Below, piece after piece: positions 1 through 64,000 of a stretch of 64,000 nucleotides of DNA. A program made the position numbers and the translations under genes. Below the pieces are notes generated by a model. The model ran no database searches. It was not told where the DNA came from and saw only the letters and a list, made by a program, of their open reading frames with translations. This DNA is from an uncultured Oscillospiraceae bacterium (lineage in GTDB: Bacteria > Bacillota > Clostridia > Oscillospirales > Oscillospiraceae), in assembly GCA_947626085.1 (NCBI GenBank), contig CANQQU010000003.1, positions 1-64,000 on the forward strand, in the 5' to 3' direction. The stretch's first letter is position 1, and each line of letters opens with the position of its first letter.

Positions 1-74
1 ACACAGAAGTTAAGCTCACACGCGCCGACGATACTTTGCGGGTAACTGCACGGGAAAATAGGTAACGCCAACAC
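1..74 (+). rRNA. rrf: 5S ribosomal RNA, 3' portion (truncated by window start)
   Basis: ACACAGAAGTTAAGCTC...GCCGACGATACTTTGCGGGTAACTGC...GGGAAAATAGGTAACGCCAAC matches conserved 5S 3' half; directly followed by tRNA-Asn. Confidence 0.85.
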
Positions 75-80
75 AAAGAT

Positions 81-156
81 TCCTCCTTAGCTCAGTCGGT
101 AGAGCAACGGACTGTTAATCCGGCGGTCGTAGGTTCAAGTCCTACAGGGGGAGCCA
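81..156 (+). tRNA. tRNA-Asn(GTT)
   Basis: Cloverleaf by eye: acceptor TCCTCCT/AGGGGGA, anticodon loop ACTGTTAAT, T-arm GTAGGTTCAAGTCCTAC, encoded CCA. Confidence 0.95.
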
Positions 157-157
157 T

Positions 158-190
158 GTCGTCGCGGACATTTTGTCCGCGACGACTTTT
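158..190 (+). terminator. Rho-independent terminator after rRNA/tRNA operon
   Basis: Perfect 12-bp stem GTCGTCGCGGAC/GTCCGCGACGAC followed by TTTT. Confidence 0.85.
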
Positions 191-202
191 GGCTTTATGA
201 AG

Positions 203-236
203 AAAAGCTGGGGCTGAACCTGACCCCAGCTTTTTT
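203..236 (+). terminator. Second tandem terminator
   Basis: AAAAGCTGGGG...CCCCAGCTTTTTT hairpin with T-run. Confidence 0.8.
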
Positions 237-332
237 GAACCGAACCAAATTGGTCGGTTGAGCAGAATTTACCCCGCCGCCGGGCTGCCCCGGCGGCGGG
301 GTCCTATCGTTTGCAGGTTACGGCCTCGGTTT

Positions 333-1520
333 TCACTGCCCAGCGTAGGGAACGGTCACATCGCAAATTCGCCAGGCGCCAGTTTCGTCCCGCTGGAAGT
401 AGATCTGAATACGGCTGTGGTAGACCATGGCCCGGTCGCCTTGGACCGTGGCGGCGGTAAAGACTACCGGGTCTGTCAGCGCGCCGGTCAGGGTATCGGC
501 GCGGCGGTCCAGGGCGTTGTTTTTTAGATACCCCATGCCCGTCAGCTTGAGGGCCTCCGGGGTGCAGAACAGCCCCAGGCCAAAGTCCAGCCGCCCGCTC
601 AGCGGGATGGCCAGCAGACTCCGGCAGAACCGGTCCGCCAGGTCCACCAGCGTCTGAAGATCGTCCCCGGTCTCCCGGGCCGCCACATATTCCGCCAGGG
701 TGTCCAGGTAGGCGGAGGCCTCTTCCGCCGCTGTGGGGTCCAGATACGCTTCATCGCTGGCCGGATAACGCTCCACCGCGGCGTAGGTATCCTCACCCGA
801 GGGGATGGCGTACCAGCGGCCGTCGCTGTGGCGCTCCAAAACGACCTGAGTCTGCACGATCACCTTTCCGGCGTAGGCCCCCGCGCCTTTGCTGACCTGG
901 CCGCTGATAGAGTAGGGGTAAAAATCCGTCCCCGCCGTAGCGGCAAATCGGATGGTGCCCTGGGCCAGACCGGAGCGCATAGGCTCCTCGCTGACACTGA
1001 CGGGGACATAGTCCCGGCAGGTAAAGGGGCTGCCCGGGGCATACTGGACAAACCGGGCGGGAAGAGCGGTCTGGACGTATTCCCGGAGGGCCTGTTCTCC
1101 CTGACCGGCGCAGGCAAAGCTGATGGGGCCCAGGCAGATATTTTCCAGGGCATAAAAGGCCAGCAGGATCGAGGAATAGGACGCCTGGGAAGCGTAGTAC
1201 CCGTCCGCCGCCAGCACCGTCATGGGGCTGCCGGGGTAGACGGTCCAGGACTGCTGGCCCTGGGTCACCGTGATCCACTCCGCCGCCTCCCCCGGGGCCT
1301 CCGCCGGGGAGAGGGAGGCGCTTTTCGCCTGGGTCAGGTTGTAGTCCGGGGTCAGCATTGTGTAGGGCCCGTAGTCCCGGCCGTCCCGGTGGAGGGTCAG
1401 GGTCAGGGCGGCGGAGACGTCCATGGGCTCCGGGACGGGGGCCGGCCCGGGACGGGCCGGGGCGCAGCCCGTCAGGAGCAGGGCCAGAAGCAGCAGAAGC
1501 GCCCATGCTTTTTTCATCAT
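333..1520 (-). CDS. Putative lipoprotein of unknown function, paralogue of the upstream ORF
   Basis: Signal peptide with lipobox LLTGC; shares GPYxxLxPDxNL, WTVYP and FGLGLFCTPEALxxxGM with 1534..2853. Confidence 0.8.
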   Translation of the reverse strand: MMKKAWALLLLLALLLTGCAPARPGPAPVPEPMDVSAALTLTLHRDGRDYGPYTMLTPDYNLTQAKSASLSPAEAPGEAAEWITVTQGQQSWTVYPGSPMTVLAADGYYASQASYSSILLAFYALENICLGPISFACAGQGEQALREYVQTALPARFVQYAPGSPFTCRDYVPVSVSEEPMRSGLAQGTIRFAATAGTDFYPYSISGQVSKGAGAYAGKVIVQTQVVLERHSDGRWYAIPSGEDTYAAVERYPASDEAYLDPTAAEEASAYLDTLAEYVAARETGDDLQTLVDLADRFCRSLLAIPLSGRLDFGLGLFCTPEALKLTGMGYLKNNALDRRADTLTGALTDPVVFTAATVQGDRAMVYHSRIQIYFQRDETGAWRICDVTVPYAGQ

Positions 1521-1533
1521 GTTCCTCCTAAAA

Positions 1534-2853
1534 TCAGCTGAGGATCCATGGCAGGGTCACATCGTCCACCCGCCAGACCCCGTCCGCTCCCCGCAGGAAG
1601 TAGATGGTGATGTCGTTCCGGCTGACGATGGCCTGATCGCCTTGGATCAAGAACACATCAAAGGAAATGGGGTCGGACAGATTGCCGTCTATCCAGCTTG
1701 CCGGGATATCCACATAGCGGTGGATCAGGCTCCGCATCCCGTACCTGGTCAGGGCCTCCGGGGTGCAGAAGACGCCAAAGTCAAAGTCCGGCTGCCCGGC
1801 AAGAGGCGCGGCCAGGACGCAGCGGCGGAACAGACCGGCAATATTCACCAGGGCCAGCTGCGGGTCCTCCGCTGAAAGGGCCTGATCCGCTTCCAGTTCC
1901 GCCGGGACGCCATCCAGCACCTGCGCCGCCTGGACTGCCTCTGGGGCGGTCAGATCCATGGAAGCCGGGTCGTTGGACGAATAATCCCGGCCCAGGGCCT
2001 CCCGTTCATGGATGGGGATGGGATACCAGTACCCGTCTTCGTGCCGCTCCAGGGCCAGCGTGCCGGTGAAGACGTTCTTGCCCTCCTGCTCTCCCATACC
2101 CAGATCCAGATATTCCAGGGAGAAGGGGAAAAACTCCTCGTCTACCTCGCCGGAGAAGGTGAAGCTGCCCTCCAGATAGCCTTCCTCGCTGTAGGTCACT
2201 TGATAGCCCAGCAGCTCGTAGTCCCGGCAGGCGCTGGTACTCAGGGGGTTGAGCCGGGCGAGCAGCGCCGGGTAGCCGTTGGCGGCGTAGTCCTCCAGCG
2301 CCGCCTCCGGGGTGTCCCCCACCGCCCCGATTCGGAACTGGCTCTTATATTCCAGATTGCTGAAGACGATGCGATACACCCGGCCGTAGCCCTCGGTGGA
2401 GTAGTAGACCGCGTTCTCCCCCTCGCCCCGCCGGGTGACGACGGGCTCCGTGGGGTAGACGGTCCAGTTTTCTCCCTGCCAGGTCAGCTCATACCAGTAG
2501 GTCACGTCGGACAGGTCCGGCGCTTCGATCTCCGTGCCCTGGAGGCTGTCCAGGCAGCCCTGCAGATTGGTATCCGGTTTGAGTCGGATGTAGGGACCGT
2601 AAACCGTCCCCTCGTAGACGAGGGATATGGTCACCGCCTCCGCCAACCCGTCCATGGGGTCGGGAATGGAAGCGGGGGCCTGGGTTTCGGTGGGCGCCTG
2701 GGTGGCCTGGGACGTGGGGGGCGCGGAAGTGGAAGCCGCCGCCGTGACAGTTTGGGAAGGCGCGGCGTCCGTCTGGGCCGGCTGGCTAGGGGCGCAGGCG
2801 GTCAGCAGCAGCGCCATGGACAGCAGAAGGATCGATAGTTTTTTCATTTTCAA
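1534..2853 (-). CDS. Putative lipoprotein of unknown function
   Basis: MKMKKLSILLLSMALLLTACAPS lipobox, Ser/Thr-rich linker, similar to downstream paralogue. Confidence 0.8.
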   Translation of the reverse strand: MKMKKLSILLLSMALLLTACAPSQPAQTDAAPSQTVTAAASTSAPPTSQATQAPTETQAPASIPDPMDGLAEAVTISLVYEGTVYGPYIRLKPDTNLQGCLDSLQGTEIEAPDLSDVTYWYELTWQGENWTVYPTEPVVTRRGEGENAVYYSTEGYGRVYRIVFSNLEYKSQFRIGAVGDTPEAALEDYAANGYPALLARLNPLSTSACRDYELLGYQVTYSEEGYLEGSFTFSGEVDEEFFPFSLEYLDLGMGEQEGKNVFTGTLALERHEDGYWYPIPIHEREALGRDYSSNDPASMDLTAPEAVQAAQVLDGVPAELEADQALSAEDPQLALVNIAGLFRRCVLAAPLAGQPDFDFGVFCTPEALTRYGMRSLIHRYVDIPASWIDGNLSDPISFDVFLIQGDQAIVSRNDITIYFLRGADGVWRVDDVTLPWILS

Positions 2854-2926
2854 AGCCTCCTTGAAGGTGTTTTCACTGGGTATGTGTACGGTCGCGCCGG
2901 GCAGGTGACATTTTTTCGTAAAAAAC

Positions 2927-2955
2927 TTGCGGTTTCAAAAAATTTGTCCTATACT
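2927..2955 (+). promoter_or_regulatory. Sigma-A type promoter for ECF sigma gene
   Basis: TTGCGG - 17 nt - TATACT upstream of 3024. Confidence 0.6.
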
Positions 2956-3023
2956 GAAAAAAAGAAGTCACCAACTGCCGCCGGGCGTACACAGAAAGGG
3001 TAGAGAGAAGAAAAAGAGGGGAG

Positions 3024-3524
3024 ATGGCGCCGCCGATGACCCAGGAGCAAAGCGAACAGATCGAGCAGTGCTATCTAGCCTACTACCGCCCTTTGCTTTC
3101 CTATGCCCGCGCCGCCCTGGGCCGGGAGGCCCTGGCGGAGGAGGCGGTCCAGGAGGCCTTCGGCATCGTCTGCCGGAAGCCGGAGGAATTTCTGGCGGCG
3201 GAAAACCGCCGGGCCTGGGTCTATCAGGTGCTGAAATTCGTGATCCAGAATCAGCGCCGGGTCCAGGCCCGGGCGGAGCGGTTCTTTTCCGGCAGCCTGG
3301 AGGAGACGGACCCGGAGACCCTGGGGGCCGCGACGGACCCGGAGGACCCGGATCTTCTGTACGGCGACCTGGCTCAGACGGCGGAATACCGGCTGATCCG
3401 CCGCCTGACGGAGGAACAGCTCTCCATGCTGGAGCTGGCCCAGGAGCTGGGCATCTCCGTCAGCGCCTGCAAGAAGCGGGTCCAGCGAGCCCGGGAATTT
3501 CTGCGACGCAGGCTCAGGCTTTGA
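3024..3524 (+). CDS. ECF-like RNA polymerase sigma factor
   Basis: Sigma-2 like YLAYYRPLLSYARAALG...AEEAVQEAFGIV and sigma-4 HTH LAQELGISVSACKKRVQRAREFLRRRL; RBS AGAGGGGAG. Confidence 0.8.
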   Translation: MAPPMTQEQSEQIEQCYLAYYRPLLSYARAALGREALAEEAVQEAFGIVCRKPEEFLAAENRRAWVYQVLKFVIQNQRRVQARAERFFSGSLEETDPETLGAATDPEDPDLLYGDLAQTAEYRLIRRLTEEQLSMLELAQELGISVSACKKRVQRAREFLRRRLRL

Positions 3525-3540
3525 AGAAGGAGGCATTCAC

Positions 3541-4182
3541 ATGGATTTAAATAAAATGAACGCCGAGGAGCTTCGCGCCCTTCTCCAGGCCGACGCGGCG
3601 GGGGAGGACTTGGACCCGGAGCTGGTCTGGGCGGCGGCGGAGCGGCTGTCCCAGCTGGAACCGGCCCGGCACACCCCGCAAGAGGGCTGGAAGCAGTTTC
3701 AGGCCCATTATGCCCCGCCCCGGGTGCGTGTCGGCCCTTGGGTCCGGCGGATCGGGGCCCTGGCGGCGGCGGTGGTGCTGATTTTGGGTCTGGCTCTGCC
3801 AAGACATCAGCAGGCGGCGGGGCCTCTGACCCAGGCCCTGGCCTCCGTGGGCCTGCCGGACCAGGCGCCGGCGGTGCCGGAGGGGTATCAGATCCGGGAG
3901 GTGGCGGTGGTGAACACCCTGGGCCTCCTCTCGGTCAGCGCCACCTACGAAAAGGACGGGGCGGTTTTGTCCGTCCGTTTTTTCCAGGACACCCTGGGCA
4001 GGGAGGTCCCGGCCCCTACGGAGACGGCGGAGCGCTACGAAACGGCGGCGGGCACCTGCTACATCACCCGGGAGGAGGACGCCCTCAGCGCCCTCTGGGC
4101 CCTGTCCGGCTGCAAGTGCCGTGTCAGCGGGAATTTGACGCTGGAGCAGATCAAGACCATGGTGGACTCCCTGACGGTCTGA
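3541..4182 (+). CDS. Putative membrane anti-sigma factor / DUF4367-like protein
   Basis: 17 nt downstream of sigma gene; N-terminal cytoplasmic region, single TM (IGALAAAVVLILGLAL), extracytoplasmic C-terminus. Confidence 0.6.
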   Translation: MDLNKMNAEELRALLQADAAGEDLDPELVWAAAERLSQLEPARHTPQEGWKQFQAHYAPPRVRVGPWVRRIGALAAAVVLILGLALPRHQQAAGPLTQALASVGLPDQAPAVPEGYQIREVAVVNTLGLLSVSATYEKDGAVLSVRFFQDTLGREVPAPTETAERYETAAGTCYITREEDALSALWALSGCKCRVSGNLTLEQIKTMVDSLTV

Positions 4183-4201
4183 CCGCTCTGAAAAACAGAA
4201 G

Positions 4202-4248
4202 AAACCGGCGGGGAAACAGACGCGCGCCTGTTTCCCCACCGGTTTTTT
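4202..4248 (+). terminator. Rho-independent terminator
   Basis: AAACCGGCGGGGAAACAG...CTGTTTCCCCACCGGTTTTTT. Confidence 0.85.
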
Positions 4249-4268
4249 GCCGGGCGCGGAAGGAAGCG

Positions 4269-4856
4269 TTACCGGGCCCAGTTTTTTTCAAACATTCTTG
4301 TGTAGCGCATGGTCAGGACCGGATCGGGGCAGTAGCCGGGGACGCAGGCGTAGAGCAGCTGATCTCCCAGCAGGTAGCCCCGGTAGTGGGCCACCTTCAT
4401 CCCGTAGACCTCCAGGGCGATCCAGTACTCGGTGACGGCGTCGAAGCGCGTTTGACCGTCGGGCGACAGTTTTTCCTGAAAGGCGTCCATCTCCGCCCTG
4501 GCTGCCCGGCAGGCGGGCAGATCGTAGGCCTGCCGGGTTCCCAGATAGTCCTCCGACTCGACCTGCTCCCAGGTGCAGTTGGGGGCCAGGGGGTTTTGAA
4601 AATGCGCATAGTTCATCCGAAGCCCCAGGGCCCCGGCGAAGCAGAGGCAGGCGGCGCTTCGCCGGCACACGGCGGATAGATACTGTTCCGCCGCCTCCCG
4701 GCCTGCGGGTTCGCGGCAAAGCTCTTCGGCCGCCGCCAAATACCGGGCCCGGATCTCCCGGAAGTCGGGGGAAATTTGGCACAGTTCCGTCTCCACCGCC
4801 GCCACCAGGTCCTGCCCCAGCAGCAATGACAGCAGCTTTTCTTTGTGATCCATCAT
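4269..4856 (-). CDS. Hypothetical protein
   Basis: 195-aa ORF with coding-like composition; no family recognised. Confidence 0.65.
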   Translation of the reverse strand: MMDHKEKLLSLLLGQDLVAAVETELCQISPDFREIRARYLAAAEELCREPAGREAAEQYLSAVCRRSAACLCFAGALGLRMNYAHFQNPLAPNCTWEQVESEDYLGTRQAYDLPACRAARAEMDAFQEKLSPDGQTRFDAVTEYWIALEVYGMKVAHYRGYLLGDQLLYACVPGYCPDPVLTMRYTRMFEKNWAR

Positions 4857-4956
4857 TCATTTTTCTCCTTTATGGAATAGGTCCGTCGCCCATATTATAG
4901 CCCATGGGGCCTGCGAAAGTTGTCGAAACCGGTCGGAAAATGAAATAAATACGGGG

Positions 4957-4990
4957 CGAAAAGGGCCGGCGTCCATTCAGACGCCGGTCC
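4957..4990 (-). terminator. Terminator of ABC transporter transcript
   Basis: On minus strand GGACCGGCGTC..GACGCCGGCCCTTTT. Confidence 0.65.
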
Positions 4991-5016
4991 TTCAATGAAA
5001 ATAAGGTTTGTATCGT

Positions 5017-6681
5017 CTATTGTTTTTCTTCCCCGGTTGCCCGCGGACCAAACGGCGCCCGCCGCTCCCGCACCGTGCCGCCCTCCATGACTAAGATCCG
5101 GTCATACTGCCCTGTCAGCCCGTCCTGGAGCCGGTGGGTGACGGTGAGCAGGGTCAGGTCCCGCATTTCAAGCAATTCCCCCTCGATCTCGTTGGCGGTG
5201 GCCACGTCGATGGCCGAAACCCCCTCGTCCAGGATCAGCACCTGGACCTCCCGAATCATGGCCCGGGCCAGGGCCACCCGCTGCCGCTCCCCGCCAGAGA
5301 GCTTGGAGCCGTTTTCCCCGCAGGGCCCGTCCAGCCCGCCGGGAATAGCCTTCAAGAACCGCTCCACCCCAGAGCGGCGGAGGGCCCGGGTCAGGGCCTC
5401 CTCCGAAAATTCCTCTCCCAGGCAGATATTGAACCGGAGGGTGTCGTTAAAAAGGAATGTGTTCTGCTGGATGACGGTGACCAGCTTCCGCAGCCCCGCC
5501 GGGTCCAGGTCGTGAAGCTCCGTCCCATCATAGCGGATGGCGCCCTGATAGTCTGGGTAGCTGCCGGTCAGGAGCCGGATCAGGGTGGTTTTCCCGCAGC
5601 CGCTGGGGCCCAGCAGGGCCACCTTCTCGTTTTTCCGAATGGTCAGGCAGAGATCCTCCAGTACCGGGATGCCCGGCTGATACCGGAAGGCGAGATGTTC
5701 AACCTCCAGGGCGTTTTCCAGCCGGGGCCGCGCCCTGCCGGAAAGATCCGGGCCCTTTTCGTCCAGGAAGCCGCGTAAAAGCCGGATATTCTCCCGGTTG
5801 CTCAGCAGCAGGGGCAGCATCTCGGCATAGACGGTCAGGTAGCTGCTGAAAAAGCCGAACAGGGACACAAACAGCACCAGGGTGCCCACGGTAATGTCTC
5901 CCCGGACGGCCATGGTCCCCGCCACGAGGAAGGTGACGATCCAGGCGGCCCGGTCCAGAAATCTGCCGATGTTCTCCAGCTCCGCGATGGCCACCCCCAG
6001 CCTTTTTTCCAGCCGGGCCACGTCCCCGCTGGCCTGGCGGAACCGGCGGCGGAAGCTGGGGAAGACGCCGTAGGCGGCGATGACGTCGTGGCCGTTGAGG
6101 GACTCCTTGAGCTGGACGTTCAGAGCGGCCCCCAGCTCCACCTGCTCCGTCATCAGGGCGGTCAGCTTCCGGTTGAACCGCAGCGGCAGGATCATGGACA
6201 GGCCGCCGCAGAGGACGGACAGGGCCGCCAGCAGGGGGCTGTACCAGATCATGATCCCCAGCACCACCAGGGCGGAGACGCCGTAGCTGATGAGGTAGAA
6301 CACCGGCCTGGTCAAATTCTGGACCACCGTACCCACGGTGCCGGTGATGTGGGACAGATACTCCGCCGTGTCCTTTTCCCCGAAGCGGGGGACGGAGCGG
6401 GCCATGATGGCGTCGTACAGGTCATTGCGCAGGCTCTCCCAAAAGCGGAAGGTGAACCATTTTTCTGTGATCCCGTCCAGAAAATAGCCTGTGGCGACGG
6501 CCAGCACCGCCCCGGCGGCCACCCATAAAAATCGAAGAAAGCCGGAAATATCGCCGGAGACGATCAAATCGATCATCCGCTGCTCCAAAACCGCGGACAG
6601 CGGCGTGAGCAGCTGGGTCAAAATGCCCAGCAGCACCGCCAGGGCGGCCAGGGGAAGGTGCCGTTTAAAATAGCGCAGCAT
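5017..6681 (-). CDS. ABC transporter ATP-binding/permease (half-exporter)
   Basis: N-terminal TM domain; Walker A GPSGCGKTT, signature LSGGERQRVALARA, Walker B VLILDEGVSAID. Confidence 0.9.
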   Translation of the reverse strand: MLRYFKRHLPLAALAVLLGILTQLLTPLSAVLEQRMIDLIVSGDISGFLRFLWVAAGAVLAVATGYFLDGITEKWFTFRFWESLRNDLYDAIMARSVPRFGEKDTAEYLSHITGTVGTVVQNLTRPVFYLISYGVSALVVLGIMIWYSPLLAALSVLCGGLSMILPLRFNRKLTALMTEQVELGAALNVQLKESLNGHDVIAAYGVFPSFRRRFRQASGDVARLEKRLGVAIAELENIGRFLDRAAWIVTFLVAGTMAVRGDITVGTLVLFVSLFGFFSSYLTVYAEMLPLLLSNRENIRLLRGFLDEKGPDLSGRARPRLENALEVEHLAFRYQPGIPVLEDLCLTIRKNEKVALLGPSGCGKTTLIRLLTGSYPDYQGAIRYDGTELHDLDPAGLRKLVTVIQQNTFLFNDTLRFNICLGEEFSEEALTRALRRSGVERFLKAIPGGLDGPCGENGSKLSGGERQRVALARAMIREVQVLILDEGVSAIDVATANEIEGELLEMRDLTLLTVTHRLQDGLTGQYDRILVMEGGTVRERRAPFGPRATGEEKQ

Positions 6682-7512
6682 TTATTTTCCCCCCTTGCCG
6701 TGGCTTCTCTTATCGGTGATGATCCGGATGCCCTCCGTCTCCATGGCCGCGAGACGGGCCGCCGCCAAAAGCGGAAGCATCGCGCCGTTCATATTGACGG
6801 CGTAAGCCACAGTCTCGCCGTCCTCCGTTTCCAGCGTCAGACTCTCCGCCAGCTTCCGCACGGTAAACTTTTGCAAGATCTCCTCCGCCTCGCTCTGAGC
6901 TATCCCGGCCAGCTTTGCCAGTACGCCGGTGGTGCGGTGCCTGGGGGCCTGCCGATACAGCGTGATCAGCATCGTCAGGGCGTTTGGCAGCGACAAGAGT
7001 TCAAACAGCCGGGCCGCGTCCCCGCCGGCGGAAAGAAGATCGGCCAAACGCCCCGCCCCGCCCCACGCGGCAGATAAAAACGACTGCTCCCCAGATAATA
7101 TCGCCGTAATGAACCCATCCTCGGTGATCAGAATCGTTTCGCCGGCGCTGCCGTGAACGCCGCGAAAGTCCACAATATCCGCCACCTTGTCCAGGCTTCC
7201 GTAAAGCGCCGTCTCCCGCATCAGCGAAACGGTCCGCTCCACGCGCTTTTCTTCCGGCAGCGAAGCGATATATTTTCGGACCGTCTCCTCCAGATCCTCC
7301 CGCCGGGCGCTGGTCCTGCCAAAGAGGGCGTCCACCGTCACCCCCAGGATGTCGGACAGGGCCGGAAGCAGAGAGACGTCCGGCGTTCCCCCGCTCTCCC
7401 ACTGGGACACGGCGGAGCTGCTGACGCCGATGGCCTCCCCCAGCTCCCTTTGCGTAAGCCCCTTTTCCTTTCGGTATTTCAGGATCTGCTGGCCAATGAT
7501 CGAATAGCTCAT
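6682..7512 (-). CDS. XRE-family helix-turn-helix regulator
   Basis: MSYSIIGQQILKYRKEKGLTQRELGEAIGVSSSAVSQWESGGTPDVSLLPALSDILGV; ORF extends to 7572 but the ATG after GGAGGG at 7512 is more likely. Confidence 0.85.
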   Translation of the reverse strand: MSYSIIGQQILKYRKEKGLTQRELGEAIGVSSSAVSQWESGGTPDVSLLPALSDILGVTVDALFGRTSARREDLEETVRKYIASLPEEKRVERTVSLMRETALYGSLDKVADIVDFRGVHGSAGETILITEDGFITAILSGEQSFLSAAWGGAGRLADLLSAGGDAARLFELLSLPNALTMLITLYRQAPRHRTTGVLAKLAGIAQSEAEEILQKFTVRKLAESLTLETEDGETVAYAVNMNGAMLPLLAAARLAAMETEGIRIITDKRSHGKGGK

Positions 7513-7625
7513 TGTGTGCCCTCCCTTGATAAACTGCGCTTTCATTATAGCGCCAGGGCCGCTTAATCGCAAGGAGCGCGTACTAAAGGAAATTTAAGCC
7601 GCGCTTAAAACCACTTGCGGGTCCG

Positions 7626-7664
7626 AAAAGCGCCCCGTCCCTGACCCGGGACGGGGCGCTTTTC
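7626..7664 (-). terminator. Rho-independent terminator (bidirectional shape)
   Basis: AAAAGCGCCCCGTCCC TGA CCCGGGACGGGGCGCTTTT. Confidence 0.85.
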
Positions 7665-7904
7665 TCAGATTTGCCGGTACATGGCGTCGGCGTCGTCCTT
7701 GCGGACATTGTCCGCCACCTGCAAAACCTCCACGGCCACCACCCGGGGGCCCATGGAAATTTCGATCCGATCTCCGGGCTTGACTTCATAGCCTGCCTTG
7801 GCCGGGCGGCCGTTCACCGCGATCCGCCCGTTGTCGCAGGCTTCGTTGGCCACGGTGCGGCGCTTGATCAGCCGGGAGACCTTCAAAAACTTATCCAGCC
7901 GCAT
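7665..7904 (-). CDS. rqcP: S4-domain RNA-binding protein (RqcP/YabO-like)
   Basis: MRLDKFLKVSRLIKRRTVANEACDNGRIAVNGRPAKAGYEVKPGD S4 fold; adjacent to HU and SpoVB-like gene as commonly seen in Firmicutes. Confidence 0.85.
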   Translation of the reverse strand: MRLDKFLKVSRLIKRRTVANEACDNGRIAVNGRPAKAGYEVKPGDRIEISMGPRVVAVEVLQVADNVRKDDADAMYRQI

Positions 7905-8181
7905 GTTCTTTCGCGACCCGCTCCTTCAGCACCCGGCTGGCCTTGAACACCGGCAGACGGGTGGCGGACAGCTCCATGGGCTCCTGGGTCTTGGGATTCC
8001 GGGCGGTACGGGCCTCCCGATCCTTGACGGAGAACACCCCAAAGCCGGACAGCTGCACCCGGTCCCCCTGGGCAAGGGCGGCGGCCATGGCTTCCAGGGC
8101 CGCGCTGAGGACCTTCTCCGTGTCCTTCTTGGAAACTCCGGCGCTCTGGGCGGCGGCGGCGATCAAATCTGTCTTGTTCAT
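7891..8181 (-). CDS. hup: HU family DNA-binding protein
   Basis: MNKTDLIAAAAQSAGVSKKDTEKVLSAAL...GFGVFSVKDREARTARNPKTQEPMEL. Confidence 0.95.
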   Translation of the reverse strand: MNKTDLIAAAAQSAGVSKKDTEKVLSAALEAMAAALAQGDRVQLSGFGVFSVKDREARTARNPKTQEPMELSATRLPVFKASRVLKERVAKEHAAG

Positions 8182-8258
8182 AAAATTGCGCTCCTTCGGT
8201 GATAAAAAATTTCGCTTTTCTACGGTATCATATTTTTGCCCAAAATGCAAGGACTATT

Positions 8259-9863
8259 TTATAAATGGAGGAATTTGGCGATCTTTTCCCCCTTGGGCAG
8301 CAGTAGGCAGTCCTCCCGGGTGATGGATCTGCACAAAATTACGCCCACGGCGTACACCGCCACCCCCACCAGCACCGGCACGGCGCAGAGGATCAGCCGG
8401 CTTCCGCCCTCGCCCAGCACCCTGGTCAGACCGTACCAGGTGCCGTAGGCCGCCGCCCCCATCAACAAAGAGGGAAGCAGAGGCCGGAGAAGATTGCGGA
8501 TGATTTTGGGCTTTTGCGGCACCACCCGCCGCATGACCAGCAGGTTCATCACGCAGATGCACACATAGCACATCACGGCGCTGATGGGCATCCCCAGCAG
8601 CCCGATGGCGGAGTTGCCCACCAGGATATACACCACCGCCAGCTTCGCCACCCCGGCCAGAAGCATGTTGATCACCGGCAGATGGGCATAGCCGTGGGCC
8701 TGCATCACGGTGTTGGTCAGCTGGACCACGGCGTAGAAGAACACCGCCAGGCCCAAAACGCTCATGAGCTGAGCCGCCAGCTCCAAATTTTCCCCGGAGT
8801 AGCTGCCCAGCAGGGCCATGATGGGCTTTGCCAGCAGGCACAGCCCCACGGCGCAGGGCAGGCTGATCAGCCCGGTGATCCGGGCGGCGGACTCCTCCGT
8901 GGCCCGGAGGGCCTTATCGTCCAGGAGGGTCAGGTGGGTGGTGATGGCGGGGATCACGCTGACCGTGATGGGCACAATGAAGGCGCAGGGCAGGTTGAAC
9001 ACCGTCTGGGTCATGTTGTACACGCCCTTCATGGTGTCCGCCGTCCCCTGGGCCAGCCCGCCGGCGGTGAGAAGCTGATTCATATAGAGGTTGGTTTCCA
9101 GCACAGTGAGGATCTGCAGTCCGGCGGAGCCAATGGTGATGGGCACCGCGATGACCATCAGCTCCTTGGTGGCGGCGGCGAAGGTGCCGGGGGAATCCTC
9201 GGACTGGGGCAGGGAGCTGTAGACCTTGTGGAAGCAGTGGGCCAGATAGAAGGTGGACACCAGACAGCTCACCGTCACCCCCAGGATGCCGCCGGCGGCG
9301 GCCAGGGACACGCTGGAGGTCAGACGCATCAGCAGGAAGGCGGCCGCCAGACCCACCACCAGCTTCACCAACGCCTCCAGCACCTGGCTGACGGAGGTGG
9401 GGATCATATTGCCCAGGCCCTGGGTGAAGCCCCGGTAGGCGGACATCAGGCACATGAGGAAGGCGCAGGGCCCCAGGCAGGCGATGGCGGCCCAGGCGTC
9501 GGGCTGATGCTCAAATTCCGCCAGTTGGCGGCAGAACAGGATCATCAGGCCGCTTCCCACCAGGCCCACGCCCACGAAAATGTTTCGAGAGGTGGTGTAT
9601 ACCCGCCGGGTCTGGTTGTATTTTTTCAGACTGCTGGTCTGGCTGACCATCCGGCTCATGGCCACCGGCAGTCCCGCCGTGGCGATGAGCAGCAGCACGG
9701 TATAGATATCGTAGGCGGTATAGAAGTAGCTGTATCCCATATCGCCCACGATCATTTTCAGCGGGATCTTGTAAAGAGCGCCCACCACCTTGACGATGGC
9801 GGTAGCCGCCGCCAGCAGGGCCGCGCCGTGGAGGAAGGTTTGCTTTTTCGCGCTTTGGGACAT
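8259..9863 (-). CDS. Polysaccharide/lipid flippase, SpoVB/MurJ-like (MOP superfamily)
   Basis: About 14 TM segments; KQTFLHGAALLAAATAIVKVVGALYKIPL N-terminus typical of SpoVB-like proteins. Confidence 0.85.
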   Translation of the reverse strand: MSQSAKKQTFLHGAALLAAATAIVKVVGALYKIPLKMIVGDMGYSYFYTAYDIYTVLLLIATAGLPVAMSRMVSQTSSLKKYNQTRRVYTTSRNIFVGVGLVGSGLMILFCRQLAEFEHQPDAWAAIACLGPCAFLMCLMSAYRGFTQGLGNMIPTSVSQVLEALVKLVVGLAAAFLLMRLTSSVSLAAAGGILGVTVSCLVSTFYLAHCFHKVYSSLPQSEDSPGTFAAATKELMVIAVPITIGSAGLQILTVLETNLYMNQLLTAGGLAQGTADTMKGVYNMTQTVFNLPCAFIVPITVSVIPAITTHLTLLDDKALRATEESAARITGLISLPCAVGLCLLAKPIMALLGSYSGENLELAAQLMSVLGLAVFFYAVVQLTNTVMQAHGYAHLPVINMLLAGVAKLAVVYILVGNSAIGLLGMPISAVMCYVCICVMNLLVMRRVVPQKPKIIRNLLRPLLPSLLMGAAAYGTWYGLTRVLGEGGSRLILCAVPVLVGVAVYAVGVILCRSITREDCLLLPKGEKIAKFLHL

Positions 9864-9873
9864 AGGGGCCTCC

Positions 9874-11193
9874 TTAGGATTCCTCCCGGGGGAACAGCCG
9901 GGGGATGGTGTATTCGGTCAGCTCCCGGACAATGGCCGGAAGATCCAGAGTGGGGAACCTGCCGTTCTGGTAGAGGATCTTTCCCCGCACCATGGTCATG
10001 GCCACGTCCCCACCCTTGGCGGAGAACACCAGGCCGCTCAGCACGTTGTGGCAGGGGATCAAGTGGGGCGCGGAGAAATCCACCAGGATCAGATCCGCGT
10101 CCATGCCAATTTTCAGCATCCCGCACTCCTGGTTCCGCCCCTGGGCCCGGGCGCCGCAGACGGTGGCCATCATCAGGGCGGCGGAGGAGGGGAAGGCGGC
10201 GGCGTCCCCAGCCGCCCGGCGGGCGGAGACGGCGACGGCGCGCATGGCCTCGAACAGATCCAGATTCCCGGCTTCCGCCGCGCCGCCGGAGCCCAGGGCC
10301 ACGTTCATCCCCGCCCGCACGCAGGCGGGCACATCCACAGGGTCCATCCCCGCCTTTCCGGCCTCCAAGGGAAGGGCCACGGCGGTGGCCCTGCGCTTGC
10401 CCAGCAGGGCCCGCTCCTCCTCCGTCAGATATCCGCACCCGGCGGCGGTGACGCCCACCCGGAAAAGGCCGTGGCAGTCCAGCAGCTCCGCCGGGGACAG
10501 CCCGGCGCGCTCTAAGCAGGAGGGCCCTTCGCTGGGGGTCTGCTCCAGGTGGAGCTGGAAGCCCAGGCCCTTTTCGGCGGCGTAGCCGGAAAGAGCCTCC
10601 CACAAAGGATAGTTGGAGGTGTACTCGGCAAAGATGCCCCCGTCTACCCGGATTCGGCCCCGGTCGAAGCCGTGCCAGGTCTCCGCCACCTGCCGAAAAT
10701 AGCGGCACTGGGGGTCCGTCTCAAAGTCAAAGGGCTCGCTTTCATCCTCGAACCGGTAGGCGGACAGGGCCAGATTGGCCTTGATCCCCGCCTCCTTCAC
10801 CGCCTGGGCGGTGGCCTCGGGGTAGTAATACAGATCGGAAACGGAGGTCACGCCGAAGCGCAGGCATTCGGCGATGCCCAGTGACGCGGCGGCCTTGGCA
10901 GCCCGGTTGTCCAGCTTGGCCTCCCGCCCCAAAATGGTCTCCAGGGCCTCCCGGTTGGAGACGTCGTCCACCAGCCCCCGCAGGGCCGTGGCGGCCAGGT
11001 GGGTGTGGCAGTTGATGAGTCCGGGCAGGACCACCATGCCCGCCCCGTCCACAATGGTCTCGGGGCGCTCGGCCGGGGGCCGCTTGGCGAGGTAGGAGAT
11101 TTTCCCCTCGGTGACGCCCAGGTAGCCGCCGAAAAGCACTTCCATGCCCTCGTTCATGGTGACGATGGTGGCATTGGCAATCAGCGTATCCAA
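9874..11193 (-). CDS. Amidohydrolase-superfamily protein (MtaD/SAH-deaminase-like), probably degenerate active site
   Basis: LPGLINCHTHLAATALRGLVDD, LHLEQT, C-terminal ADLILVDFSAPHLIPCHNVLSGLVF; see findings for lost motifs. Confidence 0.85.
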   Translation of the reverse strand: MDTLIANATIVTMNEGMEVLFGGYLGVTEGKISYLAKRPPAERPETIVDGAGMVVLPGLINCHTHLAATALRGLVDDVSNREALETILGREAKLDNRAAKAAASLGIAECLRFGVTSVSDLYYYPEATAQAVKEAGIKANLALSAYRFEDESEPFDFETDPQCRYFRQVAETWHGFDRGRIRVDGGIFAEYTSNYPLWEALSGYAAEKGLGFQLHLEQTPSEGPSCLERAGLSPAELLDCHGLFRVGVTAAGCGYLTEEERALLGKRRATAVALPLEAGKAGMDPVDVPACVRAGMNVALGSGGAAEAGNLDLFEAMRAVAVSARRAAGDAAAFPSSAALMMATVCGARAQGRNQECGMLKIGMDADLILVDFSAPHLIPCHNVLSGLVFSAKGGDVAMTMVRGKILYQNGRFPTLDLPAIVRELTEYTIPRLFPREES

Positions 11194-12651
11194 TCAAAGA
11201 CCTCCTTCCATGCAGGAAAACAGCTCCTCCTTTTGGCGCAGCACCTTGTCCAGGGAGGAGAGGTATTGTTCCGGGTATTTGGGGTTGGGGAACCGCTTCA
11301 GCGCCCCGCCGGGCAAGGGGACCTTGCTCATGGCCCCGCCGCCCAGGGAGACGATGGGGTGCAGCTCCTCCATCATGCAGATGTTGTAGCGGCACACCCC
11401 GCCGGGCAGGGTCCAGCCCACGTTTTCAAAGCTGCCGGACATGTATTTCTGCCGGTACAGATAGTAGGGCCGGTAGCCAAGCCCAGACAGGGTCTGCCCG
11501 GCGTGGCGGACCATCTGCCCCACCGCCTGGGCGTCGGGCCGGGGCCGGTCCTGGCTGAACAGGTCGGCGCCCTTTTTCAGGGCCAGGGTGTGGACGGTGA
11601 TGTTGACGGGCCGCAGGGCCGCTACCTGGTCCAGGGAGGACCGGAAGCCCTCCGGCGTGTCCGTAGGCAGCCCGGCGATCAGGTCCATGTTGATGAGCGT
11701 AAAGCCCGCCTCCCGGACCTGGGCCACGGCCCGGAGAATGTCCGCCCCCCGATGGGGCCGGCCGGAGGCGGCCAGCACGGAATCGACCATGCTCTGGGGG
11801 TTGACGCTGATCCGGTCCACCCCGTAGGCACGCAGCACCCCCAGGCGCTCCGGGTCGATGGTGTCGGGACGGCCCGCCTCCACCGTAAATTCCAGGCAGT
11901 CCGTCAGGTCCAGATGGGCCCGGATGCTTTCCAGCAGCCGCCGGAGCTGGTCCGGGGAGAGGGTGGTGGGGGTGCCGCCCCCTATGTAAAGGGTACGGAC
12001 CTTCCGGTGAAAAATACCCATCAATTTTCCCGTGATCTCCAGTTCCCGGAGCAGGGCGTCCAGATAGGGCTCCAGCGCCTCCGTTCGGGAACCGACCCCC
12101 CGGCTGACAAAGCTGCAATAGGCGCAGCGGGTGGGGCAGAAGGGGATGCCGATGTACACCGACACATCCGCCGGCCTCAGGAGCCGGGCGGTATCCAGGG
12201 TGGCCTGGGAGCATTCCAGGGCCAGAGCGGCCCGGGCGCGGGTGACGAACAGCTCCCGCTCCAGAACCTTTTGGGCGTCCTTTGGGGTCTGGCCGGAAAG
12301 GAGCATGGCGGTGGAGAGCTTGGTGGGCCGCACGCCCGCCAGAGCGCCCCAGGGGGGCGGCATCGGCTGAAAGGGCAGTGCCGCCAGATAGTAGGTCTGT
12401 TGCAGCAGCCGGCGGCGGTCACGGACTGTCTCCCGGTCCGCCCGGATCCGCCGGAGGCACCGGTAAGTTACCCCGTCCAGGGTGATGGCGGTGGAGACGG
12501 AGAGCCAGGTCTTCCCCCGGAAGAGGGCGGAAACCGCCCCGTCCCCGGAAAAGGGCGCCTCTACCGGCTCCAGGGGCCGGTCGGGAAACAGGGACAGCTG
12601 CAGCTGTTCCACACAGTAGCGGTCGTTGTGGCCGCGAAGATAGAGCTTCAT
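11194..12651 (-). CDS. hemZ: Coproporphyrinogen dehydrogenase-like radical SAM protein HemZ
   Basis: GIPFCPTRCAYCSFVS radical SAM CxxxCxxC; YIGGGTPTTLSPDQL; start taken at MKLYLRGHND. Confidence 0.88.
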   Translation of the reverse strand: MKLYLRGHNDRYCVEQLQLSLFPDRPLEPVEAPFSGDGAVSALFRGKTWLSVSTAITLDGVTYRCLRRIRADRETVRDRRRLLQQTYYLAALPFQPMPPPWGALAGVRPTKLSTAMLLSGQTPKDAQKVLERELFVTRARAALALECSQATLDTARLLRPADVSVYIGIPFCPTRCAYCSFVSRGVGSRTEALEPYLDALLRELEITGKLMGIFHRKVRTLYIGGGTPTTLSPDQLRRLLESIRAHLDLTDCLEFTVEAGRPDTIDPERLGVLRAYGVDRISVNPQSMVDSVLAASGRPHRGADILRAVAQVREAGFTLINMDLIAGLPTDTPEGFRSSLDQVAALRPVNITVHTLALKKGADLFSQDRPRPDAQAVGQMVRHAGQTLSGLGYRPYYLYRQKYMSGSFENVGWTLPGGVCRYNICMMEELHPIVSLGGGAMSKVPLPGGALKRFPNPKYPEQYLSSLDKVLRQKEELFSCMEGGL

Positions 12652-13244
12652 GGGATCCGGCTGAGGTAGGGGTTGAACCGCCGCTCCTCCTCCAAGGTGG
12701 TGGCGGGACCGTGGCCGGGGTACACGGCATAGTCCCCGGGAAGCCCCGCCAGCCGGGCAAGGGAGTTGATCAGCTGGTACCGGCTGCCCCCGGGCAGATC
12801 CGTCCGGCCGCAGGAGCCGGCGAACAGGGTGTCCCCGGAGATCAGGCCCTCGGGAAACAGCAGGCACACCGAGCCCCGGGTGTGGCCCGGGGTGTGGAGG
12901 ACCCGGAAGGTCATGTCCGCCAGAGTCAGGGTCTGGTTGTCGGAAAATTCGTCGGTATAGGTCAGCGGCCCGGCGGTGAGGGCCTTGGGCAGGGTCAGAT
13001 CCTCGGGATGGAGGAACACCCGGCAGCCGGTGGCGTCCACCAGCGCCCCCACGCCGCCCACATGGTCAAAATGCCCGTGGGTCAGCAAAATCGCCTCCAG
13101 GAACAGCCCCCGCTGCTCCAGGGTGGAGAGCACCGCCTCCGGCTGGAAGCCGGGGTCCACCACCAGGCATTTTTGTCCCTGGTGGATCAGATAGCAGTTG
13201 GTGAAAAAGCGGTTTTCACCCAAAGTCAGCGTTTCAATGGTCAT
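12648..13244 (-). CDS. MBL-fold metallo-hydrolase (glyoxalase II-like)
   Basis: THGHFDHVGG, HTPGHTRGSVCLL, SGDTLFAGSCGRTDLPGG. Confidence 0.92.
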   Translation of the reverse strand: MTIETLTLGENRFFTNCYLIHQGQKCLVVDPGFQPEAVLSTLEQRGLFLEAILLTHGHFDHVGGVGALVDATGCRVFLHPEDLTLPKALTAGPLTYTDEFSDNQTLTLADMTFRVLHTPGHTRGSVCLLFPEGLISGDTLFAGSCGRTDLPGGSRYQLINSLARLAGLPGDYAVYPGHGPATTLEEERRFNPYLSRIP

Positions 13245-13253
13245 ATTCTCTCC

Positions 13254-13721
13254 TTATGAATGCCTGGGGGTCAGTAGCAGCTGATCGGTGTCCAGGATCA
13301 GGGTCACGGGGCCGTCGTTGACGGAGGAAACCTGCATATCCGCCCCAAATTCCCCGTGCTCCGGGGGATAGCCCAGCTCCGCGCAGAGGGCTAAAAACCG
13401 CTCATACAGCCGGTTTCCCAGCGCCGGTCCGGCGGCGCCGGTGAAGCTGGGCCGGCGGCCCTTCCGGCAGTTGCCATAGAGGGTAAACTGGCTCACCACC
13501 AAAAGCCTCCCGCCTACCTGGCTTAGATCCAAGTTCATTTTTCCAGCCTCGTCGGAAAATACCCGCAGGCCCACGATTTTTTCCGCCAGAAAGCGGCATT
13601 CTTCCTCCGTATCCTCTGGGCCGACCCCGAGCAGGATCAGAAAGCCCTTTTCGATGGCCCCCACGGTCTCCCCGCCGATGGCGACGGAGGCGGAGGACAC
13701 TCTGGTAACGACCGCGCGCAT
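13254..13721 (-). CDS. dtd: D-aminoacyl-tRNA deacylase
   Basis: [48 protein letters not shown]. Confidence 0.95.
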
Positions 13722-13730
13722 AGCCGCCTC

Positions 13731-15911
13731 CTAATTCTGCCCCCGGCGGGAGCTGATCACGTCGGGAATGCTCATCAGCCGGTTGCGCACCGCCACCAGC
13801 TCCTCCACGTTCTTCACCTCGAAGCGGACGGTGAACACGCTGCGGCCTCCGGGCAGATCCTTGCCGTTAAGCTCCTTCACCCGCAGCCGGGCGGTGGTCA
13901 TGGCCGTGGCCACGTCCAGCAGCAGTCCGTCCCGGGTGACGCATTCCAGCTCCAAGGTGGTGTCGAAGGGCTGCTCCTCCTGATTGGCCCAGCGGACCCG
14001 CACCCAGCGGCCCGCCTGCCGGGGATCCTCCCGGTTCAAAGCGTTGGGGCAGTCCGTGCGGTGGATGGACACGCCGTAGCCCTTGGTGATGAAGCCCACG
14101 ATGGGGTCCCCGGGCACGGGGGTGCAGCACTTGGAGAATTTGATCATGCACGAGTCGATATCCTCCACAATGACCCCGTTCACCGCGTGGCGGCTCTTGG
14201 CCGCCTCCGGGGTGATCCGCAGAGGCATGGCCGGGTTTTTGTCCGGCGCGGGCTTGGTAGCTCGGTTGATATCCTCCCGGATCCGGCCCACCGCCTTGGC
14301 GGCGGTGAGGCCGCCGTAGCCGATGGCGGCGTACATATCGTCCCAGGTGTCGAAGGCCATTTTTTTCAGCAGCGCGGCGGACAGCTCCTCGTCGGCCAGG
14401 GCGGACAGGGGCAGGCCCAGGCGCTTCATCTCCGACTCGAAGCTGGCCTTGCCGTGGACGATGTTCTCCTCTCGGCGCTCCTTTTTGAACCACTGCTTGA
14501 TCTTGGTCCGGGCCTGGTTGCTCTTGCAGATGTTCAGCCAGTCCCGGCTGGGGCCCTTTGCGGATTTGGAGGTGAGGACCTCCACAATGTCGCCGTTTTG
14601 CAGCTTGGTGTCGATATTGGCGATCCGGTTGTTCACCTTGGCCCCCACCATGGCGTTGCCCACCCCGGAGTGGATGGCGTAGGCAAAGTCGATGGGGGTG
14701 GACCCGGCGGGCAGACTGACGATTTTCCCCCGGGGGGTGAAGACGAAGACCTCGTCGTCGAACATGTCGATTTTCAGGGAGTGAACATAATCTTCCGCGT
14801 CGGTGTCCTGCTGACTTTCCAGCAGCCGGCGGACCCACTCAAAGTCCTTTTCCGTGCCGCCGCCGGAGCCCTGCTTGTACTTCCAGTGGGCGGCGATGCC
14901 GTACTCGGCGGTCTCGTGCATCTCCCAGGTGCGGATCTGCACCTCGAAGGGGATGCCCTGGGAGCCGATGACGGTGGTGTGGAGGCTCTGGTACATATTG
15001 GGCTTGGGGGTGGAGATGTAGTCCTTGAACCGCCCGGGCACCAGGTTGAACAGGTCGTGGATGTGGCCCAGGACGTTGTAGCAGTTGGGGATGGTGTCCA
15101 CGATCACCCGGAAGGCGTACAGGTCGTACAGCTCGTCGATGATCTTGCCCTGGGCCTGCATTTTCCGGTAGATGGAGTAGACGTGCTTGATCCGGCCGTA
15201 GGTGGTGTTCCGGATGCCCATGGTGGACAGGCGGGTGGTGATCTTCTCCTGGATGGCGTTCATGAAGGCCTGATCCTGCTCCTTCCGGGCGTTGAGGAAG
15301 GTCATGATCTGGTTGTACGCCTCCGGCTCTAAGTACCGCAGGGCGATGTCCTCCAGCTCCCACTTGATCTTCTGCATGCCCAGCCGGTGGGCCAGGGGGG
15401 CGTAGATGTCCATGGTCTCCCGGCATTTGAGGATCTGCTTTTCCGGGGTCTGGTACTGCATGGTCCGCATATTGTGGAGCCGGTCGGCAATTTTGATCAG
15501 CACCACCCGAATGTCCTTGGACATGGCCATGAACATCTTCCGCAGGTTTTCCATCTGGGCCTGCTCGGTGCTGGAAAAATTGGCCCGGGTCAGCTTGGTG
15601 ACCCCCTCCACCAGCTCGGCGGCGGTGGGACCGAAGAGGGTCTCGATGTCCCCGTGGGAGGCGTCGGTGTCCTCGATGCAGTCGTGGAGCAGGGCCCCCA
15701 GGATGGCGTCGGTGTCCAGGCCCATCTCCGCCACGATCTCCGCCACCGCCAGGGGGTGGATGATGTAGGGGGACCCGTCCTTCCGCCTCTGATCCTTGTG
15801 CTTCTCCTGGGCGTATTCCACCGCTTTGTTGATCAGCTCCATATCGGCGTTGGGCATATACTTGCCGATGGCGTCGCACATGGAGGCGTAGTGTTCGGCA
15901 AAGGTTTCCAT
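13731..15911 (-). CDS. relA: Bifunctional (p)ppGpp synthetase/hydrolase
   Basis: HD domain HDCIEDTDA, synthetase YQSLHTTVIG, TGS VFTPRGKIVSLPAGSTPIDFAYAIHS, C-terminal ACT. Confidence 0.96.
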   Translation of the reverse strand: METFAEHYASMCDAIGKYMPNADMELINKAVEYAQEKHKDQRRKDGSPYIIHPLAVAEIVAEMGLDTDAILGALLHDCIEDTDASHGDIETLFGPTAAELVEGVTKLTRANFSSTEQAQMENLRKMFMAMSKDIRVVLIKIADRLHNMRTMQYQTPEKQILKCRETMDIYAPLAHRLGMQKIKWELEDIALRYLEPEAYNQIMTFLNARKEQDQAFMNAIQEKITTRLSTMGIRNTTYGRIKHVYSIYRKMQAQGKIIDELYDLYAFRVIVDTIPNCYNVLGHIHDLFNLVPGRFKDYISTPKPNMYQSLHTTVIGSQGIPFEVQIRTWEMHETAEYGIAAHWKYKQGSGGGTEKDFEWVRRLLESQQDTDAEDYVHSLKIDMFDDEVFVFTPRGKIVSLPAGSTPIDFAYAIHSGVGNAMVGAKVNNRIANIDTKLQNGDIVEVLTSKSAKGPSRDWLNICKSNQARTKIKQWFKKERREENIVHGKASFESEMKRLGLPLSALADEELSAALLKKMAFDTWDDMYAAIGYGGLTAAKAVGRIREDINRATKPAPDKNPAMPLRITPEAAKSRHAVNGVIVEDIDSCMIKFSKCCTPVPGDPIVGFITKGYGVSIHRTDCPNALNREDPRQAGRWVRVRWANQEEQPFDTTLELECVTRDGLLLDVATAMTTARLRVKELNGKDLPGGRSVFTVRFEVKNVEELVAVRNRLMSIPDVISSRRGQN

Positions 15912-15915
15912 GGTA

Positions 15916-17961
15916 TCAGCTCTCTTTCGCTTGAAGCAGAGCCCGCATGGTCTGGCTCTGACTCAGATCGGCCTTCTGCTCCCGAGGGATCAGCCGGATG
16001 GTGATGGTTTTGTGAAGCCGCTGGGACTGTAAAAGCCCCACGTCGGCGAAAATATCCAGGCAGGTGAGCATCTGCTCCAAACTCAGGGGCCTGCCGGACC
16101 ACCGGACGATCCGGCGGCACAGGCACATGGGCGAATCCTGAATGGGGCCGGGGATGCTGGACAGGTACCGCCACACAAAGGCCAGGGTGGACCGGTCCGG
16201 CAGCAGCGCCGCAGCGCCTGCCGGGTCCAGCCGGCCCGCTCGAAGCTGCCGGTAGCCGGCGATGCTGTCGGAGCAGGGGGCCTTGCAGGCGGGGCGGATG
16301 TCCGTGACGTTCAGCAGCACCGTGCGCTCCCCCCGGTAGTCGTTGATCTGAGGGGTGAAGGCGATATCCACCGCGTCCCCAGGCGCCAGCCCCTGGGCCT
16401 CCCGGCCGGGAGAGAAATAGATGGCGCTGAAGCCCTGGCGGCCTGCCCGCAGCCGCAGCCGCAGGTGCTTTCCCCCGCCCACGGGGATCAGCCGCTCCAA
16501 AACGGCGCCAGTCAGCATCAGCTCCGGCTTGGGGCAGCCCCCGCCGCAGGGCTCCAGCTGGGCCAGGGCCTGGATGCCGCTTTCGGTCAGCAGCTCCGGG
16601 GGAACGGCGCAGTCGATCTCCAACGTGGTGCGGGGCACCTCCCCGGCGTAAAACTGCCGGGCCAGGGCGCTGACCTCCCGGCGGAAGTCCGGAATGTTCT
16701 GCCGGCTGATGGTAAATCCCGCCGCCAGCTCATGGCCTCCGTAGCTCTCCAGCAGGGGGGCCAGGGCGGTGAGAGAGGAGAACAGATTGAAGCCGCCGTA
16801 GCTGCGGGAGCTGGCCTTGCCGTGTTCCCCGTCCAGACAGATGAGGAAGGTGGGGCAGGCGTACTCCTCGGCGATCCGGCTGGCCACGATGCCCACCACC
16901 CCCTGGTGCCAGGCCTCGTTTGCCAGGACAATGGCCTCCGGGGCGGCGGTCTGGGAGAGCATCTCCACCGCCTGCCGGTAGATTTCCGATTCCACCGCCT
17001 GGCGCTGGTGGTTCAGCTCGCACAGCGCTTTGGCAAGCTCCCCCGCCCGCCGGGGGTCCTGGGTCAGAAACAGCTCCACCGCCAGCTCGATCCGGCCCAT
17101 CCGCCCCGCGGCGTTGATGCGGGGGGCCAGGGAAAAGCCGATGGAGGAGGTGGTCAGATTGTCCGGGTCGCAGCCGCTCTCCCGGATCAGGGCTGCGATG
17201 CCCGGGCGGCGGGTGTGCCGCAGGGAGGCCAGGCCCCGGTAGACGAAGGCGCGGTTTTCCCCTTGGAGGGGCATCACGTCCGCCACGGTGCCCAGGCAGA
17301 CCATGTCGGCATAGTCCGACAGAATCTCCTCCTGACTTCCGCAGAGGGCGGAGGCCAGCTTAAAGGCCACCCCCACGCCGGAGAGGGCCTTGTGGGGGTA
17401 TCGGTCTCCGGGCCGGTGGGGGTCCACCACCGCCACCGCCTGGGGCAGCCGCTCCTTGCAGGCGTGGTGGTCGGTGATCACCAGATCGATGCCCAGCTCC
17501 CGGCAGAGCCCGGCCTCCTCCACGGCGGTGATGCCGCAGTCCACCGTGACGATCAGCCCCACTCCCTCCTGCCGGAGCTGGCGGATGGCGGCGGCGTTCA
17601 GACCGTAGCCCTCCTCCATCCGTCCGGGGATGTAGGGCACCGTATTGGCGCCGTGGCGGCGGAGGAAATCCGTCAGCAGGCAGGTGGCGGTGATGCCGTC
17701 CACGTCATAGTCCCCAAAAACGGCGATTTTCTCCCCCCGGGCCATGGCCAGACCCACCCGCCCGGCGGCCAGATCCATATCCGTTAAAGCGAAGGGGTCG
17801 TGGAGCGGGGCGTTCCGGTCTAAGTAGACGGCCGCGTCATGGGCCGTCCGAATGCCTCGGGCGGCCAGGATCATGGCGGTCAGCGGGGGATATCCGGCCC
17901 CCGCCAGGGTATTGACGTCCTCCTGTTTCGGCGTTCCGACTTTCCAAATTCCGTATTTCAA
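15916..17961 (-). CDS. recJ: Single-stranded-DNA-specific exonuclease RecJ
   Basis: GDYDVDGITAT, VTVDCGITA, ITDHHACKE (DHH), GRIEL, SSIGFSLAPRINAAGRMG; start placed at TTG 17961, upstream ORF extension looks non-coding. Confidence 0.92.
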   Translation of the reverse strand: MKYGIWKVGTPKQEDVNTLAGAGYPPLTAMILAARGIRTAHDAAVYLDRNAPLHDPFALTDMDLAAGRVGLAMARGEKIAVFGDYDVDGITATCLLTDFLRRHGANTVPYIPGRMEEGYGLNAAAIRQLRQEGVGLIVTVDCGITAVEEAGLCRELGIDLVITDHHACKERLPQAVAVVDPHRPGDRYPHKALSGVGVAFKLASALCGSQEEILSDYADMVCLGTVADVMPLQGENRAFVYRGLASLRHTRRPGIAALIRESGCDPDNLTTSSIGFSLAPRINAAGRMGRIELAVELFLTQDPRRAGELAKALCELNHQRQAVESEIYRQAVEMLSQTAAPEAIVLANEAWHQGVVGIVASRIAEEYACPTFLICLDGEHGKASSRSYGGFNLFSSLTALAPLLESYGGHELAAGFTISRQNIPDFRREVSALARQFYAGEVPRTTLEIDCAVPPELLTESGIQALAQLEPCGGGCPKPELMLTGAVLERLIPVGGGKHLRLRLRAGRQGFSAIYFSPGREAQGLAPGDAVDIAFTPQINDYRGERTVLLNVTDIRPACKAPCSDSIAGYRQLRAGRLDPAGAAALLPDRSTLAFVWRYLSSIPGPIQDSPMCLCRRIVRWSGRPLSLEQMLTCLDIFADVGLLQSQRLHKTITIRLIPREQKADLSQSQTMRALLQAKES

Positions 17962-18041
17962 ATCCAGCACATCCAAATCGTAACTTTTTCCGCTATTATA
18001 GCAAAAAAAAGCCGGATGCACAATAGGCAGTTGGGATTTTT

Positions 18042-19085
18042 CTATTCGGGGGCGGGATTGGCCAGCTCCGAGGCCGCCACCGCCAGCATGGGGCACAGCA
18101 GCACCCCCACTACGCCCCACAGCCGGTAGCCCACATACAGAGAGACCAGCGCCGCCAGGGGGTCCAGCCCCAACTGCCTCCCCAGAAGCCGGGGTTCCAG
18201 CACGGAGCGGGTCAGGGCGCAGACCAGGTACACCGCCAGCAGCCCCAGGGCCCGCTGGGGACTGCCCTGAAACAGGGAAATGAGACTCCAGGGAAGCAGC
18301 ACCGTCCCGGTACCCAGCAGGGGCGCGGCGTCCACCAGCGCCACGCCCAGGGCCCAGAGCAGGCAGTGAGGGATCTTCAGCAGGGCCAGGCCCCCGGCGG
18401 TGAGAAGAAAGGTGGCGGCGCACAGCCCCGCCTGGGCCCGCAGCCAGCCGCCCAGGGCCTTCCGGCACCGCCGGAGGGCGGGTAAAATTTTGCGCCAGTC
18501 CTCCGGCAGGACCCGGTCCAGCCACGCGCGGGCGGCGGGGAGCCGGGTGGACAGAAAGAAGGCGGAGAGAACCCCGGTCCCGGCGGCCAGGAGCCCGTCG
18601 GGGAGAAAGCCCAGCAGGGCGGACAGAGCGCCGGGGATCTGCCGCCCCAGCTCCTGCAGGATCCCGGTGCCCACCCCGGAGATGTCCAGGGCCAGCCGGA
18701 GCAGGAGGGGCCGCAGCCCCTCCGGAGCCCGGTCCGCCAGGGACACCAGCCCGTCGGAGAGGCTGGTCATCCCCGCCTTGGCGGCGGCCTCCAGATCCGG
18801 CAGGGCCCGGCTCAGGGCCAGCAGCTCTTGCAGCAGCAGCCGGCCGGCCAGGGCCAGGAGAAGCCCCAGCAGCAGCAAAACGGCAGTCACCCCCATACCG
18901 GAGGCGGCGGCCCGGGGCATCCGCAGCCGGTTCTGGCCCAGCCCCACCAGGGGCTCGGCGGCAAGAGCCAGAACAGCCCCCAGCAGGAAGGGCAGCAGCA
19001 GAGGCAGCAGGAACCTTGCCAGCAGATAGACCAGCAGAATGGTCAGGGCCAAAGTCAGGGGTTTTCGCAGAGCGGTGTGATTCAT
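18042..19085 (-). CDS. AI-2E family / YtvI-like integral membrane protein
   Basis: Multiple TM helices; VDAAPLLGTGTVLLPWSLISLFQG and LEPRLLGRQLGLDPLAALVSLYVGYRLWGVVG motifs. Confidence 0.82.
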   Translation of the reverse strand: MNHTALRKPLTLALTILLVYLLARFLLPLLLPFLLGAVLALAAEPLVGLGQNRLRMPRAAASGMGVTAVLLLLGLLLALAGRLLLQELLALSRALPDLEAAAKAGMTSLSDGLVSLADRAPEGLRPLLLRLALDISGVGTGILQELGRQIPGALSALLGFLPDGLLAAGTGVLSAFFLSTRLPAARAWLDRVLPEDWRKILPALRRCRKALGGWLRAQAGLCAATFLLTAGGLALLKIPHCLLWALGVALVDAAPLLGTGTVLLPWSLISLFQGSPQRALGLLAVYLVCALTRSVLEPRLLGRQLGLDPLAALVSLYVGYRLWGVVGVLLCPMLAVAASELANPAPE

Positions 19086-19123
19086 GATGCGCTCCTTTTC
19101 AACGGTTTTTGCACAAAAAGGGG

Positions 19124-19152
19124 TTGTAATTTAAAAAATATTATGATACAAT
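19124..19152 (+). promoter_or_regulatory. Sigma-A promoter for ACT-domain gene
   Basis: TTGTAA - 17 nt - TACAAT. Confidence 0.7.
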
Positions 19153-19225
19153 GAGTGCGGAGACCAAGCAGGCTTTCCCCAGTATCCATGGGACCAAAAT
19201 AGAAACGGTAGGAGGATAATCAATC

Positions 19226-19663
19226 ATGAAAAGTTCAGACTACTTTATTGTGCAGGCAGACGCCCTGCCTGAAATTTTCCTCAAGGTAGCGGAAGCGAAG
19301 CGCATGCTGGCCTGCGGCGAGGCACGGGCCGTGAACGAGGCGGCCGCCCGCACGGGTATCAGCCGCAGCGCGTTTTATAAGTATCGGGACGCGATCCTCC
19401 CCTTCCAGAACATGATGGCGGGCCGGATCGTTACCTTCCAGCTGCTGCTGCGGGATCAGCAGGGTGTTCTGGCGTCGGCTCTGGGCACCTTCACCGCCCG
19501 GCATGCCAATATTCTCACCATCAATTCCATTATCCCCACCAACGAGGCCGCCCCCGTCACCATTACGGCGGAGACCATCGACCTGACTGTGGAGGTGGCC
19601 CAGCTCCTGGACGAGCTGAAGCAGCTTCCCGGGGTCCTGCGGGCCGACATTCTGGCGGCCTGA
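19226..19663 (+). CDS. ACT domain-containing protein (UPF0735/PheB-like; HTH + ACT)
   Basis: MKSSDYFIVQADALPEIFLKVAEAKRML...ARTGISRSAFYKYRDAILPF then ACT; RBS GTAGGAGG. Confidence 0.88.
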   Translation: MKSSDYFIVQADALPEIFLKVAEAKRMLACGEARAVNEAAARTGISRSAFYKYRDAILPFQNMMAGRIVTFQLLLRDQQGVLASALGTFTARHANILTINSIIPTNEAAPVTITAETIDLTVEVAQLLDELKQLPGVLRADILAA

Positions 19664-19682
19664 CCCTTGCTTCAATAGCCCT

Positions 19683-19712
19683 CCCCTCCCGGCTTCCGCC
19701 GGGAGGGGTTTT
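19683..19712 (+). terminator. Rho-independent terminator
   Basis: CCCCTCCCGGC TTCC GCCGGGAGGGG TTTT. Confidence 0.9.
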
Positions 19713-19762
19713 GTCACCGTTCCGGTCGATCCGACATAGACTGCCACCGGAGGTGAAAAAAC

Positions 19763-20488
19763 ATGCTGATCGTGCAAAAATATGGCGGTTCTTCCCTGGC
19801 GGACGCTCCCCGGCTTCTTTCCGCCGCCCGCCGGGTGACGGGACTGGCCCAGCAGGGGGCCCAGGTCGTGGTGGTGGTCTCCGCCCAGGGGGACACCACC
19901 GACGACCTCATCGCCGCGGCCAGACAGGTCAATCCCCGGGGCTCCGCCCGGGAAATGGACGCCTATCTGGCGGCGGGGGAGCAGCTCAGCGCCGGGTTGA
20001 TGGCCATGGCCATCGGCGCGTTGGGCTATCCCGCCGTGAGTCTCACCGGCTGGCAGGCGGGGCTCCGTACCGATGGCATCCACGGAAACGCCCGGATTTT
20101 GGGCCTGGAGGGGGACCGGATCCGCCGGGAGCTGGACCAGGGCAAGATCGTGGTGGTGGCGGGCTTCCAGGGCCTGGGCCCGGGGGAGGACGTGACCACC
20201 CTGGGCCGGGGCGGCTCGGACACCACGGCGGTGGCCCTGGCGGCGTTTTTGAAGGCCCAGGTCTGCCAGATCTTTACCGATGTGGACGGGGTCTACGACC
20301 GGGACCCCCGCCGGTATCCGGACGCCACCCGCTTTGGACGGATCTCCTATGAAAAGATGCTGCGGCTCATCGAAAACGGCGCCCAGGTGCTCCATGACCG
20401 AAGCGTGGAGCTTGCCCGGGAGTACATGATCCCGGTGGAGGTCCTGTCCTCCTTCACGGGGGCCCCGGGAACGATCGTGGGACCCTAA
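19763..20488 (+). CDS. Aspartate kinase catalytic domain (amino-acid kinase family) without ACT domains
   Basis: LIVQKYGGSSLAD, LTGWQAGLRTDGIHGNARI, TTLGRGGSDTTAVALA, FTDVDGVYDRDPR; ends where ACT domains normally begin. Confidence 0.85.
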   Translation: MLIVQKYGGSSLADAPRLLSAARRVTGLAQQGAQVVVVVSAQGDTTDDLIAAARQVNPRGSAREMDAYLAAGEQLSAGLMAMAIGALGYPAVSLTGWQAGLRTDGIHGNARILGLEGDRIRRELDQGKIVVVAGFQGLGPGEDVTTLGRGGSDTTAVALAAFLKAQVCQIFTDVDGVYDRDPRRYPDATRFGRISYEKMLRLIENGAQVLHDRSVELAREYMIPVEVLSSFTGAPGTIVGP

Positions 20489-20539
20489 AAAGATTCTAAC
20501 CGCCGGAAGGGGCGGATATTCTCAGCTCCATAAAAACAA

Positions 20540-20567
20540 CAGGCGGCGCGAAATGGGCGCCGCCTGT
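20540..20567. terminator. Hairpin, possible terminator
   Basis: CAGGCGGCGC GAAATG GGCGCCGCCTG, imperfectly T-flanked. Confidence 0.45.
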
Positions 20568-20609
20568 AATATGGCCGAAAAAGTCAAGAGATCGTGACAC
20601 AAAAAGCAG

Positions 20610-20657
20610 CGGTTCAAGCCGCCGCCCCGTATAAAGCAGGGTTGACGGCTTGAACCG
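20610..20657 (-). terminator. 12-bp perfect inverted repeat, possible terminator of 20699..21994
   Basis: CGGTTCAAGCCG ... CGGCTTGAACCG; followed on minus strand by CTGCTTTTTG. Confidence 0.5.
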
Positions 20658-20698
20658 TTTCGTGTTCTTAATTTTTCAGAAAATCCGCAAGAAAAATA

Positions 20699-21994
20699 TT
20701 ATATACAAAACGCGGCGTAGAGAGGAACGGTCTTTTTCCCGTCCTCAAAGCCAAAGTTTTTCGCGGAGAGCTTGATGGCGTAATCGGGCTTGTAGGCGTC
20801 CATATAGACCTTTAAGCTCTTGGCTCTGGTATTGTCGGCGGATTTGACCTCAATGGGAATGAGCTTGCCTTCCCGTTGAATGACGAAATCAATTTCCGCC
20901 CCACGCGCGGATTCCCAATAATAGGTCTGGTAGCCGTTGATAGTGAGCTGCACATTCACATAGTTTTCCGCAAGTCCGCCCTTAAAGTCGCTCAGCTCCT
21001 CCACCATGTAGAGGACGTCGTTTGCGGCTAAATCCTTTTTGGCGGCCAGCAGACCCAGATCGGAAACATAGATCTTAAAAGCGTCAATGTCACGGTAGTT
21101 TTCCAAAGGCTTTTTAACCTGTTCTACCTTGAACACCTGCGACACGATGCCGGAGAGTCTCAGCCATTCGATGGCGTTCTCAAATTCGGAAGCTCGTCCT
21201 CCTTTCTTAATCAGCTTATATTGAAAACGGGTATTCTTCTTTGAAAGCTGCACGGTGATGTTGTCATAGGCAAGCCGTGTCTTTTTGATCTCGTTCAAGT
21301 TGTTGTACTTACTCATATCGTTGAGATAGCTTGCCAGAATGGTGTCCTGCGTGTGACGCACAAGGATATAATCCTTTGTCTGTGCAAACTGCATGACGCA
21401 CTCCGGCATACCGCCCACCACAAGATACTGCCGATAAAGCAGCATCGCCGCGTCGTGCAAAGCGGAAGGGATCGGCGTATCGGTCTGGAAGGACTTTTTG
21501 ATCTGCGCTACCAGAGCGTCCTCCCCCAGCGCAAGCATAAATTCCTCCATATCCATCGGGTAAAGGGTTTTCATATCGACCTTGCCCACGGGAAAAGAGA
21601 ACTTTGTACGGTTTACCGCAACACCTAAAAGACTGCCCGCCACGATGATGTGATAATCGGGAGCGTCCTCGCAAAAATACTTCAAAGAAGTTAATGCCCG
21701 TTCGCAGAGCTGCACCTCGTCAAAGACGATCAGCGTTTTTTCCCTGACGATGGTTTGCCCTGCGATATGCGACAGAATAGGGATCAGATAATCGGGGCTG
21801 ATATTTTCATCAAAGGTTTCCGAGAGCTTTGGATTGGTTTCAAAGTTGAAATACGCCACATTCTCATAGTGTGTGCGCCCAAACTCCAAAATGGAATAAG
21901 TCTTGCCCACCTGCCTTGCTCCCTGCAAGATCAGCGGCTTGCGGTGAGCGCTATCTTTCCATGCTTCTAAAAAAGCCAAGATTTTTCGGTACAT
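20699..21994 (-). CDS. AAA ATPase with C-terminal DUF4143-type nuclease-like domain
   Basis: LILQGARQVGKTYSILEFG Walker A, LIVFDEVQLCERALTSLKYF, C-terminal YYWESARGAEIDFVIQREGKLIPIEVKSAD. Confidence 0.9.
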   Translation of the reverse strand: MYRKILAFLEAWKDSAHRKPLILQGARQVGKTYSILEFGRTHYENVAYFNFETNPKLSETFDENISPDYLIPILSHIAGQTIVREKTLIVFDEVQLCERALTSLKYFCEDAPDYHIIVAGSLLGVAVNRTKFSFPVGKVDMKTLYPMDMEEFMLALGEDALVAQIKKSFQTDTPIPSALHDAAMLLYRQYLVVGGMPECVMQFAQTKDYILVRHTQDTILASYLNDMSKYNNLNEIKKTRLAYDNITVQLSKKNTRFQYKLIKKGGRASEFENAIEWLRLSGIVSQVFKVEQVKKPLENYRDIDAFKIYVSDLGLLAAKKDLAANDVLYMVEELSDFKGGLAENYVNVQLTINGYQTYYWESARGAEIDFVIQREGKLIPIEVKSADNTRAKSLKVYMDAYKPDYAIKLSAKNFGFEDGKKTVPLYAAFCI

Positions 21995-22126
21995 AAATGA
22001 CTCTCCTTTTTAAGAAGTCACTTATAGTATAGCAGATGTTCATGTAAAATTCAATTGGTTTTCAGAAAATATTTACATTAAATTACATGAATATTTCAGC
22101 ATACAAAACACTTTACGACATGAAGC

Positions 22127-22146
22127 GCCCAGTTTGCGAACTGGGC
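22127..22146. repeat. Perfect 8-bp hairpin (hairpin 1 of a cluster)
   Basis: GCCCAGTT TGCG AACTGGGC. Confidence 0.8.
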
Positions 22147-22147
22147 G

Positions 22148-22170
22148 GCGACCTGCCACCGGCAGGTCGC
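22148..22170. repeat. Perfect 10-bp hairpin (hairpin 2 of a cluster)
   Basis: GCGACCTGCC ACC GGCAGGTCGC. Confidence 0.85.
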
Positions 22171-22178
22171 ATTGAATC

Positions 22179-22253
22179 GTTCGAGTCCTTCTGGCGTACC
22201 AAAAGCCGCACCCGTGAGGGTGCGGCTTTTGGTACGCCAGAAGGGACTCGAAC
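22179..22253. repeat. About 35-bp near-perfect palindrome containing an inverted copy of the tRNA-Arg 3' end
   Basis: GTTCGAGTCCTTCTGGCGTACCAAAAGCCGCACCC GTGA GGGTGCGGCTTTTGGTACGCCAGAAGGGACTCGAAC; single-base bulge. Confidence 0.95.
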
Positions 22254-22306
22254 CCCCGACCTACTGATTCGTAGTCAGTCACTCTATCCAACTGAGCTAC
22301 TGGCGC
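22230..22306 (-). tRNA. tRNA-Arg(ACG)
   Basis: Minus strand GCGCCAGTAGCTCAGTTGGATAGAGTGACTGACTACGAATCAGTAGGTCGGGGGTTCGAGTCCCTTCTGGCGTACCA; anticodon ACG, encoded CCA. Confidence 0.95.
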
Positions 22307-22489
22307 GTAACACTTTTCGTGCCCGAATATAGTAGCATACCGGGCCGGAAAATGCAAGTATTTTTTTCAAAAAAACCGGTTTTTTCCAGGCCGGGACTAA
22401 CCCCGAGGAAAAATGTTCATAATTCGGCTATGGACTTTTGCCCTTCGGGCTGGTAAAATAGTACCAATCTTTCACGGGAGTTGAGGGCC

Positions 22490-23353
22490 TTGAAAAAATT
22501 AAGGAGCCGGTTTGAGCGGTTCTGCTATCGCCACCGCAATCAGGGGATCCCAAATCTGATGCTCTATATCAGCCTGGGCTGCGCGCTGGTGTATGTGATG
22601 ACCCTGATCGACAGGCAGGGCACCCTATACGCCCTGCTGTGCTTCGACCGGACCGCCATCCTCCACGGGCAGGTCTGGCGGCTGATCACCTATCCGCTGA
22701 CCTACTATATCTCCAATCCGCTGCTCATGATCGTCAGCCTGGTGTGCTATTACTCCCTGGGCCGGGCCATGGAAAATATCTGGGGCACCTGCCGGTTCAA
22801 CCTGTTCTACCTCTCCGGCGTGGTGCTGATGGATATCTACTGCATGATCTTCGGCGGCGCGGCGGACGCCTATTATTTGAACCTGAGCCTGTTTTTGTCC
22901 TACGCCACCCTCTACCCCGACGCCCAGTTTTTGCTGCTGTTCATCATCCCGGTGCGGGCGTGGATCTTCGCCGTGCTGGACCTGGCGCTGGTGATTTTGG
23001 GACTCTTCGGCCCCTTCCCGGGGAACCTGTTCCCGGTGGTGTCTCTGCTGAACTACTTCCTGTTCTTCGGCAAGGACGTGCTGAACGTGATCCCCATGTC
23101 CTGGCAGGCCAATTTCAGGCGGCTGTTCCGGAAAAAGCCCAAGAAGGCCGGGGCAAAGCCCATTCCCTTCCCCAACGCCGGCTCCTGGGAGGCCAGCACC
23201 GCCCAGGTCCAGCAGCCCTATACCCACCGCTGCACCGTCTGCGGCCGCACCGACGTGTCGGACCCGGATCTGGAATTTCGCTACTGCTCCCGGTGCAACG
23301 GCTACTACTGCTACTGCCAGGACCACATCAATAACCACGTCCACATCCAGTAA
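22490..23353 (+). CDS. Rhomboid-like membrane protein with C-terminal zinc ribbon, probably proteolytically inactive
   Basis: QVWRLITYPLTYY and YYSLGRAMENIWGTCRFNLFYLSG rhomboid-like; C-terminal CTVCGRTDVSDPDLEFRYCSRCNGYYC; TTG start at 22490 fits RBS better than 22481. Confidence 0.8.
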   Translation: MKKLRSRFERFCYRHRNQGIPNLMLYISLGCALVYVMTLIDRQGTLYALLCFDRTAILHGQVWRLITYPLTYYISNPLLMIVSLVCYYSLGRAMENIWGTCRFNLFYLSGVVLMDIYCMIFGGAADAYYLNLSLFLSYATLYPDAQFLLLFIIPVRAWIFAVLDLALVILGLFGPFPGNLFPVVSLLNYFLFFGKDVLNVIPMSWQANFRRLFRKKPKKAGAKPIPFPNAGSWEASTAQVQQPYTHRCTVCGRTDVSDPDLEFRYCSRCNGYYCYCQDHINNHVHIQ

Positions 23354-23362
23354 AATGAAAAC

Positions 23363-23396
23363 GGGAGGCGCTTTCAGCGCCTCCCAAATTTTTTTA
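23363..23396 (+). terminator. Rho-independent terminator (convergent)
   Basis: GGGAGGCGCTTTCAGCGCCTCCC followed by AAATTTTTTT. Confidence 0.9.
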
Positions 23397-24785
23397 CAGC
23401 TCGCAGTTGTTGACGGTCCGGGGGAAGGGGAGTACGTCCCGGATGTTGCCCATGCCCGTCAGGTACATGACGCACCGCTCAAAGCCCAGGCCGAAGCCGG
23501 CGTGGCGGGCGGAGCCGTACTTCCGCAGGTCCAGATAGAAGGCGTAGTCCTCCGTCTTCATTCCCAGCTCCCGGATCCGGGCGGAGAGCTTTTCGTAGTC
23601 GTCCTCCCGCTGGCTGCCGCCGATGATCTCCCCGATCCCCGGCACCAGGCAGTCCATGGCCGCCACGGTCTTGCCGTCGGGGTTCAGCTTCATATAGAAC
23701 GCCTTGATTTCCTTGGGATAGTCGGTGACGAACACCGGCCGCTGGAAAACCACCTCGGTCAGATACCGCTCATGCTCCGTTTGCAGGTCGCTGCCCCAGT
23801 GGACGGGGTAGGCGAATTCAGCGTTGTGGGGCTCCAGGAGGGCGATGGCCTCGGTGTAGCTCACCCGGCCAAAGTCGGAGGTCAGGACGTGGTGGAGCCG
23901 GTCCAAGAGCCCCTTGTCCACAAACTGGTTGAAGAAGGCCATCTCCTCCGGGGCCTCCTCCAGGACGTAGGAGATGATGTATTTCAGCATGTCCTCCGCC
24001 AGGGCCATATCGTCGGACAGGTCGGCGAAGGCGATCTCCGGCTCGATCATCCAAAATTCGGCGGCGTGGCGGGTGGTGTTGGAGTTTTCCGCCCGGAAGG
24101 TGGGGCCAAAGGTGTAGATATTTTTGAAGGCCATGGCGAAGGTCTCCCCGTTGAGCTGGCCCGAGACGGTGAGGTTGGTGGCCTTGCCGAAGAAGTCCCG
24201 GCTGTAATCCACAGCCCCGTCCTCGGTCCGGGGCGGGTTCACCAGATCCAGGGTAGTCACCTGGAACATCTCCCCCGCGCCCTCGCAGTCGGAGCCGGTG
24301 ATCAGGGGGGTGTGGACGTAGACGAAGCCCCGCTCCTGGAAGAACCGGTGGATGGCGTAGGCGATCAGACTCCGAACCCGGAACACCGCCTGGAAGGTGT
24401 TGGTCCTGGGCCGCAGATGGGTCATGGTCCGCAGGTATTCCAGGGTGTGCCGCTTCTTTTGCAGGGGATAGTCCGGGGCGGAGGGCCCCTCCACGGTGAC
24501 CGCCGTCGCTTGAATTTCAAAGGGCTGCTTGGCCTCGGGGGTCAGCACCAGCTCCCCCTCCACGATCAGGGCCGCGCCCACGTTGGTCTTGGAGACGGCC
24601 TGGAAATTCTCCAGGGTGTCGTGGTACACCACCTGGACGGGGCTGAAAAAGGTCCCGTCGGACAGGACAATGAAGCCGAACTGCTTGCTCGCCCGCACGG
24701 AGCGGACCCAGCCCCCCACCCGGACGGTCTTTCCGGCGTAGGACGGGGCGTCCCGATACAATTCCCGAACCGATACCAGATCCAT
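23394..24785 (-). CDS. asnS: Asparaginyl-tRNA synthetase
   Basis: OB-fold [25 protein letters not shown]; class [29 protein letters not shown]-terminal [34 protein letters not shown]. Confidence 0.96.
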
Positions 24786-24842
24786 AGCAAATTACCTCTC
24801 TTTTCCATGTGATTTATAAAGTATACGCCATTTTTCCCGGTT

Positions 24843-25541
24843 TTACAAGAGGGAAATTGGCCAAAGCCCCATCATCAGCTGTTGGACCCCCCACAGCGCA
24901 GCCAAATGGGCCGGGTAGAACAGGTAAAAGGCCCACTGCGCCGCCGGGCTGGCGGTGGCCTTCCGACCGGAGTAGAAGGCGATGGGGATCACGGCCCCCA
25001 CATAGAACAGCTCGATGTCCGCCTGCCCGGTGAGCAGGGCCAGGGCCGGCAGCCCCAGGGCCAGGAGCAGCAGTCGGAATTCGCTGTCCCGCACCAGGAC
25101 GAATAGCGCCGCCACCAGGATGCCGAACCCAGCGTAGTCCGTCCGCAGCAGCTCCGCCAGGACTGCCGCCGCCGCCACGGCCAGGAGCTTTAATAGGGGG
25201 CTTTTGGTATTTTTCATTACCAGGGCCATGCCGAAGGCCAGAAGCAGCGTCACCATGACGCTTTGGTGGCTCCAGGTCCAGCCGCCGTAGAACAGCATAT
25301 CGAAGGGCAGCTCGGACAACACCATGCCAATGGCCAGCCGCAGGGCGTACCGCCCCGGATGGCGGGTGTGGTGGACCCCCTCCACCAGCAGGAAGCAGTA
25401 AATGGGAAAGGCGATCCGCCCGATGATCCGGAGCCAAAGAGCGCCGGGCGCCAGGGCGGCGCCAATGTGGTCCAGGAGCATGCTGGCGCAGGCGATGAGC
25501 TTCAACCCCTCCTGGGAGAGGCCGCCAGATTGGGTTTTCAT
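24843..25541 (-). CDS. TraX family membrane protein
   Basis: LSQEGLKLIACASMLLDHIGAAL...RIIGRIAFPIYCFLLVEGVHHTR. Confidence 0.88.
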   Translation of the reverse strand: MKTQSGGLSQEGLKLIACASMLLDHIGAALAPGALWLRIIGRIAFPIYCFLLVEGVHHTRHPGRYALRLAIGMVLSELPFDMLFYGGWTWSHQSVMVTLLLAFGMALVMKNTKSPLLKLLAVAAAAVLAELLRTDYAGFGILVAALFVLVRDSEFRLLLLALGLPALALLTGQADIELFYVGAVIPIAFYSGRKATASPAAQWAFYLFYPAHLAALWGVQQLMMGLWPISLL

Positions 25542-25651
25542 GGTCTCACACCCTTTTTTTCATTATATAACGCCCCGGGAAAAAACGCAATACCCATTGA
25601 AAAATCCCGGCGGATGTGGTATGCTGGACAAAACGACGAGGAGGCGCGGCC

Positions 25652-26482
25652 ATGAGCAAGGCGGACGAAATTTACCGGGCGACCTGCCTGGACATTCTGA
25701 AAAACGGGGTCTGGGACACGGATCGGGAAGTGCGCCCCCGGTGGTCCGACGGGACCCCCGCCCACACCATCAAGAAATTCGGGGTGGTGAACCGGTATGA
25801 CCTGCGGGAGGAATTTCCCCTCCTGACCCTCCGGCGGACCTACTGGAAAAGCGCCGTGGACGAGCTGCTGTGGATCTGGCAGAAGAAGTCCAACCGGATC
25901 GCGGACCTGCACAGCCACGTCTGGGACGAGTGGGCCGGCCCCGACGGCACCATCGGCAAGGCCTACGGCTACCAGCTGGGCATCAAGTATCAATTCCCCG
26001 AGGGGGAGTTTGACCAGGTGGACCGGGTGCTTTTCGATTTGAAGCACAACCCCGCCTCCCGGCGGATTTTGACCAGCCTGTACAATTTCCAGGACCTGCA
26101 CGAGATGAACCTCTATCCCTGTGCCTACTCCATGACCTTCAACGTCTCCGGCAACACCCTCAACGCCATTTTGAACCAGCGCAGCCAGGATATGCTCACC
26201 GCCGGGAACTGGAACGTGGTGCAGTACGCGGTGCTGCTGCACATGATGGCCCGGGCCTCCGGCTTGGAGGCCGGGGAGCTGGTCCACGTCATTGCCGACT
26301 GCCATATCTACGACCGCCATGTGCCCATGGTACAGGCCATGCTGGAAAAGGAGGGGTATCCCGCCCCGAAATTTACGGTAGACCCCGCCGTTACCGATTT
26401 TTACGCCTTCACCCCGAACAGCTTCCGGGTGGAGGGGTATCGGTATCACGACTTCCCCTATGAAATTCCCATGGCGGTGTGA
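25652..26482 (+). CDS. thyA: Thymidylate synthase
   Basis: LNLYPCAYSMTFNVSGNTLNAILNQRSQDMLTAGNWNVVQYAVLLHMMA; ADCHIYDRHV; start at MSKADEIY. Confidence 0.93.
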   Translation: MSKADEIYRATCLDILKNGVWDTDREVRPRWSDGTPAHTIKKFGVVNRYDLREEFPLLTLRRTYWKSAVDELLWIWQKKSNRIADLHSHVWDEWAGPDGTIGKAYGYQLGIKYQFPEGEFDQVDRVLFDLKHNPASRRILTSLYNFQDLHEMNLYPCAYSMTFNVSGNTLNAILNQRSQDMLTAGNWNVVQYAVLLHMMARASGLEAGELVHVIADCHIYDRHVPMVQAMLEKEGYPAPKFTVDPAVTDFYAFTPNSFRVEGYRYHDFPYEIPMAV

Positions 26483-26973
26483 GTATGGACGCGATCGTTG
26501 CGGTGTATGACGATTGGGGCATTGGGCGGGACGGCACCCAGCCGGTGGCCCTTTCCGCGGACCGGAAATTCTTCCGCCGGACCACCGCCGGGGCCACGGT
26601 GATCGTGGGGCGGCGGACCCTCCTGGATTTCCCCGGAGGGCGGCCCCTCCCTGGCCGGGAAAATCTGGTCCTGTCCCGGCGCGTTGCCGAGGTCCCGGGC
26701 GCCTGGGTCTGCCGGTGCCCGGAGGCGGCGGCGGAACTGGCCAAGGAGCGGGACCGGGCCTTCGTCATCGGCGGGGCGAGCGTCTACCGCCAGATGCTGC
26801 CCTACTGCCGGGGGGCCTACGTTACTAAGGTCCATGTGAAACCAGAGTCGGATGTGTTTTTCCCCGACCTGGACGCCGACCCGGCTTGGACCCGGGAGAA
26901 GCTCCTGGAGGCCGGGGAGGAAAACGGGATCGCCTACGAGATCTGGCATTATCTAAGAAAAGAAGAGCAGTGA
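26479..26973 (+). CDS. folA: Dihydrofolate reductase
   Basis: AIVAVYDDWGIGRDGTQPVALSADRKFFRRTTAGATVIVGRRTLLDFPGGRPLPGRENLVLSR; overlaps thyA stop (GTG start, or ATG 26485). Confidence 0.9.
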   Translation: MSMDAIVAVYDDWGIGRDGTQPVALSADRKFFRRTTAGATVIVGRRTLLDFPGGRPLPGRENLVLSRRVAEVPGAWVCRCPEAAAELAKERDRAFVIGGASVYRQMLPYCRGAYVTKVHVKPESDVFFPDLDADPAWTREKLLEAGEENGIAYEIWHYLRKEEQ

Positions 26974-27176
26974 GCGGGAAGCGTGGCTTCCTGCTCATTT
27001 TGCAAGTTTTAAAAATCAAAATTGCATTATTCAAAATGAACAGATTCCCGGCACTCCGGTGCGGGCTGTGTGTTCAAAGTGGGGAAAATGAAAAAACACC
27101 TTGGATTTCCCTTTACTTTTCGGGACTTTGGGGGTATTCTGTAATAGAGAGAAACCCTTGGAAAGGTGGCCGAAAA

Positions 27177-31625
<4,449 letters not shown>

Positions 31626-31636
31626 GAGGAACGAGC

Positions 31637-33115
31637 ATGGGAAAACCCACGGGTTTTTTGGAATATTCCCGGGAGGTGGGCCCCGCTGTCCCGCCTCTGG
31701 AGCGGATCGAAAACTTTTCGGAATTTCACGCACCCCTGCCCCTGGCCCGGCAGCAGCGCCAGGCGGCCCGGTGCATGGACTGCGGCGTGCCCTTCTGCCA
31801 GGCCGGGGAGCTGATCGGCGGTATGGTGTCCGGCTGCCCCCTGCGCAACCTGTGCCCGGAGTGGAACGATCTGGTGTACCTGGGCAACTGGAAGAAGGCC
31901 TATGAGCGGCTGGCCAAGACCCACAGCTTCCCGGAGTTCACCGGCCGGGTGTGCCCGGCGCTGTGCGAGGCGGCCTGCACCTGCGGCCTGAACGGCGAGC
32001 CGGTGTCCACCCGGGAAAACGAGCGGGCCATTATCGAGACCGCCTTCCAAAACGGCTGGGTGGTCCCCCAGCCCCCGGCGCTGCGCACCGGGAAGCGGGT
32101 GGCGGTGATCGGCTCCGGCCCGTCGGGCCTGGCGGCGGCCATGGCGTTGAACCGGCGGGGCCATACGGTGACGGTGTTCGAGCGCCACGACCGGATCGGG
32201 GGCCTGCTGCGCTACGGCATTCCCAACATGAAGCTGGACAAGAAAGTCCTGGACCGGCGGATCGCTCTGATGGAGGCGGAGGGCGTGATATTTATCCCCA
32301 ACGCGGAGGCGGGGATCGACCCGGACGCCGAGACGCTGCTCTCGGCCTTCGACCGGGTGCTGCTGTGCTGCGGGGCCTCCCAGCCCCGGGACATCACCGC
32401 CCCGGGCCGGGAGCTGGGGGGCATCTATTTTGCCGTGGATTTCCTCTCCGCCGTGACCAAGAGCCTGCTGGACTCGGGCCTGCGGGACCGGAAATATCCC
32501 CAGGTCCAGGGCAAGGATGTGGTGGTCATCGGCGGCGGCGACACGGGCAACGACTGCGTGGGCACCGCCATCCGCCTGGGCTGCAAATCCGTGACCCAGC
32601 TGGAAATGATGCCCAGCCCCCCGGAGACCCGGAGTCCAAACAACCCCTGGCCTGAGTGGCCCCGGGTCAAAAAGACGGACTACGGCCAGGAGGAGGCCAT
32701 CGCCAAATTCGGCCACGACCCCCGGATCTACCAGACCACGGTATCGGCGTTCCTGGGCGACCGCCGGGGCAAGATCCGGCGGCTGCGGCTAGTGAGTTTG
32801 GAGCCGAAGACCGACCCCGCCACCGGCCGGACCGTCATGACGCCGGTGCCCGGCTCGGAGCGGGAGATCCCCTGCGGCACGGTGCTGATCGCGGCGGGGT
32901 TTTTGGGCTGCCAGAGAAGCGTGGCGGAGGCCTTCGGCGTGGCGGTGGACGGCCGGGGCAACGTGGAGAGCCGGGACTATCAGACCTCCCAGCCCCGGAT
33001 CTTTGCCGCCGGGGATATGCGCCGGGGCCAGTCCCTGGTGGTCTGGGCCATTCGGGAGGGCCGGGAGGCCGCCCGGGCGGTGGACGCCTCCCTGATGGGG
33101 TACAGCAACCTCTAA
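31637..33115 (+). CDS. gltD: Glutamate synthase small subunit (FAD/NAD(P)-binding)
   Basis: [66 protein letters not shown]. Confidence 0.95.
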
Positions 33116-33241
33116 AGAGCGCTTCCCAGGCGCGGCAGGCGGCAACTTTCGTCGATTGGCATAGAATGGTGTCGGGAGCGGGGAGATCCTTCCGCTTCCC
33201 AAGACCCATACAGGCCGGAAAGGACGAAAGGAGCGGGGTTG

Positions 33242-33442
33242 ATGCACCAGTATTTTCACACCGTGTTCGGATTCTGCCTCTGGGACGCGCTGGCCCTGGG
33301 GGTGCTGGCCGCCATCGTGGCGGTGCTGGCGGTCCATGCAGCGGCCCGGCGGCGGCGGCGGAACAAGCTGGAACAGGAGCTTCAAAAGCGTCGGGAGGAG
33401 CCATCCGCCCAAGCGGACCGGCAGGAACCGGAAAAAAGCTAA
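33242..33442 (+). CDS. Small single-pass membrane protein, unknown
   Basis: 66-67 aa; one TM (LWDALALGVLAAIVAVLAVHAA) followed by basic/charged tail; RBS AAAGGAGCGGGG. Confidence 0.6.
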   Translation: MHQYFHTVFGFCLWDALALGVLAAIVAVLAVHAAARRRRRNKLEQELQKRREEPSAQADRQEPEKS

Positions 33443-33450
33443 ATCATGAG

Positions 33451-33494
33451 GTCCCTGGACCGGGGGTTCTCCGGCCCAGGGATTTCCTTTTCTG
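33451..33494 (+). terminator. Probable terminator
   Basis: GGTCCCTGGACCGGGGG...CCGGCCCAGGGATTTCCTTTT. Confidence 0.55.
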
Positions 33495-33536
33495 CGACAC
33501 CCTACCGGGCGGTGGGCGTTTTCCCAAAAAACAGGG

Positions 33537-33565
33537 TTGCTTTTTTGTGAAAGCTGCTGTATAAT
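33537..33565 (+). promoter_or_regulatory. Sigma-A promoter of ABC importer operon
   Basis: TTGCTT - 17 nt - TATAAT. Confidence 0.75.
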
Positions 33566-33643
33566 CACCCCTGGACAATTTAATAATGGGAGAAGAAGTA
33601 ATGATGTTGTAACGCCGCGAAAAGCGGCGGAAGGAGAATCGCA

Positions 33644-35191
33644 ATGAAAAAGCAAATCCTTGCCCTTTTCCTGGCGGTGGGCGTCCTCGCGGGCTTACTC
33701 GGCGGTTGCCGGGAAGCCACGCCCCAGAACTCCACTGCCAGCAGCACAAATGCCCCTTCTTCCCAGGCACCCCAAAAGGCGGAGATCGCCGTGGGGATCG
33801 CCCAGGACCTGGATGATAGTCTTGACCCGTATCAGATGACGGCCGCAGGAACTAGAGAGGTCATGTTCAACGTCTTTGAAGGGCTGGTAAAGCCCGACAG
33901 CCAGGGGAATTTTGTCCCGGCGGTGGCGGCGTCTTACACCGTTTCCACCGATGGCTGTACCTACACCTTCCCCCTGCGGGAGGGCGTGACCTTCCACAAT
34001 GGGAAGGAATGCACCTTTGAAGACGTACTCTATTCCTTCCAAACCTGCGCCGCCGTCACGGTCAATTCTTCCGTGGCAGCGGCGCTTTCCAATGTGGCGG
34101 ACATCCGGGAGGAGGACGGCGGCGTGGTGATCACCCTGACGGCGCCGGACCCGGACTTCCTCAGCATGGCCGCCAGCGTCTACATCGTGCCCAAGGACTA
34201 CGATGGCCAGGCCACCGCCCCGGTGGGCACCGGTCCCTTCCGGTTCGTCTCCCGGAGCATCCAGGAGAACGTGATCCTGGAGCGGTTTGACGGGTACTAC
34301 GGCGCGAAACCCGCCCTGGAGCGGGTGACCTACCGGATCTTCTCCGACGGCAACGCCCTGTTCACCGCCCTAAATAGCGGAGCCCTGGACCTGGTGGCCC
34401 ATTTGACCGTGGACCAGGTGGAGAGTCTGACCAACGGCTACCAGATCCTGGAGGGGACCATGAATCTGGTCCAGGCCATGTACCTGAACCACGCCAAGGA
34501 ACCCTTCGACAATGAGCTGGTCCGCCAGGCCCTGTGCTACGCGGTGGATGTGGACGCCATGCTGGCCCTCACCGCCGACGGCCACGGCGCCAAGGTGGGC
34601 TCCTCCATGTACCCCGCCTTCGGCAAGTACTTTGACCCGGCGCTGGCGGACCGCTATCCCCACGACGTGGAGAAGGCCAAGACCCTCCTGGCCCAGGCCG
34701 GCTATCCCAACGGCTTTTCCTTCACCCTCACGGTGCCCAGCAACTACGCGCCCCATGTGGACACGGCCACGGTGATCGTGGAGCAGCTGAAGGAAGTGGG
34801 GGTGGAGGCCAAGCTGGAGCTGGTGGAGTGGGAGACCTGGCTCTCCGAGGTCTACGCCGGTCGGAATTTCGAGGCCACCCTGGTGGGCTTTGACGCCAGC
34901 ACCCTTACGGCCTCGGCCATGCTGGCCCGGTGGGTCACCGGCGACGGGAAGAACATGATCGGCTATTCCAACCCGGACTACGACGATGCCTACGCCGCCG
35001 CCCGGGACCCGGCCCACACCGAGGAGGAGCAGACCGCCTATTACCGGCAGTGCCTGGAAATTTTGAGCGACACCGCCGCCAACGTGTACCTGCAGGACCT
35101 GGCGGACTTTGTGGCCATCAATCCGGCGCTGACGGGCTACGCCTTCTATCCCCTGTATGTCATGGATATGTCCACATTGTCTTTTCAGTAA
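33644..35191 (+). CDS. ABC transporter substrate-binding lipoprotein (peptide/nickel family, SBP_bac_5)
   Basis: Lipobox LLGGC; LDPYQMTAAGTREVMFNVFEGLVKPD; VTFHNGKECTFEDVLYSF. Confidence 0.92.
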   Translation: MKKQILALFLAVGVLAGLLGGCREATPQNSTASSTNAPSSQAPQKAEIAVGIAQDLDDSLDPYQMTAAGTREVMFNVFEGLVKPDSQGNFVPAVAASYTVSTDGCTYTFPLREGVTFHNGKECTFEDVLYSFQTCAAVTVNSSVAAALSNVADIREEDGGVVITLTAPDPDFLSMAASVYIVPKDYDGQATAPVGTGPFRFVSRSIQENVILERFDGYYGAKPALERVTYRIFSDGNALFTALNSGALDLVAHLTVDQVESLTNGYQILEGTMNLVQAMYLNHAKEPFDNELVRQALCYAVDVDAMLALTADGHGAKVGSSMYPAFGKYFDPALADRYPHDVEKAKTLLAQAGYPNGFSFTLTVPSNYAPHVDTATVIVEQLKEVGVEAKLELVEWETWLSEVYAGRNFEATLVGFDASTLTASAMLARWVTGDGKNMIGYSNPDYDDAYAAARDPAHTEEEQTAYYRQCLEILSDTAANVYLQDLADFVAINPALTGYAFYPLYVMDMSTLSFQ

Positions 35192-35213
35192 GCAATAGAA
35201 AGGAGGCTTCGGC

Positions 35214-36155
35214 GTGAAGACCCTGTTTTCCAAACTCGCGGCTCTCATTATTACATTGTTCCTGGTCTCCGCCCTGGCCTTCTTTGCCTTTGCCCTGATT
35301 CCCGCCGACCCCGCCACCACGATGTTAGGCTCCGAGGCGACCCCGGAGGCGGTGGCGGCGCTGCGGGCCCAGCTGGGCCTGGACCGGCCCCTGCCGGTGC
35401 GGTATTTTGAATGGCTGACAGGCTTCCTCCGGGGGGACCTGGGAGAGAGCTACCTCTATCGCATGGAGGTGGGGCAGATGCTCTCCGGCAAGCTCGCGGT
35501 GTCGGCCCTGCTAACGATGCTGTCCTTCCTCTTGACGGTGGCGCTGTCCATCCCCCTGGGGGTGCTGGCGGGAAGTGTACGGAATCGGTACCTAGACGCC
35601 GCCGCCGTGGGCCTGAACCAGCTGGTGATGAGCGTGCCCCCCTTTTTCCTGGGCATTCTGGCCTGCTATGGGCTGGGTATCGTCCTGAAATGGTTCACTC
35701 CCGGGGCCTATGTGTCCCCGGAGAAGGATTTCTGGGGCTGCGTCCGGTATCTGATCTTCCCGGCGCTGTCCATCGCCATTCCCCGGTCCGCCATGGCGGT
35801 GAAGCTGCTCCGCAGTGCCATCCGGGACCAGCTGGGGCAGGACTATGTCCGCACCGCCCGGAGCCGGGGGGCCTCCGAGCCCTCCATTTTGCTCCGGCAG
35901 GTGCTGCGCAACGCCCTGCTGCCGGTGATCACCTTTTTGGCGGTGTCCCTGGCGGAGATCATGACCATGAGCATCCTCATCGAGCAGGTTTTCAGCATCC
36001 CCGGGGTGGGGCAGCTGCTGCTGTCCAGCGTGTCCAACCGGGACTATCCGGTGGTGCTGGCCATCGTCATGCTCCTGGCCGCCTGGATCGTCACCATCCA
36101 CTTCCTGGCGGATCTGCTGTCCCGGTTGGCCGATCCCCGGGTCCGGTTGGGATAG
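35214..36155 (+). CDS. ABC transporter permease (DppB/NikB-like)
   Basis: ALRAQLGLDRPLPVRYFEWLTGFLRGDLGESY; QDYVRTARSRGASEPSILLRQVLRNALLPVITF. Confidence 0.93.
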   Translation: MKTLFSKLAALIITLFLVSALAFFAFALIPADPATTMLGSEATPEAVAALRAQLGLDRPLPVRYFEWLTGFLRGDLGESYLYRMEVGQMLSGKLAVSALLTMLSFLLTVALSIPLGVLAGSVRNRYLDAAAVGLNQLVMSVPPFFLGILACYGLGIVLKWFTPGAYVSPEKDFWGCVRYLIFPALSIAIPRSAMAVKLLRSAIRDQLGQDYVRTARSRGASEPSILLRQVLRNALLPVITFLAVSLAEIMTMSILIEQVFSIPGVGQLLLSSVSNRDYPVVLAIVMLLAAWIVTIHFLADLLSRLADPRVRLG

Positions 36156-36165
36156 GGGGGCAGGT

Positions 36166-36969
36166 ATGAAGCAAAAGATTAGCCCCATGCTCCTGTTCGG
36201 CGGAGCTACCAGCCTGCTGACGGTGGGCGCCGCCCTCCTGGGGGCGTTTTGGACCCCCTATAACCCCACGGCGGTAAGCGCCGCGGAGAAATTCTGCCCG
36301 CCCTCCCTTGTCCACCTGTTGGGGACCGACAATTTTGGCCGGGACGTGTTCAGCCGGGTCCTCCAGGGCATGGGGGCCAGTCTGCTGATCGCCGCCTGCG
36401 TGGTGGCCATCGGCTGCCTGCTGGGCACCGCCATCGGCTGCCTGTGCGGCTATTTCGGCGGCCCGGCGGACTTTCTGCTGACCCGGCTGTGCGATGTCGT
36501 CACCGCCTTCCCCTCGGTGTTGCTGGCGCTGGTGGTGGTCAGCCTGGCGGGCCGGGGGACGGCCCAGATCATCCTGGCCCTGGGGGTGCTGTTCATCCCC
36601 AGCTTTGCCCGGCTGGTCCGGGGGGAGGCGGCCCGCTGCCGGGACGCCAGCTACATTCAGAGCGCCCGGCTCATGGGCGTCTCCCACAGCCGCATCCTGC
36701 TGGCCCACATTCTGCCCAATCTCAAAGGGGTGCTGGTGCCGGCCATCGTCATCGGTTTCAACAACGCCATTTTAAGCGAGGCCAGCATGAGCTTCCTGGG
36801 CCTGGGGGTGCAGCCCCCCTTCCCCAGTCTGGGCTCCATGCTCTCCGACAGCCAGACCTATCTGCAGCGGGCCCCCTGGTACGCGTTCAGCGCTGGGGCG
36901 GCCATTGCCCTGCTGATCCTGGGGTTCAGCCTGCTGGGAGAGGGGCTTCAGCGCCGCCGCCGGGCGTAA
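36166..36969 (+). CDS. ABC transporter permease (DppC/NikC-like)
   Basis: LLGTDNFGRDVFSRVLQGMGASLLI; SYIQSARLMGVSHSRILLAHILPN. Confidence 0.93.
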   Translation: MKQKISPMLLFGGATSLLTVGAALLGAFWTPYNPTAVSAAEKFCPPSLVHLLGTDNFGRDVFSRVLQGMGASLLIAACVVAIGCLLGTAIGCLCGYFGGPADFLLTRLCDVVTAFPSVLLALVVVSLAGRGTAQIILALGVLFIPSFARLVRGEAARCRDASYIQSARLMGVSHSRILLAHILPNLKGVLVPAIVIGFNNAILSEASMSFLGLGVQPPFPSLGSMLSDSQTYLQRAPWYAFSAGAAIALLILGFSLLGEGLQRRRRA

Positions 36970-36980
36970 GGAGGGAGCGT

Positions 36981-37763
36981 ATGCTGCAAGTTGAGCATCT
37001 TTCGGTCCGATTCCCAGGCTCGGAGGCCCTCGCGGTGGAGGACGTGAGCTTTTCTCTAAACCGGGGGGAAATCCTGGGCCTGGTGGGGGAGAGCGGCAGC
37101 GGGAAATCCGTCACCGCCCAGTGCCTGGCGGGGCTGCTGCTCCCCGACGCGGAGGTAACAGGCACGATTTGCCTGGAGGGGCAGGAGTTGACCGGGGCGT
37201 CCCCGGCCCAGCTCCGGGCCGTCCGGGGGAAGGAGGTGGCCATGGTGTTCCAGGAGCCCATGACCAGCCTGAACCCGGTGCTGCGGGTGGAGCGGCAGGT
37301 GGAGGAGGCCCTTCGGGTCCACACCCGCCTAAACGGGCGCCAGCGCCGGGACAAGGCCCTGGCCGCCATGGCGGAGGCGGAGCTGCCGGAACCGGCGGCC
37401 CTGGGCCGCCGCTATCCCCATCAGCTCTCCGGGGGCCAGCTCCAGCGGGCGATGATCGCCGCCGCTCTGGTGTCGGAACCCAAGTATCTGCTGTGCGACG
37501 AGATCACCACCGCCCTGGACGTGACGGTCCAGGCCCAGATTTTGGACCTGCTATCCCGGCTTTCCCGGGAGCGGAATATGGGGGTGCTGTTCATCAGCCA
37601 CGATCTGCGCCTGGTGAAAAAGCTCTGCCACCGGGCGCTGGTGATGCGCGGCGGCAGGATCGTGGAGACCGGCACCGTGGAGGAGCTGTTCCGGGCCCCC
37701 CGGGAGGCGTACACCCGGCGGCTGTTGGACGCCATTCCCACCCGGAACAGCAAGCTGCGATAA
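36981..37763 (+). CDS. ABC transporter ATP-binding protein (DppD/NikD-like)
   Basis: GLVGESGSGKSVTAQ, HQLSGGQLQRAMIAAAL, LLCDEITTALDV; start MLQVEHLSVRF. Confidence 0.92.
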   Translation: MLQVEHLSVRFPGSEALAVEDVSFSLNRGEILGLVGESGSGKSVTAQCLAGLLLPDAEVTGTICLEGQELTGASPAQLRAVRGKEVAMVFQEPMTSLNPVLRVERQVEEALRVHTRLNGRQRRDKALAAMAEAELPEPAALGRRYPHQLSGGQLQRAMIAAALVSEPKYLLCDEITTALDVTVQAQILDLLSRLSRERNMGVLFISHDLRLVKKLCHRALVMRGGRIVETGTVEELFRAPREAYTRRLLDAIPTRNSKLR

Positions 37764-37772
37764 GGAGGAGCC

Positions 37773-38480
37773 ATGCGTATCTTGGAAGTGGAGGGTCTTT
37801 CGGCCTGGTATACCCAGGGGAGGACCCGGCAGCCGGTGCTGCAAGACGTGACCTTTTGCCTGGACCGGGGGGAGGTCCTGGGCCTGGTGGGGGAGAGCGG
37901 CAGCGGAAAATCCACCCTGGCCCGGTCGATTTTGGGCCTGCACCGGGACTGGGAGGGCCGGGTGCGGCACTATACCCCCCGCCCTCAGATGATCTTTCAG
38001 GACCCCTACCGCAGCCTGAACCCGGCCCACACCCTGCTCTGGACCCTGACCGAACCCCTCCGGGCCGCCGGGGTCCCAGCAGCGCAGCGGCGGGAGCGGG
38101 CCATGGCCCTGCTGGACCGGGTGGGCCTGGCGCCGGAGCTGGCCCGCCGCTATCCCCAGGAGCTCTCCGGGGGCCAGCGCCAGCGGGTGGCCATTGCCGC
38201 CGCGGTGATCGCCCGCCCCGGTCTGGTGGTGGCGGACGAGCCGGTGAGCGCCCTGGACGTGACGGTGCAGCGGCAGATTTTGGAGCTGCTGATGGACCTG
38301 AAACGGGAGTACGGCTTTAGCTGCCTGTTCATCAGCCACGACCTGGGGGTGATCTACCAGATCTGCGACCGGGTGCTGGTGATGGATGGGGGCAGGATCG
38401 TGGAGGAAAACGACACCGACGCCCTCTTTGCCGCGCCCAAGCATCCCTTCACCAAAAAGCTGCTGGAGGCAGCGGAATAA
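37773..38480 (+). CDS. ABC transporter ATP-binding protein (DppF/NikE-like)
   Basis: GLVGESGSGKSTLARSILGL, QELSGGQRQRVAIAAAV, LVVADEPVSALDV. Confidence 0.92.
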   Translation: MRILEVEGLSAWYTQGRTRQPVLQDVTFCLDRGEVLGLVGESGSGKSTLARSILGLHRDWEGRVRHYTPRPQMIFQDPYRSLNPAHTLLWTLTEPLRAAGVPAAQRRERAMALLDRVGLAPELARRYPQELSGGQRQRVAIAAAVIARPGLVVADEPVSALDVTVQRQILELLMDLKREYGFSCLFISHDLGVIYQICDRVLVMDGGRIVEENDTDALFAAPKHPFTKKLLEAAE

Positions 38481-38514
38481 AATCGCCGCCGGAATTTCCG
38501 ACGGCGATTTTTGG
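38479..38514 (+). terminator. Rho-independent terminator (convergent)
   Basis: AAAATCGCCGCCGGAATTTCCGACGGCGATTTTT. Confidence 0.8.
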
Positions 38515-38525
38515 CGTTTTTTGGG

Positions 38526-39788
38526 TCAGACGGCGTTCAGGATGCCGATAAATACCGGCAGGTTGGTTTCATTGTGGATGATCATATAGACGAAGGGATG
38601 GTCTAACTGAACGGATTTGTAGCCGTTCGGGTCCAGGGCGCCGGCGGCGTCCATCATCACCGCCGTGGCGGCCCCGGCCCGGGTGCCCATGGCGGTGAGG
38701 GTCAGGCTGGTCTTGTGGACCACCTGGCCGATGTAGAGGGGCATGGGGCTCATGTGGGAAAAGTCCGCCGTGTCCGCCTCGAAGGCGTCGGGCATCCCCA
38801 TGGCCGCCAGAATTTCCTTCAGGGTGTAGTCTCCCTCCACCTGGAACATGGGCAGCCACAGATGCACGTCGGCCTCCTGGGCACCCTCCAGCAGGGCCTG
38901 GAGCGCCGCCCCGTCCAGACCGGCAAGCACCTCCTCCGGGGTAACGTCCTCCTTGGGCAGCAGGGCCACGAAGGCAAAGTCCCCGCTGGCATAGTCTTTC
39001 CGGAAGCCGGTGGCCAGCTGGTTTTCCAGGTAGACCGACTCTGTCCCGTACAGGAACTCCGCCTCCTTTACCGTCCCGTCCGCCTGGGTGAAGTCGGCGG
39101 GGCCGATCTGGTCCTCCCGGAAGGGGTCGGCCCATTCCGCGTCAAAGGAAAGGGCGTTGACCAGGCACATCACCGTCTCCTGAGGCAGGTCCGACAGAAT
39201 TTCCTCAATCTGCCCGTCGGTCTGCTCCTTTACCCACTGGTTGATCTGCTCCAGGGTGGCCCGGGTGAAGGGCTGGCGGAACAGCTCCGCGCCGTACCAG
39301 TCCCGAAGGGCCGTCTCAAAATCCGGCCGGATGGGTACCAGCTCCTCCGGCTCGCACCAGACGGCGTTGGCAATGTTCAGCGCCCCGGATTCCAGGGCCG
39401 CCTGCCGCAGGCCGGAGAGGTAGCCGTTGAGCCGGTCCACTGGGGCCCCCAGCACCGCCTCCATCTGCTGCCGGGTCTCCCCGGCGGCGCCGTTGGCGGT
39501 CATGGCCAGGGCGAACAGCACGCTCATGGGGGACACCAGGGTGTTTTCGCCCTTTTTCGCCGCCGCGCTGGTCAGACGCAGGGCAAAGTCCGCCGCCTGG
39601 ACCCGGTCCTCCCGGGTGACGGCCGCCGGAACCAGGGGCGGCAGGGTCCCGGGGTCCGGGTGAGTGGCGGGCGGCTGGGAAACGGTGGACGCCTGGGAAG
39701 TTGTGGGCGTTTGGGTCCCGTTGGGGATCGCCTGGGCGCAGCCGGTGAGCAGCAGGGCCAGGGCCAGAATCAAAGCAAACTTTTTCAT
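38526..39788 (-). CDS. Serpin family lipoprotein
   Basis: Lipobox LLTGC; NTLVSPMSVLFALAMTANGAAGETRQQMEAVLG; hinge/RCL GTRAGAATAVMMDAAGALDPNG; C-terminal LDHPFVYMIIHNETNLPVFIGIL. Confidence 0.95.
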   Translation of the reverse strand: MKKFALILALALLLTGCAQAIPNGTQTPTTSQASTVSQPPATHPDPGTLPPLVPAAVTREDRVQAADFALRLTSAAAKKGENTLVSPMSVLFALAMTANGAAGETRQQMEAVLGAPVDRLNGYLSGLRQAALESGALNIANAVWCEPEELVPIRPDFETALRDWYGAELFRQPFTRATLEQINQWVKEQTDGQIEEILSDLPQETVMCLVNALSFDAEWADPFREDQIGPADFTQADGTVKEAEFLYGTESVYLENQLATGFRKDYASGDFAFVALLPKEDVTPEEVLAGLDGAALQALLEGAQEADVHLWLPMFQVEGDYTLKEILAAMGMPDAFEADTADFSHMSPMPLYIGQVVHKTSLTLTAMGTRAGAATAVMMDAAGALDPNGYKSVQLDHPFVYMIIHNETNLPVFIGILNAV

Positions 39789-40396
39789 GTCTCTCCTCCT
39801 TGAATTTCAATGACGAGATAGCTGCCGTCCGGATCTGGGGGCTGGCACAACAGCGTGACGGTGTCCCCCGGGGACCAGGGCCGGTCGGGGATCAGGCCCT
39901 CCGCCAGCCGGACCAGCACGGTTTCCCCCACCAGCTGGGACCCGTACGGGCCGGCGTCCTCCACCCGGACGAAGTAGCCGTCCTCCGCCGCCTCCGTGAT
40001 GGTCACGGTCAATTTCAGCGCCTCGTCCATAATAATAAAATCACCCGGCAGGCCGTCGGCGCTGGGGTCGGACCCAGCGGCATGGTCCTCTCCATCAGCG
40101 GGGGCCGGCGGCAGGGTCCCGGCGGGGACGGTGGTCTGGGCCGCCGGGGCGGTGGTACTCTGGGATGTGGCAGTGATCGGCCCGCCGGCCGGAAGCCCGG
40201 TAGACTGGGGGTCGCCGGCGACCTGGTCCGGCCCGGGTTGCCACACCCGGAAGGCAAAGATCGTCACCGCCAGCGCCAGGCAGGCCGCCAGGGGCAGCAG
40301 CAGGGGCCGTTTCCGCCTTTTCCGGCCCTGTTCCGCCCCAGATAGCAGCGCCGGGTCAATTTCGCCCAGGGCGTCTAGGAGTTCGTCAGGGTTCAT
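39785..40396 (-). CDS. Single-pass exported/membrane protein, candidate anti-sigma partner
   Basis: Start overlaps end of sigma gene; N-terminal cytoplasmic region, TM LLLPLAACLALAVTIFAF, Ser/Thr-rich linker, small beta-rich C-terminal domain. Confidence 0.65.
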   Translation of the reverse strand: MNPDELLDALGEIDPALLSGAEQGRKRRKRPLLLPLAACLALAVTIFAFRVWQPGPDQVAGDPQSTGLPAGGPITATSQSTTAPAAQTTVPAGTLPPAPADGEDHAAGSDPSADGLPGDFIIMDEALKLTVTITEAAEDGYFVRVEDAGPYGSQLVGETVLVRLAEGLIPDRPWSPGDTVTLLCQPPDPDGSYLVIEIQGGET

Positions 40397-40953
40397 AGGT
40401 CGAATCCCTCCTTTTGCAGATGGGTTTTCAGGGCCGCCCGGGTGCGCCAGAGCAGGCTTTTCACCGCCGGCACGGTCATGCCGTTCTGGGCGGCCACCCG
40501 CTCCAGGGGGTCAAAATAGTAATACCGGCACAAAAATACCCGCCGGGTCCGCTCCGGCAGCCCCCGTAAAAAATCCTCCAGCGCCCGCGTCAGCTCCTTT
40601 CGCTCCAATGTTCGGGCCGGGTCAGAGCCCCCGGGGAGGATCTCGGCCAGCTCCTCCAGGGACAGGGCGTATTCCGACGGCTTTCGCTTTGCCCGGTTAT
40701 TTCGGCGGAACCGGTCGATGGCGATCCGGCGGGTCAGCTTGCCCAGGTAGAGGCCCAGCTTTTCCGGGCGCTGGGGCGGGATGGAGTTCCAGGCGGCCAG
40801 GTAGGCGTCGTTGACGCTCTCCCGGCAGTCCTCCCGGTCAGGAAGGATGTTCTGGGCGATGGATTCCAGGTAGCGGCCGTATTTTTCCTGGGTCCGGGCG
40901 ACGGCCTCCTCGCTCCGGGCAAAATACAGCGATACGATGGCTTGATCCTCCAT
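40393..40953 (-). CDS. ECF-like RNA polymerase sigma factor
   Basis: RYLESIAQNILPDREDCRESVNDAYLAAWNSIPP; sigma-4 LPERTRRVFLCRYYYFDPLERVAAQNGMTVPAVKSLLWRTRAALK. Confidence 0.9.
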   Translation of the reverse strand: MEDQAIVSLYFARSEEAVARTQEKYGRYLESIAQNILPDREDCRESVNDAYLAAWNSIPPQRPEKLGLYLGKLTRRIAIDRFRRNNRAKRKPSEYALSLEELAEILPGGSDPARTLERKELTRALEDFLRGLPERTRRVFLCRYYYFDPLERVAAQNGMTVPAVKSLLWRTRAALKTHLQKEGFDL

Positions 40954-41063
40954 GTGGTTCCTCCCTTCCGGGGAAAAGCGCTTTTCACCCCTCTACTCGT
41001 CAAAAAACGGGCCGGGTTGCGCGCTCCCAAAAAAATTTTTTACCCCGGCGCGCCGGGGCAGGT

Positions 41064-42035
41064 TCATAGCAGGAATAAAATGACCAGCAGCTTGCACCCC
41101 GCCCCCAGGGCCAGGGCCAAAAAGGCGGTGGTAAACAGCAGCCTACAGGCGGCGGGGATGTCCTCCGGGGTGATCTCCCGGAGGGGGTCGCCGATGAAGG
41201 GCTTTTTGTGAAGCACCCCGTGATACCAGGCGTCCCCCGCCAGCCGCAGCCCCAGCAGCCCGGCGCAGACGGACTCGGTCTGGGCGGAGTTGGGACTGGC
41301 GTGGTTCAACCGGTCCCGGCGGAAGATCCGCCAGCCGTTTTTCACGTTTAGATGGTCCAGGGCCCCGGCCAGGAGCATGGTAAGGGCGGTGAGCCGGGCG
41401 GGAACGAAATTGAATACGTCGTCCATCTTCGCCGGGACCAGGCCGATATGGGTGTAGGGCGGGTCGGTGTAGCCCAGCATGGAGTCCATGGTGTTCACCG
41501 CCTTGTAGAAAAAGCCCAAGGGCGCGCCCCCCAGCAGCAGGTATAATAGCGGCGCCACCACCCCGTCGGAGGCATTCTCCGCCACGGTCTCCACGGCGGC
41601 CCGGGCCACGCCCTTTTCATCCAGCCGCTCCGTGTCCCGGCCCACGATCATGCGCACCGCCTGGCGGGCGTCCTCCAGGGTGCTGTTTTTCAGGGCATAG
41701 TAGACCTTCATGCTCTCGTCCCGCAGGGACCGGGTGGCCAGGATCTGCCAGCACATGAGGCTCTCCAGCCCCAGACCCAGCCAGACGTTCCACCGATAGG
41801 CGAAAAACAACAGAAAAAAGGGAAGAAGAAAGCTCAGCCCCGCGGTGATTAACCACAAAATCCCCCCGGCCAGCCGCTCCCCGGCGGGGGTTTTGGGCAG
41901 CAGGCGGCGCAGGCCCTTTTCCAACAGGGAGATGGTCTTCCCCATCCCCGCCACGGGGTGGGGAATGCTGTGGGGGTCCCCCAGCACCAGATCCACGGCA
42001 AAGCCCAGCAGCAGGGCGTACAGACTGTATCGCAT
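41064..42035 (-). CDS. cbiB: Adenosylcobinamide-phosphate synthase
   Basis: GFAVDLVLGDPHSIPHPVAGMGKTI; DTERLDEKGVARAAVETVAENASDGVVAPLLY. Confidence 0.95.
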   Translation of the reverse strand: MRYSLYALLLGFAVDLVLGDPHSIPHPVAGMGKTISLLEKGLRRLLPKTPAGERLAGGILWLITAGLSFLLPFFLLFFAYRWNVWLGLGLESLMCWQILATRSLRDESMKVYYALKNSTLEDARQAVRMIVGRDTERLDEKGVARAAVETVAENASDGVVAPLLYLLLGGAPLGFFYKAVNTMDSMLGYTDPPYTHIGLVPAKMDDVFNFVPARLTALTMLLAGALDHLNVKNGWRIFRRDRLNHASPNSAQTESVCAGLLGLRLAGDAWYHGVLHKKPFIGDPLREITPEDIPAACRLLFTTAFLALALGAGCKLLVILFLL

Positions 42036-42099
42036 GGCGGCTCCTTTCCGGCGTTTTTCTTTATTTTATTTCCGGGCGGGGCGTTTGTCAAGCGGCCGC

Positions 42100-42128
42100 T
42101 TGCAAAGGCCGCGGCGATGTGGTACAAT
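42100..42128 (+). promoter_or_regulatory. Sigma-A promoter for cobT operon
   Basis: TTGCAA - 17 nt - TACAAT. Confidence 0.65.
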
Positions 42129-42199
42129 GGCGAAAAGACAAGGCGGCGGGCGTATTTTGACAGCCTGCCGGAAATCAGGAAAAGCAAGGGGGAACGGAT

Positions 42200-43294
42200 A
42201 TGGAAGAACAACTGCGGCGGCTGCTGGCCGCCATCTCCCCCCTGGACGAAGGGGCCATGAACGCCGCCCGGCGGCGGCAGGCGGCGCTGGCCAAGCCCCC
42301 CGGCAGCTTGGGGCGGCTGGAGGAGCTGTCCGTTCAGCTTGCGGGCGTCACCGGCCGGGTCCGGAACCGGGTCGAAAAAAAGCACCTTCTGGTCTTTGCC
42401 GCCGACAACGGCGTGGCCGCCGAGGGCGTCTCCAGCGCTCCTCAGAGCGTCACGCTTCAACAGACCGTGAATCTGACCCGGGCCAAGACCGGGGCCTCGG
42501 TGCTGTGCCGCCACTTTGGCTGCGGCATCACGGTGACGGATGTGGGCGTCCTGGGCCCGGTGCCGGAACAAAAGGTGGTGAACCGGAAGGTCCGCCATTC
42601 CACCGGCAATATCGCCCTGGGACCCGCCATGACCCGGCAGGAGGCGCTCCGGGCCATCCTCATCGGGGCCCAGACCGCCGCCGAGACCCCCGCCGACGTG
42701 CTGGGGGTGGGGGAGATGGGCATCGGCAACACCACCACCTCCGCCGCCGTGCTGGCCTGCCTGCTGTCTGTGCCGGTGGAGGCCGTGGCGGGGAAGGGCG
42801 GGGGCCTGACGGAGGCGGCCTTTGAGAAGAAAAAGGCGGTGATCGCCCAGGCCTTGGCGGTGAACCAGCCGGACCCTGCCGACCCGGTGGAGGTCCTTTC
42901 CAAGGTGGGCGGGCTGGATATCGCCGCCATGTGCGGGGCCTTTTTGGGCGCGGCGGCCACCCGGCGGCCGGTGGTGATCGACGGGTTCATCTCCGCCGTG
43001 GCGGCACTGTGCGCCTGGCGGCTGTGTCCTCAGGTCCGGGGGTATCTGGTTCCCTCCCACGCCTCCTTTGAGATCGGCTACCGCCTGGCCATGGAGGCCA
43101 TGGACCTAAAGCCCATGCTCCTGCTGGACATGCGCCTGGGGGAGGGCAGCGGCTGCCCCCTGGCCTTTGAAATTTTGAGCGCCGCCTGCGCCATTCTCAA
43201 CGACATGGCCACCTTTTCCCAGGCGGGCATCGACGACGGATACCTGTCCGACATCCGCCAGGGGGATGCCTTTACCGTGGAGGAAAAGCCATGA
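42200..43294 (+). CDS. cobT: Nicotinate-nucleotide--dimethylbenzimidazole phosphoribosyltransferase
   Basis: AKPPGSLGRLEELSVQLAGV; VFAADNGVAAEGVS; GEMGIGNTTTSAAVLACLL. Confidence 0.95.
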   Translation: MEEQLRRLLAAISPLDEGAMNAARRRQAALAKPPGSLGRLEELSVQLAGVTGRVRNRVEKKHLLVFAADNGVAAEGVSSAPQSVTLQQTVNLTRAKTGASVLCRHFGCGITVTDVGVLGPVPEQKVVNRKVRHSTGNIALGPAMTRQEALRAILIGAQTAAETPADVLGVGEMGIGNTTTSAAVLACLLSVPVEAVAGKGGGLTEAAFEKKKAVIAQALAVNQPDPADPVEVLSKVGGLDIAAMCGAFLGAAATRRPVVIDGFISAVAALCAWRLCPQVRGYLVPSHASFEIGYRLAMEAMDLKPMLLLDMRLGEGSGCPLAFEILSAACAILNDMATFSQAGIDDGYLSDIRQGDAFTVEEKP

Positions 43295-43830
43295 AAATTC
43301 TGATTGCCGGGGGTTCCAAAAGCGGCAAGTCCGACTTTGCCCAGACCCTGGCTCTTAAATTGGCGGGGCAGGGGCGGCGGTTTTATGTGGCCACCATGAT
43401 CCCCTTCGACGCCGAGGACCAGGCCCGGATCGCGGCCCACCGGTCTCGCCGGGCGGGAATGGGCTTTGAGACGGTGGAGGAGCCAAGGCACCTGCTCCGG
43501 TGCCTGGAAAAGGAGCCGGGGGCTTACCTCATTGACAGCGTCACCGCCCTGCTGACCAACGCCCTGTTTCCCCAGGAGGCGGACTATCGCTTTTCTCCGG
43601 AGGAAGGGGAGCGGTGCCTGTCGGAGCTGCTGGCCTTCGCCCGCCGGGCGGAGGACGTGGTATTCGTGATGGATTTTATTTTTTCCGATTCCGGCCTATA
43701 TCCACCGGAGACGGAGTACTTCCGCCGCCTGCTGGGCACGGCGGGGCGGCGGCTGGCGGCCCTCTGCGACACGGTTTTGGAGGCGTCGGCGGGCCAAATT
43801 TTCATCCACAAGGGGGCGCTTCCCAAATGA
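43291..43830 (+). CDS. cobU: Adenosylcobinamide kinase/guanylyltransferase
   Basis: MKILIAGGSKSGKSDFAQTLAL; YVATMIPFDAEDQARIAAHRSRR. Confidence 0.93.
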   Translation: MKILIAGGSKSGKSDFAQTLALKLAGQGRRFYVATMIPFDAEDQARIAAHRSRRAGMGFETVEEPRHLLRCLEKEPGAYLIDSVTALLTNALFPQEADYRFSPEEGERCLSELLAFARRAEDVVFVMDFIFSDSGLYPPETEYFRRLLGTAGRRLAALCDTVLEASAGQIFIHKGALPK

Positions 43831-44567
43831 AACGGCTTTTAAAGGCCCTTGCCATGTGCCAGAGCATGTTCTGCGCCCTGCCGGTGCCGGGAAATTTCTG
43901 GGACGAGGAGGCCCGGCCCCTGATGCTCCTGTTTTTGCCCCTGGTGGGGCTGGAAATCGGGCTATTGTGGCAGGGCCTGGCGTGGCTCTGCGGCGTTTTG
44001 GGACTGCCGGCGCTCCTGGCTGGGCTGCTCCTGTGCCTGTTTCCCTACCTCGTTACCGGGGGCATCCATTTGGATGGCTACATGGATGTGGCCGACGCCA
44101 TGGGCTCCTGCCGGGACCTGGAAAAGCGCCGGGCCATTTTGAAGGACCCGCACATCGGCTCCTTCGCGGCCCTGGCCCTGGGGATGGCGCTGCTGTCCGG
44201 CTTTGCCCTGCTGAGCCAGGGAGGACGGGGGAGCCTCTGGCTGATCCCGGTGGTGAGCAGGTGCGGCTCGGCCCTGGCGGTGACGGGCCTGCGGCCCATG
44301 TCCGGCAGCCAGTACGCCGGAGCCCGGCCCCCGGCGTGGCAGAAGGGGGTCCTCCTGGCCTTTTTGGCGGCGGCTGGGATCGCGGCATGGTTTTTTGGGT
44401 CGATCCCTGCCTATTTGGGCGGGATCGTGGGGTATTTTTTGGCGGCGGCGTGGGCCTACCGGGGCCTGGACGGCATGAACGGGGACGTGGCGGGCTACGC
44501 CCTGACCGTCTCGGAGCTGACGGCGCTGGCCTTCGCGGTGTGTTGGGAGGCGGTCGGATGGTGCTGA
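43827..44567 (+). CDS. cobS: Adenosylcobinamide-GDP ribazoletransferase
   Basis: ALAMCQSMFCALPVP; GGIHLDGYMDVADAMGSCRDLEKRRAILKDPHIGSFA. Confidence 0.93.
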   Translation: MKRLLKALAMCQSMFCALPVPGNFWDEEARPLMLLFLPLVGLEIGLLWQGLAWLCGVLGLPALLAGLLLCLFPYLVTGGIHLDGYMDVADAMGSCRDLEKRRAILKDPHIGSFAALALGMALLSGFALLSQGGRGSLWLIPVVSRCGSALAVTGLRPMSGSQYAGARPPAWQKGVLLAFLAAAGIAAWFFGSIPAYLGGIVGYFLAAAWAYRGLDGMNGDVAGYALTVSELTALAFAVCWEAVGWC

Positions 44568-44935
44568 TTTTTGGCGGGGCGTACCAGGGGAAAAAGGACT
44601 TCGTCCTGGCGCAGTTTGGCCTAAATAAGGACGATATTTGCGTCTGTTCGCCGGAAAACGCCCCGGATCTTACAAAAAAGTGCCTGGCAAACGGGGAGAA
44701 TCTTGTCTTATACTGTCTAAACCAACGCGTGGACGAAATGAACTATTTTCGATGCAACTCGGCGCTTTTTGAGGACAAAATCTTCATTTTCCGGGATATT
44801 TTTTGCGGGGTGGTGCCCCTGTCGAAAGAGGAGCGGGCCTGGCGGGAAGCCACCGGACGGGTCATGCAGTACCTGGCGGGGAGGGCGGACCGGGTGAGCA
44901 GGGTTTTCTGCGGATTGGAGCAGCGGCTCAAATGA
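44558..44935 (+). CDS. CobU-like small P-loop protein (degenerate paralogue)
   Basis: MVLIFGGAYQGKKDFVLAQFGL aligned by eye with GGSKSGKSDF of CobU; overlaps cobS end and cobC start. Confidence 0.75.
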   Translation: MVLIFGGAYQGKKDFVLAQFGLNKDDICVCSPENAPDLTKKCLANGENLVLYCLNQRVDEMNYFRCNSALFEDKIFIFRDIFCGVVPLSKEERAWREATGRVMQYLAGRADRVSRVFCGLEQRLK

Positions 44936-45510
44936 CCATCTATCTCATTCGCCACGGGGCCACGGCGGCCAACGAGGCCCATCTCTACTGCGGCGCCACC
45001 GATCTGCCCCTCTCGCCCCGTGGCGCGGAAGCGCTATCTTCCCTTTCCTATCCGCCCCTGCCGGAGGCCGTGTATTACACCAGCGGACTTCTCCGCTGCC
45101 GGCAGACCCTGGCGCTGCTCTTTGGCCCGGTGGCGGCCCAGACGGCGCCGGCGCTGGCGGAGATGAACTTCGGGGCCTTTGAAATGAAGAGCTATGAGGA
45201 ACTGAAAGAGGACCCTGCCTACCGGGCGTGGCTGACCGGGGACAACGAAAAAAATCCCGCCCCCGGCGGCGAGAGCGGCGAAGAGATGACCCGCCGGGCT
45301 CTGGCGGCCTTCCGAATGATCGCGGGAAAAGGGGAAAACGCGGTGATCGTGACCCACGGCGGGGTGATGGCGGCGGTGATGGCGGACCTTTTCCCTGGGG
45401 AGGGGAAGAACCGCTACCAGTGGCAGCGGCCCCCGGGCCGGGGCTACCGGCTGGAATGGACCGGGACCTGGCAATACACCCCTATCCCGGAAGGCCGGGA
45501 GGGGGAATAA
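44932..45510 (+). CDS. cobC: Histidine phosphatase, alpha-ribazole phosphatase-like
   Basis: MTIYLIRHGATAANEAHLYCGATDLPLSPRG; AEMNFGAFEMKSYEEL; VIVTHGGVMAAVM. Confidence 0.88.
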   Translation: MTIYLIRHGATAANEAHLYCGATDLPLSPRGAEALSSLSYPPLPEAVYYTSGLLRCRQTLALLFGPVAAQTAPALAEMNFGAFEMKSYEELKEDPAYRAWLTGDNEKNPAPGGESGEEMTRRALAAFRMIAGKGENAVIVTHGGVMAAVMADLFPGEGKNRYQWQRPPGRGYRLEWTGTWQYTPIPEGREGE

Positions 45511-45527
45511 TAGGGGGATGAAGATTC

Positions 45528-45583
45528 AAAAGACGCCCCCATGTTTTGGCCCGAAGGGCCGAAGCATGGGGGCGCGTTTTATT
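45528..45583 (+). terminator. Rho-independent terminator
   Basis: GCCCCCATGTTTTGGCCC GAAG GGCCGAAGCATGGGGGC, TTTT follows. Confidence 0.75.
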
Positions 45584-45604
45584 GGACCGGGCGCGACGGG
45601 GCCG

Positions 45605-46579
45605 CTACTGGGGATCGTTCCAGCCGATCTGGCAGGACTGCTTGATACAAACGCCGTCGTCACGGCAGGAAAAGGCGTAGGCATAGGCGTCTTCCCGCTG
45701 GAACAGCGTCCGGCTGACGCCTGCGGCAGAGGTGGTCTCCAGGAGGATATACGCCGTATCCGGAAGGACGTCGAGACACTCTGGCAGGGCGCCGGGCTGG
45801 TAATCCGTCTCGTCCAGCAGCGCGTGGTCGCCGCCGAATTGCAGCAGCGCGGTACTTTCCGGCTTGTCGATCAACTGAACCGTCACCTCCACTTCCGTGC
45901 CGGAGGAGGAACCGGCGCCGTCGTCTGTGGAGGCTTCCCGGTTTTCCGTGAGCTTGGTGGTCCAGGAGGCGCCGGGGATTTCGTTGCTGTCCCAGAACAC
46001 GCCGTGGCCGCTGACGGCGTAGACCCGGCCATCGGGCTCCTGGTAGACGGGGTTAAAATAGAACCGGTCCAGGCCGCTGCCGGAGGCGACGTAGATGGTC
46101 CCCTTTAGCGAGATGTGTTCCCCCTGGTCTGTGGACAGGAACGAGACGCCGGTGTCAGAGATCCCCTCGTCCACGGTGGTGCCGCTGTAGGAACCGGCTT
46201 CGTCCGTGATCTGCGGGGCGATCAAGCGAATGCCGTCCACGCCGTCAAAGACGTATTCCTTGCCCACAAAGAACTCGCCGGTCTCCTCGTCGGTATGCGG
46301 GGTCTCCTTCAGGCCGGCGTAGAGCCGTCCCTGGTATTTTGCGGTCTCCGCTTCGCTGATCTGGCCGCCTTCGACAAGCAGGCCCATGTGATCGTTGAGG
46401 AACTGCTCCTCGTCCAGCAGGTCCAGGTACTCGCTGGTAATCAAAACGCCGATCAGGCGGTCGGTATCCGTGCTTTCCGGCGCGGACGCGTCCGCCAGCT
46501 GGATCACCCCCGCCGCGCCCAGCAAAAAGGCGGTTAAGAGCAAGCAGCAACCGATGATGATAATCTTATTCGTTTTCAT
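45605..46579 (-). CDS. Exported/membrane-anchored hypothetical protein
   Basis: MKTNKIIIIGCCLLLTAFLLGAAG signal/TM; coding overlap with upstream HTH gene. Confidence 0.7.
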   Translation of the reverse strand: MKTNKIIIIGCCLLLTAFLLGAAGVIQLADASAPESTDTDRLIGVLITSEYLDLLDEEQFLNDHMGLLVEGGQISEAETAKYQGRLYAGLKETPHTDEETGEFFVGKEYVFDGVDGIRLIAPQITDEAGSYSGTTVDEGISDTGVSFLSTDQGEHISLKGTIYVASGSGLDRFYFNPVYQEPDGRVYAVSGHGVFWDSNEIPGASWTTKLTENREASTDDGAGSSSGTEVEVTVQLIDKPESTALLQFGGDHALLDETDYQPGALPECLDVLPDTAYILLETTSAAGVSRTLFQREDAYAYAFSCRDDGVCIKQSCQIGWNDPQ

Positions 46580-46796
46580 CGTTTTCCTCCAAATTCCCGT
46601 CAAATTTGAGAATATCCCCCACGTCGCACTGCAGGTAATAGCAAATTTTATTGATCGTACCGAACCGGATGCCCTTGGCCTTTCCGCTGCGCAGAATGGA
46701 AAGGTTGGCCTCCGTAATGCCGATCAGCCCGCACAGCTCCTTGGAAGTCATGTCGCGCTCCTTCAAAATCTGCTCCAAATACACCTTGATCGCCAT
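46566..46796 (-). CDS. XRE/YozG-like helix-turn-helix regulator
   Basis: KVYLEQILKERDMTSKELCGLIGITEANLSILRSGKAKGIRFGTINKICYYLQCDVGDIL. Confidence 0.93.
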   Translation of the reverse strand: MAIKVYLEQILKERDMTSKELCGLIGITEANLSILRSGKAKGIRFGTINKICYYLQCDVGDILKFDGNLEENDENE

Positions 46797-46808
46797 AGGC
46801 CACCCCGC

Positions 46809-47753
46809 TTAGATGAACAGGCTGTTGTCGTCCCGGAGGCGCTTGTTTTCAATGAGGAGCCGGGCAAACAGCAGGATCAGGACCGTCAGGGCAATGCTGA
46901 GGATCGGGATGTTCACCGTGACGGAAACGTCGGTAAGCCGCCGCGTCAGGCAGATCTGAAGAAGGTTGGAGGCCGCCGGCAGGGCCGTGGTGACCCCCAG
47001 GGCCAGGCAGCAGACATTGCTCAAGCGCCCGGCGGATTCCACGATGCCGTCCTGCTCCTCGCTTCGGACGATGGCCAGCAGGTCCGCCGCCAGGGTGACG
47101 ATGAGGATATCAAATCCGTAGGGGACCAGCTCCGCGAGCAGGCGAAAGACGCCGAAGAAGAAATCCGCGTCGAGCCGGGCCCCGTCCTGAAGAGCCAGGG
47201 CCCCGCTTGTGAGGCCCAGGGCCCCGGCCCCGGTAAACAGGACACACAGGACCTTCAAAATCGTCTGCATATACGCCAGGAGCTGATCCCTGTCCCCCAG
47301 CCGAAACAGCCGAATCAGCCGCAGGACCAGATACAGAACCACCACCGCCCAGACACAGACGCCGAAAACCGACTTGATCATCTTGGCGTATTCGGGGAAG
47401 CCTTGGGCCAGGGGCGGGAAGAAGGGATGGGGATTGGCCATGCCGTAAAGCGATAAGAGAAGGGCGCCGGAGAGCAGATAAAGGGCCGCCCGCTCCCACC
47501 GGGTCTCTTTCCCGTGGCAATACCGCAGGGCCCACAGAGCCGGGATGGCGGAGAGGCCGACCCAGGCGGCCACCGCCGCCCCGTTTCCGGCGGGCCCCAA
47601 TTTGGACAGGGCCCCCAGCCCCCAGCCGATCTGCTCCCAGGGGAACGCCATCATGGAAGAAAAGAGACCGGGAAAACGAATGGCCAGGACCGAGAGCCCG
47701 GCGACCAACACCGCCGTGCAGACGCACACAAGGAGTAAGTTCCCTTTTTTCAT
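46809..47753 (-). CDS. DUF2975-like membrane protein
   Basis: Multiple TM segments; immediately upstream of YozG-like HTH, the usual DUF2975 partner. Confidence 0.7.
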   Translation of the reverse strand: MKKGNLLLVCVCTAVLVAGLSVLAIRFPGLFSSMMAFPWEQIGWGLGALSKLGPAGNGAAVAAWVGLSAIPALWALRYCHGKETRWERAALYLLSGALLLSLYGMANPHPFFPPLAQGFPEYAKMIKSVFGVCVWAVVVLYLVLRLIRLFRLGDRDQLLAYMQTILKVLCVLFTGAGALGLTSGALALQDGARLDADFFFGVFRLLAELVPYGFDILIVTLAADLLAIVRSEEQDGIVESAGRLSNVCCLALGVTTALPAASNLLQICLTRRLTDVSVTVNIPILSIALTVLILLFARLLIENKRLRDDNSLFI

Positions 47754-47845
47754 CGTACCATCTCCTGAAATTATTGTTTTACAATAATCATTATAGCAAG
47801 AAATTATCGTTTATCAATAATTATTTTGGTTTTTTCAAAAATATA

Positions 47846-47880
47846 GCAGGCGGCATGGCCTGAGCCATACCGCCTGCTTT
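47846..47880 (-). terminator. Terminator of surface-protein gene
   Basis: On minus strand AGCAGGCGGTATGGC TCAG GCCATGCCGCCTGCTATATTTTT. Confidence 0.8.
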
Positions 47881-47913
47881 GGGGCTTTTTGTCTGCCCGG
47901 CGGAGCCGGGAAG

Positions 47914-50900
47914 TTATTTAGAGCGCTTGCGGTCCTTGGGCTTTTTCCGCAGCAGATAGACGCTGATGCCCACGCCCACGGCGGAGGCGCCCAGCAGAAC
48001 GAACAGGACCACGAAATTGGTTTCGTCGCCGGTCTTGGGGGTGTCATTGGGAGAGGCCTGGGGCCGCACGGCGGGAACCGCGGCGGGATCCTGGGCCGGC
48101 TCCTGGCCGGCGGGCTGAGAAGGCAGAGAAGGCTGAGAAGGCTGGGAAGGGGAAGTCGGCACATGGGGTTCTCCGGCGCTGGGCAGATCCTCCTTGGGCA
48201 GCTCCTTGCTCTCCTGCACCACCTCGGTCTGGCCGAGCAGGGCCTCCTGTTCCAGGACGCTCTTGGAGATGAAATCCACATGGAAAGTGCTGTTGGTCTT
48301 GAGATCGTCGATCATATCGGAGGTGATGGTGAAATCATAGGCACTGGCGTTTTCCGGATCGACGGTGTAGACCGTGTCCGCCACACGGATGGAATTGATC
48401 TGGTAGCCCTCCTTGGCCTGGATGCGGATGGTCTTCTGATCGCCCGCCCGCATTTGCAGCATGGCGTTTTCACCGGTCATGGCCTGGCCGTTGACGTCGG
48501 TGAGGACGCCGCCCTCGGTGCTGGTGACGATGGCGGACACCGGCAGCTGGGAAAGCCGCTCCTCCTTGGTGGCGGGGTCTACCCTGACCGCCGCGATGGT
48601 GAAGGGGCTGAAGGACTTGACCAGCAGGATCAGCCCTCTGGGGGTGACGGTAATGGGGATCTCTTCCACATGATCGAAAGAGCCGTCGGGATTGGTCACA
48701 TAGTGGTAAGCCTTGAACTCCAGAGTCCCGGACTCGGCGAAGTCCTCATAGGTGGTTCCCGCAGGGAAGCCCATGGAGACCCGGACGCCCTGGCCGGTTT
48801 CCAGGACCATCATCTTACAAAGGGCCAGCTTGATGTTATAGGTCTTGGTGGTGACAATGTTCTCGGAGCCGCCGATATCCTCCATCAACTCCGCATTGCT
48901 CTCCAGAGTGTCCAGCATTTCCTTATTCTGTCCGGGGCTGGTGTCTACCGTCACCAGGGACAGCCGGTGGGTGATCCGGCTCGCGATATCGGCGTCCAGC
49001 AGACTCGTTTTGCCGGTATCGATGTCCTTCACGACGAATCCGCCCTCGCCCACGATATCCTCGCTCTCCAGCAGGTGGGGGGCGCCAAAGACGTTCCAAT
49101 CGTAGCCTTGGGACCGGTAGCAGGTGGCGCACTCCCGGGCGCTGCCAACATAGGTGATGTTCATGGGTTCCTTCCGGGACTCCACGCCGATGACATTCTT
49201 GAAGTAGATATTGTAAATGGTGTCGTTGTCGTTGTACTGGAGGCTGGGGGTGAAGTCAAACTCGATCACGTTCTTGCCGTCGAAGGTGACTTTTTCGATC
49301 CTGGTGTGCTGCCTGGAGGTATCGTCCAGGTTGGCGTAGATGTCATAATGGGCGGACTGATACTCGATGTCGACCTGCTTCCCTTCCACAAGCTCCAAAT
49401 CCTGGTTGAACTCGGCGCGGACGTGGTAGGTGCCGCCCAGCTTCAAGCCGGAGGTCTGGGTGGGGGTGACCTTGTAGGGGAAGGGGGCGGGAGCGAAAGC
49501 TTCAAACTGGAAATTGGGGATCGTTTCGCTGGTGGAAATCAGGTTCTTCTCATCCAGGCCGTAGTATTTCAGGTACAGGCTGCCTTTCTGATGGGCTTCC
49601 GGGCTCATATCCGGCTTCTGGGTGGTGATGCCCAGCTTGAAGCCCTTCAGGTTATTCAGAGGCATACGGGTGTAAGAGCCTCCCATATCGTGATAATACG
49701 GGTCGTTTTCGTCCTTGACGTCGACAATATTATTGCCGTACAGCTCGGGGGTCAAGTACACCCAGTCGGTTTCCTTAACGGGGCCGTCCTCGGTCCACTG
49801 GTCGTACCATTTCATGACGAAGTAGTAGCCGTTGTTCACGTTCTCCCAATAGCACCTGTTATTGTAGTTGAACAAGGCAATGCCGCCGCTGTTGGCATCC
49901 TCCACAATGCGGACGTTGATGCCGCCGCCGGAATACGCGTCCTCCCGGCGGTAGGTGTTCTGTGCCATCATGGGGTAGGCATAGTCGGCATAGCTGGCGG
50001 GGGACATGACGCCCTGGGGATAGTGGTTCTTGCTAAGCTCCAGGTCGCCCAGCAGCAGGTTGGAGGCGTTCTCATAGCCGCTGTTCCGGTCGTTGAGATA
50101 GACGATCCCCTCTTCCTCATAGCTGCGGAAGTCCTTGACCCGGGGATCGTCGTGGGTCACGTCCACGCCGTACCACTGGCCCTCGATGTTGACGTTGGAC
50201 CAGGCGTGGGGCTCAAATTCCCCGGGGGACACATAGTAGGTGCCGGTGACGCTGACGCTCTCCACACCCAGCCGGTCCAGCAGGGCCTTGTAGGCCCGGG
50301 TGTAGGCCTCGCACACGCCCTCCTGATATACCAGGGCATCATAGGCGGTGCGGCTGTTGCAGCCCTCGTGATCCACTTCGTATTCAAAGTGATAGACCAT
50401 GTGGGTGGTCAGGTAGTCGTGGGCGGCGGTGGCCAGGGTCTTGGATTCCGGCTCGCCCTCATAGGTGGGCTTTTGCTCCCCGATCCAGGCCAGAGCGGAG
50501 GCCATGGCGTCTTCGTACTCCACCTTTTTGGCGGGCAGGTCCGCCGCGGTCATGCCGGGGACAAAGTAGCTCGTTCCCCGGCCGGTGCCCAGGTAGACAT
50601 GGAGGTTCTGGGCGGCGTCCTTGGTGACGCGGACGGTGAGCATCCCAAAATCCACCCAGAAGACGTCGGGATAGTCGCACTCAAAGCCGTCCCGGGCCTT
50701 GGCCATGGCGTTGGTCAGGGGGGCCATGTTGCCGGTAAAGCCTACCATGGCCTGGGCAATGGCGGGGTTGCTGGTTAGGGGAATTTCATAGCTGCCGTCT
50801 TTATCCAGAATGCCGGTATCCAGCATGTGCAGCAGGGCGTCATAAAATTCCTTTTCCATGGTGCCTTCCCGCAGCTGGTCGTAGAACCAGCGATAGGGGG

Positions 50901-51015
50901 TCACGGCCTCCGCCTTGGCTTGGGGGAACAGCCTCTGGCCTTCCAGAAGGCCCAGCAGGCTGGCGGCGGCCACCAAAAGCGCGAGGGCGCGGAGAATGGG
51001 TCGTTTTTTCAGCAT
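47914..51015 (-). CDS. Large surface protein with transglutaminase-like domain and C-terminal TPKTGD sorting-type anchor
   Basis: Signal peptide; YQEGVCEAYTRAYKALLDRLGVES...HAWSNVNIEGQWYGVDVTHDDP (Cys-His-Asp); C-terminal NDTPKTGDETN + TM + KKPKDRKRSK. Confidence 0.88.
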   Translation of the reverse strand: MLKKRPILRALALLVAAASLLGLLEGQRLFPQAKAEAVTPYRWFYDQLREGTMEKEFYDALLHMLDTGILDKDGSYEIPLTSNPAIAQAMVGFTGNMAPLTNAMAKARDGFECDYPDVFWVDFGMLTVRVTKDAAQNLHVYLGTGRGTSYFVPGMTAADLPAKKVEYEDAMASALAWIGEQKPTYEGEPESKTLATAAHDYLTTHMVYHFEYEVDHEGCNSRTAYDALVYQEGVCEAYTRAYKALLDRLGVESVSVTGTYYVSPGEFEPHAWSNVNIEGQWYGVDVTHDDPRVKDFRSYEEEGIVYLNDRNSGYENASNLLLGDLELSKNHYPQGVMSPASYADYAYPMMAQNTYRREDAYSGGGINVRIVEDANSGGIALFNYNNRCYWENVNNGYYFVMKWYDQWTEDGPVKETDWVYLTPELYGNNIVDVKDENDPYYHDMGGSYTRMPLNNLKGFKLGITTQKPDMSPEAHQKGSLYLKYYGLDEKNLISTSETIPNFQFEAFAPAPFPYKVTPTQTSGLKLGGTYHVRAEFNQDLELVEGKQVDIEYQSAHYDIYANLDDTSRQHTRIEKVTFDGKNVIEFDFTPSLQYNDNDTIYNIYFKNVIGVESRKEPMNITYVGSARECATCYRSQGYDWNVFGAPHLLESEDIVGEGGFVVKDIDTGKTSLLDADIASRITHRLSLVTVDTSPGQNKEMLDTLESNAELMEDIGGSENIVTTKTYNIKLALCKMMVLETGQGVRVSMGFPAGTTYEDFAESGTLEFKAYHYVTNPDGSFDHVEEIPITVTPRGLILLVKSFSPFTIAAVRVDPATKEERLSQLPVSAIVTSTEGGVLTDVNGQAMTGENAMLQMRAGDQKTIRIQAKEGYQINSIRVADTVYTVDPENASAYDFTITSDMIDDLKTNSTFHVDFISKSVLEQEALLGQTEVVQESKELPKEDLPSAGEPHVPTSPSQPSQPSLPSQPAGQEPAQDPAAVPAVRPQASPNDTPKTGDETNFVVLFVLLGASAVGVGISVYLLRKKPKDRKRSK

Positions 51016-51107
51016 CGTTTTTCCCTCCCACGGAAGAAAAATAAGGGTTTTGCGATGCTGATAGTATACATAATGTTTTCAGAAAAATCAAGAGGATTTT
51101 CACAAAA

Positions 51108-52946
51108 TCACGAAGTTTGTACATCTTGCTCGAATCGAGCCGAAGGGGTTCGGGCATAGATCGCCAGTGCCTCGCCCATCTCCCCGATTTTTCGGTATCC
51201 CAGGCGAAAAAGGGTGTTTTCCAGGGCTTCAAAACCGCCAAAACCGGCAAAACTTGCCTCAGAACGGGGGTCTACCACCCAATAGTCGCAGGAAAGCAGA
51301 TGCTCCCGAGAGGCATATTGCAGGTCGTAAAGCACTTCGCGCTGGGACAGCGGCGTGGTGTAGGCGGTGGTGGCGGCCACGCTGGCCCCCTCCGGAACCA
51401 GGCGCAGGACGCTGTTTAACCCCTGGTAGTAGTCATAATTCTGAAGGTACATAACCACATATTGTGTTGCCTGGGGCGCCACGGTACAAGCGAAGCACCC
51501 AAGGCTGGCACCCACCAGCACCGCCGCCGCCGCGCTCCGCCAGGAGGGCAGGTCCTCAAAGTTCAGCAGCGCCAGGTAGGCCAGGCAGGCCAGAGAGCCG
51601 AAGGAGTACTGGAAAAAGATGTGGTGCTGGTAGGGATAGTCGCTCATCAAATTGACCAGAAGGTAGGGGATCAGCAGGACCAGCCGGTAGTACTTCCGGG
51701 TGAGCAGCGGCAGCAGGCCCAGAGGCAGCAGCGTCCAGGCGATATAGGGCAGCTTTTCCCCTTCCAGGCATTCGCAAAGCACCTTCATGGGGCACAGCAC
51801 CGCCGCCTCCACCACGGTCAGCAGCCCCTCGCCGCCGCCAAAGAGGAAATTCTGATACCGGTAGGTCATCACCCCGTCCCCATACCGGGCCAGGAAGAAG
51901 GTGGCGAGGCAGAACCATCCCACCGCCCCGGCCAGCAGCCCAAAGCCTGACCAGGCGGCGAATTTCCGGTCCGGGGACATGGGAGCCCGGAGCAGCTGAT
52001 AGAGTCCCACTACTGCTACATACACCGCGGCGTCCTCCTTGACCAGCAGGGTCAGGAAGGCGAAAGCGGCGGCGCCGTAGGGCCACTTGCGCTCCAGCGC
52101 GTAGAACAGCCACAGCAGCAGCGGCGTTAAGAAGGCATTTTCGTGGATGTCGTACCCCGCGCCCCCGGCGAAGGCGGGGCACAGGAGCAGCAGCGCGCAC
52201 ATGGCGCAGGCGGCCCAGCCCCGGAGCCCCCGCTGCCGGGCCAGCAGATATAGGGGCCAGGCCGCCGAGGCCATGACCGCCGCCTGGCAGACCTGTAAGG
52301 TGACGGGGTAGGGAAACAGGGCGTAGACCGGGAGCAGCAGATAATAGATGGGGGAGAGGTGGACCTGTAAATGGGACAGCAGGCCGTCCCGCTCCACGGT
52401 GGTCATGGCAAGGCCGGTAGACTTCAGGTAGTAAAACATCTGAGAGAAGATGCCGAAGTCAAAGGTGGGGGCGCAGAAGGTCAGCACCCGGGCTGCCGTC
52501 CAGGCGCTCACCAGCAGGAAAAACAGGATAGATAGCGCCGCCACCCAGATCCATGCCCGGGTGGGCTCCTTGGCGGGGACGGGGACCGTCTCCCTGGCGC
52601 AGCCGAATCGAGCGTAAGCGATCCCCAGGGCCAGGATCAGCCCTCCCGCCAGAAGAAGCTGCCAGGAGAAATTGAACAGCAGGGCCCCGCCGGTGAGCGC
52701 CGTCAGGGCCAGGACCAGGCAGAACCGCTCCCATTTCCCGGGGAGCCGCAGCAGGGATAGCAGCGCCAGCGCCCCGGCAAAGATCAGGATCATCCGAATG
52801 GGGTCGGCGGCCTCCAGGGCCGCCGTGTCGAAAAGCTCCTTGGCGGCGGTGGGCAGGAGCCAAAATTCCACCGCCGCCGCCAGGGCATAGGAAAGAAGGA
52901 CCCGCCGGGCCAGCCGGGGCACAAGGGGCGTTTTCACCGCGTTCAT
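51108..52946 (-). CDS. DUF2079-like multi-pass membrane protein
   Basis: FDFGIFSQMFYYLKSTG, QVHLSPIYYLLLPVYALFPYPVTLQVCQA; true start at MNAVKTPL, not the ORF-track start. Confidence 0.82.
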   Translation of the reverse strand: MNAVKTPLVPRLARRVLLSYALAAAVEFWLLPTAAKELFDTAALEAADPIRMILIFAGALALLSLLRLPGKWERFCLVLALTALTGGALLFNFSWQLLLAGGLILALGIAYARFGCARETVPVPAKEPTRAWIWVAALSILFFLLVSAWTAARVLTFCAPTFDFGIFSQMFYYLKSTGLAMTTVERDGLLSHLQVHLSPIYYLLLPVYALFPYPVTLQVCQAAVMASAAWPLYLLARQRGLRGWAACAMCALLLLCPAFAGGAGYDIHENAFLTPLLLWLFYALERKWPYGAAAFAFLTLLVKEDAAVYVAVVGLYQLLRAPMSPDRKFAAWSGFGLLAGAVGWFCLATFFLARYGDGVMTYRYQNFLFGGGEGLLTVVEAAVLCPMKVLCECLEGEKLPYIAWTLLPLGLLPLLTRKYYRLVLLIPYLLVNLMSDYPYQHHIFFQYSFGSLACLAYLALLNFEDLPSWRSAAAAVLVGASLGCFACTVAPQATQYVVMYLQNYDYYQGLNSVLRLVPEGASVAATTAYTTPLSQREVLYDLQYASREHLLSCDYWVVDPRSEASFAGFGGFEALENTLFRLGYRKIGEMGEALAIYARTPSARFEQDVQTS

Positions 52947-53947
52947 GCCGCCGTCCCCCTTCCCAGGAGCCGCCGAGTCAGGGCGTCCAGCCCCTTGCCG
53001 GCAAGCAGGCTCAGAAGAAAAATGGGCAGGGTGACGCAGAGGAACAGAAGGGGATAGGCCTCCGGCCGGTGGAGCTGGGGCAGCCGGGCGTAGACCCAGC
53101 CGTCCAGCAGGTGGGATAGGAGGTACCCCCCGTAGCACCCGCCGGCGGCCCAGGCCAGCGCCGGCCCCAGCCGGGGAAGGGGCAGGCTGTAGAGCCCCAG
53201 GAACAGGGAAACGGTCATCAGGACGATCCAGATATCCCCAAATTCCAAGGTCCAAGCCTGGTCCAGGTTCCCGTCGGTGGAGAGGGTGGTCATGGTCCCC
53301 AAGAACACCGCGACGATCAGCGCCGCCCCCACCCCGGCCCACCAGGGCACTTTGGGCCGCTCTCGGGCCACGGCGGCCCCCAGAAGATAGTAGGCGGCGG
53401 GGTAGAAGGGCCGGAACTGCTCCGGCATCAGGGGCAGGGGCGTGAGCCGGGGCAGGGCCGTCACCGCCAGGACCCCCAAAACCAGCCAGGCAAGCTCCTT
53501 TCTGGTCTTCGCCGCCGCCAGGGCCAGGTTCAGCAGGGGGCTCAGCAGGATCAGGCACAGATACATCCCCACATACCAGCCGTAGTACACCCCGGAGAAG
53601 GAGAAAAACCGGACCGTCCAGGTGACAAGGCTCTGGACGTCCCCAAAAAGAAAGTGCCGAACCGGGATGGACGCCGCCGCTGCCAAAAGATAGCCCAGCA
53701 GCACCGGGGGAAGACCCCGGAAAAAGCCGGGCCCCAGGGGTTTTGTCCCCCGGAAATAGCCGGTGAGCATACAAAACAGCCCCACGCAGGTGACGCTGAG
53801 CCACCGGACCGACCCGGCGGCCGCCATGGCCGCCCCGGTCTGGGGCTGGTAATAGTAGCCGTTAAACAAAAAGCTGTGAAATGTGACCACGCCCAGCAGC
53901 GCCAGACAGCGCAGCAGGTCGGGGCCCGCCTGACGGGTCTTGGACAT
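52943..53947 (-). CDS. Acyltransferase-3 family membrane protein
   Basis: MSKTRQAGPDLLRCLALLGVVTFHSFLFNGYYY; about 10 TM helices; overlaps downstream gene start. Confidence 0.88.
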   Translation of the reverse strand: MSKTRQAGPDLLRCLALLGVVTFHSFLFNGYYYQPQTGAAMAAAGSVRWLSVTCVGLFCMLTGYFRGTKPLGPGFFRGLPPVLLGYLLAAAASIPVRHFLFGDVQSLVTWTVRFFSFSGVYYGWYVGMYLCLILLSPLLNLALAAAKTRKELAWLVLGVLAVTALPRLTPLPLMPEQFRPFYPAAYYLLGAAVARERPKVPWWAGVGAALIVAVFLGTMTTLSTDGNLDQAWTLEFGDIWIVLMTVSLFLGLYSLPLPRLGPALAWAAGGCYGGYLLSHLLDGWVYARLPQLHRPEAYPLLFLCVTLPIFLLSLLAGKGLDALTRRLLGRGTAA

Positions 53948-53963
53948 GAAAAAGCCCTCCTTT

Positions 53964-54241
53964 AGGTGACGGGAATCGAACCCACGTCGGTTTCCGCCGG
54001 GTCATTTCCGCCCAGTCTTCACAAAAGCCCTTGGAAATACATAGCCAGTATTCCCTGCGGTCTTTTGCTTGCCTGAACGAAAACTACCTCGCCGGAAACT
54101 GCGCAGCACTTTGCGGGGAGCAATTTTTGGATGATTTTGCCCGCAGAGGAGGAAGCCTTGCCGTCGCAAGGCGACGACGATAAGGGGAAAAGCGCCGAAA
54201 AGAGCCCCCGCAAAGCGGCGTGGGTTCGACTCCCGTCACCT
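53964..54241. repeat. 278-bp non-coding element bounded by 23-bp inverted repeats resembling a tRNA T-arm/3' end
   Basis: AGGTGACGGGAATCGAACCCACG ... CGTGGGTTCGACTCCCGTCACCT, one mismatch; internal hairpin GCCTTGCCGTCGCAAGGC. Confidence 0.8.
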
Positions 54242-54255
54242 TCACCCGGGAGGGC

Positions 54256-54300
54256 AAAAAAGCCCGCCCGGTATCCTTCTTTCAGGATACTGGGCGGACC
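54256..54300 (-). terminator. Terminator of two-component operon
   Basis: On minus strand CCGCCCAGTATCC...GGATACCGGGCGGGCTTTTTT. Confidence 0.85.
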
Positions 54301-54323
54301 TTTCAAAAAACCCAATGGGATTC

Positions 54324-55976
54324 TTACAAATTTCTTTCAGTTTTTGGCAGTTGCACCGTGGCGGAAAATTGGTCCCCATCGACGGCCACGGTAAATTCGC
54401 CGCCCAAGGAGGCGGTGTAGGTCTGGGCGATGGCCAGGCCCAGGCCGCTTCCGGGGGTGGAGCGGGCCTTGTCCCCCCGGGCGAAGCGCTGGGTGATCTC
54501 CTCCGGGGTGAAGTCCATCTCATAGGCGGCGATGTTGGTCAGCCGGACAGAGGCGGTCTGTTCGTCCTCCGTCACCGTCAGGTGGATTCGAGTGCCGGGG
54601 AGGGCGTATTTGGCGCAGTTGCCCAGCAGATTGGCCAGCACCTGATGGAGCCGGGTCCCGTCGGTGCGCAGGGGCAGCTGCTCGGCGCAGTAGTGGCGGC
54701 GGACCGAGAGGTTCGCCTCCCGGAGCCGGTCGTCATAGAGGCCCAGGGTCTGCTCCAGCAGGCGGATCAGGTCGATGTTTTGCATATTGGCCGGGGCCGC
54801 GCCGCTGGAGACCTTGGTCAGCTCGAATATGGAGTCCACCAGGCCCGTCATGTACCCGGCCCGGCTGGTCAGCTTTTCCAACTGACTCTGGCCCTCGGGG
54901 GAGAGGCGCTCGCTTTGCAGCAGCTCGGCGTAGCCCAAAATGGCAGTCAGGGGGGTGCGCAGATCGTGGGACACATTGGCGATCAGATCCACCTTGAACC
55001 GCTCGCTCTTCACGGCGGCCTCCACCGCCTCGGCCTGGCGCTGCTGCAGCGCCGCCAGGGCTTCCCGCTCGGTTTGGAAGGGGCCGGGCGCCGTGGGGAC
55101 CTCCCCGCCGAGGGAAAGGTCCCGAATTTGGCGGGACAGCCGGTCCATGCCCCGGCAGAACCGGGCAAAGCAGATCAGGGCCGGCAGGCAGGAGGCGGCC
55201 AGCACGGCCCCGCCTCCCAGGGCCTGCCCCTGAACGGGCCACGCCGGGGCCAGGGCCAGTACAGCCGCTATCAGGACGGTTCCCAAGGAGGTGGCCAGCA
55301 GCCCGGCGGCGTAGCTCCCCGGCCCGGGGGCGACCCGGGCCCAGACCCGGTGGACCCAGGACCAGTCCGGGGAAAGCCGAACCCGGAGCCACCGCCGCAG
55401 CTCCCGGCAGCCCAGCAGCAGGGCCGTCAGCGGCAGCCAGCAGAACAGCAGCCCCCGGCCCAATTCGCCCCAGGTCAGGGGCAGCAGGGAAAAGCTGGAT
55501 GGGTCCTGCAAAAACAGCAGAAGGAACAGCCCCACGCCGGCCAGGGCCCCGTCCGGGCCGATCCCCGGCCCCGCCCCCGCCGCGGGCAGGAGCAGTACGG
55601 CGAGGAGGGCCAGCACGCCTCCCAGCAGGAAGCAGGCCAGGGCCGTCCCCCGGAGGATCCGGCCGGTCTGGGGACTGATGGGCTGCCCCGCTGTGGTGGG
55701 GACCTCCTGAGCGGTGACGGAGGTGGAATCCACCCCGGTGGCGTCGGGCGCGGTGGTCTCCTCCGGATGGGTGTCGGGCGCGGTGGTATCCTCCGAATGG
55801 GTGGGGGACTCGGTGGCAAAGCTGCTGCCGGGCTGGGTAGAGGACGCGGCGGTTTGAGAGGTGGCGGTACCCACAGCCCCGTCGGCGGCGGTCCGCAGCC
55901 CCAGCCCCAGGGTCAGCAGCAGGGCGGCCAGGCAGCACAGGGCCATCCCGCCTGTATTACGGCGCTTCCAGAACAT
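54324..55976 (-). CDS. Sensor histidine kinase
   Basis: LIANVSHDLRTPLTAILGYAELL; VLANLLGNCAKYA; STPGSGLGLAIAQTYTASLGG. Confidence 0.95.
   Translation of the reverse strand: MFWKRRNTGGMALCCLAALLLTLGLGLRTAADGAVGTATSQTAASSTQPGSSFATESPTHSEDTTAPDTHPEETTAPDATGVDSTSVTAQEVPTTAGQPISPQTGRILRGTALACFLLGGVLALLAVLLLPAAGAGPGIGPDGALAGVGLFLLLFLQDPSSFSLLPLTWGELGRGLLFCWLPLTALLLGCRELRRWLRVRLSPDWSWVHRVWARVAPGPGSYAAGLLATSLGTVLIAAVLALAPAWPVQGQALGGGAVLAASCLPALICFARFCRGMDRLSRQIRDLSLGGEVPTAPGPFQTEREALAALQQRQAEAVEAAVKSERFKVDLIANVSHDLRTPLTAILGYAELLQSERLSPEGQSQLEKLTSRAGYMTGLVDSIFELTKVSSGAAPANMQNIDLIRLLEQTLGLYDDRLREANLSVRRHYCAEQLPLRTDGTRLHQVLANLLGNCAKYALPGTRIHLTVTEDEQTASVRLTNIAAYEMDFTPEEITQRFARGDKARSTPGSGLGLAIAQTYTASLGGEFTVAVDGDQFSATVQLPKTERNL
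55741..55800. repeat. Two 30-bp tandem repeats within histidine kinase gene
   Basis: GCGTCGGGCGCGGTGGTCTCCTCCGGATGG / GTGTCGGGCGCGGTGGTATCCTCCGAATGG, 3 differences. Confidence 0.95.
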
Positions 55977-56655
55977 ATCCGATCCCCCAAATCACCTTGA
56001 GATATTCCGGCCGCCGGGGATCCAACTCGATCTTCTCCCGGATGCGGCGAATGTGGACCATCACCGTGTTCTCCACGGCGTAGGCGTCGGCCTCCCAGAC
56101 CCGCTCATAGATCTCCTCGGCGGAGAAGACCCGGCCGGGACTGGCCATCATCAGCTCCAGAATCCGAAACTCCGTGGCGGTCAAATGCACCGGCTCCCCC
56201 CGGAGGGTCAGCCGCTTTTTCTCCTTCTCCAGCACCAGCTCCCCCACCCGGAGACAGTCCCGGGCGGCCCCGTCCCGGGCGGAGCCCAGGAGCTGGTAGC
56301 GCCGGAGCAGGGCCTTCACCCGGGCCAGCAGCTCCTGCTGGAAAAAGGGCTTCACCAGATAGTCGTCGGCCCCGGCCTCCAGGCCCAGGACCCGATCCGT
56401 GCCCTCGGCCTTGGCCGAGAGCATCAAAATGGGCACGTTGCTCTCCTGCCGGATGCGGAGGGTGGCGGCCAGGCCGCCGCATTTGGGCATCATCACGTCC
56501 ATGATGATCAGCTCCGGCCGGAATTTTTCCGCCTGGGCCACCGCCGCCTCCCCGTCGAAGGCGGCCCGGACCTGATAGCCCGCCCGCTCCAGCTCCGTTT
56601 GCAGCACCTGGACGATGGCCCGGTCGTCGTCCACCACCAGAATTTTAGGCCCCAT
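55957..56655 (-). CDS. OmpR/PhoB-family response regulator
   Basis: ILVVDDDRAIVQVLQTEL, PELIIMDVMMP, winged-helix ERVWEADAYAVENTVMVHIRRIREKIE. Confidence 0.95.
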   Translation of the reverse strand: MGPKILVVDDDRAIVQVLQTELERAGYQVRAAFDGEAAVAQAEKFRPELIIMDVMMPKCGGLAATLRIRQESNVPILMLSAKAEGTDRVLGLEAGADDYLVKPFFQQELLARVKALLRRYQLLGSARDGAARDCLRVGELVLEKEKKRLTLRGEPVHLTATEFRILELMMASPGRVFSAEEIYERVWEADAYAVENTVMVHIRRIREKIELDPRRPEYLKVIWGIGYVLEAP

Positions 56656-57549
56656 TCAACATTCCTCCCCGCCAAGGCGCTTTTCCACCAGCTCCAGAAA
56701 GGCCCGCATATATTTAGGCGGCTGCATCCCCTTGGGGAAACAGGCGTAGAAATGATGGTGGTTTACATAATTTTTGATGGGATAGAAATAATCCTCCGGG
56801 TTGATATACAGATCCGAGCAGATCAAATACCCGGCGCTGGTCACGGTGGTCCGGCTGGCGATCTCCATGCTGTCGGTCTCCAGCAGAATTTGGGGGTGCA
56901 GATTTTCCTGCCGGAACAGCAGCTCCTGGATCACCCGGGAGTTGTGGTCCGGGGTCATGCAGATAAAAGGCCCCTGGGCCACCTGGCGCAGGTCGATGAC
57001 CTCCCCGGCGGGCACCTGGGCGGCCAGGGGGCTGTCCTGCCCCGCCAGGATGCCGATGGTCTCCCGCTGGATCAGGTGATAGGTCAGGTCCGGGTGGGAG
57101 GGCACGGTGGAGGCCAGGGCCACGTCCACCTCCCCTTGGCGAACCATTTCCACCAGGGCGGCGCTGCCGGCCTCCCGAAGCTCCAGCGCCACATGGGGGA
57201 AGTCCCGAAAGAACTGGGGCAGGACCCCCGGCAGGATCCTAGCGCCCCGCTGCACGCTGATGCCCAGCCGGAGACGGCCGCTGTCCTCCTGACGGATCTC
57301 CTGGAGCTCGTTTCGCATCCGCTCCTCGGCGCCCAGCATCACCGTGGCGGCGTAGAGATACCGCTCCCCGGCGTAGGTGGGCCGGAAGGGGCTCTTGGAG
57401 CGGTCGAAAAGCGCCAGACCCAATTCCTCCTCGATCTGCCGGAGCATTTGACTCAGGGAGGGCTGGCTGATGTAGAGCTTTTTGGCGGCGGCGGTGATGC
57501 CCCCCTCCTGGGCGATGGTCTTGACGTAGAGGGCTTGCTTCAGGTTCAT
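56656..57549 (-). CDS. LysR family transcriptional regulator (likely citrate-operon regulator)
   Basis: MNLKQALYVKTIAQEGGITAAAKKLYISQPSLSQMLRQIEEELGLALFDR; divergent from cit operon. Confidence 0.93.
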   Translation of the reverse strand: MNLKQALYVKTIAQEGGITAAAKKLYISQPSLSQMLRQIEEELGLALFDRSKSPFRPTYAGERYLYAATVMLGAEERMRNELQEIRQEDSGRLRLGISVQRGARILPGVLPQFFRDFPHVALELREAGSAALVEMVRQGEVDVALASTVPSHPDLTYHLIQRETIGILAGQDSPLAAQVPAGEVIDLRQVAQGPFICMTPDHNSRVIQELLFRQENLHPQILLETDSMEIASRTTVTSAGYLICSDLYINPEDYFYPIKNYVNHHHFYACFPKGMQPPKYMRAFLELVEKRLGGEEC

Positions 57550-57577
57550 GGCGGACCTTCTTTCCTTCTTTTTCTAC

Positions 57578-57606
57578 ATTATAATATAGGCTCGCTCCGC
57601 CGTCAA
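57578..57606 (-). promoter_or_regulatory. Promoter of LysR gene
   Basis: Minus strand TTGACG - 17 nt - TATAAT. Confidence 0.75.
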
Positions 57607-57623
57607 GGAAGGGCATATGAATT

Positions 57624-57644
57624 TTCTTATATTATTTATAAGAA
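57624..57644. promoter_or_regulatory. Candidate LysR operator
   Basis: TTCTTATA TTATT TATAAGAA, perfect 8-bp dyad between divergent promoters. Confidence 0.65.
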
Positions 57645-57653
57645 GAATTGTAT

Positions 57654-57682
57654 TTGACATATGGACGAATATCCCGTACCAT
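57654..57682 (+). promoter_or_regulatory. Promoter of citrate lyase operon
   Basis: TTGACA - 17 nt - TACCAT. Confidence 0.65.
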
Positions 57683-57724
57683 AGTATCAGCGAAAATCGA
57701 AATTTGGCTAAAGGAGGATTGCCA

Positions 57725-58027
57725 ATGGAAATTTTAAAACCGGCGGTGGCCGGCACCCTGGAGTCCAGCGACGCCCAGGTGACGGTGGAGCCCGGCGGGG
57801 AGGGCATTGAGCTTTCCCTGCAGTCCAGCGTTATGAACCAGTATGGCCGCCAGATCCGGCAGACCGTTCTGGACACCCTGGCCCGGCTGGAGGTCAGCGA
57901 CGCCAAGGTCACGGTGGTGGACAAGGGCGCACTGGACTGCACGCTGAAGGCCCGGGTGGAGTGCGCGGTGTTCCGCTCCTGCGGCGCGTCCGCGTCCGGG
58001 ATTCCCTGGGGAGGTGCGGTGCGATGA
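57725..58027 (+). CDS. citD: Citrate lyase acyl carrier protein (gamma subunit)
   Basis: MEILKPAVAGTLESSDAQVTVEPGGEGIELSLQSSVMNQYGRQIRQTVLDTL. Confidence 0.95.
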   Translation: MEILKPAVAGTLESSDAQVTVEPGGEGIELSLQSSVMNQYGRQIRQTVLDTLARLEVSDAKVTVVDKGALDCTLKARVECAVFRSCGASASGIPWGGAVR

Positions 58028-58938
58028 TTCCAAGACCCAAGCCTGAACGGTTCCGGCTCCGCCGGACCATGATGTTCATGAACGCCCAGAAGCCCGGCCT
58101 GATCAAGGACGCCTACATCTACGGCTGCGACTCCATCATGCTGGACCTGGAGGACGCGGTGGCGGAGAACCAGAAGGACGCCGCCCGCTTTTCCCTCTAC
58201 CATGCCCTGACCACCATCGACTACGGCGACACGGAGGTCATCGTTCGGATCAACGGCCTGGACACCCCCCACTGGCAGGAGGATATCCGGGTCTGCGTGG
58301 CCGGCGGCGCCGACGGCATCCGCATTGCCAAGTGCGAGAGCGCCCAGGACGTGCTGACCGTGGAAAAGGCCGTGGAAGCTGCGGAGGAGGAGTTCGGCGT
58401 GGAAAAGGGCCGGACGCTCCTGATGGCGGCGCTGGAGAGCCCCAAGGGCATTCTCAACGCCTATGAGATCTGCGCCGCCTCTCCCCGGATGTTCGGCGTG
58501 GCCATCTCCGGCGGCGACTTCCGCAAGTGCATGCAGACGACGCCCCAGCCCGACGGGGTGGATCTGCTGGTGGCCCGGGGCCAGATGCTTATCGCGGCCC
58601 GGGCGGCGGGCATCCAGTGCTTCGACACCGTCTTTACCAATCTGGACGACCAGGCGGGCTTTGAGGCCGAGGTCCGGCAGAACAAGGCCATGGGCTTCGA
58701 CGGCAAGAGCCTGATCAACCCCAAGCAGATCCGCTATGTCCACCAGGTCTTTGCCCCCACCCAGAAGGAGATCGTCCAGGCGGAGAAGATCGTCCGGGCC
58801 TACCGGGAGCAGTCCGCCGCCGGTGTGGGCGTGTTCACCGTGGACGGCAAGATGATCGACATTGCGTTTATCCCCGGAGCGGAGCGCACATTACGGCTGG
58901 CGAGAGCCTGCGGATTGTATGAGGGGGATCTGGTATGA
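58024..58938 (+). CDS. citE: Citrate lyase beta subunit
   Basis: RLRRTMMFMNAQKPGLIKDAYIYGCDSIMLDLEDAVAENQKDAAR. Confidence 0.95.
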   Translation: MIPRPKPERFRLRRTMMFMNAQKPGLIKDAYIYGCDSIMLDLEDAVAENQKDAARFSLYHALTTIDYGDTEVIVRINGLDTPHWQEDIRVCVAGGADGIRIAKCESAQDVLTVEKAVEAAEEEFGVEKGRTLLMAALESPKGILNAYEICAASPRMFGVAISGGDFRKCMQTTPQPDGVDLLVARGQMLIAARAAGIQCFDTVFTNLDDQAGFEAEVRQNKAMGFDGKSLINPKQIRYVHQVFAPTQKEIVQAEKIVRAYREQSAAGVGVFTVDGKMIDIAFIPGAERTLRLARACGLYEGDLV

Positions 58939-60491
58939 AAAACGCGGTAGGAAGAGAAATTCCCGATTACCTCCTCACCGGCGGTAAGGAGGTCTATCAG
59001 GGCAAGAATTACATGGACGGCAAGTACATCCAGAAGGCGTCTCCCCGGACCCGGCGGTATGAAAAGCCCCAGGAGAGCAAGATCGTGGATTCTATCAAGG
59101 CCGCCCTGGAGCAGTGCGGCGCCAAGGACGGCATGACCTTCAGCTTCCACCACCATCTCCGGGATGGGGACTATGTGGTGAACATGGTGATGGAGGCGGC
59201 CATCGAGGAGCTGGGTCTCAAGGACCTGACCATCGCCGCCACCAGCCTGGGCAACGCCCACGATCCCATTGCCGACTACATCGAGCAGGGCAAGGTAATC
59301 GGCATCCAGACCTCCGGCATCCGGGGCCGGATGGGCGAGGTGGTCTCCGCCGGCAAGCTGAAGACCCCCGCCATTATCCGCAGCCACGGCGGCCGGCCCC
59401 GGGCCATTGAGGCCGGGGAGGTCCATATCGACATCGCCTTCGTGGCGGCCCCCACCAGCGACTGCGTGGGCAACTGCCGGGGCATCGGCGGCAAGTCCAA
59501 CTGCGGCAGCATGGGCTACGCCATGACCGACGCCAAGTACGCCGACCATGTGGTGGTGGTCACCGACTGCCTGGTGGACTTCCCCAACATGCCCGCCTCC
59601 GTGGAGGCCATCGACGTGGACGCGGTGGTGGTAGTGGATTCCATCGGCAACCCCAAGAAAATCGCCTCCGCCGCCGCTCGGATATCCCAGAATCCCCGGG
59701 ACCTGATGATGGCCGAGGACGTGGCCCGGGTCATTGCCTCCACCCCCTATTTTAAGGATGGCTTCTCCTTCCAGACCGGTGTGGGCGGCCCCTCTCTGGC
59801 GGCCAATCTGTTCCTGGAGCGGTACATGGACGAGCGGAACATCAAAATGGGCTGGGCCATCGGCGGCATCTGCGGCCCCATGGTGGAGCTGCTGAAAAAG
59901 GGCAAGGTGGGCAAGGTCATCGACGTGCAGGACTTCGACCTGGACGCGGTGAACTCCATCAACCAAACCCCCGGCCACTATGAGATGAGCGCTTCCCAGT
60001 ACGCCAACCCCGCCAACAAGGGCGCCTTCGTCAACAAGCTGGACTTTGTGGTCCTGGCGGCGCTGGAGATCGACACCGGCTTTAACGTCAACGTTTTGAC
60101 CGGTTCCGACGGCGTCCTCCGGGGCGCCCCCGGCGGCCATCCCGACACGGCGGCGGGCAGCAAGGTGTGCATCATCGTCACCCCGCTGACCCGGGGCCGG
60201 ATGGCCACGGTCTGCGAGCATGTGGTCACCGTTACCACCCCCGGGGACTGCGTGGACGTGCTGGTGACGGATTACGGCATCGCTGTGAATCCCCTCCGGC
60301 CGGATCTGATCGAGTGCCTGAACAAGGCGGGCATCCCCCACGTCACCATTGAGAGCCTGAAGGAAAAGGCATACTCCCTGGTGGGCCGTCCCGACGACCT
60401 GCAGTGGGAGGATCAGGTGGTGGCGGTCCTGGAGGCCCGGGACGGCACCATTCTGGACGTCGTCAAGAAAATCAAACCCTATCAGGGATAA
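58935..60491 (+). CDS. citF: Citrate lyase alpha subunit
   Basis: MTFSFHHHLRDGDYVVNMV; CVGNCRGIGGKSNCGSMGYAMTDAKYADHVVVVTD. Confidence 0.95.
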   Translation: MKNAVGREIPDYLLTGGKEVYQGKNYMDGKYIQKASPRTRRYEKPQESKIVDSIKAALEQCGAKDGMTFSFHHHLRDGDYVVNMVMEAAIEELGLKDLTIAATSLGNAHDPIADYIEQGKVIGIQTSGIRGRMGEVVSAGKLKTPAIIRSHGGRPRAIEAGEVHIDIAFVAAPTSDCVGNCRGIGGKSNCGSMGYAMTDAKYADHVVVVTDCLVDFPNMPASVEAIDVDAVVVVDSIGNPKKIASAAARISQNPRDLMMAEDVARVIASTPYFKDGFSFQTGVGGPSLAANLFLERYMDERNIKMGWAIGGICGPMVELLKKGKVGKVIDVQDFDLDAVNSINQTPGHYEMSASQYANPANKGAFVNKLDFVVLAALEIDTGFNVNVLTGSDGVLRGAPGGHPDTAAGSKVCIIVTPLTRGRMATVCEHVVTVTTPGDCVDVLVTDYGIAVNPLRPDLIECLNKAGIPHVTIESLKEKAYSLVGRPDDLQWEDQVVAVLEARDGTILDVVKKIKPYQG

Positions 60492-60514
60492 TAAAAAGAA
60501 AGAAGGAGCAGACA

Positions 60515-61915
60515 ATGAGTGAAACCGTCGTTGGCATTCTTGGATTAGTATGTATTGTCGCCATTGTGGTCACGCTGTTCAAGAGCAAGACCCAACCCAG
60601 CATCGCTTTTATCGTCTTTCCCGCCATTCTCGGTATCATCCTGGTCATCGGCGGCTACTACAGCTTTGAGCAGCTGGCCGAGATGGTGGAGGCGGGCTTT
60701 AAAAGCACCGGCCCCACCGCCGCGCTGTTCGTGTTCTCCGTGCTGTACTTCGGCATCATGACTGACGCCGGGATGTTCGACGTGATCATCGGCAATCTGA
60801 TGAAGCTGGTGGGCAAGAGCGTCATGGGCGTTACCCTGGTCACCGCCATCATCGCCCTGGTAGGCCATCTGGACGGCGGCGGCGCCTCCACCTTCTGCAT
60901 CGTGGTGCCCGCCCTGCTGCCGGTGTACAAGAAGATGAATATGCGGCCCACCACCCTTCTGCGGATCGCCGTGCTGGCCATGGGCATTCTGAATCTGATG
61001 CCCTGGGCCGGTCCCACCATGCGGGCCGCCACCGTGCTGGGCATCGAGTCCGGCTCTTTGTGGCAGACCATCCTGCCCATCCAGATCTTCGGCATCGTCG
61101 TCTGCCTGGCCCACGCCGTCCTGGCCGGCTGGCAGGAGAAGAAGCGGGGCGCCGGTCTGAACGGCGCCCTGGCCGAGGTGGAGACCACCCAGACCGCCGA
61201 GGCTGCCCCCGTCAACGAGCTGGCCCGGCCCAAGCTGTTCTGGTTCAACCTGCTGCTCACCGTGGCGGTGATCGCCATGCTGATCTGGGACGTGTTCCCC
61301 AGCTATGTGCCCTTCATGCTGGGCACCGCCATTGCCCTGTTCGTGAACTACGGCTTTACCGCCGCCGCTCACAAGAAGATCATCAACCTCCATGCCGGTC
61401 CCGCGCTGATGATGTGCTCCACCCTGATGGGCGCAGCCATTCTCATGGGCATTCTGACCACCAGCTACATGGCCGACGCCAACGGCGCCCTGGTGGTGGC
61501 CAACGTGAAGTACATGGGCGAGCTGGCCATCCCCAGCGTGGTGCGCTGCCTGGCCGGGATCATCCGGAATATCCTGCCCACCTTCCTGGGTCAGCATCTG
61601 CCCCTGGTCATCGGCATCCTGTCCGTGCCCCTGGCGCTGGCCTTCGATACCGACAGCTATTTCTTCGGCATGCTGCCCGTCATGATCGGCATCGGCCAGG
61701 GCTTCGGCGTGGAGCCGCTGCCCATCGCCATTGCCATGGTGGTCTGCCGCAACTGCGCCACCTTCATCAGCCCCATGGTGCCCGCCACCCTGCTGGGCGT
61801 GGGCCTGGCGGATGTGGATATCAAGGACCACATCAAGGCCAGCTTCATGTACGTCTGGGGCTTCTCCATTTTGTGCATGATCTTTGCCATCATTGTGGGC
61901 ATTATGCCTCTTTGA
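60515..61915 (+). CDS. CitMHS-family citrate transporter
   Basis: Multi-pass; ALVGHLDGGGASTFCIVVPALLPVYKKMNMRPTTLL; located within cit operon. Confidence 0.88.
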   Translation: MSETVVGILGLVCIVAIVVTLFKSKTQPSIAFIVFPAILGIILVIGGYYSFEQLAEMVEAGFKSTGPTAALFVFSVLYFGIMTDAGMFDVIIGNLMKLVGKSVMGVTLVTAIIALVGHLDGGGASTFCIVVPALLPVYKKMNMRPTTLLRIAVLAMGILNLMPWAGPTMRAATVLGIESGSLWQTILPIQIFGIVVCLAHAVLAGWQEKKRGAGLNGALAEVETTQTAEAAPVNELARPKLFWFNLLLTVAVIAMLIWDVFPSYVPFMLGTAIALFVNYGFTAAAHKKIINLHAGPALMMCSTLMGAAILMGILTTSYMADANGALVVANVKYMGELAIPSVVRCLAGIIRNILPTFLGQHLPLVIGILSVPLALAFDTDSYFFGMLPVMIGIGQGFGVEPLPIAIAMVVCRNCATFISPMVPATLLGVGLADVDIKDHIKASFMYVWGFSILCMIFAIIVGIMPL

Positions 61916-61937
61916 TACCGACCTCCATTTCCCGAAG

Positions 61938-61963
61938 GGCCCCGGCTTTTGCCGGGGCCTTTT
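61938..61963 (+). terminator. Hairpin/terminator inside cit locus
   Basis: GGCCCCGGCTTTTGCCGGGGCCTTTT. Confidence 0.8.
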
Positions 61964-61972
61964 GGGCGGGCA

Positions 61973-62139
61973 GGGCCCGCCGCCAATGCGTATGGAAACC
62001 TGGCAAGAATCGCTCCGCCGCCTGGACCTGCTCGGTATCGTTCCTGCTCCAGAGGCAATTTTCTCACGGGCGGAAACTGGGCGGGGCCCGCCGCCAACGC
62101 GTTTGTGAGCCTGGCAGGAATCGCTCCGCCGCCTGGACC
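61973..62139. repeat. Pair of 56-bp imperfect direct repeats with 111-bp period
   Basis: Copies 61973..62028 and 62084..62139, GGGCCCGCCGCCAAYGCGT...CCTGGCARGAATCGCTCCGCCGCCTGGACC. Confidence 0.9.
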
Positions 62140-62217
62140 CGTGGGGGATCATGCGCGTTCCGGTTGCCAAAAGGTTCACTGTGTGGTATGATAACTAAAA
62201 AGAGAGGGGGAATAGAA

Positions 62218-63258
62218 ATGAGCTATACGGTCGGCGCCATCTCGCCTTGGGACCGGCGGGGAATGGCCCAAGTGGACGCCCTTTTGGAGAAGGAGGGCAT
62301 CCGCCGGGACGGCAATTTGGACTACACCTGCGGCGTTTTTGACGAGGACGACCGCCTGGCCGCCACCGGCAGCGCCTTCGGCAATACCCTGCGCTGTCTG
62401 GCGGTGGATTCCGCCTACCAGGGGGAGGGGCTGATGAATCTGCTGGTCACCCATCTGGTGGAGCGTCAGGCGGAGCGGGGAAATTTCCACCTCTTTGTCT
62501 ATACCAAGTGCCAGACGGCCAAATATTTCCGGGACCTGGGCTTTTACGAGATCGCCCGGGTGGAGGGGCAGGTCTCCTTCCTGGAAAACCGGGCGGGGGG
62601 CTTCGCGAGCTTCTGCCGCCGGCTGGAAAAGGACCGCCGGCCCGGAAAAAGCGCCGCCATCGTCATGAACGCCAACCCCTTCACCCTGGGGCACCGGTAT
62701 CTGGTGGAGCGAGCGGCGGCGGAAAACGACTGTGTTCATCTGTTCATCCTCAGCGAGGATGCCAGCCTGGTGCCCTTCTCCGCACGGAAAGAGATGGTCA
62801 TTAAGGGAACGGCGGATCTGAAAAACGTGATCTGCCACGATTCCGGGCCCTATATCATCAGCGCCGCCACCTTCCCCAGCTACTTTCTCAAGGACCAGGA
62901 GGCGGTGATCCTGGGCCACGCCCGGCTGGATCTGGCGCTGTTCCCAACCATCGCCCGGGCCCTGGGCGTCACCGCCCGCTATGTGGGGGAGGAGCCCCGG
63001 AGCCTGGTCACGGGGCTATACAATCAGGTCATGGCCCAGGAGCTGCCTAAAGCCGGTATTGCCTGCGTGATCCTGCCCCGGAAGGCCCTGGGCGCGGTCC
63101 CCATCAGCGCCAGCGACGTGCGGAAGGCCATTCACGACGGGCATTTGGAGCAAATTCGGGGTCTGGTGCCGGAGAGCACCTGGGACTATTTTCACAGCCC
63201 CCAGGCGGCGCCGGTCATAGAGGCCATCCGCGCCGGCGGCGAGACGGTGCATTACTAA
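62218..63258 (+). CDS. citC: [Citrate (pro-3S)-lyase] ligase
   Basis: N-terminal GNAT-like region; IVMNANPFTLGHRYLVERAAAENDCVHLFILSEDASLVPFSARKEMV. Confidence 0.93.
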   Translation: MSYTVGAISPWDRRGMAQVDALLEKEGIRRDGNLDYTCGVFDEDDRLAATGSAFGNTLRCLAVDSAYQGEGLMNLLVTHLVERQAERGNFHLFVYTKCQTAKYFRDLGFYEIARVEGQVSFLENRAGGFASFCRRLEKDRRPGKSAAIVMNANPFTLGHRYLVERAAAENDCVHLFILSEDASLVPFSARKEMVIKGTADLKNVICHDSGPYIISAATFPSYFLKDQEAVILGHARLDLALFPTIARALGVTARYVGEEPRSLVTGLYNQVMAQELPKAGIACVILPRKALGAVPISASDVRKAIHDGHLEQIRGLVPESTWDYFHSPQAAPVIEAIRAGGETVHY

Positions 63259-63270
63259 AGGAGTGGGGCC

Positions 63271-64000
63271 ATGGAAGTGACGCTTGATCAGGTCCTGGAG
63301 GCCCGGGAGCGCCGGGCGGCCGCCCAGCAGGCTTTGCTTACCCAAACCGGGGCGCCGGTGATCAGCTTCTGTATGAATATCCCGGGGCCGGTAAAGAACG
63401 GCCCACTGATCCGCCGGGCCTTCCGGGAGGGCCTTTCCCGGCTGGAGGACGCCCTGGCGGAGCGGAAGAAAAAAGTCCTCCGCCGGGCGCTGACAGACGC
63501 CGTCACCGGCTGCGAGGCACTCCTGGCGGTGGAGGGAGAAACTAAAGAATTAAAAGAAATATGCGTCGATTTGGAGGACGAGGACGATTTAGGCCGCCTA
63601 TTTGACCTGGATGTGGTGACAGCTGGAGAGAGCCTGAGCCGAGAGGACCTGGGCTTTCCGCCCCGGCCCTGCCTGATCTGCGGCGCGCCGGGGCGGGGCT
63701 GCGCCTCCCGCCGGGTCCATCCGGTGGCGGAGCTGCAGGCGAAGGTCAGGGTTCTTTTGACGGATTATTTTTGGGGGAAGGACCGGGAGACGATGGCCGC
63801 CCAGGCCGTCCGGGCCCTTCTGTATGAGGTCTGCGCCACCCCCAAGCCCGGCCTGGTGGACCGGGCCAACAGCGGCAGCCACCGGGATATGGACCTGTTC
63901 ACCTTCCTGGACAGCGCCGCGGCCTTGGCCCCCTATTTCCGCCAGGCGGCGGAGCTGGGAAGAAGTACCCGGGAGCGGTCCCCGGAGTGGGCCTTTGCCC
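63271..64000 (+). CDS. citXG: CitXG fusion: citrate lyase holo-ACP synthase + triphosphoribosyl-dephospho-CoA synthase (3' truncated by window)
   Basis: Manual translation: PVISFCMNIPGPVKNGPLIRRAFREG...RPCLICGAPGRGCASRRVH (CitX) then LYEVCATPKPGLVDRANSGSHRDMDLFTF (CitG); not in ORF track because no stop in window. Confidence 0.92.
   Translation, partial: MEVTLDQVLEARERRAAAQQALLTQTGAPVISFCMNIPGPVKNGPLIRRAFREGLSRLEDALAERKKKVLRRALTDAVTGCEALLAVEGETKELKEICVDLEDEDDLGRLFDLDVVTAGESLSREDLGFPPRPCLICGAPGRGCASRRVHPVAELQAKVRVLLTDYFWGKDRETMAAQAVRALLYEVCATPKPGLVDRANSGSHRDMDLFTFLDSAAALAPYFRQAAELGRSTRERSPEWAFA

What the first reader, a model, noticed from the sequence alone, without database searches (positions are those of the whole stretch)
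38526..40953. ECF sigma - exported single-pass protein - lipoprotein serpin operon
Three overlapping/abutting minus-strand genes encode an ECF-like sigma factor, a membrane protein in the anti-sigma position whose outer part is a Ser/Thr linker plus a small beta domain, and a lipid-anchored serpin. Bacterial serpins are known (for example in Bifidobacterium), but coupling to a dedicated sigma/anti-sigma module suggests a surface-protease-sensing circuit that deploys an inhibitor. The serpin hinge is GTRAGAATA; simple counting would put small residues (Ala/Gly) near P1-P1', which would favour elastase- or subtilisin-like targets (tentative).
Basis: partly seen in the sequence, partly recalled or inferred. 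Interest (0 to 1): 0.66.

Follow-up and report, generated by a model that had tools for sequence, protein, structure and literature searches.

The report
Gut-bacterial serpin under sigma-factor control
A gut bacterium keeps the gene for a surface protease inhibitor (a serpin) in one operon with its own stress-type sigma factor and membrane anti-sigma factor, and in dozens of relatives the serpin is fused onto the anti-sigma factor itself, which suggests, without yet proving it, that these bacteria use serpins to sense attacking proteases.

Summary
On the minus strand, an ECF sigma factor (40393-40953), a single-pass membrane protein (39785-40396) and a lipoprotein serpin (38526-39788) overlap by 4 bp at each junction. 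They form an isolated operon: an ECF-type promoter (40982-41021) lies between the upstream gene's terminator and the sigma gene, and a strong terminator follows the serpin.

The window operon itself is not conserved in its genus, but the arrangement recurs. A second sigma/membrane-protein/serpin operon lies in the same genome, and others in two or three further genera. More strikingly, the genome's third serpin, and about 70 serpins from other gut Clostridia, are fused directly to the same short anti-sigma N-terminus plus transmembrane helix. Of these 70, 68 sit immediately behind an ECF sigma gene and two are tandem second copies. All 70 keep the inhibitory hinge signature. Stand-alone serpins of the family carry GAAC-N15-17-CGTC ECF promoters in 49 of 71 cases (about 4 expected).

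Serpins in these gut bacteria are therefore tied to ECF control in three configurations. Protease sensing by the serpin is a well-motivated but untested inference. No report of a serpin/anti-sigma fusion was found in the papers held. New variant of a known kind.

The parts
40393..40953 (-). ECF sigma factor gene (186 aa)
   Evidence: TIGR02937 2.3e-20; Sigma70_r2 3e-8 and r4 1e-6. One of 5 sigma genes of this subfamily in the genome.
39785..40396 (-). Putative anti-sigma factor (203 aa): short cytoplasmic motif MNPDELLDALGEIDPALLSGAEQGRKRRKRP, one TM helix, Ser/Thr/Pro linker, small beta domain
   Evidence: N-terminal 52 aa match the fused anti-sigma profile A1 at E=1.9e-4; matches, mostly confined to the N-terminus, in 28 other genomes of 301 in the family. 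Overlaps the sigma stop by 4 bp. Topology from sequence and model.
38526..39788 (-). Lipoprotein serpin (420 aa), lipobox LLTGC, serpin domain residues 65-416
   Evidence: PF00079 277.6 bits; tengpin E=5e-77; hinge P15-P8 GTRAGAAT, counted P1-P1' Ala-Gly.
40982..41021 (-). ECF-type promoter CGCAACC-N15-CGAGTA followed by GAGGGGTGAAAA
   Evidence: 21.5 bits with a profile from 74 sigma operons of this subfamily; best hit in the window, next best 11.2. The window site was one of the 74 used to fit the profile.
40973..40993 (-). Leader palindrome GGGGTGAAAAGCGCTTTTCCCC (operator or mRNA hairpin, function unknown)
   Evidence: GTGAAAGG...CCTTTC palindrome recurs behind the -10 in many related operons; not more stable than shuffles as RNA (z -0.3).
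41041..41060 (-). Terminator of the upstream gene, isolating the operon
   Evidence: 8-bp stem then A/T run.
38479..38512 (-). Terminator hairpin behind the serpin gene
   Evidence: 15-bp stem, -24.4 kcal/mol, z -4.8, followed by a T-rich tail.

Best explanation
This is an autoregulated ECF sigma / anti-sigma operon whose co-transcribed output is a surface lipoprotein serpin. It belongs to a wider theme in gut Clostridia in which serpin production is placed under ECF control. Most likely mechanism: at rest, the short cytoplasmic motif of the membrane protein holds the sigma factor. An extracellular signal perceived by the outer domain leads to loss or release of the anti-sigma (probably by regulated intramembrane proteolysis; the genome encodes an M50 site-2-type protease). 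The freed sigma transcribes its own operon from the CGCAACC/CGAGTA promoter, and the serpin accumulates on the cell surface to trap elastase- or subtilisin-like serine proteases. In the fused relatives the serpin is the outer domain of the anti-sigma, so cleavage of its loop by a protease could itself be the signal. Shown by sequence: the operon, the promoter motif, recurrence of the arrangement, the fusions, the intact hinges. Inferred: anti-sigma activity, the signal, proteolytic release, protease inhibition and its targets.
For: Genes overlap by 4 bp and are bounded by an upstream and a strong downstream terminator. Only one strong copy of the family promoter in 64 kb, directly upstream of the sigma gene. 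A second sigma + membrane protein + lipoprotein serpin operon in the same genome on contig 57, and others in G160/G088 and G066/G146/G203. The third serpin of the genome is fused to the anti-sigma N-terminus and overlaps a sigma gene. 70 fused serpins: 68 directly behind a sigma gene, 2 tandem second copies; 0 of 52 stand-alone lipobox serpins with enough flank have one. The same kind of N-terminus occurs with other outer domains behind other sigma genes of the genome. Hinge signature kept in 70 of 70 fusions. Stand-alone serpins: 49 of 71 with a GAAC-N15-17-CGTC promoter, 3.8 expected. M50 protease present. Characterised gut serpins inhibit neutrophil elastase and proteinase 3 (PMC5127057, PMC8201313).
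Against: No experiment. The window's own outer domain is unrelated to serpins and its ligand is unknown. The exact operon is not shared by the other genomes of its genus that were searched. The window serpin has Ala at P17 where 149 of 153 others counted have Glu. The N-terminal motif has no Pfam family, so anti-sigma function rests on position, topology and recurrence. A different envelope signal could trigger the operon and the serpin could be one of many outputs.
Confidence: 0.72

Rival explanations
1. The sigma/anti-sigma pair senses general envelope stress (antibiotic, bile, antimicrobial peptide) and the serpin is only one of several protective outputs; proteases are not the signal.
For: Stand-alone serpins in relatives share their GGAAC/CGTCTAA promoter with other lipoproteins, a transport component and zf-HC2 anti-sigma genes downstream of a sigma gene, i.e. 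an envelope-type regulon. The window anti-sigma outer domain is not a serpin.
Against: In the fusions the serpin is the outer domain itself, and no downstream partner gene is shared by the fused operons, so the serpin is the only constant external feature there.
Confidence: 0.45
2. The fused serpins, and by extension the system to which the window operon belongs, are protease receptors: attack on the reactive loop drives loop insertion, which frees the N-terminal tether and exposes the anti-sigma to signal peptidase / site-2 protease cleavage, analogous to lysozyme sensing by RsiV.
For: 68 of 70 fusions adjacent to a sigma gene; hinges competent for insertion; P1 and P1' both small in 61 of 70; the tether joins the serpin N-terminally, and in tengpin, the best solved match by sequence and by fold, an N-terminal tail holds the metastable native state (PMC8233489). 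RsiV, an ECF anti-sigma, is a direct receptor for the host enzyme lysozyme and is then cleaved by signal peptidase (PMC4183432).
Against: No direct evidence. An AxA motif near the membrane is found in 51 of 70 fusions but also in 11 of 20 lipoproteins, so it does not single out a cleavage site. Does not by itself explain the window's split version.
Confidence: 0.4
3. The membrane-tethered or co-transcribed serpin is simply a surface inhibitor, and the neighbouring sigma gene is incidental.
For: Many serpins of the same clades are anchored as lipoproteins with no sigma gene nearby; SLH-anchored serpins also exist.
Against: The TM anchor of the fusions is not generic: it is the same cytoplasmic motif as in non-serpin anti-sigma-position proteins, and adjacency to a sigma gene is essentially invariant.
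Confidence: 0.07

Closest known systems
Siropins 1 and 2 (Eubacterium siraeum gut serpins; PMC5127057)
   Same: Gut Clostridia serpins with Ala/Gly-rich hinge; inhibit elastase-like proteases.
   Different: The paper's text, searched for 'operon' and 'sigma', describes no sigma-factor context.
Tengpin (Thermoanaerobacter; PDB 2pee/2pef)
   Same: Closest solved relative of the window serpin by sequence and of a fused serpin by fold; group T bacterial serpin.
   Different: No sigma-factor context is described for it in the sources read.
Bifidobacterium breve serpin and its protease-inducible two-component system (cited in PMC8012564)
   Same: A gut-bacterial serpin operon next to a dedicated signalling system, induced by proteases.
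   Different: Uses a two-component system, not an ECF sigma; the serpin is not part of the receptor.
SigV/RsiV lysozyme receptor (PMC4183432, PMC5014341)
   Same: ECF sigma with a single-pass anti-sigma; an outer domain that binds a host defence enzyme is the sensor.
   Different: RsiV's outer domain is not a serpin, and it senses lysozyme rather than a protease.
SigI/RsgI of cellulolytic clostridia (PMC3413522)
   Same: A sigma family whose anti-sigma partners share an inner part but carry exchangeable outer sensor modules.
   Different: Different sigma family; the modules recognise polysaccharides.

Membership tests
Serpin superfamily | Full-length serpin domain | tested here: met
   PF00079, positions 3-366 of 370, 278 bits.
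Inhibitory serpin | Hinge with P15 Gly, small/uncharged even positions P14, P12, P10, P8, and Glu at P17 | tested here: inconclusive
   P15 G, P14 T, P12 A, P10 A, P8 T met; P17 is Ala in the window serpin.
Inhibitory serpin | Covalent complex with a serine protease | not testable with these tools
   Needs purified protein.
ECF sigma factor | Regions 2 and 4 only, about 180-200 aa, next to an anti-sigma gene | tested here: met
   Sigma70_r2 and r4 hits, 186 aa, TIGR02937 above cut-off.
ECF sigma factor | Autoregulated promoter of AAC-N16-CG type | tested here: met
   21.5-bit site at 40982-41021; 74 related operons share the motif. Sequence only; no expression data.
ECF anti-sigma factor | Single TM helix, N-terminus inside, gene directly downstream of the sigma gene | tested here: met
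   4-bp overlap, RKRRKRP before the TM helix at about 33-51.
ECF anti-sigma factor | Binds and inhibits the sigma factor | not testable with these tools
   Needs two-hybrid or pull-down.
zf-HC2 (ZAS) anti-sigma or RsiV family | zf-HC2 domain, or the RsiV outer domain | tested here: not met
   No Pfam match in the window membrane protein.

The most novel reading that the evidence does not exclude
A family of anti-sigma factors in gut Clostridia uses a complete serpin as its outer domain, so that a protease springing the serpin trap is both neutralised and reported to the cell: a suicide-substrate protease receptor. The window operon is a split form in which the serpin is made as a separate lipoprotein under a sibling anti-sigma.
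Probability: 0.4. Interest if true: 0.87.

Novelty: new variant of a known kind. Interest (0 to 1): 0.72.

Why it matters
Gut-bacterial serpins are studied as possible dampeners of intestinal proteases in inflammatory bowel disease, yet how their production is controlled is largely unknown. Finding them in dedicated ECF sigma operons, fused to anti-sigma factors, and behind ECF promoters makes the question 'do commensals sense host or rival proteases, and with what receptor?' directly testable. A serpin used as a signalling receptor would also be a new use of the serpin conformational switch in bacteria.

Tried and rejected
(2) GGAAC-N16-CGTCTA in the own genome: one hit against 6 in the backwards control, i.e. 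chance, so the stand-alone-serpin promoter type is not evident here. (3) AxA signal-peptidase motif as evidence for site-1 cleavage: not specific to fusions. (4) A conserved downstream partner of the fusions: none found. (5) Fold of the window anti-sigma outer domain: model too poor (pLDDT 56), so it was not searched against structures; a sequence search gave only a weak match to an immunoglobulin-type protein, judged chance. (6) Leader palindrome as an unusually stable RNA: not supported. (7) A single origin of triad serpins: they fall in the lipoprotein clade with 3 changes on the tree, so one origin is neither shown nor excluded. (8) Literature: five searches pairing serpins with sigma, anti-sigma or ECF terms, or bacterial serpin with operon and lipoprotein, found no description of this arrangement; the library holds open-licence papers only.

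Full report
Observation. The sigma factor (40393-40953) has ECF domain structure. The second protein (39785-40396) has no Pfam match, one TM helix preceded by RKRRKRP, a Ser/Thr/Pro linker and a small beta region. The third (38526-39788) is a lipoprotein with a full serpin domain; its best solved relative is tengpin. Each junction overlaps by 4 bp. A terminator of the upstream gene lies at 41041-41060 and a 15-bp terminator stem follows the serpin (-24.4 kcal/mol, z -4.8), so the operon stands alone.

Promoter. Upstream regions of 74 sigma genes of this subfamily share TGTAAC-N16-CG(A/T)CTTTATAGGTGAAAG at 49 to 119 bp before the start codon (mean 22.4 bits, shuffles -3.2, 95th percentile 5.5; the profile was fitted to these sequences, so the contrast is flattering). 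A simple unfitted test, (A/C)AC-N-CG, peaks at spacing 16 only: 24 of 74, 10.1 expected. In the window the site is CGCAACC...CGAGTA at 40982-41021, the best in 64 kb. No sigma-70-type promoter was found in the region. Co-transcription of the serpin with its sigma factor and autoregulation are therefore likely, though inferred from sequence.

The same genome. It has three serpins, and all three lie in operons with a sigma gene. Contig 57 holds a second sigma + membrane protein + lipoprotein serpin operon with a divergent sigma (22% identical). Contig 62 holds a sigma gene overlapped by one 452-aa gene whose N-terminus, MEPEKLEKALDEISEKHVAQAAKKRPGRHLKW followed by a TM helix, runs straight into a complete serpin domain. 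Two further sigma genes of the subfamily, on contigs 47 and 2, are followed by proteins with the same kind of N-terminus and other outer domains.

The fusions. In 301 genomes of the family a serpin occurs in 155. A profile of 19 fused proteins matches from its first five positions, i.e. including the anti-sigma stub, in about 39 genomes of about 21 genera (my count from the list). Among 162 distinct serpin genes with flanking DNA, 70 carry the stub by HMM; 68 have a sigma gene directly upstream and the other two are second copies in tandem. None of 52 stand-alone lipobox serpins with enough flank does. The 80 named loci were chosen by likeness to a fusion, so 70 is not a prevalence, but the sigma gene was not part of the query, so adjacency is a fair test. 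Carriers include the isolates Flavonifractor sp. AGMB03687, Flavonifractor sp. An112 and Cuneatibacter sp. NSJ-177. Eleven more serpin genes directly behind a sigma gene use a different or unclassified stub (YKRAN..IHAP type in several), mostly with sigma genes that score far lower. Fusions also occur outside the family (L208, L236, L238). The stub alone also matches, more weakly, proteins with other outer parts across the phylum and the window's own membrane protein (E=1.9e-4). It thus behaves as a general anti-sigma module with exchangeable outer parts.

Are the fused serpins working traps? All 70 have P17 Glu and P15 Gly; the even hinge positions that must be buried on insertion are V/C, A/G, A/S and T in nearly all; P9, which would face solvent, is an aromatic in 70 of 70. 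P1 and P1' by counting are both small in 61 of 70. The predicted structure is a serpin (tengpin top hit, E=5e-31). The window serpin shares the hinge except for Ala at P17. Specificity towards elastase- or subtilisin-like enzymes is plausible, but siropins are cut by neutrophil elastase and proteinase 3 at Val bonds before the counted P1 (PMC5127057), and the window loop has Val at P6.

Stand-alone serpins. An unexpected result: of 71 serpins without a sigma gene, 49 have (G/A)AAC-N15-17-CGTC upstream against 3.8 expected, with a sharp peak at spacing 16 (40) and 17 (10) and almost nothing on the other strand. Most of these sites read GGAAC and many continue CGTCTAA. In 18 relatives the exact GGAAC-N16-CGTCTAA sites lie before serpins, other lipoproteins, a transport component, and zf-HC2 anti-sigma genes just downstream of a sigma gene. 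So the stand-alone serpins appear to belong to an ECF regulon with a ZAS-type anti-sigma. The own genome does not show this motif above control.

Evolution. On a tree of 160 serpin domains the fusions sit in one supported part of the tree (114 rows, together with lipoproteins of the same type) and the triad serpins in the other; label changes are far fewer than shuffled (17 against 52 for fusions) but not one, so exchange of anchor between stub and lipobox probably happened several times (FastTree).

Mechanism and rivals. I commit to an autoregulated ECF operon that puts a protease inhibitor on the cell surface. What is sensed is open. Two readings compete: general envelope stress, and direct sensing of proteases by serpin domains. 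The second has a good precedent in RsiV, the anti-sigma that is itself the receptor for lysozyme and is then cleaved by signal peptidase (PMC4183432), and a physical rationale in tengpin, whose N-terminal tail, the end at which the membrane tether joins in the fusions, holds the metastable native state (PMC8233489). [quoted passage not shown] An AxA motif that could serve signal peptidase is not specific to fusions. For the split form in the window the serpin is better seen as output than as sensor.

Novelty. Serpins, ECF sigma factors and modular anti-sigma factors are known kinds. A serpin as the outer domain of an anti-sigma factor, and systematic ECF control of gut-clostridial serpins, were not found in the papers held; most subscription journals are not covered, so absence is not proof.

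Noticed in passing
G000:C62:8289-10191 (L074, L194): Own-genome ECF sigma gene overlapping a gene that fuses the anti-sigma stub and TM helix to a complete serpin domain.
   Followed up: yes
Upstream of stand-alone serpins in L033-L192: GGAAC-N16/17-CGTC ECF-type promoter before 49 of 71 stand-alone serpins (3.8 expected).
   Followed up: partly
L260, L262, L263: A sigma gene followed by a zf-HC2 anti-sigma gene with a GGAAC-N16-CGTCTAA site near their junction, downstream of a dus-like gene; candidate controller of the stand-alone serpins.
   Followed up: partly
L036:3989-9062: A sigma gene (cut by locus end), a TM protein and a 1267-aa protein with three SLH domains and two serpin domains: an S-layer-anchored double serpin as probable operon output.
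   Followed up: partly
L077, L092, L165, L181, L185, L190, L192: A second anti-sigma stub (YKRAN..IHAP type in several) fused to serpins behind lower-scoring sigma genes.
   Followed up: partly
window 40973-40993 and leaders of related operons: Palindrome GTGAAAGG...CCTTTCAC just downstream of the -10 in many of these sigma operons; operator or leader hairpin unknown.
   Followed up: partly
window 35214-38480 (+) and 41064-44567: Flanks are a peptide/nickel-type ABC transporter and a cobalamin biosynthesis cluster (names from sequence reading only); neither belongs to the operon.
   Followed up: no
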